A stretch of DNA of 64,000 nt from Candidatus Brevefilum sp. (GTDB lineage: Bacteria; Chloroflexota; Anaerolineae; Anaerolineales; Anaerolineaceae). The stretch is taken from positions 1 through 64,000 of the forward strand of contig JAHYJN010000005.1 of the NCBI GenBank assembly GCA_019428905.1, given 5' to 3'. A program made the position numbers and the translations under genes. The notes beneath the pieces were generated by a model. The model made no database searches, was not told where the DNA came from, and saw nothing but the letters and a program-made list of their open reading frames with translations. This document shows positions 1 to 64,000 of this stretch, piece by piece (positions within the stretch are counted from its first letter, which is position 1; each line of letters begins with the position of its first letter).

Positions 1-82
1 AAGCTTGATGAGCTGTCGTTTCGTGTTCTTCATAATCTTGGTTAATAAAATTTCAGGTATGTGGTTAAAAAGCAACCCTGAT

Positions 83-613
83 TTAAGTGCTGGGACGCTG
101 CCCATGGATGTATTGGTCGAGCATGCTTCGGTCTGGCATCAGGATCGCCTTGGGATCGCAAGCGCTCTTGCAAAAACAGCATCCCACAATGCACAGGAAG
201 GGTTCGATGACCTCGACTTTTCCGTCTTCCCTGGTTTCAAAGACCTCTTTGGGACACACCTCGATACACTTGCCACAGCCGTTGCACAGCTCCGCAGAGA
301 CGACCGGGAACCAGGGGATGTGTTCTCGGGGAAAGCCCTGCCATTGGCCGTAATCCCGGGCCACGAGGGCCTTGCCCCCAGAGCGGTTATGGTAATACTT
401 CTTATACTCCCGGATTAAGACATCCTGGTATTCACCTATGGCAGGCTTAGGGACGAAATTATGCTGGCGAACGCCTTTGATCAACGCGTGCGGGAGGTCG
501 CTGTGTTCAGGGTCGAGGCCAGCAGTGAACAGTTCATCATACAGCTCTTCCAGGCCGAGCAAGCCGGCCGGTGCGCCCCCAATGTAGATCATACGGTAGC
601 TCAGGTTAGTCAT
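83..613 (-). CDS. 4Fe-4S dicluster ferredoxin-like protein
   Basis: ORF 176 aa; CNGCGKCIEVCP and CIVGCCFCKSACDP cysteine motifs; ATGA overlap with the upstream sufE-like ORF. Confidence 0.8.
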   Translation of the reverse strand: MTNLSYRMIYIGGAPAGLLGLEELYDELFTAGLDPEHSDLPHALIKGVRQHNFVPKPAIGEYQDVLIREYKKYYHNRSGGKALVARDYGQWQGFPREHIPWFPVVSAELCNGCGKCIEVCPKEVFETREDGKVEVIEPFLCIVGCCFCKSACDPKAILMPDRSMLDQYIHGQRPST

Positions 614-1095
614 GTGGATCGAATTCTTTTCTCTTGTGGCAAATTATCCAAGTCAGCCGCTGGGATGGGCTGCTCAGAGCGTGCAAGCGCATGGATATGA
701 TCGAGCATCGCCATCAGTCCATTATTGCGATCGGAAGCTAACTTCCAAACCTTGATCTTGTCAATAAAGTCCATATTAATCGTCAGCACTTCTTCAGCCG
801 TCCTGCCTTTCACCAATTTGGCCAGGAGTGCGGCGATGCCCTTGATCACCATTGAATCGCTGTCGGCGTCCAGGTAAAAGCGGCTGGCTTGCTGGGTAAG
901 GTGAAACCACAGGATGGATTGGCAGCCCTTGACCCGATTCTCGTCGGTCTTCAAGGCGGGGTCCATCGGCGGCAGGTCATCACCCAGTTTGAACAGGTAA
1001 GCATATTTTTCATCGATTGTGTTGAGGGCTTCGAAAGCTGCGATGATCTCTGCTTCGATGGCTGGTATGGTTTTCAAGGTCGTTTGTTGGTCCAT
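610..1095 (-). CDS. SufE family Fe-S cluster assembly protein
   Basis: ORF 161 aa; KGCQS active-Cys motif, DSDSMVIKGIAALL, and NGLMAM near the C-terminus; similar to the second SufE at 32608. Confidence 0.88.
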   Translation of the reverse strand: MDQQTTLKTIPAIEAEIIAAFEALNTIDEKYAYLFKLGDDLPPMDPALKTDENRVKGCQSILWFHLTQQASRFYLDADSDSMVIKGIAALLAKLVKGRTAEEVLTINMDFIDKIKVWKLASDRNNGLMAMLDHIHALARSEQPIPAADLDNLPQEKRIRST

Positions 1096-1112
1096 GCTTA
1101 CACGAATAATTG

Positions 1113-1180
1113 TGATTGCTCAGGTAGTCCTGCTGATGAGGGGTGGGCTTCTATTTCTCAGCCCACCGAATAGTTACGAA
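1113..1180 (-). repeat. Palindromic dispersed element, degenerate copy upstream of the sufE-like gene
   Basis: TTGCTCAGGTAGTCCTGCTGATGAGGGGTGGG matches reverse complement of 53294 copy (TTCTCAGGTAAACCTGCTGCTGAAGGGTGGG); hairpin GTGGGCT/AGCCCAC. Confidence 0.65.
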
Positions 1181-1663
1181 TAATTACATCTCATGCTGGA
1201 TTGGATTATAGCACATAATATATGCAGATATGTATATATAGCGAATAGTGAATAGCAGGTAGTGGGTATGAGGTATTAGGAAAGGATGTGCAACTTAAAA
1301 ATCGCCTAACATATTTCACCAGGTTCATCAAATAATCTTAAATACGGCAATCTTAGTTCTCACCCATATTTGGTATCCAGAGGTTATATTTTGAGTTCCC
1401 TTTCCTTTTAAATTCTCTGAAGATTTATTCTACGGTGAGTTGATTACGATAGGTTAGCCCAGCCCAATACCTATTTTCCAGTTCCTCATTCCTCGGTTCT
1501 CTCTTCCCTTTTCCCATCCCATATGCTATACTCATAACGCTGTTTGGGAGACCGGGCAGCACACTATCACACACGCTTCCGGATGTGTCCTGCGTGCCCA
1601 TAGGATGGGTGAGGGACAAAGAAGAAGGAGGCGGAGGCTAAAACGCAAAGGAGTTATACACCC

Positions 1664-2803
1664 ATGTCACCTGTTGTCACAATGAAAGCGCTCCTCGAGA
1701 GCGGCGTCCATTTTGGTCATCGCACCAATAAATGGAACCCTAAAATGCGTAAGTATATCTTTACAGAACGCAATGAGATCCACATTATTGACCTCCAGCA
1801 GACCGTCCAGTTGCTGGATGAAGCCTATGCCTTTGTGCGCGACCGTGTCATCCAGGGCGGTACCGTCCTGTTCGTCGGCACCAAACGCCAGGCGCAGGAT
1901 ACCATCCGCGAAGAGGCGGATCGCTGCAATATGCCCTACGTCAACGAACGTTGGCTGGGCGGCACGATCACCAACTGGTACACCATCCAGCAGCGGATCT
2001 TCGAATTGGAGCGGCTCGAACGCATGCGCGACAGCGGCGAGCTGGACCTGTTGACGAAGAAAGAGGGCTTGATGATCAACCGTGAGATCGAGCGCCTCAT
2101 GCATCGGCTGAGCGGTATCCGCAATATGAAGCGCCTGCCCGACATCCTGTTTGTGGTGGATGTGATGCGCGAAGATACGGCCGTCCACGAGGCGAACCTC
2201 AAGAGCATCCCCGTGCTGGCGATGGTGGACACCAACTGCGACCCGAAAAATGTCGATTACGTGATCCCCTCCAATGACGATGCCATCCGCGCCATCAAGC
2301 TGATCGTGGGCAAGATGGCAGATGCGGTGATGGAAGGCAAAGCCATCCGCAGCAAGGATATCGAAGATGAGGAAATGCTGTCAGAACCGATGCCCGCCGG
2401 CGTCAGCCGCTTCATTGCGGATGATGAAGAGCTGGAAGACGAAGCGCTGCTCGGGGAATCGACTTTGAAATACCTTGGTTCCACCAAGAGCCCCAAACCC
2501 GATGAACTTGATGAAGACGACCTCGCAGTGGAAGGCCTCGTAGAGGACGACCTCGTTGAGAACGACCTCGTTGTGGACGACCTCGTTGAGAACGACCTCG
2601 TTGTGGACGACCTCGTTGAGAACGACCTCGTTGTGGACGACCTCGTTGTGGACGACCTCGTAGAGGACGACGTCGAAGATGAAGCGCCGGTAGAAGAAGA
2701 ACTGGCAGCGGCAGATGAAGATGAGCCTGACGTTGAAGCGGTTGAGGAAGAATTCGTCGAAGAAGCAGACGAAGACTCAACTGAAGACGTTGATCAAGCA
2801 TAA
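1664..2803 (+). CDS. rpsB: 30S ribosomal protein S2 with long acidic repeat C-terminal extension
   Basis: N-terminus [27 protein letters not shown] is typical of S2; followed by tsf; C-terminal [DN]DLV[EV] repeats. Confidence 0.95.
2516..2665 (+). repeat. 15-bp tandem repeat (10 units, also a 30-bp higher-order unit) in the 3' part of rpsB
   Basis: GACGACCTCGTTGAG / AACGACCTCGTTGTG units read directly from the sequence; in frame, encoding [10 protein letters not shown]. Confidence 0.95.
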
Positions 2804-2838
2804 ATAGCACCGTAACGGATGAAATAGGAAAGAAAACC

Positions 2839-3468
2839 ATGGAAATTACGACCGAAATGATCAAAGAACTGCGGGAAGCCACCGGGTGCGGCATCCTGGA
2901 TTGCCGGGCAGCGCTGCGCGACGCCGACGGCAATTTCGACAAAGCCACCGATATCCTGCGTGAAAAGGGCCTGGCCAAGGCCTCCAAACGTGCCAGCCGG
3001 GAAGCCTCAGAGGGCATCATTGAAACTTACACCCACGGTGAAGGCCGCATGGCCGTCATGGTGGAGGTTAACTGTGAGACCGATTTCGTCGGCCGCTCAC
3101 CTGAGTTTCTCAACCTGGCCCACGAGTTAGCCCTGCAAATCGCAGCAGCTAACCCGCTGTATCTGAACGAAGAAGATATCCCCCAGGCAGCACTCGATCG
3201 TGAAGCCAGTGTGGCTGCCGGGAAAGCTAAAGAAGACGGCAAGCCTGAGACCATCATCCCCAAGATCGTTGAGGGATTCCTGAAAAAATACAAGCAAGAA
3301 ACCGTGCTGATGAACCAGGCATATGTGCGTGACGGCAGCATGACGGTCCAGGACTTGATCAACGCACAGGTGATCAAGCTCGGCGAAAAGATCGTTGTCC
3401 GGCGGTTCGTCCGCTGGGAGCTGGGCGCCGAAGCCGACGTTGAAGAAGACGCTGAAGAAGCAGCCTAA
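2839..3468 (+). CDS. tsf: Translation elongation factor Ts
   Basis: MEITTEMIKELREATGCGILDCRAAL...; adjacent to rpsB. Confidence 0.96.
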   Translation: MEITTEMIKELREATGCGILDCRAALRDADGNFDKATDILREKGLAKASKRASREASEGIIETYTHGEGRMAVMVEVNCETDFVGRSPEFLNLAHELALQIAAANPLYLNEEDIPQAALDREASVAAGKAKEDGKPETIIPKIVEGFLKKYKQETVLMNQAYVRDGSMTVQDLINAQVIKLGEKIVVRRFVRWELGAEADVEEDAEEAA

Positions 3469-3474
3469 CCCTCC

Positions 3475-3504
3475 AAAAGCCAACCGCAAGGTTGGCTTTT
3501 TTTT
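3475..3504 (+). terminator. Rho-independent terminator after tsf
   Basis: AAAAGCCAACC GCAA GGTTGGCTTTTTTTT. Confidence 0.9.
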
Positions 3505-3523
3505 AGATATCGATTAAGATTGA

Positions 3524-4267
<744 letters not shown>

Positions 4268-4374
4268 GCGTTTGTCCTGGCGGTGCGTGTCGTTGACCGA
4301 CACAGGGGGGTCGCATTTCCCGGTTTTGGGGTAATTATTACACCCAGACTACATTTCACCCATTTCAGATAAAG

Positions 4375-4396
4375 AGACTGCCTGCGGGCAGTCTTT
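4375..4396 (+). terminator. Probable intrinsic terminator after pyrH
   Basis: AGACTGCC TGCG GGCAGTCT followed by TTT. Confidence 0.6.
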
Positions 4397-4574
4397 TCGA
4401 TTAACGACCATCAGGAGTTATCAAGCACGGCAGGTGAAATGTGCCATTCGTTAGAGCTATCGATACCAAGCTGATGAATGAACGCATAAGTTGTCCGCGC
4501 AAGGTAGACGAGAGCAGAATTTTGTTGTATGCTTAATCATCAAAACTAACGCAACGAACTGATGGAGGTTGAAC

Positions 4575-5132
4575 ATGATCAAAGACACCCTGCGAGAAGC
4601 GGCAGAGCGCATGCAAACCGCCCTGGATGCCCTGGAAGAGGACCTTTCAGCTATACGAACGGGGCGCGCCTCACCTGGTCTGGTTGAACGCCTGCCCGTG
4701 GATTATTATGGCGCCAACACACCCCTGATCCAGCTGGCATCTATCAGCGTACCGGAACCGCGCCAATTGCTGATCCGACCCTTTGACCCATCCACGTTGA
4801 AGATGATTGACCGCGCCATCCTGGCTTCTGACCTGGGACTGACCCCCAACAGTGACGGCAAGGTCATCCGGCTTTCGCTGCCGCAGCTCACCGAGGAACG
4901 TCGCCGCGAGCTGGTGCGGGTTGTGCAAAACCGCATGGAAGAAACCCGCGTGCGCATCCGCAACGTCCGCCGGGACCTGATCCGAGATTTACGTGAATTT
5001 GAAAAAGAGGGTCTGATCTCTGAAGATGAGCAGGAACGCGGCGAGAAGGAACTCCAGGAGCTGACGGATAAGTTGATTAAAAAGGTCGATGAGATCGGCG
5101 AACGCAAAGAAGCCGAGATCATGGAAGTCTAA
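4575..5132 (+). CDS. frr: Ribosome recycling factor
   Basis: [42 protein letters not shown] at 4575 chosen over the TTG of the ORF track. Confidence 0.95.
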
Positions 5133-5137
5133 CCAGC

Positions 5138-5863
5138 ATGGCATTTGAAGATTCGACACAGAACGTCCCCGATGTACCCCGCCATATCGCCATCATCATG
5201 GATGGCAACGGCCGCTGGGCGAAGGCGCGTGGCTTGCCGCGCATCGCCGGTCACCAGGCTGGGACGGAGAATTTACGCACGATCATCCGCGCCAGTGCCA
5301 AGCTGGGCATCCAATACCTGACTTTTTATGCCTTTTCGACGGAGAACTGGTCTCGGCCGAAAGCGGAGGTCACGGGTTTGATGCGCATCCTCTCAGATGT
5401 GATCGACCGTGAGATGGCGGAATTGCACAAAGAAGGCGCCCGGCTGGTGCATATCGGGCACCTGGATGGGCTTTCTCAAGCCCTGCAGGATAAGGTCCGC
5501 CAGGCGATGGATCTGACCAAAGACAATCAGCGCATCACGATTGTGCTGGCCTTTAACTACGGCGGCCGGGATGAGATCATCCATGCCATCAAGCGCATGC
5601 TGGCCGACCAGATAGACCCTGATGCCGTGGATGAGGCCCTGGTGGGTAATTACATGTTCACCAGTGAGATCCCCGACCCCGACCTGGTGATCCGCACCTC
5701 CGGTGAGCAGCGTACGAGCAACTTCCTCACCTGGCAGAGCGTCTATTCCGAATGGTATTTCCCGCAGGTCTACTGGCCTGATTTTAGCGAGGAAGAGCTG
5801 CGTAAGGCGATTGAAGTATATGCCCAGCGCGATCGGCGTTTCGGCGGCTTAAAAGAAGCATAA
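5138..5863 (+). CDS. uppS: Isoprenyl transferase (undecaprenyl diphosphate synthase)
   Basis: PRHIAIIMDGNGRWAKARGLPRIAGHQAG...TFYAFSTENW. Confidence 0.95.
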   Translation: MAFEDSTQNVPDVPRHIAIIMDGNGRWAKARGLPRIAGHQAGTENLRTIIRASAKLGIQYLTFYAFSTENWSRPKAEVTGLMRILSDVIDREMAELHKEGARLVHIGHLDGLSQALQDKVRQAMDLTKDNQRITIVLAFNYGGRDEIIHAIKRMLADQIDPDAVDEALVGNYMFTSEIPDPDLVIRTSGEQRTSNFLTWQSVYSEWYFPQVYWPDFSEEELRKAIEVYAQRDRRFGGLKEA

Positions 5864-5882
5864 GGTGGTTTAATCGAACCGG

Positions 5883-6704
5883 ATGTTATCCCAACGAGTG
5901 AAAGCGGCACTGGTTTTTGTGCCGCTGGTTTTAATCCTGATCTATATTGGCGGCTGGCCCTTCAACCTGTTCATCCTGGCATTGCTCTTAGTGGCGGCAT
6001 TTGAATATGCCCGGATGTTCGAGAAAATGGGACATCGGCCATCCCTGACCCTGCTGCTGCTTGGGGCAGCCCTGTTTGTCCTGCAGCGTTGGTTCTGGCA
6101 GGGTGCCTTCTTCGGTCCCCTGCTGACCCTGGTCATCTTTCTGACCGCAGTGTGGGCGCTGGTGGACTATGAACGGCATGGCGGGGATGCAGCCGTCAGC
6201 TTTGCCCTTAACCTGGCCGGAATCCTCTACCTAGGATGGGTCGGTGGGTCGTTCATCCCCATGCGGGCATTGACGGATGGCCGCGGCTGGCTGCTGACGG
6301 CTTTGCCAGCGGTGTGGCTGGCGGATTCCGGTGCCTACTTCATCGGGCGCTGGCTGGGTGTGCGTAAGATGGCCCCGCGCCTCAGCCCCGGGAAGACCTG
6401 GGCGGGCTTGATCGGCGGCATCCTGACCGGCACCGCTGTTGGACCCCTGTTGGTGCTGTTGTGGCGGGCAGTGGGTTTTCTGCCCCCTGCGACCCCGCTG
6501 TGGCAGGGTGCGCTGATGGGTTTTGTGCTTGCGCTGCTGACCCCTGTGGGCGACCTGTTGATCAGCCTGTTCAAGCGCGCAGCCGGCGTCAAAGACACCG
6601 GGAACCTGATCCCCGGGCACGGCGGCATTCTGGACCGCATCGATTCCTGGATCTGGGCGGCGTTGATCGGCTATTACCTGGTGCAATTCTTCCGATTGTT
6701 GTAA
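5883..6704 (+). CDS. cdsA: Phosphatidate cytidylyltransferase
   Basis: Multi-TM protein; SPGKTWAGLIGG, GDLLISLFKRAAGVKDTGNLIPGHGGILDRIDS signature. Confidence 0.93.
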   Translation: MLSQRVKAALVFVPLVLILIYIGGWPFNLFILALLLVAAFEYARMFEKMGHRPSLTLLLLGAALFVLQRWFWQGAFFGPLLTLVIFLTAVWALVDYERHGGDAAVSFALNLAGILYLGWVGGSFIPMRALTDGRGWLLTALPAVWLADSGAYFIGRWLGVRKMAPRLSPGKTWAGLIGGILTGTAVGPLLVLLWRAVGFLPPATPLWQGALMGFVLALLTPVGDLLISLFKRAAGVKDTGNLIPGHGGILDRIDSWIWAALIGYYLVQFFRLL

Positions 6705-7049
6705 TCGATGTGAAACAATCCATGACGCAAGCCAAAATACACGGCGCTTGGTCTTTTAGTGGGTAGGCTAGCGAGATCACATTTTCATCATGAAGATGTG
6801 CGTGATTTATCCCAATTAGCGGTGTGAACATCAGGCAGTTATAAGATAAAGAGGGCGGAAAGATGGAGGCTTACACGATGGTGTGGTGTTGTACTGGTTT
6901 TTCAAATGTGTCGGCAATGAATCCGGCACCAATGTTGGGAGATTTCGCTGATTAAATACGAAGAACGATCTAACCCCGCGAAAATCACAGAATCAGCGTT
7001 TCGGCTTGATTCTGGCATTGATGATTGTGGTCTCCGTGGAAAATTCGTC

Positions 7050-8417
7050 TTATTCTACGATCACGGTTATTGGTTTGACCATCCACATTGAACAAGAGAT
7101 CTGATAGGTCCCGGGATCAGGCGCGGTGAACTCAACAACATTAATCCCTGGATTGAGAAGGATGACATCTGGGTAAAGGCCTCTGGCATAGACAGCGTTT
7201 GCGCAGCCCAGTGAGCCATTACTGTTAATTTCAAACCTTGTTGGTAGGTGAGCCTTGATTGTGATTACCTCAGGATAGTATTCAAATCCACTGGCTTCCA
7301 TCTGCATTAATTGCGTTTGGTCATCACCATCCAGGATTTCAATCGGCGTTGCAAGGTTGGGGGTGTGACCTCGCCACAAGGTTAATGGATTTAGTACTTG
7401 AATTTGCGCGTAGATCGTATAAGCTGCAAAAAAGACGATTAGCAGCCCCGATAATAGGCGATATGAATTTGAGAGCCTGGGATCTGTATTGAATTTAAGA
7501 CTGGAGAAACTGATCGCCAATAGTACCGGCAGGGTTCCTAAAGCAAAAGCGAGGAGGATCGTCATCCCTTCAAGAAAGTTTCCTGATCGTAAAGCCTGCG
7601 ATTGGGCGATCAGTGTAAATCCACACGGGACAATAAATGTGATCGCCCCAAACAAGATTGGCATGATCTTATTCTGTAGATGTGGGTTATCTGTTACGCG
7701 ATTGATCCATTGCCCGGTTAAATTCAAAGGGATTTTCTGAAAAAAAGACATACCCAACATTTGCATCCCGATAATGAAAATGAATATTGAGATTAAGATT
7801 GTGAAGAACGCGGTGGCTTCCAAAGAAAACTGAACAACGCCACCTAACATACCAAGCAGACCACCGAGAACGGCAAATGAAACAATTCTTGCGCCGTTAA
7901 AAAGCAGGAAAGGGAGGAATTTTCCCCCATTGAGATTTGTCTGGTGTTTAACCCAACGATCCTGAACAGATAAGAGCAGACTGCCAACCAGCGCAGCACA
8001 GCTGGAAAAGCCGGCTGCAATTCCAAAAAGAAAATAGGCAATGAGGTGGGAATTTGTGTCGACATATAAAAAACTCAGCAGTTGGGATCTTTCGAACAGG
8101 AAGAACAGAAGGATGATCAGTAAGAAAACCGCAATGACTGCAATCATCCTTTTGGGCTGAGGCTGTTTCGTTTGCTGATGTTCAGAAAAGGAATAGCCGT
8201 TCTTCTTGAATGTTTGATTGAGTTGATTCAACGATGGGATTGCTTGCTGCGATTCAGCTTCAATCACGAGGCTTGATTTGGCCAATGATACCCTGACATT
8301 TTGGATGCCTTTAATATCTCGGATTGTCCGCTCTATGAAGGTTTCACAACCAGGGCAATGCATTCCTTGGATGTGGTACATTTTTTTGACCATGGGGGCG
8401 CTACCTTTTTCAACCAA
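7050..8417 (-). CDS. HMA domain / TauE-SafE (UreH/DsbD-like) membrane protein with C-terminal cupredoxin-like domain
   Basis: N-terminal MYHIQGMHCPGCETFIERTI (CxxC metal-binding), multi-TM core with FGITAGFSSCAALVG-type segment, C-terminal soluble segment ending ISCSMWMV; real start may be MVKKMYHI. Confidence 0.75.
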   Translation of the reverse strand: MVEKGSAPMVKKMYHIQGMHCPGCETFIERTIRDIKGIQNVRVSLAKSSLVIEAESQQAIPSLNQLNQTFKKNGYSFSEHQQTKQPQPKRMIAVIAVFLLIILLFFLFERSQLLSFLYVDTNSHLIAYFLFGIAAGFSSCAALVGSLLLSVQDRWVKHQTNLNGGKFLPFLLFNGARIVSFAVLGGLLGMLGGVVQFSLEATAFFTILISIFIFIIGMQMLGMSFFQKIPLNLTGQWINRVTDNPHLQNKIMPILFGAITFIVPCGFTLIAQSQALRSGNFLEGMTILLAFALGTLPVLLAISFSSLKFNTDPRLSNSYRLLSGLLIVFFAAYTIYAQIQVLNPLTLWRGHTPNLATPIEILDGDDQTQLMQMEASGFEYYPEVITIKAHLPTRFEINSNGSLGCANAVYARGLYPDVILLNPGINVVEFTAPDPGTYQISCSMWMVKPITVIVE

Positions 8418-8475
8418 TAAGAAATGGACTTATTCACAAATACAATGACAGATACAAGTTGATTATTATACCTTT

Positions 8476-8582
8476 TCAGTAACTGTTCAAGTAGGACTGC
8501 TGCTGAAGAGTGGGGTATGTGGTGAGGCGGCTTCGCTGCCTCACCACATACCCAATCACTTCGCAGGTTGAGTAGGTTCCCA
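8476..8582 (-). repeat. Palindromic dispersed element, full-length copy
   Basis: Central hairpin GGGTATGTGGTGAGGCGGC TTC GCTGCCTCACCACATACCC (8513-8553); flanks match copies at 10132 and 53294. Confidence 0.85.
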
Positions 8583-8787
8583 TTCTATTAACACTAAAAG
8601 GTCAGCTTATGTTCAGCATGCCATTGTCGTTGATTTGATTTTAGGATGGAAAGCTATCTTGATTTGGTTACGGGTCACCACATAAATAGAATCATCACTC
8701 ATCTTATTTGGGTGTGGAATTTTTCTTGTAATGTATTGCCGAATCATTATCGAAAACAAAAATTTGAGGCAGGACTCTTGAAGTAAA

Positions 8788-10095
8788 TCAGTCCACATTT
8801 GGCACAGTAATTTTATAAATACTTCCGCCGACCATGTCTGCGACGTAAACTTCGCCCTCCTCATCTTCGCCAAAGGCGCTGATCCTGAAGTTGGTGCTCG
8901 CTAACCGGCCGCTGAGCCACTCGTTACCAGCTTGTGTCAGTCCCCAAATGCTGCCGCTGCAAAAATCGCCGTAGATGTAAACGCCGTTCAAGTCGGGGAT
9001 GGCTGCGCCGCGGTAGACGTGCCCACCGGTGATCGAGCAATCTGAAGCAGAAAAAATGGGGTAAACAAATACCGGTAGGGTTAATTCCTCCGTCTCGCAG
9101 CTGCCAGGCCCGTAGCACTCCTCCCCTTCCATGATGTTCCAGCCGTAATTCTGCCCACCCGGGCTGCTGGCCGGTTGGTAATTGATCTCTTCCCAACGGT
9201 TCTGGCCGACATCAGCGATGAACAAATCGCCGCTTTCACGGTCAAACGAGAAGCGCCAGGGGTTACGCAGTCCGATAGCCCAAATCTCCGGGCGATAGGC
9301 AGGGTTATCGATGAAGGGATTATCTTCAGGGATGGCGTAAGCCTGGTCGTAAAACTTACGCAGCTTGCAATTGGTTCTCTCATTAAATGGATCGAACCAG
9401 CCAAGGGGGTCTTGGGTGGTAAATACCATTTCGACATCGATGCGCAGCAGCTTGCCGTTCAACGTGGATGGGTCCTGGGCGTTCCCGAGGGGGTCGCCAC
9501 CGCCGCCGCCGTCACCGGTGCCGATGTACAGGTAGCCGTCCGGCCCGAAGGCGAGCTGACCGCCGTTGTGGTTGCTGTATTGGGGATGCGGGAGGACCAG
9601 TATCTGTTCTTCTGAGGCGGGGTCCGCCTGGTTAGGATCTTCCGTCAGCGAAAAGCGGGAGAGGACGTTATCGCCATCGCGCATGGTGTAGTACACGTAA
9701 AAATGGCCCTTGTGCTCAAAACCTGGCGGGAAAGCCACGCTGAGCAAACCCTCTTCATTGCCGCCGCCCGTTAGGGGGGATTGCACGCGGTCTGCAATGT
9801 CTAAAAAGGGTGCTGCGTTCGGTTCGCCATCCAGAATGGTGATCCGGCCATGCTGCTCGACGATGAACAGGCGCCCGCTGCCGTCACCTGCGTGGGTGAC
9901 GTGTACCGGGCGGGCCAAATCTGCAGCGACCTGCGTCAGGCTGATATCTGGCATATCGATGTTATCCTGGGCAAAGGCTGGCCTGCGGCTGGCAGCCAGG
10001 GCGAACAGGGTCATGCCGACCAGGGCCAGGGCGCCCAGGAGGATTAAGATCCAGACCCATGGTCTATTTGTAGATTGAGCTTTAATCGTCATCAT
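8788..10095 (-). CDS. PQQ-dependent sugar (sorbosone/aldose-type) dehydrogenase
   Basis: N-terminal TM; LTQVAADLARPVHVTHAGDGSGRLFIVEQHGRI, HNGGQLAFGPDGYLYIGTGDGGGGGDP, WAIGLRNPWRFSFD. Confidence 0.9.
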   Translation of the reverse strand: MMTIKAQSTNRPWVWILILLGALALVGMTLFALAASRRPAFAQDNIDMPDISLTQVAADLARPVHVTHAGDGSGRLFIVEQHGRITILDGEPNAAPFLDIADRVQSPLTGGGNEEGLLSVAFPPGFEHKGHFYVYYTMRDGDNVLSRFSLTEDPNQADPASEEQILVLPHPQYSNHNGGQLAFGPDGYLYIGTGDGGGGGDPLGNAQDPSTLNGKLLRIDVEMVFTTQDPLGWFDPFNERTNCKLRKFYDQAYAIPEDNPFIDNPAYRPEIWAIGLRNPWRFSFDRESGDLFIADVGQNRWEEINYQPASSPGGQNYGWNIMEGEECYGPGSCETEELTLPVFVYPIFSASDCSITGGHVYRGAAIPDLNGVYIYGDFCSGSIWGLTQAGNEWLSGRLASTNFRISAFGEDEEGEVYVADMVGGSIYKITVPNVD

Positions 10096-10131
10096 TACTT
10101 CTTTCTGTCATTTCTTTTTTCTTTCAATGTA

Positions 10132-10227
10132 GGTAGCTACTTCCTGTGCGAGAGAATAGGGGGTGTCTGTGGCGCCGTAACCGCCATACCCTTCCCTCCA
10201 GCAGCAGGTCTACTTGAACAGCTACCA
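10132..10227 (+). repeat. Palindromic dispersed element, degenerate-hairpin copy
   Basis: GGTAGCTACTTCCTGTGCGAG...CCCTCCAGCAGCAGGTCTACTTGAACAGCTACC. Confidence 0.75.
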
Positions 10228-10509
10228 ATCAGGATAATTATAGTCTTAATAGTCTTAAATTCCAAATGACCCTGGTCCTGTTATTCGGATAAATTCAGGT
10301 TCAAAGAGGAGTTTGCCGTTAATCAACATTTTTCAACGAATAGCGGCTTTTTGCTAAGGCGTTTTGCATTGGATGAAAATTTGATCCGATGACCAGACAA
10401 TGGGAGTTAGCACATATCAAGGTCAACGAATGGATTGGTTCCTTCGTTGAGATTTTGGCCCTCGACATTCCCCGTAATAGGCGTGAGTTTGACGAAGATA
10501 GCCTAGGTG

Positions 10510-12582
10510 TTATTTTGTTGAACAAAATTGTCCGATCATGGATTGGTGATTAAGATTTAGGTCAAATTGATCCGGATCATCTTCCAGGATAGCCTGCCAT
10601 AGGTTGCAAATCCGTTCGTTAAACGCCCCTTGTGTTCGTTCACTCAATATTTCACTGATTTCAAACGCCTGTGACAGCTGCTCTGTTCGCAAGTATCCTT
10701 CGATGAACACAAAATATTCTGTCAGCTCGTTGGGCCGATCCTCCCCTGCAAAGGTTTGATCGCCAATCCCGGCTACGCTGACCCAATCACCCCGTTGGGC
10801 AGCCAGTTCAGCATCCTGGAAGAACAAACACCAGGTTTCAGCATCAGGAAAATCAAATAGATGTGTTGGGGGTAACGCCGCAGGCATTTGCTCGGTGTTG
10901 ACCAATGCCAGGTTTGAAAGCGGGACAGCCTCAAGCATCGCTTCAGGCAGGGTGAGCGGGATCCGGTCTGGGTGGTTGGGATCGATCACCCGCAGGCATC
11001 CAGGCGGCTCGTAATGAACGACCAACAAGCGGTCGGTTGAACTTGATAGTTGTAATGAACGATAAGCTTTATCGATGGGAATGCCAGGTGCGAGGGCCGG
11101 CAGGCTTGACCCGAGGCGAACGCTCAGGTAAAACATGGCAAAATCCAAATATTCAGACTTATTTTCTGGTGCATAAATCCAATTAAGCAGGGCCGTCAGG
11201 GAGTCATCTTGATAAAGTTGGATGGACGGCATATCGTTGACCACTAAAATCGTGCCCGCTTCCAAGCCTGGCGCCCTGTGGTTTAATTGTTGGAAATACC
11301 GTTGAACTTCTAGCCATTGACTGCGATAGAAATTTGCATTCCAAAAATGTGAACCGATCGAACCGCCCACCAGCAAGGCTATCAGCCCGGTTCGTAATAC
11401 GCGCAGTGCTTGCCACTTGATTTGTGACAAAAGGTGCAGCAAAACTGTTACCAGCAATGCCACCCAGGGGATAAAAGCCAGGGTAAACCGGCTGCGAAAA
11501 TGACCTTCGATGCTTAGCTCGAGATCTACCAGCCAAAACGGCCAACCTGCAAAGGCAATGCCAGCCAGTGCCATTAACAGGGCCGGCAAGCTGAAGTTCT
11601 GCCCGATTTGAGGTTCTTGTTCAGGCTGTTGATTTGTAAAGTGTAAAAACAGGAAGACCAAGCTGATCGAAAGAAGGGTCAGCAACAGGTAGATCAGCCA
11701 GAAGGGTTGGCTAAAATCCTGGCTGGTCAGGTGGGGCAGGGCATTTTTCCATACGAGCAAAACTGCGTCCAAAACCTGTGAGAAGATGTCCTGCCACCAT
11801 GCTAATGTGATGAAACTGGCTACACCCTCTTCAAGGGGCTGGTAACTTGGGAACTTAAAGACAAACACACGCCAAACCAGGAAGCACAATGTCACTAACC
11901 AGTAGGGCACCAGGTGCAGCAAGCTGTGCCGTAATTGCTGCTTGCGGCTGGTTGTTTGGCCTGAGATGACCCACCACACAGCAACCGCTCGGACCGCTTC
12001 CCACCCTAAGAAATATTCAATCGTAAATTGGCTGAGGCTTGTTGCCACGACGGATGGGAGATGCCAGACCCATGATCTGTACCAGGGATCCCCTTTACTG
12101 TGACCCTTAACAGCTTGTACTGTGGCAATCAATGAAAACAAGTATAAGGCCATTCCCGAAAAGTGATGGCTGTAGGTAACGGTTTGGGGATGCCCTAAAA
12201 ACCCCGGGTAAATGGCAAACAACAACGCAGCCCACAGGGCTTCCTTCTGGTGGTGTGGCCAGATTGACCGGATTAACTGCCAAAAAAGGAGGGCACACAG
12301 CCAGTGCAGTAACAAGCCTACAACGTGATAGCCCAAAGGTTGTTCCCCTAACAGCCAGGTTAAACCCATGAAGACCCAGGCAGAATATGGGCGGTCGGAT
12401 GCGACAAAGTCCGGGTAGCCACCCGGTCCAAACCGATGAAAAATGAGGCTGTAGGGCAGGTCATCCCAGTATAAGCCCAGGCTGGGGATGAGCATGCCAT
12501 ATGCTAAGGTACATACCACCAGCAAGAACAGGGGTGTCTTTAATGGTGAATCTAAAATTGATTTTGCTACTTTTTTCATCAA
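10510..12582 (-). CDS. Large multi-TM membrane protein (glycosyltransferase/mannosyltransferase-like topology)
   Basis: 690 aa ORF; LYWDDLPY and DRPYSAWVF near the N-terminus, many hydrophobic segments, soluble C-terminal part. Confidence 0.65.
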   Translation of the reverse strand: MMKKVAKSILDSPLKTPLFLLVVCTLAYGMLIPSLGLYWDDLPYSLIFHRFGPGGYPDFVASDRPYSAWVFMGLTWLLGEQPLGYHVVGLLLHWLCALLFWQLIRSIWPHHQKEALWAALLFAIYPGFLGHPQTVTYSHHFSGMALYLFSLIATVQAVKGHSKGDPWYRSWVWHLPSVVATSLSQFTIEYFLGWEAVRAVAVWWVISGQTTSRKQQLRHSLLHLVPYWLVTLCFLVWRVFVFKFPSYQPLEEGVASFITLAWWQDIFSQVLDAVLLVWKNALPHLTSQDFSQPFWLIYLLLTLLSISLVFLFLHFTNQQPEQEPQIGQNFSLPALLMALAGIAFAGWPFWLVDLELSIEGHFRSRFTLAFIPWVALLVTVLLHLLSQIKWQALRVLRTGLIALLVGGSIGSHFWNANFYRSQWLEVQRYFQQLNHRAPGLEAGTILVVNDMPSIQLYQDDSLTALLNWIYAPENKSEYLDFAMFYLSVRLGSSLPALAPGIPIDKAYRSLQLSSSTDRLLVVHYEPPGCLRVIDPNHPDRIPLTLPEAMLEAVPLSNLALVNTEQMPAALPPTHLFDFPDAETWCLFFQDAELAAQRGDWVSVAGIGDQTFAGEDRPNELTEYFVFIEGYLRTEQLSQAFEISEILSERTQGAFNERICNLWQAILEDDPDQFDLNLNHQSMIGQFCSTK

Positions 12583-12813
12583 TGGTCTGGTCGCTTACAC
12601 CTGCCGTGAGGCTGTATGTGCATTTGATCGCCTGAAATGGCTTAACCAGCAATTGCAGGATGGGATAATTTTGTCCATTCCTTAAATGCTCAACAAATTT
12701 CGTGCAATGTTGGTGTTCTTAACTTTATGACACATCCTGGGATATATGGGTGGGTGGGTGAATTTGGGTTGCTCAAGCATGACTGCCAAAATTCATCTCC
12801 AGTAAAACAAAAG

Positions 12814-12886
12814 TACCCTCGGTGCGATTCGAACGCACAACCTACTGCTCCGCAAGCAGTTGCTCTGTCCATTAAGCTACGAGGGC
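12814..12886 (-). tRNA. tRNA-Arg (anticodon GCG)
   Basis: Minus strand GCCCTCGTAGCTTAATGGACAGAGC-AACTGCTTGCGGAGCAGT-AGGTTGTGCGTTCGAATCGCACCGAGGGTA; cloverleaf foldable; loop TTGCGGA. Confidence 0.88.
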
Positions 12887-12939
12887 TCCTTACGAGTGTT
12901 AAATTCTATTCTAAAACCCCTCTCTGGTCAAGAGGAACG

Positions 12940-13190
12940 GTGAGGGTGTTGAAAAACGAACAATGATTAATCATCATTTGTCAAAATCCATAATTAATTC
13001 CATTAACTATTATAATTGTCTATATTATAACAATATGTAGGGGCAACCCTTCGCGTAGCACTCTTCGAGCCGTGGTTGCCTCGCGTAGCACTCTCTGCGA
13101 AGCGCTCTTCGAGTTGAGCAGGGCGGACACGGAGGTCCGCCCCTACGGTTTAATTTTTATTAAGAAAAATATAATTTTCAACACCCTCAC
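12940..13190. mobile_element. MITE-like non-coding element with 16-bp terminal inverted repeats
   Basis: GTGAGGGTGTTGAAAA (12940-12955) and TTTTCAACACCCTCAC (13175-13190); no transposase ORF inside. Confidence 0.65.
13037..13146. repeat. Nested GC-rich repeat inside the MITE-like element
   Basis: Bounded by GTAGGGGC ... GCCCCTAC; contains TCGCGTAGCACTCT twice and hairpin GGGCGGAC ACGGAG GTCCGCCC. Confidence 0.75.
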
Positions 13191-13292
13191 GGCGCTGCCA
13201 GCGTAAGAGATCCATTAGAAGGCTGTTGGGGTACTTGCCAATCACCGGTAACAGGACTATAATTTTTTACGTCAATTGACAGGAAGTTAGTT

Positions 13293-13589
13293 ATGCCCAC
13301 ATATACATACCAATGTGAAAACTGCGGCGTCCGCTTCGACCAGTACCAGAAGTTCACAGAAGAACATCTGCTGGTCTGCCCGGAATGCAATGAACCCGCT
13401 TTGCGTAAGGTTTACCAACCGGTCGGGATTGTCTTTAAAGGCAAGGGTTTTTACGCGACCGATAATCGTTCCCCATCCGGGCAATCTTACCACTCCGAAA
13501 AAGAGGATTCAGGCAAGAAGGATAACAACGGCAAGTCAGAAACGAAATCAGAAGATAAAGCCAGTAAAAGCAAAGCTTCTGAAGATTAA
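13293..13589 (+). CDS. FmdB family zinc-ribbon protein
   Basis: MPTYTYQCENCGVRFDQYQKFTEEHLLVCPECN...LRKVYQPVGIVFKGKGFYATD. Confidence 0.92.
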   Translation: MPTYTYQCENCGVRFDQYQKFTEEHLLVCPECNEPALRKVYQPVGIVFKGKGFYATDNRSPSGQSYHSEKEDSGKKDNNGKSETKSEDKASKSKASED

Positions 13590-13785
13590 GCGCTAATGTA
13601 AAACAATAACAGGGTTACCCCACCAGGTGACCCTGTTTGTTTTTAATGCGAGGTGCATGGTTCCGGGTTGGGTTGAAAATGTACCCCGGTCACTTTACGA
13701 TTCACAGTCTTGCTCTGTGCTGCCCCACTGGCTGGTTTGCGCTATAATCGTAGTATCGCCAAGATCAATTGATGAGTGCAATCTT

Positions 13786-15948
13786 ATGAAACAACTTTTG
13801 CAAAATATGAAAACCGGTCAAGCCTTAGTCGCAGAGGTGCCCGTTCCCAACCCGGGGCCGGGATCTGCCCTGGTGCGTACCGCAAATTCCTTGGTCTCAG
13901 CCGGGACGGAGCGGATGTTGGTGTCCTTTGCCAAGCAGGGTCTGCTGGGTAAAGCGCGTTCTCGCCCGGATCTGGCGCGGGAGGTGCTTAACAAAGCCCG
14001 GCGTGAGGGCTTAATCACCACCATTGAAGCGGCCATGAACAAATTGGATCAGCCTTTGGCATTGGGCTACTCATCTGCCGGCACGATCATTCAGACCGGG
14101 ATGGGTCTGCAGGGCTTTAAAACAGGCGACCGAGTGGCTTGCGCGGGCGGTGGGTTTGCGGTGCATGCTGAATACGCCGCCATCCCGCAAAACCTGCTGG
14201 TGCCGATACCTGGCAATGTGGACTTTGAACAAGCCGCGTTTGCCACCATCGGCGCGATCGCCATGCAGGGCTTCCGCCTGGCAGAGGTGCAGGTGGGGGC
14301 GCGGGTGGGTGTGATCGGCCTGGGCTTGCTGGGGCTGCTGGCTGTTGGGATTGCCCATGCGGCTGGCTGCCAGGTGCTGGGGGTGGACCTTGACCCGGCG
14401 CGAGTTGACCTGGCTTTACAAATGGGCGCACAGGCGGCCATCACCCGCGAGCAGGCCGTTGAAGCGGCAGCTGCCTTCTCCCACGGCAGGGGACTGGATG
14501 CAATTCTGATCTGTGCGGACACCGCTGACAGTGATCCTGTCGAACTGGCGGGAGAGATCGCTCGCGACCGGGCAAAAGTGGTGGTGGTCGGCGCGGTAGG
14601 GATGACGGTCCCTCGCAAGCCCTACTACGAAAAAGAATTGGCGCTGGTCGTTTCCCGCTCTTACGGGCCGGGACGCTATGACCCGGATTATGAAGAAAAA
14701 GGTCAGGATTACCCGATTGGGTACGTCCGCTGGACAGAAGCCCGTAACATCGAGTCTTTCTTGGGGCTGATGGCGGATGAAAAGCTGGATGTCTCACCGC
14801 TGATCACCCACCGCATACCGATTGAGGAAGGTGAACGCGCCTACGCGGTCATCACCGGCGCAGAGCCCTATGTGGGTGTGCTGCTCACTTACGGGGAGGG
14901 TCCCTTACCCAAGGAAAACCGCATCCCTAACTTTGAGGCGCCGACTGTGCAGGTCAAACCGGGTGAGATCCTGGCGTTGGGCGTATTAGGGGCGGGCAAT
15001 TACGCCCTTTCAACTTTCTTACCGGTGATCAAGAAGGTCGGCGGGATTGCACCGGTGGGGATCGTTTCAGCCTCTGGCGTCAGCGCTCAACATGCTGCGC
15101 GGCGGTTCGGCTTTGGCTTTTCTGCCAGCGATCCGGAATCGGTTTTAAATGACCTGGCCATTAATTTGATCGCCATCCTGACCCGCCACGACTTACACAG
15201 CGAGCAGATTCTGAGCGCGCTCCAATCCGGCAAGCATGTCTACTGTGAAAAACCGCTGGCGATCAACCCAGAACAACTGGAACAAGTCCAAAAGGCGCTG
15301 GAAACAGAAGAGCAACCCCTGGTCACCCTGGGGTTCAACCGGCGGTTTGCCCCCCTGGCGATGGACTTAAAGGGTTTTATGGATCAGCGCCATGAGCCCC
15401 TGTATGCCCACTACCGGGTGAATGCCAACGTGCTGCCCCCAGAGCATTGGCTGATTGACCCCGCTGTGGGCGGTGGGCGGATCATAGGCGAGGGCTGCCA
15501 CTTTATCGACTTTTTGACCTTTTTGGTCGGCGAGAACCCAATCGAGGTCTCTGTGCACGGTTTGCCGGATAACGGGAAGTACAGTGAAGACAACGTGGTC
15601 ATGACCTTCCGCTTCCCGGATCAGTCGATTGGGGTGGTCAGCTACCTGGCCAACGGGGATAAGTCCTACCCGAAGGAGTACCTGGAAGTGTTCTGCGGCG
15701 GACGGATCGCTGTTTTGGATGATTGGCGCAAGCTGGAGCTGGTTAGCAACCACAAGCGCCAGGTCAAACGGCATGTTCTGCGGCAGGATAAAGGACATCA
15801 AGCGGCCTGGCAGGCTTTCTTAGCAGCCGTACGGGGTGAGCAAGAACCCCCGATCCCCTATGAGCAGTTGATCGGTGTTGCACGCGCCAGTTTTGCAGCC
15901 ATCGAAGCCTTGCGCAGCGGTGAAACAGTGAAGATTGCGAAGGAATAA
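13786..15948 (+). CDS. Bi-domain oxidoreductase (zinc-type alcohol dehydrogenase + Gfo/Idh/MocA)
   Basis: MKQLLQNMKTGQALVAEVPVPNPGPG...SAGTERMLVSFAKQGLLGKARSRPD; C-terminal GVLGAGNYALSTFLPV, EKPLAINPEQL; start moved to ATG 13786. Confidence 0.9.
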   Translation: MKQLLQNMKTGQALVAEVPVPNPGPGSALVRTANSLVSAGTERMLVSFAKQGLLGKARSRPDLAREVLNKARREGLITTIEAAMNKLDQPLALGYSSAGTIIQTGMGLQGFKTGDRVACAGGGFAVHAEYAAIPQNLLVPIPGNVDFEQAAFATIGAIAMQGFRLAEVQVGARVGVIGLGLLGLLAVGIAHAAGCQVLGVDLDPARVDLALQMGAQAAITREQAVEAAAAFSHGRGLDAILICADTADSDPVELAGEIARDRAKVVVVGAVGMTVPRKPYYEKELALVVSRSYGPGRYDPDYEEKGQDYPIGYVRWTEARNIESFLGLMADEKLDVSPLITHRIPIEEGERAYAVITGAEPYVGVLLTYGEGPLPKENRIPNFEAPTVQVKPGEILALGVLGAGNYALSTFLPVIKKVGGIAPVGIVSASGVSAQHAARRFGFGFSASDPESVLNDLAINLIAILTRHDLHSEQILSALQSGKHVYCEKPLAINPEQLEQVQKALETEEQPLVTLGFNRRFAPLAMDLKGFMDQRHEPLYAHYRVNANVLPPEHWLIDPAVGGGRIIGEGCHFIDFLTFLVGENPIEVSVHGLPDNGKYSEDNVVMTFRFPDQSIGVVSYLANGDKSYPKEYLEVFCGGRIAVLDDWRKLELVSNHKRQVKRHVLRQDKGHQAAWQAFLAAVRGEQEPPIPYEQLIGVARASFAAIEALRSGETVKIAKE

Positions 15949-16031
15949 TCCGGTCCCTCTGACCCAGGTGGTTTATCGCCGCGTGAGGTTGGCGGGTTGC
16001 AAATTTAATCACTAACCAGGCATCCATCATC

Positions 16032-17954
16032 ATGAATGTCATCAAAAAACGACTTAAGGCTGTGCGCGATCTGGGTCCCTCCAAGCTGTCGTTATACGCC
16101 CAGTACCAGGCTGGCTTGCGGAGCGGGCATTTTCGCCGGGTGCTGCCCAGCCGCAGGGATGACTTTGAGGGCCAACCCGGGTTGGCGCCTTTTGCCCATT
16201 TCCCCGAGGTCAGCCAGGCACAGCAAGACCTGGTTTTAGCAGAAGCCGACGAGGTTCGGCGCGGCCGTGTGCGGCTGTTTGGGGGTGACCTGGTGCCCCT
16301 CAACCTCGATGCTGGCGCTTCATCACAGCACTGGACGGTGTTGGAAAAGACGCCACCCGCAGAGGATATCAAGCTGATCTGGGAGCCTGCCAGGTTTGGC
16401 TGGGCAATTACCCTGGCACGAGCCTATGCCTTCAGCGGTGATCCGCTTTACGCCCGCGACTTTTGGGACAAGACCCTGCATTTTTTGAGCGCCCATCCCC
16501 CCAACCTCGGGCGTCACTGGCAGTCCGCCCAGGAAGTCGCCATTCGGTTGATGGTTTTGATCTATTGTGACCGGGTGTTGGCAGCCGCACCGTCATCCCT
16601 GTGGGAAAACCGCCGGCGGTTGTGGCAGGCGGCAGCCGAACATGCCGCTCGCATCCCACCGACCCTGTGCTATGCCCGGGCACAAAACAACAACCACCTG
16701 CTATCTGAAGCCGCTGGACTGTATGCTGCTGGCCGCTACTTGCCGACGCATCCCCAGGCGAAGGGCTGGCGTCAGCTGGGCTGGCGCTGGTTGAACCGCG
16801 GATTTCAAGCGCAGATCACAGAGTTCGGCACTTATGTTCAGCACAGCGTGAATTACCATCGCTTGATGCTCCAACTGGCTGTGTTCACAGATGGCTTGCG
16901 GCGTGAGTCCCAGGCGGGCGAGTGGCCAGATGCAACACTGGGGCGCTTGGCAGCAGCGACCCAATGGTTATGGGCTTTAACCGACCCAAATACTGGTAAA
17001 ACGCCTAACCTGGGCGCCAATGATGGCGCTTACTTGTTTCCGCTGACCTGCTTGCCAATCACGGACTACCGCCCGGTGGTAAGCGCAGCCGCCCGGGCTT
17101 TTTTAGGTGGGGAAATTTACGACCAGAGCGGCTTACAAGAAATGGGCGATTGGTTCACCCTCCCGACAAGCAGCTTGCCCTCAAAGCTTCAGCCGCAGGC
17201 GCCGGATATGCTTCGCCTGGAGTCAGGATCCGGCCGGGCGTTCTTGCGCGCAGCTCAATTTGAGGACCGGCCCTCGCATGCAGACCAGCTGCATGTTGAC
17301 CTGTGGTGGCGCGGTGTTAATCTCGCGCCAGACCCGGGCACTTACCAATACAATGCCCCGCCGCCCTGGGACAACCCCCTGGCGGATACCGCAGTTCACA
17401 ACACGCTTACGGTGGATGGGCAGCAGCAGATGTCCCGGGCTGGACGCTTTCTGTGGCTGGATTGGGCGCAGGCGGAAGTTTTAGGGCACGAGGTCGATCA
17501 GGAAGGCCGGTTAGCCTGGGTCAGTGCCGAGCATGACGGTTACCGCCGCTTGGGAGTGCGTCACCTGCGGAAATTGACCGTTCTCGACGATGGGTGGTTG
17601 GTGGTTGATCACCTCCTCCCATTTGACCAACCCGACCAACGTATCCACCAGGTGCAGTTGACCTGGCTCCTGCCGGACTGGGACTGGAGTTTTGACTCCG
17701 ATGACATTCTCACCCTGGAAGGGCCTGAGTTTCGGTTGAAATTGCACATTAGCGGGGTCGATCCGTTGAGTTTGGTCCGGGCAGGCGAGAGGATGCACGG
17801 CAGCATCACGCCTGAGCCCACCTGGGGATGGCAGTCGCCGACTTATTTCTCAAAAGTACCAGCTCTAATGCTAATGGGTGCCGTGTTCGGCAGATTGCCG
17901 ATTGAGGTTACTTCCACCTGGAAAATCATTGAACCCTCACCTTTCTCTGGGTAA
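16032..17954 (+). CDS. Heparinase II/III family protein (alginate lyase-like)
   Basis: WEPARFGWAITLARAY, NNNHLLSEAAGLYAAG, PSHADQLHVDLWWRGVNLAPDPGTYQYNAPPPWDN. Confidence 0.9.
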   Translation: MNVIKKRLKAVRDLGPSKLSLYAQYQAGLRSGHFRRVLPSRRDDFEGQPGLAPFAHFPEVSQAQQDLVLAEADEVRRGRVRLFGGDLVPLNLDAGASSQHWTVLEKTPPAEDIKLIWEPARFGWAITLARAYAFSGDPLYARDFWDKTLHFLSAHPPNLGRHWQSAQEVAIRLMVLIYCDRVLAAAPSSLWENRRRLWQAAAEHAARIPPTLCYARAQNNNHLLSEAAGLYAAGRYLPTHPQAKGWRQLGWRWLNRGFQAQITEFGTYVQHSVNYHRLMLQLAVFTDGLRRESQAGEWPDATLGRLAAATQWLWALTDPNTGKTPNLGANDGAYLFPLTCLPITDYRPVVSAAARAFLGGEIYDQSGLQEMGDWFTLPTSSLPSKLQPQAPDMLRLESGSGRAFLRAAQFEDRPSHADQLHVDLWWRGVNLAPDPGTYQYNAPPPWDNPLADTAVHNTLTVDGQQQMSRAGRFLWLDWAQAEVLGHEVDQEGRLAWVSAEHDGYRRLGVRHLRKLTVLDDGWLVVDHLLPFDQPDQRIHQVQLTWLLPDWDWSFDSDDILTLEGPEFRLKLHISGVDPLSLVRAGERMHGSITPEPTWGWQSPTYFSKVPALMLMGAVFGRLPIEVTSTWKIIEPSPFSG

Positions 17955-18043
17955 ACTGTCGGGGTATTATCAGGAAATTGGGCAGTAGACCCCGTTTTAA
18001 TTAATCGTACGTTGTTTCAGTATTCGAGTAAAATGTTAACAAG

Positions 18044-19261
18044 ATGCACATCCTTCTGATCCACCAGGCATTTGCAGCGCTGGACGAAGCCGGCGGTACG
18101 CGCCACCATGAATTGGCCAGGCACCTGGCGCGACATGGGCACCAGGTCACGATTATCGCCAGTCCCGTGAGCTACCTGACCGGCACTGGCAGCGGTGACC
18201 GGGTTCGGAGGCATACTGACGACCTGGGTGTGACCATCCTGCGCAGCTTTACGCTGCCCGCGCTGCATCGCTCATTTGTCTGGCGTGTGTTCAGCTTTAT
18301 CAGCTTTATGGTCTCCTCCTTCATCAATGGTTTGTTTGTGCGCCGTGTGGACCTGGTTTGGGGGACTACCCCGCCGATCTTCCAGGGACCAACGGCTTGG
18401 CTGCTGGCGCGGCTGAAGGGCGTTCCCTTCTTGCTGGAGGTGCGGGACCTGTGGCCGGCCTTTGCTGTAGCAGTGGGCGTGCTTAAAAACAAGCTTTTGA
18501 TCCGCCTATCTGAGGGGTTGGAGCGCTTCCTCTACCGGCATGCTGACCAGGTGGTGGTCAACTCACCGGGCTTCATCCCGCATGTAACTGCTCGCGGTGC
18601 CCAGCATGTGGCTTTGGTGCCCAATGGGGCAGATCCGGAGATGTTTGACCCCGAGTCCGATGGGCTAAAGGTTCGTCGGAAATTTGGCTTGGAAGGCTGC
18701 TTTGTGGTCCTGTATGCTGGTGCACATGGGCTATCCAATGATTTGGGGGTTGTTTTAGATGCTGCTGAACGTTTGCGTGATCAGCCTGAAATCCGGATTG
18801 TCCTGCTGGGTTCAGGCAAAGAGAAACCACGGTTACGCAGCGAGGCTGATCAGCGTCAGCTTGACCATGTGATGTTCCTGCCGCCGGTTCCCAAGCTGGA
18901 GATGCCTGAAGCCTTGGCTGCAGCAGATGCTTGCCTGGCAATTTTGCGGCCGATTGAGATGTATAAGACCACCTATCCCAATAAGGTCTTTGATTATATG
19001 GCAGCGGGGCGGCCCGTGATCCTGGCGATTGATGGCGTTATCCGGCAGGTGGTTGAAGAAGCGCAGGCGGGTGTGTTTGTCCCTCCGGGTGATTCACAGG
19101 TTCTGGCATCTGTGATTCAAGAGCTTGCTACCAACCCTGAAAAATGTCGTACAATGGGAATGAATGGCAGAAAGATGGTCCAATCACGGTATTCTCGCGA
19201 AGAAGTAGCGAATCAGTTTGCCGCGATCCTTGAAATGATGAGGAGCAGGAGAGATGGCTGA
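18044..19261 (+). CDS. Glycosyltransferase family 4 (WbuB-like)
   Basis: [42 protein letters not shown]4 C-terminal [19 protein letters not shown]. Confidence 0.92.
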
Positions 19262-19964
19262 AAAAATTCTGGTTGTTGATGACGAGATTTCACTCCAGGA
19301 GACCCTGGCTTATAACCTTAAAAAGCAGGGCTACCAGGTGGAGACTGCTGGCACTGGCACAGAAGCAATCGAACTAGCACGGGAGATCAAACCCGACTTG
19401 ATCATCCTGGATGTGATGCTGCCCGGTCTGGATGGCTTTGAAGTTTGCCGTATCCTGCGGCGTGAGATGTTCACGCCCGTCCTGATGCTCACCGCCAGAG
19501 ATGATGAAATTGACCGCGTTGTAGGACTGGAGGTCGGGGCGGATGATTACCTGGCCAAGCCCTTCAGCATGCGGGAACTGATTGCAAGGGTCAAAGCGAT
19601 GCTTCGGCGTGTGCGACTGGTGCGTGAGGAGGTTTCACAGGAGGAAATAACCAAACCCAAAGCACAAATCATGCAATTTGATAACCTGCGGATTGACATG
19701 ACCCGCCGCGAAATCACTGTTGATGATGAGGTCGTGGCTTTCAAACCCAAGGAGTACGAATTGTTGACCTTTTTTGGTCAGCATCAGGGGCAGGTGCTCT
19801 CACGAGAATTTATCCTTGAGCGCGTATGGGGATGGGATTATATCGGCGACAGCCGCACTGTGGACGTTCATGTACGCTGGCTGCGCGAAAAAATTGAGGT
19901 TGACCCGGCCAACCCGCAGCGAATCATCACCGTACGGGGTGCGGGATACCGTTTCGAAGGTTAA
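19254..19964 (+). CDS. OmpR/PhoB-family response regulator
   Basis: [24 protein letters not shown]..., [32 protein letters not shown]; wHTH C-terminus [12 protein letters not shown]. Confidence 0.95.
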
Positions 19965-19967
19965 TCA

Positions 19968-21701
19968 ATGCAGCCTCGAATCCGTTGGCGGAAGGCTCTA
20001 CCATTTCTGGTTTTACTGGTCTTAGGGCTGGTGGTTTTTACAGTTGGGGGTTTGAATATTCTCCGCCGACAAGATGATGGGCGCTGGGAAGCGCATTTGA
20101 TCGACCTGGCACATCTGATTGCATCTTCAGCCCAGACTGAGATTGATAATTTTGGGGAAAGCGCTGACCTCAACCGCCTTGCAGCACACTATGCTGATAC
20201 ATTGGAAATTTCAGTTCAATTTTTCAATCCTGAAGGTCTTCTTCTGGGTTCATCCGACTTTAACAGCTCGCTGTCCCCCATCTTGATCAATGACCTGGTT
20301 GAACGGATTTTGTCTGACGGTCAGGGGGCTTGGTTAAGTGATGAGGATATCACAGTTGGCACAGTGATCCGGGGGGCAGATCAGGGGCTGCTGGGATTTG
20401 TCCTCATCCAGGCACCCTCTGTTAGCTTCCGGCTTGACCTTATCCCGCTGTGGAACCTGGGGGCGATCGTGATCCTGGTCGCGTTGGTGATCGGGTTGGT
20501 CCTGGCCATGGTCATCCAGGAGCATGCTGTCAAGCCAGTTGAGGACCTGATCATTGCGGTCCAGCAAATGCGTTCCGGTAACTTTCATAACCTTGCATTC
20601 CCCGCTGGCGCGAATGAATTACAGGACCTGAGCCAATCCTTGAAAGATATGGCGCAGCAGTTAGGCGACCAAATTGGCGCCCTCACCACTGAGCGCGCCA
20701 AGCTCTCAGCTGTGCTTAACCAGATGACCGATGGGGTGCTGATCGCTGACCCTGAGGGTAGAGTCCAGTTGTTGAACCCGGCGGCTGAACGTATCTTCCA
20801 GGTTGGGGGACAACGGGGATTACAACGGTCTGTGGTGGAGGTTTTGCGTTATCACCAGCTGGTAGACTTGTGGCGGATGGCCAGGGAGGGGCAAAGGCAA
20901 ACCACCATGCTTGAAATTGGACCCCAACACCTATTCTTACAGGTGACCGGGATGCCCCTAAAAGCCTCTCTGAAGGGCAGTACGTTGATCCTATTCCAGG
21001 ATCTGACCCAGTTGCGACGGTTGGAAACCGTTCGGCGTGATTTTATCAGCAATGTTTCCCATGAACTGCGCACACCCTTAGCCAGCCTGAAGGCCCTGGC
21101 TGAAACTTTACAGGAGGGCGCCCTGGATGACCCGCCAGCGGCGCAGCGATTTATCACCCGCATGGAAACCGAAATCGATAACCTGACCCAGTTGGTGAAT
21201 GAGCTGTTGGAACTATCGCGGATTGAATCAGGTAAAGTGCCCCTTTCATTTCATCGTATTCAACCTTGCGATTTGCTCAGCCCAGCCTTTGAACGGATGA
21301 CATTGCAGGTTGAACGGGCTGGTCTGAGCTTGATGATGGATTGCCCGCCGGACCTGCCCCCTGTTTTTGCGGACCCGGATCGTATTACCCAAGTGATGAT
21401 CAACCTGATCCACAATGCATTAAAATTTACACCGCCTGGCGGCCAAATCTCGCTTTCTGCTTATCGTGATGGGGATTATATTGTTTTCTTCGTCAAGGAT
21501 ACTGGGGTGGGGATACCTAAAAAGGATCTCAGCCGCATCTTTGAACGCTTTTATAAAGCGGACCGCGCCCGCACGGGCGGCGGCACCGGGTTGGGGCTTT
21601 CCATCGCCAGGCACATGGTCGAATCTCATGGGGGCTTTATTTGGGCTGAGAGCGAAGAAGCACAGGGCAGCACCTTCTATTTCTCACTGCCAGTTGCCTG
21701 A
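19968..21701 (+). CDS. PhoR-like sensor histidine kinase (HAMP, PAS, HisKA, HATPase_c)
   Basis: Two TM segments; FISNVSHELRTPLASLKALAETLQEGALDD; GTGLGLSIARHMVESHGG. Confidence 0.93.
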   Translation: MQPRIRWRKALPFLVLLVLGLVVFTVGGLNILRRQDDGRWEAHLIDLAHLIASSAQTEIDNFGESADLNRLAAHYADTLEISVQFFNPEGLLLGSSDFNSSLSPILINDLVERILSDGQGAWLSDEDITVGTVIRGADQGLLGFVLIQAPSVSFRLDLIPLWNLGAIVILVALVIGLVLAMVIQEHAVKPVEDLIIAVQQMRSGNFHNLAFPAGANELQDLSQSLKDMAQQLGDQIGALTTERAKLSAVLNQMTDGVLIADPEGRVQLLNPAAERIFQVGGQRGLQRSVVEVLRYHQLVDLWRMAREGQRQTTMLEIGPQHLFLQVTGMPLKASLKGSTLILFQDLTQLRRLETVRRDFISNVSHELRTPLASLKALAETLQEGALDDPPAAQRFITRMETEIDNLTQLVNELLELSRIESGKVPLSFHRIQPCDLLSPAFERMTLQVERAGLSLMMDCPPDLPPVFADPDRITQVMINLIHNALKFTPPGGQISLSAYRDGDYIVFFVKDTGVGIPKKDLSRIFERFYKADRARTGGGTGLGLSIARHMVESHGGFIWAESEEAQGSTFYFSLPVA

Positions 21702-21703
21702 CG

Positions 21704-21763
21704 TTAACAGGATCTTTACCCGATTTCATTCTCAGTTAACCCCTTCTACGATATTTGTAAACA
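21704..21763 (+). promoter_or_regulatory. Candidate Pho box: phased TTNACA-type direct repeats upstream of pstB
   Basis: TTAACA(21704)-N5-TTTACC(21715)-N15-TTAACC(21736)-N16-TAAACA(21758); start-to-start 11, 21, 22 bp. Confidence 0.5.
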
Positions 21764-21826
21764 TTTAGATGATATCCTTCTAAGGTAGGAGAGAGTCGCT
21801 CCTGCGCTCTTTGGAAACCAGACCCA

Positions 21827-22732
21827 ATGATTGGATCATTCATGAATATTGCCAGTCCACAAACCCTTAACATAGCCCCTGAAAGTATCGAGCCGGTTAG
21901 CAAGAAGGTGATCACAAGTATCACGATTGGCGAGAAGGCCGACCGTCATTCACTGGAGTCATTGCCGGTGAAACTGTCGGTGGCTGAGCTTTCGGTTTAT
22001 TACAAACAGTTCAAGGCCCTTGATAAGGTTTCGATAAATATCCCAGAAAACAAAATTACGGCTCTGATTGGGCCATCAGGGTGTGGAAAGTCGACCTTAT
22101 TACGGTCATTAAACCGTATGACGGATCTGGTCCAGGGCTGCCGGGTGGAAGGCCAGGTCGTTCTGGACGGTAAAAATATCTATGACCCGGATATTGATGT
22201 GGTGGATATTCGGCAGCGGATCGGCATGGTTTTTCAACGACCTAACCCGTTCCCGATGAGCGTGTTTGATAACGTGGCTTATGGACCGCGCCTGTATGGC
22301 ATCCGTAATAAGCGCATCTTGGATGAGATCGTCGAAGGCAGCTTACGCCACGCAGCGGTGTGGGACGATGTCAAAGACAAACTCTATCAATCCGGGTTGG
22401 CCCTCTCTGGTGGACAGCAGCAGCGGGTGTGCATTGCCCGCGCGATTGCGGTTGAACCTGCGGTGATCCTAATGGATGAGCCGGCTTCTGCCCTGGACCC
22501 CATTTCGACCTTGAAGATCGAAGAGCTGATGGAAAACCTCAAAACAGAATACACGATTGTGATCGTGACCCATAATATGCAGCAGGCAGCGCGGGTTTCT
22601 GATTTCACCGCGTTTTTAATGGTCGATCAGAACCAATCCGGTTCGATCGTTGAGATTGGTCCCACCGAGCAAATCTTTACCAACCCGCATCATCAGCAAA
22701 CTGAAGATTATGTAACTGGTCGTTTCGGGTAG
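21827..22732 (+). CDS. pstB: Phosphate ABC transporter ATP-binding protein PstB
   Basis: [58 protein letters not shown]; start may be ATG 21842. Confidence 0.94.
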
Positions 22733-22780
22733 AATCAACTACAATATCTAAACAAGTCTTTCGACCTTCCAGGAGCGATT

Positions 22781-23473
22781 ATGCCTCGACAAACTTTAGA
22801 TCGTGAAATTCATCATTTACAGGATGAGGTGCTGTTGCTGGGCAGCATGGTCGAACAGGCTATGCTGAATGCCATCGATGCCCTCAAACGACGCGACCAT
22901 GAAGCTGCAAAGCGTGTTTATCATGGCGACGAACAGATCAATGAAAAACGCTATGCGATTGAAAACCGGGTGTTGATCTTGTTTGCCACGCAGCAGCCAA
23001 TCGCGCATGACCTGCGCTTACTGGCAGCGATCTTGGAGGTGATCACAGAATTGGAACGCATGGGGGATTATGCCAAGGGTATTGCCAAAATCAGCCTCAA
23101 GATTGGGGATGATGACACGCCGATCCCCACCCGCGAGATCAGTCGGATGGGTGACCTGGCTGTAGGCATGCTCCACCGGGCGTTAGGCGCCTTCATCGCT
23201 GAAGATGTCAACATGGCTTATCGCATCCCGCAGGATGATGACCAGGTAGATGAGCTGTATAACCTGGTTTACCGCAAGAACCTGGCGGCGATGATCGCCA
23301 ACCCCGATATCATTGACCACACCAACTACATCATGTGGGTCGTTCACAATATTGAGCGCATGGCAGACCGGGTCACCAATATCTGTGAGCGCACGATCTT
23401 CATCGCCACGGGTGAACTGCTGGAGATTGACGCCTCGGATGACGAATGGGACGATGACGAGGACGAGGCGTAA
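22781..23473 (+). CDS. phoU: Phosphate signalling complex protein PhoU
   Basis: DREIHHLQDEVLLLGSMVEQAML..., ELERMGDYAKGIAKI, NIERMADRVTNICERTIF. Confidence 0.94.
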   Translation: MPRQTLDREIHHLQDEVLLLGSMVEQAMLNAIDALKRRDHEAAKRVYHGDEQINEKRYAIENRVLILFATQQPIAHDLRLLAAILEVITELERMGDYAKGIAKISLKIGDDDTPIPTREISRMGDLAVGMLHRALGAFIAEDVNMAYRIPQDDDQVDELYNLVYRKNLAAMIANPDIIDHTNYIMWVVHNIERMADRVTNICERTIFIATGELLEIDASDDEWDDDEDEA

Positions 23474-23504
23474 TCACTTCAGTCACTTAGAAAAAATAAG
23501 CTTT

Positions 23505-23534
23505 AAGGCCGACTGATAATGTTGGCCTTTTTTT
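23505..23534 (+). terminator. Intrinsic terminator after phoU
   Basis: AAGGCCGAC TGATAAT GTTGGCCTTTTTTT. Confidence 0.85.
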
Positions 23535-23560
23535 ATCAAGAGACAATAATTAGAATCTTG

Positions 23561-23612
23561 GGAACTACTCAGTGTGCGACACCTTCAGCAGCAGCCCAGA
23601 CTGATAAGTAAT
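23561..23612 (+). repeat. Palindromic dispersed element, short copy lacking the central hairpin
   Basis: GGAACTACTCAGTGTGCGACACCTTCAGCAGCAGCCCAGACTGATAAGTA. Confidence 0.7.
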
Positions 23613-23679
23613 GAATCTGGAGGATATTTCAAGTATAATTTTCATCATCCTATGAACCTCTCAGCGTGAAAGGGCCACA

Positions 23680-24393
23680 ATGTTGAGAAAAAATGACACA
23701 CCGGGCAAACTGATCATCGTCGAAGGCATTGACGGCAGCGGCAAATCCACCCAGATTGACCTGCTCTACAAGTGGCTGCAAGCCCAGGGGCATTCCGTGT
23801 ATTTCAGTGAATGGAACTCATCCGCCCTGGTAAAAAGCACCACAAAACGCGCCAAGAAGCGCAAGCTGTTCACCCCCACCACCTTCAGCCTGCTGCAATG
23901 TACAGATTTTGCTGATCGCTGGGAAAACCAGATCCTGCCTTTGCTCAAAGCGGGGGTGGTTGTCCTGGCGGATCGCTATGCGTTCACAGCCTTTGGCAGG
24001 GATGTTGCCCGGGGGGTTGACCGGAAGTGGGTGCGCAACCTATATTCCTTTGCCATGCAGCCCGACATCGCCCTGTATTTCAGGGTGCCGCTGGATAGTG
24101 CCATCCAGCGCATCACCAGCGCCAGGTCGAGCTTGAAATACTACGAAGCAGGCATGGACCTTAACCTTTCTGAGAGCCGAATTGAAAGCTTCAAGCTGTT
24201 CCAGGAACGCATCCTGAACGAATACGATAATATGGTGGATGAATTTGGCCTGACGGTGATTGATGGCACGCTGACCGTCCAGGCGCAGCAGCGGCTGGTT
24301 CGTGAGATTGCTAAACAAGAACTCAAAGGCTGGACAGGATTGCCGATTCCTGAAGGGAGTCCCCACATCCTCCTCCAATCCGAGATTCAATGA
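23680..24393 (+). CDS. Thymidylate kinase-like P-loop kinase, paralog 1
   Basis: LIIVEGIDGSGKSTQIDLLYKWLQ (Walker A), VVLADRYAFTAFGRDVARG. Confidence 0.88.
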   Translation: MLRKNDTPGKLIIVEGIDGSGKSTQIDLLYKWLQAQGHSVYFSEWNSSALVKSTTKRAKKRKLFTPTTFSLLQCTDFADRWENQILPLLKAGVVVLADRYAFTAFGRDVARGVDRKWVRNLYSFAMQPDIALYFRVPLDSAIQRITSARSSLKYYEAGMDLNLSESRIESFKLFQERILNEYDNMVDEFGLTVIDGTLTVQAQQRLVREIAKQELKGWTGLPIPEGSPHILLQSEIQ

Positions 24394-24405
24394 TTAAGGA
24401 GGTAG

Positions 24406-25125
24406 ATGATGTCTGATTCCCAATTTTATGGTGCAGGTTTCCCATATCGGCCAATTGAAGATTTACCGGGGAAGTTGATTGTGCTGGAAGGTTCGGACGG
24501 CGTCGGTCGGTCGACCCAGACACAACTTCTGCGTCGGTGGCTGGAAGATGAAGGGTTTGCCGTTTCGGACACTGGCTTAAAGCGCTCTGATATGACCCAA
24601 CAGGGGTTGGAGGAAGCTCGTAAAGGTCACACCCTTAGCCGCATCACGATGAGCTTGTTTTACGCTACTGATTTTGCCGACCGGATTGAAAACCAGATCA
24701 TCCCTGCTTTGCAGGCTGGTTTTGTGGTGCTTTCTGACCGGTACTTTTATTCCATCATGGCCCGTGACGTTGTGCGGGGCGCAGATGCTGACTGGGCGCG
24801 CAAGCTGTATGGTTTTGCCCTCAGACCAGACCTGGTGCTGTATCTGAAAGCTAATGTTTCAGACCTGGTGACCCGGTTGATCCATGGACGCGGGTTGAAT
24901 TATTGGGAAGCGGGCATGGACTTGCGCCCCTCGGACAATCTCTTTGACAGTTTCTTAGACTACCAGGCGAAACTGATTGCCTTGTTTGACCAATTAGCAC
25001 AGGAATATGGGTTCGTGACCGTCGATGCTGGGCGTCCTGTAATGGATGTGTTTGAGGATTTGCAAGGTCATATTCGGGCACTGCTTGAAGACCAGCAGCC
25101 GATTTTTGAAGAGGATTTTAAATAA
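24406..25125 (+). CDS. Thymidylate kinase-like protein, paralog 2 with altered Walker A
   Basis: LIVLEGSDGVGRSTQTQLLRRWLE, VVLSDRYFYSIMARDVVRGAD. Confidence 0.85.
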   Translation: MMSDSQFYGAGFPYRPIEDLPGKLIVLEGSDGVGRSTQTQLLRRWLEDEGFAVSDTGLKRSDMTQQGLEEARKGHTLSRITMSLFYATDFADRIENQIIPALQAGFVVLSDRYFYSIMARDVVRGADADWARKLYGFALRPDLVLYLKANVSDLVTRLIHGRGLNYWEAGMDLRPSDNLFDSFLDYQAKLIALFDQLAQEYGFVTVDAGRPVMDVFEDLQGHIRALLEDQQPIFEEDFK

Positions 25126-25179
25126 AATCAACGGTTTGGGGAATTTAGATTATCAATTTAATACGCGAAGGTAGGAGCG

Positions 25180-26307
25180 ATGGGTAAGAACGATCGTAAA
25201 GCCAATTGCCTGTTTGGTGCTCGCTATATGCTCACCCAGGTTGACGCCCTTCAAAATGAGATTCAGGGTGCCCTGGTTGGTGATGACATTGAACACGTCC
25301 ACCAGATGCGGGTGGCATCACGCCGGATGAGAAACGCGCTCAATTTGTTCAGGGGTTGCCTGTCAGATAAAAAAACAAAAGCCTGGGGGGATGAGATCCG
25401 CAAAATCACAAAATCCCTGGGGAATGCCCGAGACCTGGATATTCAAATCGAACTGATTGATCGGTGCTATGCAGCTTCACTGGAGGATCGTTATAAACCA
25501 GGATATAACCGGTTGCTGTTGCGTCTGAAGCAGCAACGCACCAAAGCCCAGGAAAAGGTCAATCGCACCCTGGTTAAATTACAGGCGGGGGGCATCCTTG
25601 ATCGGATGCAAGCGCATCTAACGGCTGTGACTGCTGGCTCAGAAAAAGTTTATCTCTACACACCCTCGCTCTATCAGCAAGCGTTTGAGGCTATTAATGG
25701 CAACTTGGATGAATTCCTCAGCTTTGAACAATTCATCCATGACCCACAGAATGTTGAAGAACTTCACGCGATGCGCATCACGGGCAAGCATTTGCGCTAC
25801 ACTTTGGAAATTTTTGCGCCGATCTATGGTACAGCCCTTGATCTGCATGTGCGGGCGATGAAAAACATCCAGGATTTATTGGGGGAGATTCACGATAATG
25901 ATGTGTGGATCGCCTGGCTCCCAAAATTCATTGACCAGGAACGCGCCCGGGTTGAAGATTATTTCGGACATACAGGCCCGTTCAGGCGACTGCTCTCGGG
26001 GTTGTACCACTTAATCGAAGATCGCCAGTATGTGAGGGATGAGGTATATCAAACCTTTCTTTCCACCTGGGAGACCCTGGCGTACGAAAATGCCTGGACG
26101 ATCCTCAAGGAGGTGATTCAGGCACCGATCAATATTGAAGCTGTCCTGGAGCATGTGATGCCAAACACAAAGGGTTTACCTGATGAAGCACAACCACAAG
26201 ACGACACCTCTGAGTTTGAAGTTGAGCTGACCTCGCAAGATCTACTGGAAAGTGCTGAGCCAGTGCACCCCACCGATCCTGTGGATGAATCTGGAGAGGA
26301 AATTTAA
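25180..26307 (+). CDS. CHAD domain-containing protein
   Basis: DIEHVHQMRVASRRMRNALNLFRG..., ARDLDIQIELID, HAMRITGKHLRYTLEIFAPIYG. Confidence 0.9.
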   Translation: MGKNDRKANCLFGARYMLTQVDALQNEIQGALVGDDIEHVHQMRVASRRMRNALNLFRGCLSDKKTKAWGDEIRKITKSLGNARDLDIQIELIDRCYAASLEDRYKPGYNRLLLRLKQQRTKAQEKVNRTLVKLQAGGILDRMQAHLTAVTAGSEKVYLYTPSLYQQAFEAINGNLDEFLSFEQFIHDPQNVEELHAMRITGKHLRYTLEIFAPIYGTALDLHVRAMKNIQDLLGEIHDNDVWIAWLPKFIDQERARVEDYFGHTGPFRRLLSGLYHLIEDRQYVRDEVYQTFLSTWETLAYENAWTILKEVIQAPINIEAVLEHVMPNTKGLPDEAQPQDDTSEFEVELTSQDLLESAEPVHPTDPVDESGEEI

Positions 26308-26316
26308 ACGATTCCC

Positions 26317-27882
26317 ATGAAGATCGCTGTAATTTCAGACGTGCATGGTAATTTGCCAGCCCTGGAGGCTGTTTTGCGGCATGCGCGTGCTCAAGGGGCA
26401 GTCCAAACCATCCTCAACCTGGGTGATCTGACCGGGTATGGCCCGTTCCCGGAGGAGGTCGTCCGCTGGAGCCAGGCGCCACATATCATCAGTGTCTTGG
26501 GGGATTATGACCACAAGGTGCTCAGCGAAAAACAGCGCAAATCAAACTGGGAGCGCGTGAAAGCGGCAGATAAACGCCTGATGTTTGCCTGGACCCACAG
26601 CGCTCTTTCAAAAGAGTCTCGAAAATATCTTCAGTCTCTTCCGGAGGATCAAGCGCTTGAGGTTGAGGGGGTGAAGATCCTGTTGTGCCATGGAAGTCCC
26701 AGCGGGCAGGATGATCACGGCAGCCCCGATCGCCCCAATCAAAGCCTGGTTGAACTGGCTCAGACTCACAAGGCCGCGGTTGTGGTCAGCGGGCACACCC
26801 ACCAGGCGTTTTCTTACGAACTGGATGGGGTGTTGTATGTCAACCCTGGCACGGTAGGTCGCCCGGATGACGGCGATCCACGCCCCAGTTATGCCATTTT
26901 GGAGGTTGTTTCTGGCAGCGTGATGGTGCAGCATTACCGCATCCCGTATAACATCATGGCAACAGTGGGTGCCTTGCGCAGAAAGGGTTTGCCGGAGGTT
27001 TTTACCCAGGTGGTCCGGTGGGGGTTGAATTATGATGATGTCGTGGCATCATTGGGGAAGGATCAGGCCTTTGCTGAACTTGAGCCGTCCGGGACGGTGA
27101 CGCTGTTGACCGATTTTGGTCTTAAAGACAATTTTGTGGGGGTGATGAAGGGGGTGATCGTTGGGTTAGCCCCACATGCTGCCCTGGTGGATATCAGTCA
27201 CCAGGTCAGGCCGCAGAGTATTGTGGAAGGTGCGCGTTTGCTGGTGCAAGCGGTGCCTTACTTTCCGGGGGGGACGGTGCACATTGCGGTTGTAGATCCA
27301 GGGGTGGGCACCACACGGCGTGCGCTGGCAGCACGGATTGGCGATCATTTTTTTGTGGCCCCGGATAATGGTTTGCTGACCCTGGTGCTGGAGAAAGCAC
27401 GAGATGAAGGTCAACTGGTCGAACTGATCTCCCTTACAAATCAAGCTTACTGGCTGGCTGACATCAGCGCCATCTTCCATGGGAGGGATGTGTTCGCACC
27501 GGTGGGTGCACACCTTACCAACGGCGTTCCGCTCACCTGCCTAGGTGAGGAAATTAATGACCCACACCTGATCACGCTGCCCCAACCACAGCCGACAGCC
27601 ACCGGATGGCAGTCTGAAGTTGTGCTGCTGGATGGCTTTGGGAATATTTGCACGAATTTACCGGGATCGTGGCTGCCCGGGGAGAAAGAAAAAATCATCG
27701 TCAGAATCGGTCCGGTCAGCTTGCAGGGGCGCACCCACACCTTTGGTGATGCAGGCCCTGGGGAACTGGTCGCTTTGATCGATAGCACGGGTCACCTAGC
27801 GATTGCCGAGGTGAATGGTAACGCAGCGGAAAGGTTGAAGGTTCAAATCGGTACACCGGTATTTGTGGACATTGTTGATTGA
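26317..27882 (+). CDS. Metallophosphoesterase (YfcE-like) fused to SAM hydroxide adenosyltransferase (DUF62)
   Basis: N-term KIAVISDVHGNLPALEAVL...VVSGHTHQAFSYELDGVLYVNPGTVGRP; C-term VTLLTDFGLKDNFVGVMKGVI...VVDPGVGTTRRALA...HGRDVFAPVGAHL. Confidence 0.92.
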   Translation: MKIAVISDVHGNLPALEAVLRHARAQGAVQTILNLGDLTGYGPFPEEVVRWSQAPHIISVLGDYDHKVLSEKQRKSNWERVKAADKRLMFAWTHSALSKESRKYLQSLPEDQALEVEGVKILLCHGSPSGQDDHGSPDRPNQSLVELAQTHKAAVVVSGHTHQAFSYELDGVLYVNPGTVGRPDDGDPRPSYAILEVVSGSVMVQHYRIPYNIMATVGALRRKGLPEVFTQVVRWGLNYDDVVASLGKDQAFAELEPSGTVTLLTDFGLKDNFVGVMKGVIVGLAPHAALVDISHQVRPQSIVEGARLLVQAVPYFPGGTVHIAVVDPGVGTTRRALAARIGDHFFVAPDNGLLTLVLEKARDEGQLVELISLTNQAYWLADISAIFHGRDVFAPVGAHLTNGVPLTCLGEEINDPHLITLPQPQPTATGWQSEVVLLDGFGNICTNLPGSWLPGEKEKIIVRIGPVSLQGRTHTFGDAGPGELVALIDSTGHLAIAEVNGNAAERLKVQIGTPVFVDIVD

Positions 27883-27885
27883 TCT

Positions 27886-27923
27886 ATTGCATTAACATAC
27901 CAGTTATGGTATGTTAATGCAAT
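27886..27923. promoter_or_regulatory. Perfect 16-bp-arm inverted repeat before the AbiEi-like gene (candidate operator)
   Basis: ATTGCATTAACATACC AGTTAT GGTATGTTAATGCAAT; right arm overlaps the ATG at 27922. Confidence 0.85.
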
Positions 27924-28560
27924 GAAATTTCATGATTTGATGGTTCAAGTGGGTGATTTGCCCGTATTTTCGAGCGCTTTATTACAGGCTGGGGATGTCG
28001 ATCGTGTCAATATCCAAAAGCAACTCTCTAGGTGGACTGCTGCTAAAAAAATCCATCAGTTGAGACGCGGACTGTATACTTTAGCGGAACCCTATCGGCA
28101 AAAAGATCCGCATCCTTTTCTGATTGCCAACCGCTTAATTGCGCCATCTTATGTTAGTTTACAATCTGCACTGGCATATTATGACCTGATCCCCGAATCT
28201 GTGCCTCAAGTTTTGAGCATTACCAGCAAGCTGCGATCGAAAGTTATCGAAACACCATTCGGCTCTTATCGATATCACAACATTCAGAGCCCTTTGTTCT
28301 CAGGTTTTAGTTTGGTGCAGGTGAGCACAGACCAGTCTGCCTATCTTGCCCGCCCAGAAAAAGCCTTGCTCGACTTGATTTACCTGACAAAACAGGGTCA
28401 TACACCTGAGTATTTGGATTCCTTGAGGCTTCAAAATCTGGATCAGTTTGACATAAAATGGATGAGAAAGGCTGCCCGTGACATCGGCTTAAAGAAATTG
28501 GTCAGGGCTGTTGATCATCTTGATACGATTATGGATCGGGAAAGATTGTCGCTATTATGA
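27922..28560 (+). CDS. AbiEi-like antitoxin / transcriptional regulator (type IV TA)
   Basis: RWTAAKKIHQLRRGLYTLAEPY..., NRLIAPSYVSLQSALAYYDLIPE, ARPEKALLDLIYL; followed by AbiEii-like gene. Confidence 0.87.
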   Translation: MKFHDLMVQVGDLPVFSSALLQAGDVDRVNIQKQLSRWTAAKKIHQLRRGLYTLAEPYRQKDPHPFLIANRLIAPSYVSLQSALAYYDLIPESVPQVLSITSKLRSKVIETPFGSYRYHNIQSPLFSGFSLVQVSTDQSAYLARPEKALLDLIYLTKQGHTPEYLDSLRLQNLDQFDIKWMRKAARDIGLKKLVRAVDHLDTIMDRERLSLL

Positions 28561-29375
28561 AATCAGATTTGCATGTCTTGTTAGGGAAAGCCAATCGTCA
28601 GCAGCAGGCGTTGAACTGGGTGCGCGAGTATCTTCAGGCACGCATATTAGCGGTTCTCCAGGAGCATGGTGCCATGATCCCCCTGGCATTCTTAGGGGGA
28701 ACAGCGCTGCGCTTTCTTTATCAGCTTCCCAGGTACTCAGAAGACCTCGACTTTTCATTGGAAAAACCCAGCGAAAACTATCAATTTCGGACTTATTTAG
28801 ATGCCATCTCAACCGTGTTAACCCAAGAGGGGTATCCACTCCAAGTTAAGTTCAACGATCAAAAAACAGTACATCAAGCTTTTATTGGTTTTCCAGGGTT
28901 GCTATTTGAATTCGGCCTATCGCCACATGTCGATCAAAAATTTACGATCAAAATCGAAGTGGACACACGCCCACCCGTTGGGGCAGAGTTGACGACGTCT
29001 TTGATCCGTTATCGCGAATTATTCTTAAATTTCCAACATCACGACCAAGCCTCACTCCTGGCTGGAAATGTGCATGCTGTTTTACAAAGGAAATATTTAA
29101 AAGGTCGGGATGTTTTTGACTTGGTTTGGTACCTCAGCGATCGTTCCTGGCCGCTGCCAAACTTTGACATGCTCAACCATGCGTTGGGTCACACCGGCTG
29201 GGAAGGTCCTCAATTATCTGTGTCAAATTGGAAATCCATAATCCACGACAAGTTAAGCCGATCAGATTTAGCGCTTGTAAAAGATGATGTCAGTCCATTC
29301 CTGGCTCGACCAGAGGATCAAGCCTTGATTGATTGGGATGTCATTCAAGGTTTGCTCTCAGACCTGGTAACATGA
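28557..29375 (+). CDS. AbiEii/AbiGii-type nucleotidyltransferase toxin
   Basis: PLAFLGGTALRFLYQLPRYSEDLDFSLE; KGRDVFDLVWYLS; ATGA overlap with antitoxin. Confidence 0.9.
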   Translation: MKSDLHVLLGKANRQQQALNWVREYLQARILAVLQEHGAMIPLAFLGGTALRFLYQLPRYSEDLDFSLEKPSENYQFRTYLDAISTVLTQEGYPLQVKFNDQKTVHQAFIGFPGLLFEFGLSPHVDQKFTIKIEVDTRPPVGAELTTSLIRYRELFLNFQHHDQASLLAGNVHAVLQRKYLKGRDVFDLVWYLSDRSWPLPNFDMLNHALGHTGWEGPQLSVSNWKSIIHDKLSRSDLALVKDDVSPFLARPEDQALIDWDVIQGLLSDLVT

Positions 29376-29453
29376 TGGATCTATCACAACTTGAGGCGTG
29401 TGATTATTATTGGTCACATAAGGTGTAATCTAATTAACAGATAAGGATAGTTT

Positions 29454-31244
29454 ATGCCGCATTTACTGGTCATCGGTGGGCCATCTATTGACAAACTGCA
29501 CTGCAATCATCAAACAGCCATTTCAGCAGGCGGTGCAGGCTTATATACCGCACTGGCGGCAGCGCGCAGCGGCTGCCAGGTTTCAATGTTCAGCCCAAAG
29601 CCAAGGCAAATTCCTGATTTATTTGAACCATTGGAGCGGCGGCTGGAAGCCTGGTTGGGTCCGCGTGTGGCGCTGGAGGATATGCCCCATTTCGAGATTG
29701 CTCATGACGGCGATCAAGCCAACTACCTTGAATTCTTTGTAGGTGAAGAAGCGCGTTTGGACCCTGCAGGTTTACCGCAAGACCTTTCAATTTATAATGG
29801 CGTGCATATCACGGCCATCGGTGATGTTCAACTACAGTTGGAATTTGCCAACGCCTGCCGTGCACGCAACGCGCCGATGATTTCCGTTGGCAGTTTTTTA
29901 GCCCTGATCGAAGAAAAGCCCGAACTGATCCGGTTGTTGCTCGAACGCTCGGATGTGGTTTTCTTGAATGAAGCGGAAGCGGTCAGGGTATACGGCGGGC
30001 TGGATCGGGTGATCACCGAGGCGGGGAAACAGATGTTTATCACGCGCGGACGGGCAGGCGCACTGGTTGTCCAGGGTGACTTTCAAACTGCGCTGCCTGC
30101 TGTCCCGGCTAAGGTGCTGGATCCTACCGGCGCGGGGGATACTTTCTGTGGAGCGGCATTATCTCATTTGCTGCAAGGGGTGCATCCGATCATGGCCGCC
30201 CGGAAAGCCATGGCATTGGCTTCTGCAGAAATAGAGCATGTCGGCCCGACGGCCCTGTTATTCGATCATGCTGCACCGGACATCCCGCTTGATGGTCGGG
30301 TCAGGATCGATGAAAGCCAGGTTGAGCGGATAGCCCAGGTCATTCAGAGGATTCCGGAAGCGGAACCATTTAACTTTGTCAGCGATTATTATCCACCTGT
30401 CGGGCATCCCGCCGCGTTGGATTTTTTCTTTGTCCAAACGCTGCAGCAGTTCAGCTTTTGGGAGGTTCAGTCCGGCCGCTACGGGTATCCCTTGGTTGCC
30501 ACGATTGACGGGCATGCGTGCAAGGGTTCAACCTACCTATCTTATGCTTACATGCGCATGCTGGATAAAGACCCTGCGTTTTTCACGCCTGAACGGCAAG
30601 CCCGCACGACCACAGCAGAAATGCTGGCCCTGTTCCAGGCTGACGATGGATCTGATCCAATGCCGGCGTTTGCGTTGCATTTGGAAAAGGCTCAGGCTTA
30701 TGGTCGAGATTTAATCTCGATGGGATTAACATCCCAATCAATTATTGATCAAGCCAAACAATCGACAAAACCTCTGATGACTTTCTTGTCGATTTTAGAT
30801 CACATTGGGGGTTACAAAGAAGATCCTTTTCGCAAGAAGACCAACCTTTTGGCAATGATCCTTAAAGAAAGGCCGGAGCGATTCCTGTCCCTTTCAGACG
30901 ATGAGGCCATTCAACCCGTGATTGACTATCACGTGATGCGCTTTTGCCTGCGTACAGGCCTGGTAGAGATTCTCGATTTTGACTTGCGCCAGAAAATTGG
31001 GGACAGGCGCCATGTTTCTGTTGATGATGAATGGATCATCCGCTATGCCTGTTACATGGCCATTCAACGCTTAATCCAGGTTTCGGGATTGAGCATGGGC
31101 GCCGTTGACCATGTCGCATTCAATTACAACCGGGTGCACTGTCCTGAGATGACCGAACCGATCTGTGAAAGGTGTGCGCTTGACCCTGCCTGTGCTCATC
31201 GCAAGGACCTGTTTCAGCCCGTGATCCGTACAACTTTTTATTGA
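29454..31244 (+). CDS. PfkB-family (nucleoside/sugar) kinase fused to Qng1/HhH-glycosylase-like domain with Cys4 motif
   Basis: DPTGAGDTFCGAALSH in N-terminal half; C-terminal half LDFFFVQTLQQFSFW..., IDYHVMRFCLRTGLVEILDFDLRQKI..., CPEMTEPICERCALDPACAH. Confidence 0.7.
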   Translation: MPHLLVIGGPSIDKLHCNHQTAISAGGAGLYTALAAARSGCQVSMFSPKPRQIPDLFEPLERRLEAWLGPRVALEDMPHFEIAHDGDQANYLEFFVGEEARLDPAGLPQDLSIYNGVHITAIGDVQLQLEFANACRARNAPMISVGSFLALIEEKPELIRLLLERSDVVFLNEAEAVRVYGGLDRVITEAGKQMFITRGRAGALVVQGDFQTALPAVPAKVLDPTGAGDTFCGAALSHLLQGVHPIMAARKAMALASAEIEHVGPTALLFDHAAPDIPLDGRVRIDESQVERIAQVIQRIPEAEPFNFVSDYYPPVGHPAALDFFFVQTLQQFSFWEVQSGRYGYPLVATIDGHACKGSTYLSYAYMRMLDKDPAFFTPERQARTTTAEMLALFQADDGSDPMPAFALHLEKAQAYGRDLISMGLTSQSIIDQAKQSTKPLMTFLSILDHIGGYKEDPFRKKTNLLAMILKERPERFLSLSDDEAIQPVIDYHVMRFCLRTGLVEILDFDLRQKIGDRRHVSVDDEWIIRYACYMAIQRLIQVSGLSMGAVDHVAFNYNRVHCPEMTEPICERCALDPACAHRKDLFQPVIRTTFY

Positions 31245-31379
31245 TGGATTATTGGTAAATCTGGTAAGTTACCCATTGAAATAAGTTGGATATTAATTAA
31301 TAGATGATGCAATTCGCGCCATAGCAAAGGCATGTCGGGTAAAATAAATGAACGTAAAATGAGATGGACAAAGGATAAC

Positions 31380-32603
31380 ATGACATTTGACATTAAGAAA
31401 ATCCGCTCAGACTTCCCGATCTTAACAACTTTTGTTAACGGCAAACCGCTGGTCTACCTGGATAACGCGGCCACCACCCAAAAACCCCAGCCTGTGATTG
31501 ATGCGATCATCGATTACTATACTCGTTACAACAGCAATATCCATCGCGGTACGCATCATTTGTCAAACCTGGCTACTGAAGCCCACGAAGCAGCTCGCAA
31601 AACGGTACAGATGTACATCAACGCCCAACATGAGCACGAGGTGGTCTTCACCCGCGGCACAACCGAAGCGATCAACCTGGTAGCTTTTTCGTTTGGTGAG
31701 GCTTTTGTCAACCCGGGTGATGACGTGATCGTCACCGAGATGGACCATCATTCTAATTTCGTGCCATGGCAGATGATGTGTGAGCGGCGCGGGGCAAATT
31801 TCCATGTGGTTCCCTTTGATGAAAACGGTGATCTCAAACTGGACGTGTACCAAAACTTATTAAGTGACAAGACGCGCATTGTTGCTTTTAATCACGTTTC
31901 CAACTCGCTGGGTACGATCAACCCGGCGCGTGAGATGATCCAAATGGCCCATGATGCTGGCGCGGCGGTGTTGGTGGATGCTGCCCAATCGGTACAGCAT
32001 ATCGAACATGATGTACGGGCTTTGGATGCGGATTTTTATGCCTTCTCAGGTCACAAGATTTACGGGCCGACCGGCATCGGCGTGCTTTACGGCAAGGAAA
32101 AATGGTTGAATGCGATGCCGCCTTACCAGGGCGGCGGTGAGATGATCGACCTGGTAACAATCGAGAAGACCACTTATAACAAACTTCCGTTCAAGTTTGA
32201 AGCCGGCACCCCGAATATTGTCGGCCCAATTGGTCTGGCTGCCGCGATCGATTACCTGAACGGCATGGATTTTAATGAGATCGTCACCCATGAAGATGAT
32301 GCCTTGAATTATGGCCGAGAGCAATTAACCCAGATCGATGGTTTGAAGATTTATGGGAATGCCAAACACCGGACCAGCATCCTGGCTTTCAACATCGACG
32401 GCGTACACCACTATGACCTGGGCACCCTGCTCGATACCCATGGGATTGCGGTGCGCACCGGCCACCACTGCACCCAACCCATCATGCAAGCCCTGGGGAT
32501 TGAAGGAACAGTGCGAGCCTCTTTGGCGCTCTACAACACCCGTGAGGATATCGATGCCCTGGTGCTTTCTATTCATAAAGTGCTGAAGCTCTTAGGCAGG
32601 TAA
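31380..32603 (+). CDS. sufS: SufS-type cysteine desulfurase
   Basis: FDIKKIRSDFPIL...VYLDNAATTQKPQPVIDAI; FSGHKIYGPTGIGVLYGKEKWL; RTGHHCTQPIMQALG; start moved to ATG 31380. Confidence 0.94.
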   Translation: MTFDIKKIRSDFPILTTFVNGKPLVYLDNAATTQKPQPVIDAIIDYYTRYNSNIHRGTHHLSNLATEAHEAARKTVQMYINAQHEHEVVFTRGTTEAINLVAFSFGEAFVNPGDDVIVTEMDHHSNFVPWQMMCERRGANFHVVPFDENGDLKLDVYQNLLSDKTRIVAFNHVSNSLGTINPAREMIQMAHDAGAAVLVDAAQSVQHIEHDVRALDADFYAFSGHKIYGPTGIGVLYGKEKWLNAMPPYQGGGEMIDLVTIEKTTYNKLPFKFEAGTPNIVGPIGLAAAIDYLNGMDFNEIVTHEDDALNYGREQLTQIDGLKIYGNAKHRTSILAFNIDGVHHYDLGTLLDTHGIAVRTGHHCTQPIMQALGIEGTVRASLALYNTREDIDALVLSIHKVLKLLGR

Positions 32604-32607
32604 ACCA

Positions 32608-33033
32608 ATGGCAGCCATCAAAGACATCCAGGCCCAAATTATTGAAGACTTTTCATTCTTACCAGAATGGGATGAGCGTTATGCTTACCTGATCGAACTC
32701 GGGCAAAAGGCGCCGCCGTTAGCCGAAGCTTATCGGACCGAGGAAAACATTGTCCGGGGGTGTCAGTCACTGGTGTGGCTGCACCGGGAATGCCGCCAGG
32801 GGGAAGTCTACTTGCAATCCGACAGCGATTCGCTGATTGTCAAAGGATTGGCTGCCTTGCTGCTGCAGGTCTTCTCCGGTCAGCCGGCTGAAGCGGTACT
32901 CAAAGCTGACCTGACCTTTTTTGAAGCGATAGGGTTGAACAAACACCTTTCTTCACAACGTGCCAACGGCTTAATGGCAATGGTGCAGGAGATTAAGGCC
33001 TTCGCTGCACGCTGTGCAGGGGGATCGATCTAA
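32608..33033 (+). CDS. sufE: SufE family protein
   Basis: ENIVRGCQSLVWL, SDSDSLIVKGLAALLL; directly downstream of sufS. Confidence 0.92.
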   Translation: MAAIKDIQAQIIEDFSFLPEWDERYAYLIELGQKAPPLAEAYRTEENIVRGCQSLVWLHRECRQGEVYLQSDSDSLIVKGLAALLLQVFSGQPAEAVLKADLTFFEAIGLNKHLSSQRANGLMAMVQEIKAFAARCAGGSI

Positions 33034-33135
33034 CAGTGATCATTCCTTTATACCAAACGGGTTCATTTTCCTTTTGACTTTGTGCAGAAATCGCTTAGCT
33101 GTAGCATAGTCAATCGAGTATTTACCCAAACATGG

Positions 33136-33164
33136 TTGCTGAATTGAATATCTTAAACTAAAAT
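33136..33164 (+). promoter_or_regulatory. Candidate sigma-A promoter of surE
   Basis: TTGCTG-N17-TAAAAT, -10 ends 8 bp before the ATG at 33173. Confidence 0.45.
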
Positions 33165-33172
33165 AAATAATT

Positions 33173-33985
33173 ATGAATGATAAAACAACGCAAATCTTAT
33201 TGACCAATGACGACAGCATCCACTCGCCGGGCTTGTGGGCTGCCGCTGAAGCCCTCGACACCCTTGGGTTCGTGCACGTGGTGGCCCCGCTCAATCAACA
33301 GACCAGCACCGGTCACAGCATGCCGATTCAATCCTCGGGCATCATTGAGCAAATGACGCTGCACGTCAACGGGCGTGATTGGACCGTTTATGCCGTGGAC
33401 GGTTCGCCCGGGCAGGCCGTGCTGCATGGCATGTACGATGTAATCAAAGCCAAACCGGATCTGCTGGTATCGGGGATCAATTATGGCGAGAATGTGGGCG
33501 CTGCGATCACCATCTCGGGTACGGTTGGTGCGGCATTGGAAGCGGCCTCCCTGGGCATTCCTGCCCTGGCGGTTTCGATGCAGACCGGAACGGAGCATCA
33601 CCTTTCACTTTCGCAGGATGTGGATTTCAAGGTTGCGGGGTATTTCACCCACAAATTTGCCGAAATCATGCTGAAAAAACCCTTGCCCGAAGATGTCGAT
33701 GTGATCAAACTGGATATCCCTCATGGGGCAACTCCCCAGACACCCTGGGCGCTCACCCGGCAATCCCGCCGGCGGTATTACATTCCCAAGCCTGCCAAAC
33801 GCGAGTCCCTGTCTGACCGCGGCCCGGTAGGGTATGAGATTCGTTATGACCCAGAGCTTCTCGAGAAGAACAGCGATACTTATGCGGTTCTGATTGATAA
33901 ACAGGTGTCCGTCACCCCGCTCAGCATTGACATGACCTCTCGCAGCGATTTTGGATTGCTGAGGACTTTAATTGAAGAAAATTGA
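33173..33985 (+). CDS. surE: 5'/3'-nucleotidase SurE
   Basis: QILLTNDDSIHSPGLWAAAEAL, VDGSPGQAVLHG, VSGINYGENVGAAITISGTVGAALEA. Confidence 0.95.
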   Translation: MNDKTTQILLTNDDSIHSPGLWAAAEALDTLGFVHVVAPLNQQTSTGHSMPIQSSGIIEQMTLHVNGRDWTVYAVDGSPGQAVLHGMYDVIKAKPDLLVSGINYGENVGAAITISGTVGAALEAASLGIPALAVSMQTGTEHHLSLSQDVDFKVAGYFTHKFAEIMLKKPLPEDVDVIKLDIPHGATPQTPWALTRQSRRRYYIPKPAKRESLSDRGPVGYEIRYDPELLEKNSDTYAVLIDKQVSVTPLSIDMTSRSDFGLLRTLIEEN

Positions 33986-34050
33986 GTTTCCTGAGGCTTC
34001 AATAATATTCAGTATTTGGGCAGATCTTGTCCTGTTATTATCGATTATTG

Positions 34051-34104
34051 ATTGCTACTCAGGGTGCGAGGGTGCCCTTCAGTAGCAAGGCTGCCTGAGT
34101 CAGT
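34051..34104 (+). repeat. Palindromic dispersed element, short copy
   Basis: ATTGCTACTCAGGGTGCGAGGGTGCCCTTCAGTAGCAAGGCTGCCTGAGTCAG. Confidence 0.65.
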
Positions 34105-34289
34105 GTTTGGCATCCAAAGGGTAGAGCTGTTATCCTTTTAGAAAGAATGACTCCCTGGTTTTTCAATCTTTGATCGATGTTTTTCCGAATATGGTGAATC
34201 AAGGGGAAAAATTATAACCAAAACATATTATAATCGTTGATTAATCAGGTTGTTTTGTATCCAAAAGTCAATATCTTCAGGAGGTTAAT

Positions 34290-35357
34290 ATGGAAAAGCC
34301 CGATGCGCTACCCGGTATCACGAATAAATTGGTGAAAACCAAGCGATTGGAACAGAACGTCTATTTTTCAGGTGCTGAAACCGGGGTTCCCGTCATTTTC
34401 TTGCATGGTAATTTTTCAGCTGCGTTATATTGGGAAGAGACCATGCTGGCCTTACCGGATGGATTCCGCGGTATTGCCCCAGACTTACGGGGATACGGTT
34501 GGACCGAAGACAAGATCGCTGATTCTACAAGGGGTATGCGAGATTGGAGTGATGATTTAGCAGCATTGCTTGATGAGCTTCAAATCCCTCAAGCGCATTT
34601 TGTGGGTTGGTCTATGGGCGGGGGGATCATCTATCGGTTCATTATCGATCATGCACCGCGAGTGCTCTCCGCTACTTTAATTAGCCCGGTAAGCCCATAT
34701 GGTTTTGGGGGATCAAAAGGTGAAGATGGTCAGCCATGTTATGATGACTTTGCAGGGTCTGGCGGTGGGGTTGTCAACCAGGATTTTGTCAAGTTGATCA
34801 AAGCCGGTGATCGAAGCACAGACGATCCTAACTCGCCCCGGAATGTCATCAATGGTTTTTATTACAAACCGCCTTTTCGGGCTTCACGAGAAGAGGATTT
34901 TCTCACAGCCTCCCTTGCTGAGAAGATAGGCGATGAACGATACCCGGGTGATTTTGTGCCTTCCCCCAATTGGCCAAATGTTGCCCCTGGCAAGTTTGGT
35001 CCAGTAAACAGTTGGTCGCCAAAATATATTGGTGGGGATGCTGCTGAATTGATTGATGTTGATCAAAAACCACCTATCCTGTGGATCCGTGGCGATTCAG
35101 ATTTGATCGTATCAGATAACTCTATGTTTGATCTGGGAGCGCTGGGCAGTCTGGGTTACGTGCCTGGATGGCCAGGAATGGATATTTACCCTCCCCAGCC
35201 GATGTTAGCCCAAACACGCAATGTATTCGAAGCTTATGCTAATGCAGGGGGTGATTACGCTGAACATGTGATTGCGGATGCTGCGCACGGCGTTCATATT
35301 GAAAAACCAGAAGAATTTAACGCCTTGTTCCACTCATTTCTGAGCAAAACATCATAA
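34290..35357 (+). CDS. Alpha/beta hydrolase
   Basis: VIFLHGNFSAALYWEETMLALP, GWSMGGGIIYRF, C-terminal HVIADAAHGVHIEKPEEF; SD AGGAGG. Confidence 0.9.
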   Translation: MEKPDALPGITNKLVKTKRLEQNVYFSGAETGVPVIFLHGNFSAALYWEETMLALPDGFRGIAPDLRGYGWTEDKIADSTRGMRDWSDDLAALLDELQIPQAHFVGWSMGGGIIYRFIIDHAPRVLSATLISPVSPYGFGGSKGEDGQPCYDDFAGSGGGVVNQDFVKLIKAGDRSTDDPNSPRNVINGFYYKPPFRASREEDFLTASLAEKIGDERYPGDFVPSPNWPNVAPGKFGPVNSWSPKYIGGDAAELIDVDQKPPILWIRGDSDLIVSDNSMFDLGALGSLGYVPGWPGMDIYPPQPMLAQTRNVFEAYANAGGDYAEHVIADAAHGVHIEKPEEFNALFHSFLSKTS

Positions 35358-35366
35358 AATAATTGC

Positions 35367-35412
35367 CCTCATTTGGTCCTTGGCCAATTCTATGTCAGGG
35401 ACCAAATGAAGG
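35367..35412 (+). terminator. Long imperfect hairpin after the hydrolase gene (possible terminator)
   Basis: CCTCATTTGGTCCTTGGC ... GTCAGGGACCAAATGAAGG; core CATTTGGTCC/GGACCAAATG perfect; weak T-run. Confidence 0.45.
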
Positions 35413-35789
35413 CTTTGTGATTTTCTCTTAATATTTGTTTTGATTGTTGCCCATTTGAAGCAGAAATATCTGAAGATGTCAGCATAGGTATTGGGAACAA
35501 TTCGTTGTGCTGCGCGCCTGCTTAATCATCAACACCCGTTCAAACGTGATTTTGATGCCCTTTTTGAATTTGTCTTCCAGTTTTGTTTTAAAGTGATACA
35601 ATCAGGATGTTAAATTTTTGGTTCTTCGGCATTCCTTGGATGTTAGCCATTAAAAAAGTAGTGCTGAAAACCTTGGAGAAATTATCTTATTGTCAATAAT
35701 TTTGAACCCCCGCGTGCTGAATAGCATAACTTATTTAATGTTGCTGTGTTTAATTATTGGAGACTTTTAATTAATCGAGGAGCTGACCA

Positions 35790-37199
35790 GTGGAGAAAAA
35801 AGAAAAACTACCTTTTTTAACCAATATCTTTTATGGGATGGGTGATTTTGGTTTCAGTATGAACAACTCCATCATCACCGCCTTTTTTGCGGTTTTTATG
35901 GTGACGGTGGTAGGCTTGCAGCCTGGATTGGTTGCTATTATTTTATTTATTGGCCGCAGCTGGGATTTTGTGAATGACCTGCTGGTCGGATATATTTCTG
36001 ACCGGACGCGCACGAAATGGGGCCGGCGGCGTCCTTTCCTGTTGTTTGGCGCCATCCCCTTTGGCCTGTCTTTTATGCTGCTCTGGCTCAGTCCTAATTT
36101 CGGTCAAACCGGCCTGATCATCTATTATTCTTTAGCATATATTGTGTATGAGGCCCTGGCAACTGTGGTGTATATGCCCTATTTCGCCCTGACGCCAGAA
36201 TTGACCTCCGATTACGACGAGCGCACAAAACTGACCAGCTTCAGGATGATGTTCAATATCATCGGCAGCCTGACGGCTTACATCCTGCCCTTGCTGATTG
36301 TCGGCAATAACTGGGACCTGGCGACGCCGCGCAGTGTCTTGATCATGGCGATCGTCGCTGGTGGAATTGCGGCTGCACCCATCTTTGGCGTTTTCTTAGG
36401 CACCAAAGAAAAGAAAGAGTACCAAAAAGAGACACTGCCCAAGTTCTGGCCATCCCTGAAAAGTGCCTTCAAAAACAAGCCTTTCATGTTTGGTGCATTG
36501 ATGTACCTGGCAACCTGGATGGCGATCGTTGTGATCGAATCCAACCTGCAATTTTTTATCCTGCACATCATCCAGCGCCAATCGCAGAACATCATCATCA
36601 TGGTCAGCATCTTTGTCACGGCGATCTTTGCCCTGCCGATCTGGAATTGGGTTTCAAAGAATTGGAATAAACGCCTGGCCTACATCATTGGGGTGGGTTT
36701 CTGGGCCGTGGTGATGATTATTTTGATATTGATGACACCCCAAACGCCGTTCTGGCTGCTTTTGATCTTTTGTGTCATGGCAGGTGTTGGTGTCAGTGCC
36801 GGGCAGGTCTTGCCGTGGGCCATCATCCCAGACGCGATCGAGTGGGAAGAATTTCACACCGGTGAACGCAACGAGGGGATGTTCTACAGCCTGGTCACAC
36901 TTTTAGGCAAGATTGGCATGGCGATTGCCCAGCCGCTTTCACTGGTTGTTTTGCAGCTCACCAATTTCCAGGGCGGCCAGGGAGCGGTGCAACCCGCCAG
37001 CGCGCTGTTAGGCATCCGCCTGGTGGTTGGCCCCATTCCGGCGCTGCTTTTGGTTTCTGGGATTATTATTGCCATCTTCTATCCCCTGGGGCGAAAGCAA
37101 CATCACCACATTGTGGAAGAATTGCGCATTCGCCGTGCAGCACGTAAAGCTGAGCGCGCTGAAAAGAAACCCTTGCCTGGTGTGAGTGAGACTGTGTAA
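35790..37199 (+). CDS. GPH-family (MFS) sugar:cation symporter-like transporter
   Basis: NIFYGMGDFGFSMNNSIITAFFAVFM, GRSWDFVNDLLVGYISDRTRTKWGRRRPFLLFGAIPFG. Confidence 0.9.
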   Translation: MEKKEKLPFLTNIFYGMGDFGFSMNNSIITAFFAVFMVTVVGLQPGLVAIILFIGRSWDFVNDLLVGYISDRTRTKWGRRRPFLLFGAIPFGLSFMLLWLSPNFGQTGLIIYYSLAYIVYEALATVVYMPYFALTPELTSDYDERTKLTSFRMMFNIIGSLTAYILPLLIVGNNWDLATPRSVLIMAIVAGGIAAAPIFGVFLGTKEKKEYQKETLPKFWPSLKSAFKNKPFMFGALMYLATWMAIVVIESNLQFFILHIIQRQSQNIIIMVSIFVTAIFALPIWNWVSKNWNKRLAYIIGVGFWAVVMIILILMTPQTPFWLLLIFCVMAGVGVSAGQVLPWAIIPDAIEWEEFHTGERNEGMFYSLVTLLGKIGMAIAQPLSLVVLQLTNFQGGQGAVQPASALLGIRLVVGPIPALLLVSGIIIAIFYPLGRKQHHHIVEELRIRRAARKAERAEKKPLPGVSETV

Positions 37200-37268
37200 G
37201 CTAATCCTGACAACAACTTGGTAACCGGATTTCGAAATACCTGAAACCATTGTTTTCTAACTTGATAT

Positions 37269-37306
37269 CAAACCCTTTGGCGGCTAAGTCTGCCAGAGGG
37301 TTTTTT
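37269..37306 (+). terminator. Intrinsic terminator after the transporter gene
   Basis: AAACCCTTTGGCGGCTAAGTCTGCCAGAGGGTTTTTT. Confidence 0.8.
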
Positions 37307-37419
37307 CAATGTAAAATTGACACAGAAACGATCCTCTTAGGTGAGGCGATGCAAAAGCTCTCCCCACGGGTGAAGCTTGCTTCTAATGTTGGTGGTCTTT
37401 GATCTGAAAAGGAGGTCTT

Positions 37420-38562
37420 ATGACCCATATTGCCATACAAAAGGTTGTTAATGATTTTCAACGACGCCGTTTTGCCACCTTCCCCTGGAAGATCTACCGG
37501 GATGACCCGCTGTGGGTTCCGCCGTTAATCCCGGAGCGGATGAAGCAGCTCAACCCCCACAAAGGCACTTTCTTCAGTCATGGGGAGGCGGAATTTTTTC
37601 TCGCCTATCGAGACGGGGTCTTATCAGGGACGATTATGGCGGCCGTTGACCATACGTCGAACGCATCGCGCGGGTTGCAGGACGGCATGTTTGGTTTCTT
37701 CGAATGCATTGATGACCAATCTGTGGCGGACGCGCTGTTTGGAGCTGCAGAAGAATGGATCAGGGCACAGGGCTTGAACCGCATGATCGGCCCTTTTCAC
37801 CAGGATTATGATGCTGCCTATGGCATCCTGATTGAGGGGCGTGATCGCCCGCCTGCCGTTAGCTGTGGGCATACACCGCCGTATTATGAACAGCTGGTCG
37901 TGGCATACGGGTTTACGCCCTTCCGACCGGATAACCTGGCCTTTGCGTTGGATATTTCTACGAACACGCGTGAATTTGAGCTGCTCCACAGATCGGCGGA
38001 ACGAGCGGCCCAGCGTGGGGTGGCCGTCATCCGAGAAGCGCGGCTCGAGGAGTGGGACCGGGAAGCTGACCGGGTGCATTACTTGCTCAACAAGGCCTTG
38101 GCACACCTGGTTGATTTTGTGGGCTGGGACCGAAATGCCCTGGACGATACCCTGGAGCCCTTTCGGAAGTATGCTGACCCCAGCATGATCTTATTTGCTG
38201 ATGTGGGGGACCTCACGGTTGGTTTTTTCCCGGGCATACCCAACCTGAACGAGGTGCTGCAGCACTTCAATGGTTTACGCTACCCCTGGGATCTTTATCG
38301 CCTGCTGCGATATCGTCAGATCCAGCCAAAAGGGTTGGCGATCAAAAGTGTTTTGGTCTTACCTGAATATTGGGGGACGGGGGTCAGCTTGATGCTGTTT
38401 TCTGAAATGCTCAAACGGGCACAAGCACGTGGCTATACTTGGATTGACCTCTCGCTGACTTCGATCGATAACCCAAAGACACCGGCCTTGGCAGAACGCA
38501 TGGGGGCTGAGGTCTACAAACGTTACCGGGTTTATCAAAAGCTGCTGTCTTTGGGGGATTAA
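37420..38562 (+). CDS. GNAT-like N-acetyltransferase family protein
   Basis: FATFPWKIYRDDPLWVPPLIPERMKQLNPHKGTFFSHGEAEFFLAYRDG; KSVLVLPEYWGTGVSLMLFSEMLKRA. Confidence 0.78.
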   Translation: MTHIAIQKVVNDFQRRRFATFPWKIYRDDPLWVPPLIPERMKQLNPHKGTFFSHGEAEFFLAYRDGVLSGTIMAAVDHTSNASRGLQDGMFGFFECIDDQSVADALFGAAEEWIRAQGLNRMIGPFHQDYDAAYGILIEGRDRPPAVSCGHTPPYYEQLVVAYGFTPFRPDNLAFALDISTNTREFELLHRSAERAAQRGVAVIREARLEEWDREADRVHYLLNKALAHLVDFVGWDRNALDDTLEPFRKYADPSMILFADVGDLTVGFFPGIPNLNEVLQHFNGLRYPWDLYRLLRYRQIQPKGLAIKSVLVLPEYWGTGVSLMLFSEMLKRAQARGYTWIDLSLTSIDNPKTPALAERMGAEVYKRYRVYQKLLSLGD

Positions 38563-38623
38563 TTACTGTGAAATCCACACCAAGTTGGGGGTTTTGTTTT
38601 TTCGGCTGGCAGCAGTTGTTTTA

Positions 38624-38670
38624 GGAATCATTTGATTCCACTTGATATCTGTGCGGAAATCTTGTAAAAT
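38624..38670 (+). promoter_or_regulatory. Palindrome plus sigma-A-like promoter upstream of spoVS
   Basis: GGAATCATTTGATTCC (38624-38639), then TTGATA (38642) - N17 - TAAAAT (38665). Confidence 0.6.
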
Positions 38671-38754
38671 ATTAAATGAAGATAGATTAAAGCCCCAGGA
38701 TATTAAAATATTCTAAGCTTTGAATCCGAAAGTATTTGACCGAGGGAGCAAATC

Positions 38755-39075
38755 ATGAATGTCATCAAGGTTTCAGCAAACTCCCGCACTGCTGCAGTCG
38801 CAGGGGCAATTGCAGGCGTTGTACGTGAGCACCAGATGGCTGAGGTCCAGTCAATCGGGGCTGGTGCTATCAACCAGGCTGTCAAGGCGGTTATCCTTGC
38901 CAAGGGTTACCTGGCCAATGATGGTATTGATATTGTGTGCGTACCAGAATTTGTGGATGTGGAGATTGACGGCAAGGTTCGTACCGCCATCAAGCTAACA
39001 GTTACACCTCGCACTGTAGGGACACCACTGCCAGCGATAGGGCCGGAAAATGAAGCCAGGGCTTTTATTGATTGA
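38755..39075 (+). CDS. spoVS: Stage V sporulation protein S (SpoVS) family
   Basis: MNVIKVSANSRTAAVAGAIAGVVREHQMAEVQSIGAGAINQAVKAVILAKGYL. Confidence 0.93.
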   Translation: MNVIKVSANSRTAAVAGAIAGVVREHQMAEVQSIGAGAINQAVKAVILAKGYLANDGIDIVCVPEFVDVEIDGKVRTAIKLTVTPRTVGTPLPAIGPENEARAFID

Positions 39076-39117
39076 TGGCCTTTAGCTTCCAATAATCAAC
39101 AATGCATTAAACGATGG

Positions 39118-39142
39118 CAGACGTGTTGGCGCGTCTGTTTTT
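39118..39142 (+). terminator. Intrinsic terminator after spoVS
   Basis: CAGACG TGTTGGCG CGTCTG TTTTT. Confidence 0.75.
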
Positions 39143-39163
39143 ATCTAATCGAGCTTGCTGTGC

Positions 39164-39802
39164 TTACAGGTCGAATCGTACTTCCGCTTTACCGGTCAGG
39201 ATGTCGTTGACTTTATCGACGATCAAACCGAGATGCTGGGGCTTGGCAACGTAATCCAGGTCGTCACATGGGATGGTCAGGATGGGGCACAGGTCAAAAT
39301 GCTCCACCCAGCTTTCGTAAAGCTCGTTTAAATCTGCTAGGTAATCTGCTGCGATCGTCTTTTCATAGTCACGGCCGCGTTTTGAAATACGGTGCAACAA
39401 CGTTGGTACAGATGCCCGCAGGTAGATCACCAGGTCTGGCGGTGGGAGGAACTCAACCAGAACCTGGTACAGCTCGCGATAAGTTTCATAATCCCGTTCA
39501 TTAATTGCATCTTGCAGGTAGAGATTGTGGGCGAAAATCTCGGCATCCTCATAAACGCTGCGGTCTTGAATGACTGAACCATTCATCTTCATCAACTGTC
39601 GATGGATGCGCAAACGCCGCATCAGGAAATAGACTTGCGAATGGAAACCCCAGGCCTGCATGTCCTCATAGAAATCCGCCAGGTAGGGGTTCTCCGTGAC
39701 TGGTTCGTAAAAGGGCGTCCAACTTAATGCTTCGCTTAACAACCGGACTAAAGTGGATTTCCCCACACCAATATTTCCCGCAACTGCAATGAATTTTTCC
39801 AT
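39164..39802 (-). CDS. Deoxynucleoside kinase (dAK/dGK type)
   Basis: KFIAVAGNIGVGKSTLVRLLSEALSW, QDRSVYEDAEIFAHNLY, PPPDLVIYLRASVPTLLHRISKRGRDYE. Confidence 0.92.
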   Translation of the reverse strand: MEKFIAVAGNIGVGKSTLVRLLSEALSWTPFYEPVTENPYLADFYEDMQAWGFHSQVYFLMRRLRIHRQLMKMNGSVIQDRSVYEDAEIFAHNLYLQDAINERDYETYRELYQVLVEFLPPPDLVIYLRASVPTLLHRISKRGRDYEKTIAADYLADLNELYESWVEHFDLCPILTIPCDDLDYVAKPQHLGLIVDKVNDILTGKAEVRFDL

Positions 39803-39937
39803 GTCGTGTTGATGCCTGCTTTCTACCCTGATTATTGATCCACTTTTTTGGTTTGATTGAGATTAGCCTATATGGATTATACGCAGAAACCACACCAGCA
39901 ACAATCATTTTTTCTTTAGCCTACTGGATCACGAGAC

Positions 39938-39969
39938 GAAAAAAATATCGGCTTGTTTCAGCCGATATT
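39938..39969 (-). terminator. Intrinsic terminator for the minus-strand P-type ATPase gene
   Basis: Minus strand AATATCGGCT GAAACA AGCCGATATTTTTTTC. Confidence 0.8.
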
Positions 39970-39990
39970 CTTTACGATTGGTAATTGCCC

Positions 39991-40052
39991 AGGGGTAGGA
40001 GGTGTGGTGCGGCGGCGCAGCCGCCACACACCCCCTGATTCCCTCACACGCT
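39991..40052 (-). repeat. Palindromic dispersed element, partial copy
   Basis: GGTGTGGTGCGGCGGC GCA GCCGCCACACACCCCC; right flank (rc) CGTGTGAGGGAATCAGGGGG matches the 53294 copy. Confidence 0.65.
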
Positions 40053-40088
40053 GCGTCGTGACGACGAATGTAATTAGGGGTTCATTCT

Positions 40089-42959
40089 TTATGCACTTAC
40101 AGCTTGTGTCTGATTAATGCGCTTGCGGATATAGACCTTGGTGAGCTCTGCTGCAACCGAGGGAACCAACACCAGGGGGAGGATCTCGAGCCACTGTGCA
40201 ATGCCCAGGGGGGCGGTGTTGAAGATGGGTTGGAAGAAGGGCACGTAAACCACAACGAAGATCAACACCAACGAACCCAGCACAGCCCAATTCATCAATT
40301 TGTTCTTGAAGACACCGATCTTCAGCAGCGGATAATATTCCGACCGAGCCGTATAAGCACGGAACAGTTCAGAGATGCTGAGGGTGACAAAGGCCATTGT
40401 TCGGGCAAATTCGACGTGTTCCGGTTCGGTGAATAAACCGATGGCATACGCGCCCAGGGTGACCGCAGTAATCGCTATGGTCTGAACCAGGATGCCTAGT
40501 TGCATATGCTTATTGATGATCGGCTCTTTAGGTGGTCTTGGTGAGCGTTCCATGATATCGGGGTCACCCGGTTCGGTGCCCAAGGCCAGGGCTGGTGCGC
40601 CATCGGTGACGAGGTTTAGCCATAAGAGCTGGATAGCGGTGAGCGGGATCGGCCAGCCGAATAAAGTCGCCAGGAAGATCACCATGATCTCTGCCGCGTT
40701 ACAGGAGAGCAGGTAATAAACGAATTTGCGGATATTGTTGTAGATCACCCGGCCTTGCTCAACAGCTGACACAATGCTGACATAATTGTCATCGGTCAGC
40801 ACCATGTCCGCAGCACCCTTGGCCACATCGGTGCCGGTGATGCCCATTGCCACGCCGATATCAGCTCGCTTGATGGCAGGGGCGTCATTGACGCCATCAC
40901 CGGTCATGGCTACAACTTGCTGGTTGGAGCGCAGGGCATCGACAATCCGCATCTTGTGTTCCGGGCTGACCCGGGCGTAGACATCGGTCACCTGGACGTT
41001 TTCAATCATCTCTTCGTCGCTGAGTTTATCGAGTTCCAAGCCGGTCATCACTTTACTGCCTGGGCGGAGCAAACCAATTTGATCAGCTATGGCACGGGCT
41101 GTGTTGGGATAATCGCCGGTGATCATGATAGTGCGGATGCCTGCACTGCGGGCGGTGTTAATGGCATCTGCCACTTCCACTCGGGCAGGGTCGATCATGC
41201 CGATTAGGCCGACAAAGGTCAGGTCTTTTTCCAAAGCTTCGCTGTTGATTTCTTCTGGCATGACCGTCACCCCCCGGCAGGCAACACCTAACACCCGCAG
41301 GGCGTCGCCAGTCATGGCGTCATTGGCAGCCAGGATCTCCTGCCGTTTTTCATCGGTCATTGGTATATCGTGGTTGTCCGAGGTCATGACCTGGGTGCAT
41401 AAGCCGAGCACAATATCGGGTGCACCTTTGACGGCAATCACGTATAGGTCACGGTCGGCGTCTTCACCATTCATCGGCGAGATATCGTCATCTTTGGGGG
41501 AATCGACCGAGTGAATGGTCAGCATACGTTTGCGCACAGAATCAAAGGGGATTTCCTGGGCACGTGGGAAGGATTTATTGAGGTCTTTCGCTGAGGCGCC
41601 TGCCTTAAGTGCCGCCACAAGAATCGCGCCTTCGGTCGGGTCACCCACCATGCGGTAGATCTCGCGCCCATCCTGTTCACCCGCAGGTTCGAGCTGGGCA
41701 TCGTTGTTCAAAGTACCCAACCACAGCGCGGTTTTGTTAACCGGGAAATCCCTGAGGCTGATCGGCTCACCATCCTTCAAGAATTCCCCCTGGGGTGTAT
41801 ACCCGCTGCCGGTGATGCCGATGAATTCACCATCGCCCCACAGGCGGGTCACGGTCATTTCGTTTTGGGTGAGGGTGCCGGTCTTATCGGAGCAGATGAC
41901 TGTGGCAGAACCCAGTGTCTCTACCGATGAAAGTTTGCGGATGAGAGCATGGCGCCGGACCATCTCACGCATCCCCAGTGCTAGGCTGATGGTGACGACC
42001 GCAGGTAAACCTTCAGGCACGGCTGCAATGGCCAGGGAAACCGCAATCATGAACAGCTCAGTGAACACCTCAAGCGCCTCTGGACTGAAGAAATCAGCGG
42101 CACCTGGCTGGAGGATATAGCGGATGACCCCGATCACAAATACCAGGCCACAAATAATCAGAGAGCCCCACCCCAGTATTTTCCCAAGCTGGTCAAGCCG
42201 GCGCTGCAGCGGGGTTTGCTCTTCTTCAACCTGCTGGAGCATGGTGGCGATCATACCGAGCTGTGTGTTCATCCCAGTGCTGACCACCACACCTCTGCCG
42301 CGCCCATAGGTCACCAGAGTGCCCATGAAGGCTGTGTTAAGCCGATCACCCAAAGGGATGTCCTTCTCCAGCCGGGATTGAGCGTTTTTCTGGACGGAGA
42401 CCGATTCGCCGGTTAGAGAGGCTTCATCGATGCGCAGGTTGACGGCTTCCAGCAGGCGTACATCGGCCGGGATGTAATTGCCCGCTTCCAGATAGACAAT
42501 ATCACCTGGCACCAATTGGGCAGCAGGCACAGTTAACCGCTTGCCATCGCGAAGCACAGAGGCATCAGGCGCCGCCAGTTTCTTGAGGGCAGCTAGGGCT
42601 GCCTCTGCGCGGCTCTCCTGGATGATGCCCATGATGGCGTTTAGGACCACAATTGCCATGATGGCAATCGCCTCGACATAATCACCCAGCAGGGCTGAGA
42701 TGATGGCTGCGCCCATCAACATGTAAATCACAAAATTATTAATTTGTGACCACAGCATCACCCAAAAGGAGGTTGGGGGCGCTTCCTGCAGCTCATTAAG
42801 ACCATACTTTTCCTGCCGGGCTTTAACCTCCGAGCTGGTTAAGCCGGTTTCTGTCTGCGAGTCCAACTCCTGTAATACATCTGTGTTGGTCATGGCATGC
42901 CACGAAACGGAAATATCCTCCGCGGCTTTCACCGCCATTGGTGATTTTTTCTTATCCAT
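40089..42959 (-). CDS. Cation-translocating P-type ATPase (Ca2+-type)
   Basis: ICSDKTGTLTQNEMTV, MITGDYPNTARAIA, VAMTGDGVNDAPAIKRADIGVAMG, IAAVPEGLPAVVTI. Confidence 0.95.
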   Translation of the reverse strand: MDKKKSPMAVKAAEDISVSWHAMTNTDVLQELDSQTETGLTSSEVKARQEKYGLNELQEAPPTSFWVMLWSQINNFVIYMLMGAAIISALLGDYVEAIAIMAIVVLNAIMGIIQESRAEAALAALKKLAAPDASVLRDGKRLTVPAAQLVPGDIVYLEAGNYIPADVRLLEAVNLRIDEASLTGESVSVQKNAQSRLEKDIPLGDRLNTAFMGTLVTYGRGRGVVVSTGMNTQLGMIATMLQQVEEEQTPLQRRLDQLGKILGWGSLIICGLVFVIGVIRYILQPGAADFFSPEALEVFTELFMIAVSLAIAAVPEGLPAVVTISLALGMREMVRRHALIRKLSSVETLGSATVICSDKTGTLTQNEMTVTRLWGDGEFIGITGSGYTPQGEFLKDGEPISLRDFPVNKTALWLGTLNNDAQLEPAGEQDGREIYRMVGDPTEGAILVAALKAGASAKDLNKSFPRAQEIPFDSVRKRMLTIHSVDSPKDDDISPMNGEDADRDLYVIAVKGAPDIVLGLCTQVMTSDNHDIPMTDEKRQEILAANDAMTGDALRVLGVACRGVTVMPEEINSEALEKDLTFVGLIGMIDPARVEVADAINTARSAGIRTIMITGDYPNTARAIADQIGLLRPGSKVMTGLELDKLSDEEMIENVQVTDVYARVSPEHKMRIVDALRSNQQVVAMTGDGVNDAPAIKRADIGVAMGITGTDVAKGAADMVLTDDNYVSIVSAVEQGRVIYNNIRKFVYYLLSCNAAEIMVIFLATLFGWPIPLTAIQLLWLNLVTDGAPALALGTEPGDPDIMERSPRPPKEPIINKHMQLGILVQTIAITAVTLGAYAIGLFTEPEHVEFARTMAFVTLSISELFRAYTARSEYYPLLKIGVFKNKLMNWAVLGSLVLIFVVVYVPFFQPIFNTAPLGIAQWLEILPLVLVPSVAAELTKVYIRKRINQTQAVSA

Positions 42960-43304
42960 TCACATTTCTCCAATCCGCAATTCAATAAAGACAGGTAATT
43001 CTACGCGATTATTTAAATAAGACCCTGAGATAATCTAAGGGTTTTCCTGTTTTTGTTATTTTAACACCCTGATAATTATATCTAATGTTTATCCAATGCG
43101 GACAATCAGTTTTTTGTTTCAGCAGCGGCATGTTTTATCACGATGCTTCCATAAGGTGTACCAATATCACCAGCAATCACAGGACATTTTACTTGGAGCA
43201 AGAAGAATATTAGTTTGTGGGTTTTTGACAGTGTTTCGTCATTTCCCATGCCCTTTGCCAGGATTAAATCAGCCGGGTTGTGGGGCGATTATCCACAATT
43301 GATA

Positions 43305-43335
43305 CGTAGAGACGCCCCGGCGGGGCGTCTCTACG
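43305..43335. repeat. Intergenic palindrome with 15-bp perfect arms
   Basis: CGTAGAGACGCCCCG G CGGGGCGTCTCTACG. Confidence 0.9.
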
Positions 43336-43578
43336 CGGTGATTATGTCAGAATATTTTGCCGTAGGTCACGTGTGTTGCCAAAGGCAACCACGTCACATT
43401 CACGCTTCCTTTGTGACTGAATCAGGCATCAGGTGATATCTCTTGACTGATATTCGTTTCCCTATACCATCTGGCTGTTATTACCACTGGGGGCAATCAG
43501 CTGTGTAACTACCTGATGAATGAACCTATCCTCAGGGGTTGCTTTTTAGACAAACCCTTGAGAAGCTATGGCAATTCG

Positions 43579-44850
43579 TTACAACGTGATGCTTTCAGGG
43601 CAGATACTCGTCCCAGGGGGAAGGATGGTCCGTTTCGGGATCACCACAATCCCATCTTTGATCGAATAGGCGTCCGTGTCCACTTCTGTCCCCAGTGGGA
43701 AGGGTTTTATGCAGACATCCTGTCCCATGCGTACGTTCTTATCGATAATCGCGCCCTCAATGTTGCAGTTCTCACCGATACCCAGCGGGATTTCGCCCGA
43801 ATCATCATAATAATCTGCACCCATCATGACCGTGTCTTTGATGGACGCACCAGCTTTGATGATGCTCCGAACGCCAATCACAGAGTGGTTGATCTTGGCC
43901 CGGGTGATGATACAGCCTTCACCAATCAGGACATCCTGAAATTCACAATCTGAAAGCCGCGAACCAGGCAGGAAACGACCATGGGTATAGAGGCGGTATT
44001 GCGGGTCGTAAATATCAAAGCTTGGATTCTGCATGGTTAATTCCAGGTTTGTTTCATAAAACGAGCGGATGGTACCAATATCTCGCCAGTAGCCGCTGAA
44101 TTCGTAGCCGAAAACTTTCAGCTTGTTGGTGACACAATGCGGAATCACGTCATAGCCAAAGTCATCAAAGTCTTTTGGCCCGGATTTCATACTCAAAACA
44201 TCAACCAGCACATCTAAGTTGAACAGGTAAATGCCCATCGAGGCCATGTGAGGTTTTTCTGGGTCATCCCGGGTGGCAAATTCATCGAGAACAGCCGGGT
44301 CTTTTGGTTTTTCAGCAAAGTCGATAATTTGAGAATTTTGACTTTGTTTCAACAAGCCAAAACGTGAAGCTTCAGCCCGTGTGACCGGCTGCAGCGCTAC
44401 CGTGACATCCGCTTTGTTCTCCCAATGAAAATTCGCCATCTTCGAGTAATTCATCTGGTAAAGATGGTCGCCAGCCAGGATGAGCACATACTTTGATCGG
44501 GCTGATTGGATTTCAAACAACTGTTTACGGACAGCGTCTGCGGTTCCCTGGTACCATTCCATGCGCTCCATGGTTTGTTCGGCCGCCCAAATCTGAACCC
44601 AGCCAGGGTGAAAGGCGTCGAAATTAAAGGTATTGGTGATATGCCGGTGCAAAGAAACGGAATTAAACTGGGTCAGGACGGCAATCTTGAAAATCTCAGA
44701 ATTGATGCAGTTGCTGATGGGTATGTCGATTAATCGGTACTTCCCGGCAATTGGTACTGCTGGTTTGGATCGCATCAGGGTGAGGGGGTATAAACGCTTT
44801 CCCTGGCCGCCTCCTAAAATTACTGCCAGGATATCTGTGTAACTGGGCAT
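43579..44850 (-). CDS. glgC: Glucose-1-phosphate adenylyltransferase
   Basis: AVILGGGQGKRLYPLTLMRSKPAVPIAGKYRLIDIPISNCINS, YILAGDHLYQMNY-type motif, EKPKDPAVLDEFA. Confidence 0.95.
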   Translation of the reverse strand: MPSYTDILAVILGGGQGKRLYPLTLMRSKPAVPIAGKYRLIDIPISNCINSEIFKIAVLTQFNSVSLHRHITNTFNFDAFHPGWVQIWAAEQTMERMEWYQGTADAVRKQLFEIQSARSKYVLILAGDHLYQMNYSKMANFHWENKADVTVALQPVTRAEASRFGLLKQSQNSQIIDFAEKPKDPAVLDEFATRDDPEKPHMASMGIYLFNLDVLVDVLSMKSGPKDFDDFGYDVIPHCVTNKLKVFGYEFSGYWRDIGTIRSFYETNLELTMQNPSFDIYDPQYRLYTHGRFLPGSRLSDCEFQDVLIGEGCIITRAKINHSVIGVRSIIKAGASIKDTVMMGADYYDDSGEIPLGIGENCNIEGAIIDKNVRMGQDVCIKPFPLGTEVDTDAYSIKDGIVVIPKRTILPPGTSICPESITL

Positions 44851-44963
44851 AACATCTCCTTTTCGCGATTGATCCGATGAGGTTAATCAGGTTTTTATGC
44901 TGATACCTTTATTTTAGTCGATAAACGATTGGTTTTGGTGAGCAGTTCCTCCCGGTGACGAAT

Positions 44964-46697
44964 TTAATTGATTTTTGCTGTACGTTCCTGCACGATTTGT
45001 AAAATCTCATCCGCCGATTGTAAGGTGCCCTCACTGACAGGACCGAGCATTTGTGCCAGTTCATCCCGACGCTTTTCAGCGACCAGGGGCAGCACTTCGA
45101 CATGCGTACGCCCGTCCTGGAGTGCCTTGGCCACCCGGTAATGCTGATCACCATAAGCTGCCAGCTGCGGCAGGTGGGTAATGCACATCACCTGGTGTTG
45201 GCGGGACAGGTGCCACAGCTTTTCACCAACAACCATCCCGACCCTACCCCCGATACCCTGGTCAATTTCGTCAAATACCAGGGTTGGGATGTGATCTGCC
45301 TGCGCCAAAACGTTTTTGAGAGCCAGCATCAGCCGGGATGTCTCGCCACCAGAAGCGATCTTGACCAGGGATTTCAAACCTTCCCCAGGGTTGGTCTCCA
45401 CCAGGAATTCGACCCGGTCATAACCGGTGGCATCAAAGGCAACCCGGCGCCCATCTTCCAGCGGCAGTCCTGCTTGATCGGGGCGGCTGTCGATGTTGAC
45501 CTGGAAACGCGCTTTGGACATCTGTAATTCAGCCAGTTCAACCTCAACCCAGCGGCCAAGCTCACCGGCAGTTTGGGTGCGCTGCTGGCTGAGGGCTTGC
45601 CCATGTTCTGCCAGCGCTCGCAGCAATTCTGCCTCTTGTGTTTCAAGCTCTGCCAAGCGGTCTTCAGCATGGGTGATCGAGTCTAAATCTTTGCGGGCTT
45701 TATCTCCAAAGGCCAGGATCGCCTCGATTGAATCACCATATTTGCGTTTGAGGTTATTGATCAGGTCAATCCGCTCCTCAACCTGGTCTAAAAGTCGTGG
45801 GTTGAATTCGATGTTCTCTGCGTAGTTCCGTAGGTCCAGCGCCAGTTCCTGCAAAGCCGTCAGGCTGGTCTCCAAACGTTCGTAAAGGAGTTCGGTGGTT
45901 GCGTCGATGCGCGCCAGGTTGTGTAATGCCTGGCTCACCTCACCCAGCAAGTCATTCACCCCACCAACCTCGGGTGCGCCTTCTTCCAGCAAGGTCAGGG
46001 CTTGTTGGGAATGTTTTGCCAGGCTCTCGGCATTTGCCAGCCGGGTGCGATCTTGGCGTAAGGTGGTCTCTTCATCGGGTTGCAATTGGGCAGTTTCAAT
46101 TTCTTGAATTTGGAAGGTGAGCATGTCTACCCTGCGGGCTGCATCGTGTTCCATTTCACGCAGGTGTTGTAAATCCCTGCGCACCTCCTGCAAATGCTGG
46201 TAGACGGCCTGGTATTGTTCTAATGACGGACCCGTTCCTGCAAAACTATCTAAAAGACGCAGGTGGTTACGCACATGCAGCAGGGAGAGATGTTCGGATT
46301 GACCGTGAATATCGACCAAATAAGCCCCGACCTCCCGCTGGAGGGCGGCTGTGACCGTTCGGCCGTTGATGCGGGCTGTGTTGCGGCCTTCGCGACGGAT
46401 TTCACGTGCTAGGATGATGTAGTCCGGGTCATCCAGTAAGTCTTCCGCTTGCAACAAGGTATGGATTGGTTCTTGGATGGCTGGGTCCAGGCGAAAAGTC
46501 GCTTCAACCTGGGCACGCTCAGCGCCAGTACGGATGGCGGTTGTTTCCGCTCGTCCGCCCAATACCGCTTCCAAAGCGTCCATGATGATTGATTTGCCCG
46601 CGCCCGTTTCGCCCGTGAAGATCACCAGACCTTTTTCGAAATCCAGGTGCAGTTTCTGGATGATGGCAAAATTTTCAATGCGCAGTTCAGTTAACAT
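44964..46697 (-). CDS. recN: DNA repair protein RecN
   Basis: MLTELRIENFAIIQKLHLDFEKGLVIFTGETGAGKSIIMDALEAVLGGRA; SGGETSRLMLALK; FDEIDQGIGGR. Confidence 0.95.
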   Translation of the reverse strand: MLTELRIENFAIIQKLHLDFEKGLVIFTGETGAGKSIIMDALEAVLGGRAETTAIRTGAERAQVEATFRLDPAIQEPIHTLLQAEDLLDDPDYIILAREIRREGRNTARINGRTVTAALQREVGAYLVDIHGQSEHLSLLHVRNHLRLLDSFAGTGPSLEQYQAVYQHLQEVRRDLQHLREMEHDAARRVDMLTFQIQEIETAQLQPDEETTLRQDRTRLANAESLAKHSQQALTLLEEGAPEVGGVNDLLGEVSQALHNLARIDATTELLYERLETSLTALQELALDLRNYAENIEFNPRLLDQVEERIDLINNLKRKYGDSIEAILAFGDKARKDLDSITHAEDRLAELETQEAELLRALAEHGQALSQQRTQTAGELGRWVEVELAELQMSKARFQVNIDSRPDQAGLPLEDGRRVAFDATGYDRVEFLVETNPGEGLKSLVKIASGGETSRLMLALKNVLAQADHIPTLVFDEIDQGIGGRVGMVVGEKLWHLSRQHQVMCITHLPQLAAYGDQHYRVAKALQDGRTHVEVLPLVAEKRRDELAQMLGPVSEGTLQSADEILQIVQERTAKIN

Positions 46698-46720
46698 GGC
46701 CTGATCCTAACCCCATTTTC

Positions 46721-47239
46721 TTATAACCGCCGGGTGCCAGAAAGGCGATAATAGGCTGAAGGCACCGCCATCACAAGGAATAAAATTTGGTATCCGAGCG
46801 GGAACAAGCTGAACAGGCTGAAGGAACCCGCACTGATAAGCAGCAACAGCCTGATGAGGGTGATGCCAATCAACGGCAGGCCACCCAGGATGATGCCTGC
46901 GGAAACCCAACGAAACAGGCGCTTGCCCCGTCGTTTTTTGGTGATAAACCGGATGGCTTCTGCGATGCCGACACCCGCTGCGGGCGCTAATAAGATCGTA
47001 AAGAAGCCGATGATGGACGTCAGCCAGCTGCCAAAAAATGACAGGATGGCTGCTGTAACAACACCCAAAACATAATCCAGGGGCTGGCTGGTGTCGAAGG
47101 TTTTCTGCTGTTGCCTGACGCAATCCGAACAGCGGTACCCGGTGGGGGTCTGGATGGCTTCTGCCGGTGTGATCGGTTTTCCACAGCGGTTACAGCGGAG
47201 GGTGATTTCTTGGTCGTGTTGATGGTTATGATCTGTCAT
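46721..47239 (-). CDS. Zinc-ribbon membrane protein of unknown function
   Basis: CNRCGKPITPAEAIQTPTGYRCSDC followed by TM helices; overlaps nadK by 14 bp. Confidence 0.7.
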   Translation of the reverse strand: MTDHNHQHDQEITLRCNRCGKPITPAEAIQTPTGYRCSDCVRQQQKTFDTSQPLDYVLGVVTAAILSFFGSWLTSIIGFFTILLAPAAGVGIAEAIRFITKKRRGKRLFRWVSAGIILGGLPLIGITLIRLLLLISAGSFSLFSLFPLGYQILFLVMAVPSAYYRLSGTRRL

Positions 47240-48110
47240 TGGTTTTAATACTGATGATGGGGTTATGTTCCATGTAAGCTGTCAGGTTGCGATAAAAATA
47301 GTGTGGGTCTTGAAAGCGGACCATGTGCAGGGATTTCTCGTGTGCCGTAACTTGAACGCAATCTCCGCTGGTAAGGTGAAGAGGCGTTTGCCCGTCCACA
47401 CTGACCACAGCCTCGTGTTGGGTTTGAACGCGGATGCAAACTTCAGAGCCTTCCGAGAGGACCACCGCTCGGTCGATGGACAGATGGGGAGCAACTGGCA
47501 TCAACAAGATGTTCCTGATTTCGGGCGGCAGGATAGGACCGCCGGCTGCAAGCGCATAGGCCGTTGAACCCGTCGGTGTGGCAGCGATGAGCCCATCCGC
47601 CACATAGCTGGCGATGTGGGCGCCGTTCAAGATGGCTTCGACTTCAATCGGCCGGACGTACTGTCCCCTGGCGACCACAACATCATTAATCACATCGCAG
47701 AGTTCCTCTTGTTGGCCCTCGCGCATGCAGCTTGCGGCGAGCATCATCCGCTTTTCGTAGCGGAATTCACCCGCCAATAGGCGCGGCAGGTAAGCGGGCC
47801 ATTCATCACGTTTGAGCTCGACCAGGAAGCCGAAATGACCGATATTGATCCCCAAGAGCGGCACATCGACAGGCGCACACAGGTGACCAGCACGCAGCAT
47901 GGTGCCGTCACCCCCCAGGGCAATCAGCAGGTCATAGGATTTTGCGTTGACGGATTCCCGCAGGCTGTCATCGTACAATGAGCCGACTTCGGCTTTTGTC
48001 CCCATTTCACGGATCTTCGACCCGACTTCGTGGGCCACTTCCAGCGCCTCTGAAATGTTTGGGTTGGCCAAAACAGCAATGTTCTGGGGAGGAATTACGC
48101 TTGGTGTCAT
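47226..48110 (-). CDS. nadK: NAD(+) kinase
   Basis: LLIALGGDGTMLRAGHL, LLGINIGHFGFLVEL, VADGLIAATPTGSTAYALAAGGPI. Confidence 0.95.
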   Translation of the reverse strand: MTPSVIPPQNIAVLANPNISEALEVAHEVGSKIREMGTKAEVGSLYDDSLRESVNAKSYDLLIALGGDGTMLRAGHLCAPVDVPLLGINIGHFGFLVELKRDEWPAYLPRLLAGEFRYEKRMMLAASCMREGQQEELCDVINDVVVARGQYVRPIEVEAILNGAHIASYVADGLIAATPTGSTAYALAAGGPILPPEIRNILLMPVAPHLSIDRAVVLSEGSEVCIRVQTQHEAVVSVDGQTPLHLTSGDCVQVTAHEKSLHMVRFQDPHYFYRNLTAYMEHNPIISIKTNDRS

Positions 48111-48172
48111 ATCGCCCTAATTATAGCCGTTTTTATCAGGCATCTCAAACCTTAGCGGATTTCGGACTGGTG

Positions 48173-49723
48173 CTATTCCACCCACAGCATTTCAACCGCG
48201 TTTCCTAGGGGCAGGCCTTCGGTGATGGTTTTGGGCTTTAAGCCAGGAAAGATAAATTGCATTAATGCCCCTTCGGACTGGATAAAAAAGGCTTGTGAAT
48301 CGGGTTGCCAGAAGACGTTCTCAACAGGCCCAGGGACCAGTGTTTGCAGTGGGAAATTGCTGTTGGATTGGTATAAACGCGCCCCAGCCGCAGAATTTTC
48401 CCCATCCCCCCAGGTTATCAACCAAGTTCCATTGGGTGATGGGCGAGCATTTCCCTGCCCCGGCAACTGCAGGCTGTCCCCGTTGGGGGTGAACAATAAG
48501 ACGCCCTGAGAGCCTGCTGCAACAAACGTCCCGGTTGGATCCCACCGCAGGCGATCCCAACTTCCCCCTTGCTGTAAGAGATACTCGCTGCTTTCTGGGC
48601 GTAAGCGGTAAATGCCGCCGGACAGCCCTAAGGAGATGGCGCTTTCGTAACTCAACGAGAAGGCGATTGTGCTGGTTTCTGGATCAAAGGCGACCCCTCG
48701 GAAAGCGCCTTCAATGATCATACTTTCTTTTAGGTCATCCGTACCCACTGTGCGTAACGAGCGGGGGCCATCCCTGGTCATTGAATAACTGATGAAGATA
48801 TTTTCATTCAGCCAGCCCACAAACACTTCCTCGAGACTGGCTGAGAGCGGCTGGTAGACGATATCCACGTTAATTAAGCTCGGGATGAGCAGACCCGTCA
48901 CAAAGGTCGCACGCCAATCGTTCTCGCCAGGGCGGTCGATTTCAAGCTCTTGAGAGATCAACCAGTTACCCCCAGGTGCCCACAAGGGAGATGTGTTTTG
49001 GGAGAGAAAACGGTTGGCGCGATCAATTCGGTCATTAAGCGTATCTAATACAAACAGATCGCTGTTGTCATTATTTAGTGCAGCATTGAAGGCTAAGAAG
49101 CGCCCATCTGGTGACCAGGCCAGCCCATCCGGCCGTGTGACGATTTCCAGGGCGTCAGCGGCGCGTGTGCCTTCCTGGTTGACAACCTGGCGCTGGAGGG
49201 GCAGCGAAAGCAAGGGGGTGATTGTTGTGACTCCGAAGGTGGTCAGATCGACCTGGTAAAGTGCCAGCTCTTCGGCATTGATTACGGAGCCCGCCCGGAT
49301 GGCCAAAACGCTTCCATCAGGGGAGCGGCCGCGGAGCAGGTCTCCGGTCAGGATTGGTTCTGGCAGGCTGATTTCAGAGGTAGTTTCGGCATAAATATCG
49401 TAGGCGTGCAAGTCATTTCCACCCGGTGCCGGGAACACCAGCCAGGGTCCCTCAGCGTCCATGGCGGGCGTTGGCGTTGGCGTGGGGGTCGATGTGGGAT
49501 CTGGCAGGACCGTAGGGACGGATGGGGTGAAGATGTAATCAGGTCCGCTGATCGCAGATTGGGTTAAGGCAATGGCCGTCCCCCAGGCCTCCGCGGTAGG
49601 CGTGCCTGACCATGATGCCGGCCGGGGAGAGGTGAACTGGCAAGCCATTCCTGCTGCCAGAATGAGAACCATGGCCCAGGCCAAACGCAGCCTCACCTGC
49701 TTCATCTTAGGCTTTGGCATCAA
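48173..49723 (-). CDS. Secreted/lipoprotein-like beta-propeller (TolB/WD40-like) protein
   Basis: N-terminal hydrophobic segment, PTSTPTPTPTP linker, repeated WSPDGRFLAF-type motifs. Confidence 0.7.
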   Translation of the reverse strand: MMPKPKMKQVRLRLAWAMVLILAAGMACQFTSPRPASWSGTPTAEAWGTAIALTQSAISGPDYIFTPSVPTVLPDPTSTPTPTPTPAMDAEGPWLVFPAPGGNDLHAYDIYAETTSEISLPEPILTGDLLRGRSPDGSVLAIRAGSVINAEELALYQVDLTTFGVTTITPLLSLPLQRQVVNQEGTRAADALEIVTRPDGLAWSPDGRFLAFNAALNNDNSDLFVLDTLNDRIDRANRFLSQNTSPLWAPGGNWLISQELEIDRPGENDWRATFVTGLLIPSLINVDIVYQPLSASLEEVFVGWLNENIFISYSMTRDGPRSLRTVGTDDLKESMIIEGAFRGVAFDPETSTIAFSLSYESAISLGLSGGIYRLRPESSEYLLQQGGSWDRLRWDPTGTFVAAGSQGVLLFTPNGDSLQLPGQGNARPSPNGTWLITWGDGENSAAGARLYQSNSNFPLQTLVPGPVENVFWQPDSQAFFIQSEGALMQFIFPGLKPKTITEGLPLGNAVEMLWVE

Positions 49724-51921
49724 TCCCCCAAAATCTCCAGGCTGGACATGGAAGCCACCAGGGCTTTGAGCCCCAAACCCTCAAAATACACTTCAACGGT
49801 CTCATCGCCATATTCTAACCGGCTGTTGCGCACTATGCCTTCACCATACACCGGGTGTTGAACATGCATCTCCGGGTGGAACCGCTGGGTGCGGCTCTCC
49901 GTCTTGTTTGTGACCGTCCGCTTGGGTGTGGGCGTATATTGGCGGTCCCACTGGTACTGGTTGACATCATATTCGTTGCGCTTATTTGCAAACCGACTGA
50001 AATTCCCCTTAGTTAGGGCATCGGGGATGTCGGATAAAAATCGCGAGGGCTGCATGTATTCATAGCTGCCATACGGGCTGCGCCGTCGCTGCGCCCTGAC
50101 CAGGAACAGACGATCCTGGGCACGGGTTAACCCCACATAAAACAGCCGACGCTCCTCAGCCAACGCTTCCGGGTCATCCCGCGAGCGTGAGTGGGGTAAG
50201 AAAAATTCATCCAGGCCAACGATGAAGACTTGCGAAAATTCCAAGCCCTTGGCGGCATGCAGGGTCAGCAAGGTGGGTGCATCAATTGTGTCAGGGAGGG
50301 TGTCCTGGTCTGCCACCAACGCCATTGCTTCTAAGAACTCGCCCAATCCCTGTTCTTCATATTCGAGCAGCACACTCCGTAATTCGAGGACGTTCCCCCA
50401 GCGATCTTGCAGTTCGTCACTATCGGCTTTGATGTAGCCTTCGTACCCTGTGTCCAGCAGGACCTGGTCAAACAGCGCTGTGAGTGGGATTTGATCGAGA
50501 TTAGCCTGCCACCCTGCCAGCAGCTGGCTGAATGGGCGTAAACGGATGGCGGCGCTTCCCAAATAGGTGTCATCGACTGAGTTGCCATCGGTATTCAAAA
50601 ACAGCAGGGTCTCACCACTGCTGAGGCCTGCTTGCCGGGCGAAAGTTCGTAGTTTTTCGAGAGAGACCTGCCCGATGCCGCGCGGTGGAAGGTTGATCAC
50701 CCGGTTGAGGCTGACCTCATCCTTGGGGTTGTAAATCAGCCGTAAAAAGGCGATCATATCTTTGACCTCACGCCGGCCGTAAAAGCGCTGGGCGCCTACC
50801 AGGCGGTAGCTCATGTTTGCCCGGCGGAAGGCTTCTTCCAACTGCCGAGATTGGGCATTGGTGCGGTACATGATCGCAAAATCCGATTCCTTCGCTTTCC
50901 CCGCTGCAACCTGGCGGGCAATGGTTTCGACCACGTAGGCGGCTTCATCGTGGTCATCCGGCGCCTCATAGATGGTGACTGATTCGCCTGCCCCACGGTC
51001 GGTGAACAAGGCCTTCTCCGTCCGGTGCGGGTTCTGATTGATCACGGCAACGGCTGTATCAAGGATGGTTTGGGTTGAGCGATAGTTCTGTGTCAGCAAG
51101 ATTTTTTCGCCGGCAGGATAATCCTTCGTAAAGCGCTGGACATTGCGATAATCCGCCCCGCGCCAGCGGTAGATGGATTGGTCTTCATCTCCGACAACAA
51201 AGATGTTGTTGTGAAGTGAAGCCAGGTGATGGATCAGCTGGTATTGGGCCAGGTTGGTGTCCTGGAATTCATCCACCAGGATGTGTTGAAATCGTTGGGC
51301 ATACTTTCGGCGCAGATCCGGTTGGGTTTCAAGCAGGTTCGCTGTGTAGAGCAGCATGTCATCAAAATCCATGGCATTGCTGGCGACCAGGTAAGCCTGG
51401 TAGGCGTGGTAAAGGCCTTTGATGGTTTCGTCACGGTAACTGACCAGGGGGTATTCAGCGGGTCCGAGCAGATCATTTTTTGCATTGCTGATGCGTGATA
51501 GTACCTGGTTCGGTCGGTAATCGCTCTCGTTAAGCCTTCTTTCTTTGATCACAAGCTTGATCAGCGCCAGCTGGTCATCAGCATCGTAAATGACGAAATT
51601 GGCGTCGACAGGCAAGTGCGCTGCTTCCCGGCGCAAGATGCGCCCACAGATGGCATGAAAGGTGCCCAGCCAGAGCCCGTTGGTCTTTTCCCCTAACAGG
51701 CTTTCCACGCGGTGACCCATCTCACGAGCGGCTTTATTGGTGAAGGTGACGGCCATGATCTGGTAGGCTGGGACTTCTAATGCAGCAATTAGGTAGGCGA
51801 TGCGATAGGTAAGGACACGGGTTTTCCCCGACCCGGGGCCGGCCAACACCAGTATGGGTCCGGGTGGTGCGGCTACGGCCTGTTGCTGCTGGGGGTTAAG
51901 TTGGTTGAGCAGGTCTGACAT
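49720..51921 (-). CDS. UvrD/PcrA-type ATP-dependent DNA helicase
   Basis: LNPQQQQAVAAPPGPILVLAGPGSGKTRVLTYRIAYLI; VGDEDQSIYRWRGADYRN; LLTLHAAKGLEF. Confidence 0.95.
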   Translation of the reverse strand: MSDLLNQLNPQQQQAVAAPPGPILVLAGPGSGKTRVLTYRIAYLIAALEVPAYQIMAVTFTNKAAREMGHRVESLLGEKTNGLWLGTFHAICGRILRREAAHLPVDANFVIYDADDQLALIKLVIKERRLNESDYRPNQVLSRISNAKNDLLGPAEYPLVSYRDETIKGLYHAYQAYLVASNAMDFDDMLLYTANLLETQPDLRRKYAQRFQHILVDEFQDTNLAQYQLIHHLASLHNNIFVVGDEDQSIYRWRGADYRNVQRFTKDYPAGEKILLTQNYRSTQTILDTAVAVINQNPHRTEKALFTDRGAGESVTIYEAPDDHDEAAYVVETIARQVAAGKAKESDFAIMYRTNAQSRQLEEAFRRANMSYRLVGAQRFYGRREVKDMIAFLRLIYNPKDEVSLNRVINLPPRGIGQVSLEKLRTFARQAGLSSGETLLFLNTDGNSVDDTYLGSAAIRLRPFSQLLAGWQANLDQIPLTALFDQVLLDTGYEGYIKADSDELQDRWGNVLELRSVLLEYEEQGLGEFLEAMALVADQDTLPDTIDAPTLLTLHAAKGLEFSQVFIVGLDEFFLPHSRSRDDPEALAEERRLFYVGLTRAQDRLFLVRAQRRRSPYGSYEYMQPSRFLSDIPDALTKGNFSRFANKRNEYDVNQYQWDRQYTPTPKRTVTNKTESRTQRFHPEMHVQHPVYGEGIVRNSRLEYGDETVEVYFEGLGLKALVASMSSLEILGD

Positions 51922-52040
51922 GATAAAATCGATTCTACCTTTGCCGTTTCACAGGGTCAACGAACCGGGTTAACAGGTAAGATGGATCATGGTCTCTGAA
52001 ATTTATTGTTTTTATGATACCCCAATAGATAAATAATACA

Positions 52041-53114
52041 TTAAATATTAAAGCGGATGGTGATCACATCCCCATCCTGTACCAGGTATTTTTTCCCTTC
52101 CAGACGCAGTTTTCCGTGCTGCCGGGCTTCAGCAAAGCCGCCTAACGCTGTTAATTCTTCATAGCTGACGACTTCTGCACGGATAAAGCCCCGCTCCATA
52201 TCTGAGTGGATGTGTCCAGCGGCATCCAGGGCGGTCGCACCGCGTTTGACCGTCCAGGCATGGACTTCTTTCTCTGCTGCGGTGAAAAACGAAATCAGGT
52301 TCAGCAACTCATAGGATAAGCGGATGAAGCGGTTCAGGCTGGGCTCTTCAATCCCATATTCTGAGCGGAACATAACAGCCTCTTCCGCAGGCAATTGGGC
52401 GATATCCATCTCCAACTTGGCTGGTATGTAAATCAGGTGAGTCTTTGCAAAAGGAACTTCGATATCCAAGGGGGGTTGGTCTTCAGATTGGTTAATGACG
52501 ATCAATTGTGGTTTCCGACTGAGCAGCCCATAGCTGGAGAGCATTTTCGCTTCTTCCTCTGAAAAGCTCACATGGCGCAGGGGAATTTCCCGTTCCAGGC
52601 TATCAGCCAGTTTCATAAACAGATCATTCTCCCGGGCCACCTGGGCTTTATCTCGACCATGGCCACCCCGTTGGCGTTCTTCTTCGAGCCGGTTCAATTT
52701 ACGTTCAACTAGGATCAGGTCGTTAAGGATCAGTTCGGCTTCCATGGTAGCGAGGTCACGCTTTGGGTCGATGGACCCGGTACTATGGGGGACAAGCGGG
52801 TTCTCAAAATGGCGGATGACATGGATGAACCCATCCATCTTTGAGAGGGTGTTGAGTAATGGCCCAGAAATCCCACTCTGGGAAGTTTCGCCATCCAAGC
52901 CGGCGATGTCATTGTAGGTCACTTTGGCGTAGACCACCTTTGGAGGTTTAAATAAACCCCGTAACGCCTCTACCCGCTCATCCGGTACGTCAACCACGGC
53001 CGTGTGAACCGACAGCGCCTTGCCGCTGATCCCGGTGGGTGCATCACCCTGGGTAAGGGCGTTGAATAAGGTGGTTTTTCCTGATTGAGGCAACCCGATG
53101 ATGCCTAGTTCCAT
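52041..53114 (-). CDS. ychF: YchF-type GTP/ATP-binding protein with TGS domain
   Basis: MELGIIGLPQSGKTTLFNALTQ, GLLSRKPQLIVINQSED, C-terminal YLVQDGDVITIRFNI. Confidence 0.93.
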   Translation of the reverse strand: MELGIIGLPQSGKTTLFNALTQGDAPTGISGKALSVHTAVVDVPDERVEALRGLFKPPKVVYAKVTYNDIAGLDGETSQSGISGPLLNTLSKMDGFIHVIRHFENPLVPHSTGSIDPKRDLATMEAELILNDLILVERKLNRLEEERQRGGHGRDKAQVARENDLFMKLADSLEREIPLRHVSFSEEEAKMLSSYGLLSRKPQLIVINQSEDQPPLDIEVPFAKTHLIYIPAKLEMDIAQLPAEEAVMFRSEYGIEEPSLNRFIRLSYELLNLISFFTAAEKEVHAWTVKRGATALDAAGHIHSDMERGFIRAEVVSYEELTALGGFAEARQHGKLRLEGKKYLVQDGDVITIRFNI

Positions 53115-53293
53115 ATTGTGCTCCAGATAAATTCGCCCTGTTCGTCTGACAGACAGGGCGGTTGGTTTTGTTGTTATGATACCAAACCTTGTGGTTGAGA
53201 TCGCTTCGAGGTGATCAAATGATTAATCTCGCCAGTAGTTGTGGTACAAGGCTCTAATCATACTTCAACTCATTTCGATTACCAATGTTAAAT

Positions 53294-53397
53294 AGTAACT
53301 ACTCAGCATGTGAGTAAATTGGGGGGTGTGGTGTGGCGGCTTCGCCGCCACACCACACCCCCCACCCTTCAGCAGCAGGTTTACCTGAGAAGTTATG
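53294..53397 (+). repeat. Palindromic dispersed element, full-length reference copy
   Basis: Central perfect hairpin GGGGGGTGTGGTGTGGCGGC TTC GCCGCCACACCACACCCCCC (53321-53363); flanks AACTACTCAGCATGTGAG / CCCTTCAGCAGCAGGTTTACCTGAGAAGTT. Confidence 0.9.
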
Positions 53398-53486
53398 TTA
53401 TACATTGAATTCGATGTATGATTGAACAGCGGTTTTCATCTGCACCTTGACCTGTACAGCGTGATTGGATAAAATAAAGTCCTCCA

Positions 53487-53568
53487 GCCGAAGTGGCGGA
53501 ATTGGCAGACGCGCACGACTCAAACTCGTGTGCCTTCGGGCATGTGGGTTCGATTCCCACCTTCGGCA
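53487..53568 (+). tRNA. tRNA-Leu (anticodon CAA)
   Basis: GCCGAAGTGGCGGAATTGGCAGACGCG...CACGACTCAAACTCGTG...variable arm...GGGTTCGATTCCCACCTTCGGCA. Confidence 0.95.
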
Positions 53569-53582
53569 CCTGGAGCATCATT

Positions 53583-53613
53583 AAAAGCCCATCTTTAAAC
53601 CAGGTGGGCTTTT
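53583..53613 (+). terminator. Probable terminator after tRNA-Leu
   Basis: AAAAGCCCATC TTTAAACCA GGTGGGCTTTT. Confidence 0.65.
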
Positions 53614-53685
53614 AGCGTAAATGAACCAGTTGGATGATCTTTTCTGCTCAAACACAGTCAAAATCAAGGTATGATTGAATAGACA

Positions 53686-56600
53686 ATGAAAACATCCTGT
53701 CTTGAGATCCGTCTATTGGGGCCGGTTGAGATTTTATTCAATCGTGAACCTCTCAAGATTCCCCGCCGGGTTGAGCGGGGCATCCTTTATTACCTGGCTG
53801 TTATGAACCAGCCGGTCAGCCGGGAAAAGCTGATTGACTTCCTCTGGCCGCAAGCAGAGCAGATGGATCCGCGCGGGACGTTGCGCACAGCGCTTTCCCG
53901 CTTACGTCGAGCACTGCCTGATCCATCCCTGCTGGTTGCTGAACTTGACCAGGTTACATTAGATTTTTCTCGCTGCAGTGTTGACCTGACCCAATTCGAG
54001 GAATCCTATCAAAGCTTACAGGGGATACTTTCCGCTTTACCTCAAAATCAAACGATGCCTGTTCAAATTGTCAACCAAATTACTGAGAGCCTTGCTTTAT
54101 GGCATGGGGATCGGATCATCCAGGGGGATGACCTGAGCGATTACCCCGAATTGGATGCGTGGTGCCAAACTTTGAACAATGATTTGGGTTTGCACCGGGT
54201 GTTTTTACTCAAGCGCTTAGCAGAACACTACCAAGCTTCGGGGAAGCTTGAAATGGCGATGGATCTATTCATTCAATTGGGACGCCTGAATCACCTGGAT
54301 ATCCCTTCGCACCTGGCTGTCATTGATATGTTGATGAAATTGGGACGCCACCAGGAATCGCTGGAATTTTGTGACGCCCTGGAAGTTTACTTTGAACGCG
54401 AGCTGAATGCCCCCTTGCCTGATGAAATTATGCAACGCTGTCAACACGCCCAGATGCTGCTCTACACGACTGGGCGAAAGAGCGGTTTGGGATGGCCTGT
54501 ATCCACTTCGATCCAACTGCCCCTGGTTGGACGCAGCACTGAATTATCACAGCTCAGGGATGCTTTTTATCGCGGCGGATTGGTCTTGCTGACAGGGGAA
54601 ATGGGCGCTGGCAAAACTCGCTTGGTGCAGGAATTGTATGAAATCCTCTCGCCAAAACCCATGCTGATCATTGCCCCCGCAAGGGAAAGCGAAAACACTT
54701 TGCCCTTCGCGCCAATTATCCATGGATTGCGCCGTCATGTACCAGAGGAGGTTTTAATAGCAGTCGACACGGTTTGGGCAAACCAGTTAACGCTGTTGTT
54801 GCCTGAACTGACCAAGATTCGTGAAGATTGTGACCCATCAAAGGTAAATCCAATTCCAGCTTCTCGGCAGCACCTTTTTGATGCACTGCATCACTTGCTG
54901 TTAAGTGTTGCCGGCACATATGGACGCATCTTCTTTTTGTTGGATGATGCTCATTGGGCAGACCAGCAGACCTTGCAGGCTTTGTCTTATCTAATAACAC
55001 AAGGGTACTTTGATGAACACGGGGTACTGATCATGACCGTTCACTCCGAGTATCCCAACCAAGGGATTGACGAAATAGTTGATCAATTTCATCTTTCCTA
55101 CCCAATCCAGATGATCCATTTGCCCGGGCTAAACCCGGACGAGGTGAGAAGTCTGATTCAGCAAGTGTTGAGTCAGACCCTATCACCAGCATTTTATGAA
55201 CAGCTGTATCGTGAAACAAATGGCAATCCCTTGATGGTGTTGGAAACCATCCGCCATGTGTTGGAGATGTCAACCAATATCGAAGACCTGCAAAGCATGG
55301 ATCGTTTTCCATTACCTGGGAGCATCCAGGCGCTGATTCGAAATCGCCTCAACCGCCTAGGCAAGGATGCGCGGTATATTCTCACCTGTGCTGCATTGAT
55401 CGGGAATGACATTTCTGTAAATTTATTGCAGAGGGTTTCAGATTTCCGTCAGCATACGTTTCTGCGCGCGCTCGATTCATTGGTTCAAGAAGGTTTTCTC
55501 CAGGCGAACACCATCCAACAGACGAACCAAGAGCATTTATCTTTCATGCACGAAAAGATGCGAGAAGTTGTGATCTTGGAAGCGCCTGCCACCCATCGGC
55601 AAATTATTCACCAACGGGTTGCCAGGTTATTAAGCCATGAACCCCATGCTTCTGATCAAGCGGCGGTGATTGCTGAGCATTATCAATCAGGTGGTGATCT
55701 TCCCAACGGCTTTACCTGGCTGCTTAACGCTGCTGGGCATGCCTGGTCGCTAGGCGCCAGGGAGGATGTAAATCGATCCTTTCAGCAAGCGGAGAGAATG
55801 GTAAACCATTCACCTGAAGGACTTTTCTCACTCAACGACATCTTACAACTTTATCACCAATGGAGTGATTTTGCTTACCAATCGAACCAGGTTGATTTAC
55901 TGGAAGCATTGGGGGTGAAACTTCAGCAACTGGCCAAACAGGAACCGGGTGACCCGTTGATGGGTTTATCGAGGATGGCACTTGCGAATGCCTGTTTCTT
56001 ACGTGAAGATTACGATACGGGCACGGTATTGATCGACGAATCGGTTGAGAATCTTAAAGGGAACCGCCATCCTGAGTTGTTGATCAAAGCGCTTTACTAT
56101 CAGGCATCTTTTCGCTGGTGGACGCTTGATTTCGAAGGCGTTTTCACCGCAGCCGATCAGATCTCGAAAATCCTCGACAATCCTGGTTTTGATATCTCGA
56201 ATAGAATTTCGTTCGAATTTGCGGTTAAGTTTCTCTTGGCTGATACCTATTATGCTCAAGGGGAGGCAATCCGTGCCTTGGAGATTGCCGAAGATGCCTA
56301 CCGCACTTACTTCGACCAACTTGGCACTTTTGACCGACTGCGCGCTTACCATATGTTGACCTACTGCTTTTATATTGCTGGGCAGGTCGAAAAGTGCGTA
56401 CATTTTGCATGGGAAGCATTGAAGATTGCTCAATCCCTCGATAATTCGGTGGTTGAAACACTTTCATTAATTAACCTATGCAAAGCTGAAATTGAGCAGG
56501 GTCAAATCGATTCTGCCTTTCAGCATGCCGCTCGGGTATTGGAGTTGGCTGAAACCAACAACAAGATCCAGAATATTGTGGCAGCCAACACAATCATTGG

Positions 56601-57234
56601 TACAATTTACGATATTCTGCATAATTACACTCAGGCTGAACAGTATTTTCGTATCGCCCAGATTCGCCAGGGATACTCCTTCTTGTCTTATTCTGGGCAG
56701 GAGAACAACCTTCACTTAGGGCGGTTGCTAACCCGGAATGGGCAACTTGCGGAAGCTAAGGAAATTATCCGGTCAACCCTCGAAGTGACCGGCCAAAAAG
56801 GGATGCACCTGCTGTACACACAGGCATTGTTAGCGGACGGATTGATCGATATCAATGAGCAAAACGACGCTGATGCTGAACAAAAGTTCGCGCTGGCGAT
56901 AAAAATTGCACAGGAAAAAGGCCTGGCTCAAGAAGTCACTTGGGGGAAATTCCGCATGGCCTTGTTAGCGTTTTCACGCCAGCGGTATGCGGAGGCAGAG
57001 ACCTTTGTGTTTGAGGTCATTAATGACGCAATTGCGCTTAAAATGACCTTGTTAACCAAATACGCCCTCGAATTAGCTGACCGATTGGCAAACTTTATCA
57101 CCCTCCAAGTTGGATCGGATGAATTAGGTTCGATTAAACAATCCCTGGTTGCACAACTGATGTCTTATAACCAAACTGAACCCCTGAGGCGGGAATTCTT
57201 CAGCCGCCAGCATCTATGGCGGGAAAAAGCTTAG
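53686..57234 (+). CDS. BTAD/SARP-like transcriptional activator with AAA ATPase and TPR region
   Basis: 1182 aa; N-terminal wHTH (IRLLGPVEILFNREPLKIPRRVERGILYYLAV...FLWP), LLTGEMGAGKTRLVQELYEIL (Walker A), FFLLDDAHWADQQTLQAL, C-terminal helical repeats. Confidence 0.88.
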   Translation: MKTSCLEIRLLGPVEILFNREPLKIPRRVERGILYYLAVMNQPVSREKLIDFLWPQAEQMDPRGTLRTALSRLRRALPDPSLLVAELDQVTLDFSRCSVDLTQFEESYQSLQGILSALPQNQTMPVQIVNQITESLALWHGDRIIQGDDLSDYPELDAWCQTLNNDLGLHRVFLLKRLAEHYQASGKLEMAMDLFIQLGRLNHLDIPSHLAVIDMLMKLGRHQESLEFCDALEVYFERELNAPLPDEIMQRCQHAQMLLYTTGRKSGLGWPVSTSIQLPLVGRSTELSQLRDAFYRGGLVLLTGEMGAGKTRLVQELYEILSPKPMLIIAPARESENTLPFAPIIHGLRRHVPEEVLIAVDTVWANQLTLLLPELTKIREDCDPSKVNPIPASRQHLFDALHHLLLSVAGTYGRIFFLLDDAHWADQQTLQALSYLITQGYFDEHGVLIMTVHSEYPNQGIDEIVDQFHLSYPIQMIHLPGLNPDEVRSLIQQVLSQTLSPAFYEQLYRETNGNPLMVLETIRHVLEMSTNIEDLQSMDRFPLPGSIQALIRNRLNRLGKDARYILTCAALIGNDISVNLLQRVSDFRQHTFLRALDSLVQEGFLQANTIQQTNQEHLSFMHEKMREVVILEAPATHRQIIHQRVARLLSHEPHASDQAAVIAEHYQSGGDLPNGFTWLLNAAGHAWSLGAREDVNRSFQQAERMVNHSPEGLFSLNDILQLYHQWSDFAYQSNQVDLLEALGVKLQQLAKQEPGDPLMGLSRMALANACFLREDYDTGTVLIDESVENLKGNRHPELLIKALYYQASFRWWTLDFEGVFTAADQISKILDNPGFDISNRISFEFAVKFLLADTYYAQGEAIRALEIAEDAYRTYFDQLGTFDRLRAYHMLTYCFYIAGQVEKCVHFAWEALKIAQSLDNSVVETLSLINLCKAEIEQGQIDSAFQHAARVLELAETNNKIQNIVAANTIIGTIYDILHNYTQAEQYFRIAQIRQGYSFLSYSGQENNLHLGRLLTRNGQLAEAKEIIRSTLEVTGQKGMHLLYTQALLADGLIDINEQNDADAEQKFALAIKIAQEKGLAQEVTWGKFRMALLAFSRQRYAEAETFVFEVINDAIALKMTLLTKYALELADRLANFITLQVGSDELGSIKQSLVAQLMSYNQTEPLRREFFSRQHLWREKA

Positions 57235-57339
57235 ATTCCTTAAAAGCGTGGACACGTTTTGGTAACGGTATTGTGGTATGTTTATCCCTGAGATACTTAG
57301 AGCGAGATCGGGCACGTGTTCAAGGGGTTCACGTGCAAG

Positions 57340-57383
57340 AGAACCGGCAATGCACAGGGTGAAGAATGCGCACTGTCGGTTCT
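57340..57383. terminator. Imperfect hairpin between convergent genes (possible bidirectional terminator)
   Basis: AGAACCGGCAATGCACA ... TGCGCACTGTCGGTTCT followed by TTTCTT. Confidence 0.45.
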
Positions 57384-57387
57384 TTTC

Positions 57388-59781
57388 TTAGTGCTGCTTG
57401 ATATGGGCAACGGTCACACCTTCGCCCCCTTCTTTATCCCCACCGCTTTCAAACCGATCGACAAAAGGGCTGTCCCTGAGGGCGTCCCGCACAGATTCCC
57501 GCAAACGGCCGGTGCCTTTACCGTGGATGATGCGCACAAAGGGCAACCCGGCTAAATAAGCTTTTTCTAAGTAGCGATCCAGGGCATCCAGGCCTTCATC
57601 CACCCGCTGGCCGCGCAGATCCATTTCCATGCCCGGGGAATCGTGGGTGGGGGGCAGGGTGATCTTGCCTTGGCGGGGTTTGGGCTTTTGTTGAGGCTCT
57701 TCACCTGCGGGCTCGCCGGTGCGCATTACATCTGATCGACGGGCGCGCACACGCAGCATGCCAATTTGCACCTCGATCTCTTCCTCGCCGATACTGGTGA
57801 CAACCCCATCCTGGTCAATGGAACGCAGGTGAACTTTCTCTCCCAGGCGTAAGGGCCCTTTGGGTTTGCGGACTGGCTTTTTGGGCGTTTCACGAACGAT
57901 CGGCTGGGCGACTTCTTCTTCCAATTCTTCGACGATCTCTTCGACCTGATCGACCACTTCCAGGGGTTGACGCGCACGGGCCAGCTGACGGCGCAGAGAT
58001 TCCAGTTCGTCCCGCAAAACCGTTATCTGGTTTTCAGCTGCCTGGCGGGTTTTTTCCAGTAAAGCGTAACGTTCATCTTCGATCTTGTCCAATCGATCCG
58101 CCAGCTGGTTGCGGATGGCTTCAGCATCTCTCTGGGCGGTTTCGGCTGCTTCACGCGCGTTGCGCGCCAGGTCCCGTTGGCGGTGAATTTCGTCCAGCAG
58201 GTCCTCCGCCCGCAGGTCGGTGGGGTCGATATCAGCCCGTGCAGCGGTGATGATCGGCTCGGGCAATCCCAAGCGCTCGGCAATCGCCAGCGCATTGGAG
58301 CGTCCAGGCAGTCCAATGGTGAGATGATAGGTGGGTTTAAGCGTTCTCAGGTCGAACTCCACACTGGCATTTAACACCCCGGGGGTGGTGTGGGCATAGG
58401 CCTTGAGCTCCGGGTAATGGGTGGCAACCATGCTGGTGATGCTGCGATCTAACAAATGGGTCAGGACAGCCCGGGCTAAGGCAGAGCCTTCCTGGGGGTC
58501 TGTGCCGGCGCCCAGCTCATCCAGTAAAACCAGCGCGCGCGAGTTTGCTTTTTGCAGTATGCCGACGATATTGGTAACGTGACCCGAGAAGGTCGATAAG
58601 GATTGCTCGATGGACTGCTCGTCGCCGATATCGGCAAACACATCCTCAAATACCGACAGGATCGAACCCGATTGCGCCGGGATGTGCAAGCCTGATTGTG
58701 CCATCAAGATCAGCAAACCCACAGCCTTCAGTGTTACAGTTTTGCCGCCGGTATTTGGCCCGGTGATCACTAAGGCGTAGGTTTCCTCGTCCAGGTCGAC
58801 ATCAATTGGCACCACACCCTGGGGGTCGAGCAAGGGGTGACGGGCCTTAAACAGCCGGATGGTGCTGCCGGGGTGCTTGCCGGGCCGGTCACGGAAGGGA
58901 ACCAGTGTTGGCCCTGTCGCATCCATCTCTTCAGCATAGCGTGCACACATCAGGGCCAGGTCCAGCTCGGCCATCACTGCGACCATGGTCATCAGCACAT
59001 CGCTGTGGTCGCCGACTCGCCGGCTGAGCTCCGCCAGGATGCGCCGGATCTCATCCCGTTCGGCCAGTTCCAGCTCGCGATAGCGGTTATTCCACTCCAC
59101 CACGGCCAGGGGCTCAATGAACAGGGTCGCGCCTGAAGAAGATTGATCGTGGACGACAGCTTTGATGCGGCCTTTGAATTCAGCCCGCAGGGGCAGGACA
59201 TTGCGCCCGTTGCGCTGGGTGATGATCGGCTCTTGCAGCATGCGAGCTGTGGCAGAGTCAGAAATATAGCGCTGCATACGCGCCATCATCCGTTCGTAAG
59301 TGACCTTCATCTCCCGGCGGATGGCTGAAAGCTTTTCGGACGCCGAATCCAACACCTCGGCCCGGTCTGAAATGGTCTTGCTAATCAGGTCCACCAGCCC
59401 CAGGCCGACCGGTAAGCCCTCAGCCAGGCTCGAGAGCTGTGGGGCTTCTGCGGCCAGATTGTCCAGGACGCGCCGCACGGCACGCGACACGATCAGTGTG
59501 TTCTTGACCGCCAATAGCTCGCCGGGCTCCAGCACGCCTTCCCGCCGTGCAATGCCGACTTGTGGGCGAATATCCTGGGCATTGCGAAAGGACATGTCCA
59601 CATCCAGGCTCAAGATCAAACGCGCCTCGCGGGTGGCGATCTGACGCCTATGCACCTCCTCCAGGTTTGAGGAGGGCTGTAACTGGCGCGCCAGGTCGGC
59701 CGAGGCAGAGAAGTCAGCGTACTCAACCAGGCGGCTGATGATTTTCGGATATTCGAGGGTCTCTAAAGCTTTTTTGTTCAT
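57388..59781 (-). CDS. mutS2: Endonuclease MutS2 (with Smr domain)
   Basis: ALVITGPNTGGKTVTLKAVGLLILMAQSG, LLDELGAGTDPQEGSALARA, C-terminal MDLRGQRVDEGLDALDRYLEKAYLAGLPFVRIIHGKGTGRLRESVR. Confidence 0.95.
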   Translation of the reverse strand: MNKKALETLEYPKIISRLVEYADFSASADLARQLQPSSNLEEVHRRQIATREARLILSLDVDMSFRNAQDIRPQVGIARREGVLEPGELLAVKNTLIVSRAVRRVLDNLAAEAPQLSSLAEGLPVGLGLVDLISKTISDRAEVLDSASEKLSAIRREMKVTYERMMARMQRYISDSATARMLQEPIITQRNGRNVLPLRAEFKGRIKAVVHDQSSSGATLFIEPLAVVEWNNRYRELELAERDEIRRILAELSRRVGDHSDVLMTMVAVMAELDLALMCARYAEEMDATGPTLVPFRDRPGKHPGSTIRLFKARHPLLDPQGVVPIDVDLDEETYALVITGPNTGGKTVTLKAVGLLILMAQSGLHIPAQSGSILSVFEDVFADIGDEQSIEQSLSTFSGHVTNIVGILQKANSRALVLLDELGAGTDPQEGSALARAVLTHLLDRSITSMVATHYPELKAYAHTTPGVLNASVEFDLRTLKPTYHLTIGLPGRSNALAIAERLGLPEPIITAARADIDPTDLRAEDLLDEIHRQRDLARNAREAAETAQRDAEAIRNQLADRLDKIEDERYALLEKTRQAAENQITVLRDELESLRRQLARARQPLEVVDQVEEIVEELEEEVAQPIVRETPKKPVRKPKGPLRLGEKVHLRSIDQDGVVTSIGEEEIEVQIGMLRVRARRSDVMRTGEPAGEEPQQKPKPRQGKITLPPTHDSPGMEMDLRGQRVDEGLDALDRYLEKAYLAGLPFVRIIHGKGTGRLRESVRDALRDSPFVDRFESGGDKEGGEGVTVAHIKQH

Positions 59782-59814
59782 GCGTGGAAAAGTGTATCAC
59801 GAATTCTTACGTAA

Positions 59815-59924
59815 ATGGTGAATGGTGAATGGTGAATAGTTAGAAAGGCACTAGATGTGAGTAAGTAGGTATTAGGAAGTAGGTAATAGGTAGTAGGTAA
59901 TAGGAAGTAGGTATTAGGAAGTAG
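59815..59924. repeat. Heptamer-based low-complexity tandem repeats upstream of mutS2
   Basis: (GGTGAAT)x3 then about 4.4 copies of a 14-bp unit AGTAGGTATTAGGA (59864-59924). Confidence 0.9.
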
Positions 59925-60054
59925 TGACCCGTACTAAATAGTGTTTACAGAAAAAATTAGGTTAAAGGAAGCTCGCTAAGGAATGGATGGGCAGGTTGAT
60001 CCCAGGAATTCAGACCTGGGATCAACGCCATCACTGCATAGATGAAATTCAAGC

Positions 60055-61092
60055 TCACCGTTTGTTTAAATCTGCCAGCTGGACGACCATGTCGTTGCAT
60101 TGCTGCCGGTGGCTTTCAAGCACCCGGTCATAGAATGGGAAGCTCTGGCTATCCTTAATTTTGTCGTTCTCCACCAGCCAATCATAAGTGCGCTTTGCCC
60201 CGCTGCGCCAATCGATAGTAACCGCAAAGTCCAGGTCGCGTTTGGCAGCGCTGTTGTCGAAGATGTTGGTGTACTGGAAGTTGAGGTAGGTGATCATGGT
60301 GTGCTCAGGCGAGATGCGGGCTAGGATATCTGCTGGGATGTGTACCAGGGTTGGTTTGGGCGCACCGATGGCTTCAGCCAAGCGTTCGTGGTACTGGTTC
60401 CAGGTCTGCCATTCCTCGCCGGTAAGATGATAGGCATTTCCGAAGGCCTTTTCATTTCCGACCGCGTTGACAAAGCCGCGCGCCACATCGTCGACATGGC
60501 AGGAGACCCATAAAGCCTCGCCATCGCCATGCACAATCACGGGTTTGCCCTTGCGCAGGCGGTCCAAAAAGAAGGTGTCCCACCCAAAGGTGTGGATGAT
60601 GTTTCCGCCCTCACCGTAAGTGCTTGCCGGGCGGAGGATCGTCACCGGGAAATCACCCTGATGGTGAGCCGCCATGAACAGGTCTTCGCATTTGGCTTTG
60701 TTCCGTCCATAATCTGAAAGGGAAACCCGCGGGTGGGATTCGGTGACCGGGAAGGTTGACGGCGGTTTCGTGTAGACATCGACTGTGCTGCAGAAGATGT
60801 ACTGCCCCACCCGTCCTGCGAACGCCCGGATGGCGCTTTGTGCTTGGTCCGGTTTAAAGCAGACCATATCGATCACGCAATCGAATGGTCCGGCTGAAGA
60901 CATTTTTTCTTCAAATGCCGCAAAATTATTCCGGTCGCCCCGGATGGTTTCGTAGCCGCCGGGCAGCCTTGGTTCGGTCTGTCCGCGGTTATACAGGGTC
61001 AGCTTGTGTCCAGCTGCGAGCAGCTGGCGGCTGATGGACGTGCTGATCAGTCCTGTTCCACCGATGATCAGGATGTTCATATGATTCTCCAA
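60055..61092 (-). CDS. NAD-dependent epimerase/dehydratase (extended SDR)
   Basis: MNILIIGGTGLISTSISRQLLAAGHKLTLYNRG; Y...K catalytic region DYGRNKAKCEDLF. Confidence 0.88.
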   Translation of the reverse strand: MENHMNILIIGGTGLISTSISRQLLAAGHKLTLYNRGQTEPRLPGGYETIRGDRNNFAAFEEKMSSAGPFDCVIDMVCFKPDQAQSAIRAFAGRVGQYIFCSTVDVYTKPPSTFPVTESHPRVSLSDYGRNKAKCEDLFMAAHHQGDFPVTILRPASTYGEGGNIIHTFGWDTFFLDRLRKGKPVIVHGDGEALWVSCHVDDVARGFVNAVGNEKAFGNAYHLTGEEWQTWNQYHERLAEAIGAPKPTLVHIPADILARISPEHTMITYLNFQYTNIFDNSAAKRDLDFAVTIDWRSGAKRTYDWLVENDKIKDSQSFPFYDRVLESHRQQCNDMVVQLADLNKR

Positions 61093-61173
61093 TTTACCTC
61101 AATAATATTCAGCAGAAATGATGCAATTTTATTTATTGCTTAGTCAGCTATTTTTTGTAGAAGGATTTTATTC

Positions 61174-61926
61174 TTAAAGATCAATTTTTTCTAGATCAAA
61201 GTTTCCACTGTTAAATTCAACCAATTTATTCCAATTTATGTCGCCTAAATCATTACAATAATTCTCGAGGAATTGCTTCGAAAAACGATTAACAACTCGA
61301 TTTTTTTCAATGAAGAAGGTTTCATTGTGATCTTTCGCTCGGTACCCAATTGGTTCAATGATTTCTTTATACAATTCTTTGTTGTCACTAATTAGGTACC
61401 AGAAATTTTGACCTACGATCTTAATATACCCACGCAGAAAACTTGTTCTGGTTTTCCCATAACAAATACCAAGTACGGGTTGTACATTACTTGCAAAACT
61501 CGATTGTTTCAACCGCTTAACTGCATTTGCTAAGTCTTCTTGAAGCTTCTTGTGTTGAGAGCTGTTGCCCCAATTTGTGCCAGATTTAATCGATACAACA
61601 TAGTGTACATTTTTCTTAAAGAATTCTAAATCTACGCCAGGTGCAGTCGATTTGTGGCCGCCATAGGTCTTACCAGCAATGAACACAGCCAGTTCTTCTA
61701 AAAAATCCCCGAACAATTTCTCTTCTGATGAAGATAGAAAAGCATCAAGCAGACTGACAATAAATTCGCTTGCTGTTGAGATATTCTTTGCTTTAAAAAG
61801 ATATGGATTTTTCTTAAGTAGTTTATTCAAATCAAGAGTCTCTAAAGAAAAAATCCTCCGCTTGTGAAAATCAACGATATTTTCGTTGACAAATTCGCAT
61901 ATCTCAATCATGTTCAAATTTTTCAT
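61174..61926 (-). CDS. Type II restriction endonuclease (PmeII-like family)
   Basis: FHKRRIFSLETLDLNKLLKKNPYLFKAKN...LLDAFLSSSEEKLFGDFLEELA; GVDLEFFKKNVHYVVSIKSGTNWGNS (PD-(D/E)XK-like); overlaps a DNA methyltransferase gene. Confidence 0.8.
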   Translation of the reverse strand: MKNLNMIEICEFVNENIVDFHKRRIFSLETLDLNKLLKKNPYLFKAKNISTASEFIVSLLDAFLSSSEEKLFGDFLEELAVFIAGKTYGGHKSTAPGVDLEFFKKNVHYVVSIKSGTNWGNSSQHKKLQEDLANAVKRLKQSSFASNVQPVLGICYGKTRTSFLRGYIKIVGQNFWYLISDNKELYKEIIEPIGYRAKDHNETFFIEKNRVVNRFSKQFLENYCNDLGDINWNKLVEFNSGNFDLEKIDL

Positions 61927-62822
61927 GAATCCCTCTTATCTTCTACTTGATAGTTTTCGGAATTTTCCGCAATCATCGGTAGTTGTATCTGTGTATCTAA
62001 TAACCTTGCTTTACTGATTTCTATGTAGTTCTGTTCAGTATCAATACCGACGTATTTTCTCCCTAATTGGATAGCTGCAACAGCTGTCGTACCAGAACCC
62101 AAAAAAGGATCCAATACTAAATCATTGGGTTGTGTGAAGAGTTTGATAAACCAAGTTGGTAATTCAGTGGGAAAAGCCGCACTATGGTTTTGGTTTGAAC
62201 ATTCAGTTGCTAAATGGACTACGTTTGTTGGGTAAACTTTATCTCTTCCTACCCAATTACTAATATTCTTTCCAAAGCCACTGCCCACTTTTGATTCATC
62301 TCGAATTTTATCTTTATTGCTAAGGTTGCTTAACCGGTCTTTTGCCCAATCTCCTACCGGAACCATTACAGCTTCCTGATACATTCTGAATTTTTTGTTT
62401 TTATTGAATTGGAGTAATCTCTCCCAATTGTCACGGAATCTGTTCGGCCATTTTCCTGGATACGAGTTCTTTTTGTGCCAAATAAACTCTTCTGTCCATA
62501 GCCAGCCGATTTCTCGCATCTTGAGAATTAATTCAATCACATAAGTATGCCTTTCACCATTAACTACTCTTTCTTTGATATTAAGGATAAAAGTACCTTG
62601 TGGCTTTAGAATACGGAGAAATTCATTTGCTTTGGGCATAAACCAGTTAACATACTGATCAGGCTTTATTCCCCCATATGTTGCTTTTCTTTGATCGGCA
62701 TAGGGTGGTGATGTGAAAATTAAATCCACACAATTATCTGGAAATGATTTTAATACTTTCTCACAATCACCTAAAAATATTTGGTTATCAATATTCATGT
62801 TTTTTCCCAAATTATAGAACAC
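61923..62822 (-). CDS. Site-specific DNA methyltransferase (TSPPY, beta-type motif order)
   Basis: LIFTSPPYADQRKATYGG ... DPFLGSGTTAVAAIQLGRKYVGID; start may be MNIDNQIFLGDCEKVL at about 62798. Confidence 0.92.
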   Translation of the reverse strand: MFYNLGKNMNIDNQIFLGDCEKVLKSFPDNCVDLIFTSPPYADQRKATYGGIKPDQYVNWFMPKANEFLRILKPQGTFILNIKERVVNGERHTYVIELILKMREIGWLWTEEFIWHKKNSYPGKWPNRFRDNWERLLQFNKNKKFRMYQEAVMVPVGDWAKDRLSNLSNKDKIRDESKVGSGFGKNISNWVGRDKVYPTNVVHLATECSNQNHSAAFPTELPTWFIKLFTQPNDLVLDPFLGSGTTAVAAIQLGRKYVGIDTEQNYIEISKARLLDTQIQLPMIAENSENYQVEDKRDS

Positions 62823-62879
62823 TTGTTGTATATAATAATATATCTCATATATATGACTGCCGTCAAGCAGATTTCCGTT

Positions 62880-63575
62880 TTACAGGGCTAACTCAACTGG
62901 GATTTCATCAGCGATCTCAATCTTATCCAACCCCACGTCACAGCGGTAGGCGTGGATGGCCACCCCCTGGCGTTGGACCTGGCGCAAGGTTTCGGCAAAA
63001 ACCGGGTCGACGGCTTCAAAAGGCGCAAAGCTTGCTGCATCACCGCGTTGGGCGACGAAGACCGCGCTGGCTTGTTTGCCGCTTGCAACCAGGTTGGCAA
63101 GCTCTTCCAGGTGGCGCCGGCCGCGACCGGTCGGTGAATCTGGGAACATGCCCACCTTATCTTCCACATAGGTAACGGATTTAACTTCCACCCAGCAGAC
63201 CAGGTCACCCTGGGTTAAGCGAAAGTCAAACCGGCTTCTGCCGTGGGGCACCTCTTTTTTAACCTGTTCAAATTCAAATGCAGACAATTGCCCTTTGCTC
63301 ACCGCTTCGTAAAACAGGCGGTTGGCCATGATGGCGTTCACACAGCACAAGCCGCCCTGATCCAGCTCAGTCAGAATCAGGGTGTAAGCGGTCTTGCGGT
63401 GGGGATTCTCCGCTGGTTCGAGCCAGACCCGGCAGCCTGGGCGCAGCGCGCCGGTCAGCCGTCCGGTGGTGGGGACGAAGGCTGAAACCAGGCGTCCAGT
63501 CTCCAACTGCACACCCGCGATGAAGCGGTTGTCGCGCTTGATGAAGGTTGCCGGGGTCAGTGGAGGGAACTGCAT
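62880..63575 (-). CDS. sfsA: SfsA family DNA/RNA nuclease-like protein
   Basis: TFIKRDNRFIAGVQLETGRLVSAFVPTTGRLTGALRPGCRVWLEPAENPHRKTAYTL; VEVKSVTYVEDKVGMFPDSPTGRGRRHLEELA. Confidence 0.94.
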   Translation of the reverse strand: MQFPPLTPATFIKRDNRFIAGVQLETGRLVSAFVPTTGRLTGALRPGCRVWLEPAENPHRKTAYTLILTELDQGGLCCVNAIMANRLFYEAVSKGQLSAFEFEQVKKEVPHGRSRFDFRLTQGDLVCWVEVKSVTYVEDKVGMFPDSPTGRGRRHLEELANLVASGKQASAVFVAQRGDAASFAPFEAVDPVFAETLRQVQRQGVAIHAYRCDVGLDKIEIADEIPVELAL

Positions 63576-63611
63576 ACTGGAACTTTGTTCACGCGTTGAT
63601 TTTAGGGGTGG

Positions 63612-64000
63612 TCATTTTTCCCACAGGCTTAGGGTTGGATGCCAACGCCAGCCATAATGCGCCAGGTCCAGCGGGACGGTCGCCCAGCCCTGGTTGATGC
63701 GCGCCCATAGCGCTTCCCAGGGCATCAGCCCGCTGTAGGCATCTGGCGTTTCCACGCTCAGTGCCCCGGCAGCCGCGGCTGCTTTTAGGGCTGTTTCAGG
63801 GCTTGATGCCCCTAATATGCCGGCGAGGAACCCGGCGATAGCAGCATCGCCTGCCCCTGTGGTGGCCAGGACTGAGGCTTGGAAGGCAGGTGCCCAGATT
63901 TCCCGGTTGTGCCAGCTGTCGTCCAAGCCATCCAACCCACGGCCGCCCTTTTGCCACCGGGTCTCTGCAGCTGTGCGCAGGTAGATGCCCCGGTGACCGA
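63612..64000 (-). CDS. PfkB family carbohydrate kinase (5' end truncated by window edge)
   Basis: TTGAGDAAIAGFLAGIL motif; the frame stays open from 63935 to 64000. Confidence 0.75.
   Translation of the reverse strand, partial: GHRGIYLRTAAETRWQKGGRGLDGLDDSWHNREIWAPAFQASVLATTGAGDAAIAGFLAGILGASSPETALKAAAAAGALSVETPDAYSGLMPWEALWARINQGWATVPLDLAHYGWRWHPTLSLWEK

What the first reader, a model, noticed from the sequence alone, without database searches (positions are those of the whole stretch)
53294..53397. Dispersed palindromic element family: reference copy with a perfect 20-bp-arm hairpin
Seen: AACTACTCAGCATGTGAG...[GGGGGGTGTGGTGTGGCGGC TTC GCCGCCACACCACACCCCCC]...CCCTTCAGCAGCAGGTTTACCTGAGAAGTT. 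Related sequences occur at 1113 (rev), 8476 (rev), 10132, 23561, 34051 and 39991 (rev), always between genes and in both orientations. The whole unit is itself an imperfect inverted repeat with a long GC-rich hairpin inside. Inference: a REP/BIME- or MITE-like family mobilised in trans, or a structured RNA/attenuator element. I know of no named family that matches.
Basis: partly seen in the sequence, partly recalled or inferred. Interest (0 to 1): 0.72.

Follow-up and report, generated by a model that had tools for sequence, protein, structure and literature searches.

The report
Miniature transposon family with IS66-type ends
The repeated hairpin is one copy of a tiny gene-less jumping element, present in dozens to about a hundred copies in this bacterium and two relatives, whose ends match those of a known transposon group (IS66, ISBst12 type) that very probably moved it: a new member of a known kind.

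Summary
The unit is window 53295-53396 (102 bp), ends GTAACTRCTCAG...CTGAGYAGTTAC, with a perfect 20-bp-arm hairpin inside. All seven window copies belong to one family with about 100 model matches in this genome and similar numbers in two of 15 congeners. It is a MITE, a non-autonomous DDE transposon. Of 90 copies, 31 are flanked by perfect direct repeats of exactly 8 bp (shuffled expectation 0.5); the terminal 12 bp are the best conserved part; the ychF-tRNA-Leu site is unoccupied in relatives. The only IS66 transposase found in the genus (genome G008) lies in a 1,564-bp single-ORF element with the same ends. IS66 elements across the class share them, two with perfect 8-bp repeats, and a published active ISBst12-group element, ISDge4, has TIRs GTGACTACTCAGCA/GTAACTGCTCAGCA and an 8-bp repeat. 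Units of 46-73 bp without the long hairpin also carry perfect 8-bp repeats, so that hairpin is not needed for mobility; its arms nevertheless change in compensating fashion. REP/RAYT is rejected; an RNA attenuator is unsupported as its primary nature. Remaining gap: no IS66 transposase is assembled in the three carrier genomes.

The parts
53295..53396 (+). Reference copy of the MITE, 102 bp, TIR to TIR
53295..53306 (+). Left terminal inverted repeat GTAACTACTCAG (identical to IS66/ISBst12-type ends)
53385..53396 (-). Right terminal inverted repeat, read on - strand ATAACTTCTCAG (2 mismatches to GTAACTRCTCAG)
53321..53363 (.). Central GC-rich hairpin, 20-nt arms, TTC loop; optional part of the family
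53287..53294 (.). Left copy of the decayed 8-bp target duplication GTTAAATA
   Evidence: 6 of 8 match the right copy
53397..53404 (.). Right copy of the decayed 8-bp target duplication GTTATACA
1112..1177 (-). 66-bp family member with perfect 8-bp target duplication (GAATAATT on + strand, 1104-1111 and 1178-1185)
8479..8579 (-). 101-bp copy with symmetric variant hairpin (GGGTATGTGGTGAGGC...)
10133..10225 (+). 93-bp copy with decayed hairpin
23561..23612 (+). 52-bp copy without hairpin, duplication GAATCTTG/GAATCTGG (7 of 8)
34051..34107 (+). Degenerate short copy without hairpin (3' border uncertain)
39981..40062 (-). 82-bp copy, right-hand part shortened, duplication decayed (6 of 8)

Best explanation
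The unit is a type II miniature inverted-repeat transposable element (resemblance to the parent IS confined to the ends) with IS66-family, ISBst12-like ends. A transposase (TnpC) supplied in trans by an IS66 element recognised the ends GTAACTRCTCAG and inserted the unit, mostly into AT-rich intergenic DNA, where repair of staggered cuts left 8-bp direct repeats. Past movement as a DDE-type transposon is shown by the ends, the duplications and an unoccupied site. That the mobiliser was IS66 is inferred from identical ends and identical duplication size. The central hairpin is optional cargo; its two arms stay complementary most simply because template switching or hairpin repair copies one arm onto the other (inferred).
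For: 31 of 90 copies have perfect direct repeats of 8 bp against 0.46 expected (max 3 in 200 shuffles), 0-1 at other lengths from 4 to 12. Terminal 12 bp least diverged (6%, against 15-23% inside). ychF-tRNA-Leu(CAA) order kept in 11 congeners; none has the element there and in 8 the gap is 167-262 bp against 372 bp here. IS66 element of G008 (L133:2-1565) bears exact GTAACTACTCAG and GTAACTGCTCAG ends around one 487-aa ORF above the NCBIfam IS66 cut-off. Class-wide IS66 relatives bear the same kind of ends, L148 and L153 with perfect 8-bp repeats. Published active ISBst12-group ISDge4 has TIRs GTGACTACTCAGCA/GTAACTGCTCAGCA and an 8-bp repeat (PMC12898284). The IS66 guess was written down before any partner was searched for.
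Against: No IS66 transposase is found in the three carrier assemblies, which are 75-92% complete and fragmented, so absence is weak evidence; conversely G008, which has the IS66 element, has no MITE match. Only 12-16 bp are shared with the IS ends, so another transposase with similar ends is not excluded. Current activity is not shown.
Confidence: 0.9

Rival explanations
1. A MITE of the same anatomy, but mobilised by a transposase family other than IS66 that happens to use similar ends and 8-bp duplications.
For: No IS66 transposase in carrier assemblies; shared stretch is short (12-16 bp).
Against: Exact match of the terminal 12 bp to the only IS66 element in the genus and to IS66 elements across the class; ISDge4 ends and 8-bp repeat; no other element with these ends seen among the listed places in G000, G002 and G003.
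Confidence: 0.06
2. REP/BIME/REPIN family moved by a RAYT (Y1 transposase).
For: Dispersed intergenic palindromes in both orientations; three Y1 transposase genes in the genome.
Against: Precise 8-bp target duplications and long TIRs; no pair of these ends bounds the Y1 loci (one MITE copy end lies near the Y1 gene of L032).
Confidence: 0.01
3. A structured RNA or attenuator/terminator element kept for its effect on transcripts, with dispersal a by-product.
For: Very stable hairpin; 35 compensatory double changes in the stem against 8.0 expected with arms shuffled, maximum 25 of 1000 shuffles.
Against: Many copies with intact ends and perfect 8-bp repeats lack the long hairpin; no T-run; gene contexts tandem 47, divergent 19, convergent 10 and no significant orientation bias; no Rfam match. 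Subfamily inheritance and arm-to-arm copying also give compensatory changes.
Confidence: 0.03

Closest known systems
IS66 family, ISBst12 group (ISDge4 of Deinococcus geothermalis, PMC12898284; element L133 of congener G008)
   Same: Terminal word GTAACTRCTCAG, 8-bp target duplication
   Different: The autonomous elements are about 1.5 kb with one transposase ORF; the MITE is 43-105 bp, has no gene and shares nothing beyond the ends
Type II prokaryotic MITEs (review PMC10969869), e.g. QMITE1/QMITE2 of Coxiella, Chunjie of Geobacter
   Same: TIRs, direct repeats, tens of intergenic copies, size variants down to a few tens of bp
   Different: Different ends and interior; a central perfect GC-rich palindrome that varies symmetrically
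REP/BIME/REPIN elements
   Same: Dispersed intergenic palindromes
   Different: No target duplication and a Y1 mobiliser there; precise 8-bp duplications and DDE-type ends here

Membership tests
MITE (prokaryotic) | Short, no coding capacity, multiple copies | tested here: met
   43-105 bp, 97-146 model matches in each of three genomes
MITE (prokaryotic) | Terminal inverted repeats | tested here: met
   GTAACTRCTCAG at both ends
MITE (prokaryotic) | Target-site duplication of fixed length | tested here: met
   8 bp, 31 of 90 perfect, expectation 0.46
MITE (prokaryotic) | Insertion polymorphism / unoccupied site | tested here: met
   ychF-tRNA-Leu gap without the element in 11 congeners, gene-level comparison; intergenic DNA is too diverged for a base-exact empty site
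IS66/ISBst12-derived MITE | Ends identical to those of an IS66 element | tested here: met
   L133 exact over 12 bp at both ends; class-wide IS66 loci 0-2 mismatches at most ends
IS66/ISBst12-derived MITE | 8-bp target duplication as in IS66 | tested here: met
   MITE; IS66 loci L148, L153; literature PMC12898284, PMC3281130
IS66/ISBst12-derived MITE | IS66 transposase present in the same genome | tested here: not met
   None in G000, G002, G003 assemblies, which are incomplete; presence today is not required for past mobilisation
IS66/ISBst12-derived MITE | Mobilisation in trans by IS66 TnpC | not testable with these tools
   Needs an experiment
REP/REPIN-RAYT | Linked Y1 (RAYT) gene flanked by the same repeats | tested here: not met
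   Three Y1 loci, none bounded by the ends
REP/REPIN-RAYT | No target duplication | tested here: not met
   8-bp duplications
Known structured RNA (Rfam 15) | Match above gathering score | tested here: not met
   Only two tRNAs in the window

The most novel reading that the evidence does not exclude
The central hairpin is not passive: its symmetry is kept because it aids transposition (through single-strand or cruciform forms) or acts on host transcripts, so the family is a MITE that carries a self-correcting palindromic module.
Probability: 0.12. Interest if true: 0.5.

Novelty: new member of a known kind. Interest (0 to 1): 0.3.

Why it matters
It gives an identity to an unnamed repeat family that fills intergenic space in three genomes of one genus, and links MITEs to the little-studied single-ORF ISBst12 group of IS66. 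The set (same ends, cores from 43 to 105 bp, hairpin present or absent) is a clean starting point for asking what IS66 ends minimally need and how palindromes evolve inside transposons. It also shows how a very stable hairpin can look like an RNA regulator when it is transposon interior.

Tried and rejected
REP/RAYT: Y1 genes found, but not bounded by these ends. Rfam: nothing. Terminator/attenuator: no T-run, no significant bias of orientation. IS66 in the own genome: none. IS-sized inward-facing pairs of ends in the own genome: none seen among the listed places, which include all exact matches. Loci with widely spaced ends in G003 proved to be separate short copies. Plasmids and phages: no match. 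Integron attC sites were considered from the outline of the unit and dropped once TIRs and 8-bp duplications were clear (no attC search was run). A first pattern search was badly chosen and found only two places.

Full report
OBSERVATION. The quoted sequence is present. The element is window 53295-53396, 102 bp. Its inner inverted repeat is perfect over 20 bp plus a T/A pair and is the only one of that size found in the window. The unit folds at -61 kcal/mol, z -8.2.

GENOME-WIDE FAMILY. The query gives 60 blast matches in the own 3.04-Mb assembly. A covariance model gives 108 matches at E<=0.01 there, 97 and 146 in two congeners (G002, G003), and none or one in the other 13 genomes of the genus. 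Some palindromic copies match on both strands, so copy numbers are lower than these counts. Family and order relatives gave no blast match. The terminal word GTAACTRCTCAG with up to one mismatch occurs 122, 126 and 202 times in the three carriers against 26, 8 and 18 for the reversed word.

IT IS A TRANSPOSON. Across 90 copies with definable ends (a few spurious pairings included), flanking direct repeats are exactly 8 bp: 31 perfect against 0.46 expected, and 0 or 1 at other lengths. Targets are AT-rich, and 67 of 76 scored copies lie outside ORFs of 100 aa or more (crude ORF calling). The window copy at 1112-1177 has a perfect duplication; that of the reference copy has decayed to 6 of 8. 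At the reference locus the order ychF - tRNA-Leu(CAA) is kept in 11 congeners, including carrier G003; none has the element there, and in eight of them the gap is 167-262 bp against 372 bp here (intergenic DNA is too diverged for a base-exact empty site). The outer 12 bp are the least diverged part.

WHICH TRANSPOSASE. GTAA ends with 8-bp repeats suggested IS66 before any partner was seen (note). A scan for DDE_Tnp_IS66 found none in the own genome and one in the genus, in G008. That element, L133:2-1565, has a single 487-aa ORF above the Pfam DDE_Tnp_IS66 and NCBIfam IS66 cut-offs; it begins GTAACTACTCAGGC and, read on the other strand, ends GTAACTGCTCAGCC. IS66 relatives elsewhere in the class carry the same kind of ends, in L148 and L153 with perfect 8-bp repeats. 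An active ISBst12-group IS66 element, ISDge4, is described with TIRs GTGACTACTCAGCA and GTAACTGCTCAGCA and an 8-bp repeat (PMC12898284). Two other genomes of the class carry units with unrelated interiors but the same ends and 8-bp repeats (L135 725-875, 151 bp; L136 1501-1632, 132 bp), so the ends, not the interior, define the group.

ANATOMY AND THE HAIRPIN. Unit lengths cluster at about 43-57, 61-76 and 92-105 bp. Perfect 8-bp repeats also flank 46-, 48-, 55-, 66-, 68-, 69- and 73-bp forms without the long hairpin, so it is not needed for movement. Two related 46-bp units sit at different loci with different perfect repeats (L099, L104), which argues that the short form itself moved. In 23 copies of 102 bp the stem has 35 compensatory double changes against 8.0 (maximum 25) with arms shuffled; the loop occurs as both TTC and GAA within the same outer orientation. 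Inference: arm-to-arm copying by template switching or hairpin repair, and inversion of the hairpin tip. Inheritance within subfamilies accounts for part of the double changes, but about a dozen different symmetric arms can be read.

SHOWN AND INFERRED. Shown: repeat family, TIRs, 8-bp duplications, unoccupied site, ends shared with IS66 elements. Inferred: that IS66 TnpC moved it, that the partner was lost from or not assembled in the carriers, and the origin of the stem symmetry. Not found: a mobiliser in a carrier genome.

NOVELTY. A new MITE family of a known kind (type II MITE with IS66/ISBst12-type ends). No description of a MITE of this group was found in the open-access library, which is not exhaustive. 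Very short MITE forms are known (QMITE1 from 39 bp, PMC10969869).

Noticed in passing
L031, L032, L033 (G000 C53, C89, C113): Three Y1 (IS200/RAYT-type) transposase genes in the own genome; a MITE copy end lies near the one in L032 (L032:1243, - strand), apparently by chance.
   Followed up: partly
L012 (C117) and L022 (C48), contig ends: Two versions of the same MITE insertion with the same flanks but different hairpin details: strain variants in the assembly or a duplicated region.
   Followed up: no
L135:725-875 and L136:1501-1632: Unrelated-interior MITEs with the same IS66-type ends and 8-bp duplications in two other families of the class.
   Followed up: partly
L124:1390-1464: A 75-bp copy of G003 sits in the middle of a terminator-like hairpin (GCTGT...ACAGC then T-run), with no 8-bp duplication visible.
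   Followed up: no
L070:3781-3874: A G002 copy whose core has been duplicated symmetrically (CCCATATGGGAGTCCCATATGGG), a possible snapshot of palindrome growth.
   Followed up: no
genome G008: Carries the IS66 element with these ends but no MITE copy, whereas the three MITE carriers have no assembled IS66.
   Followed up: partly
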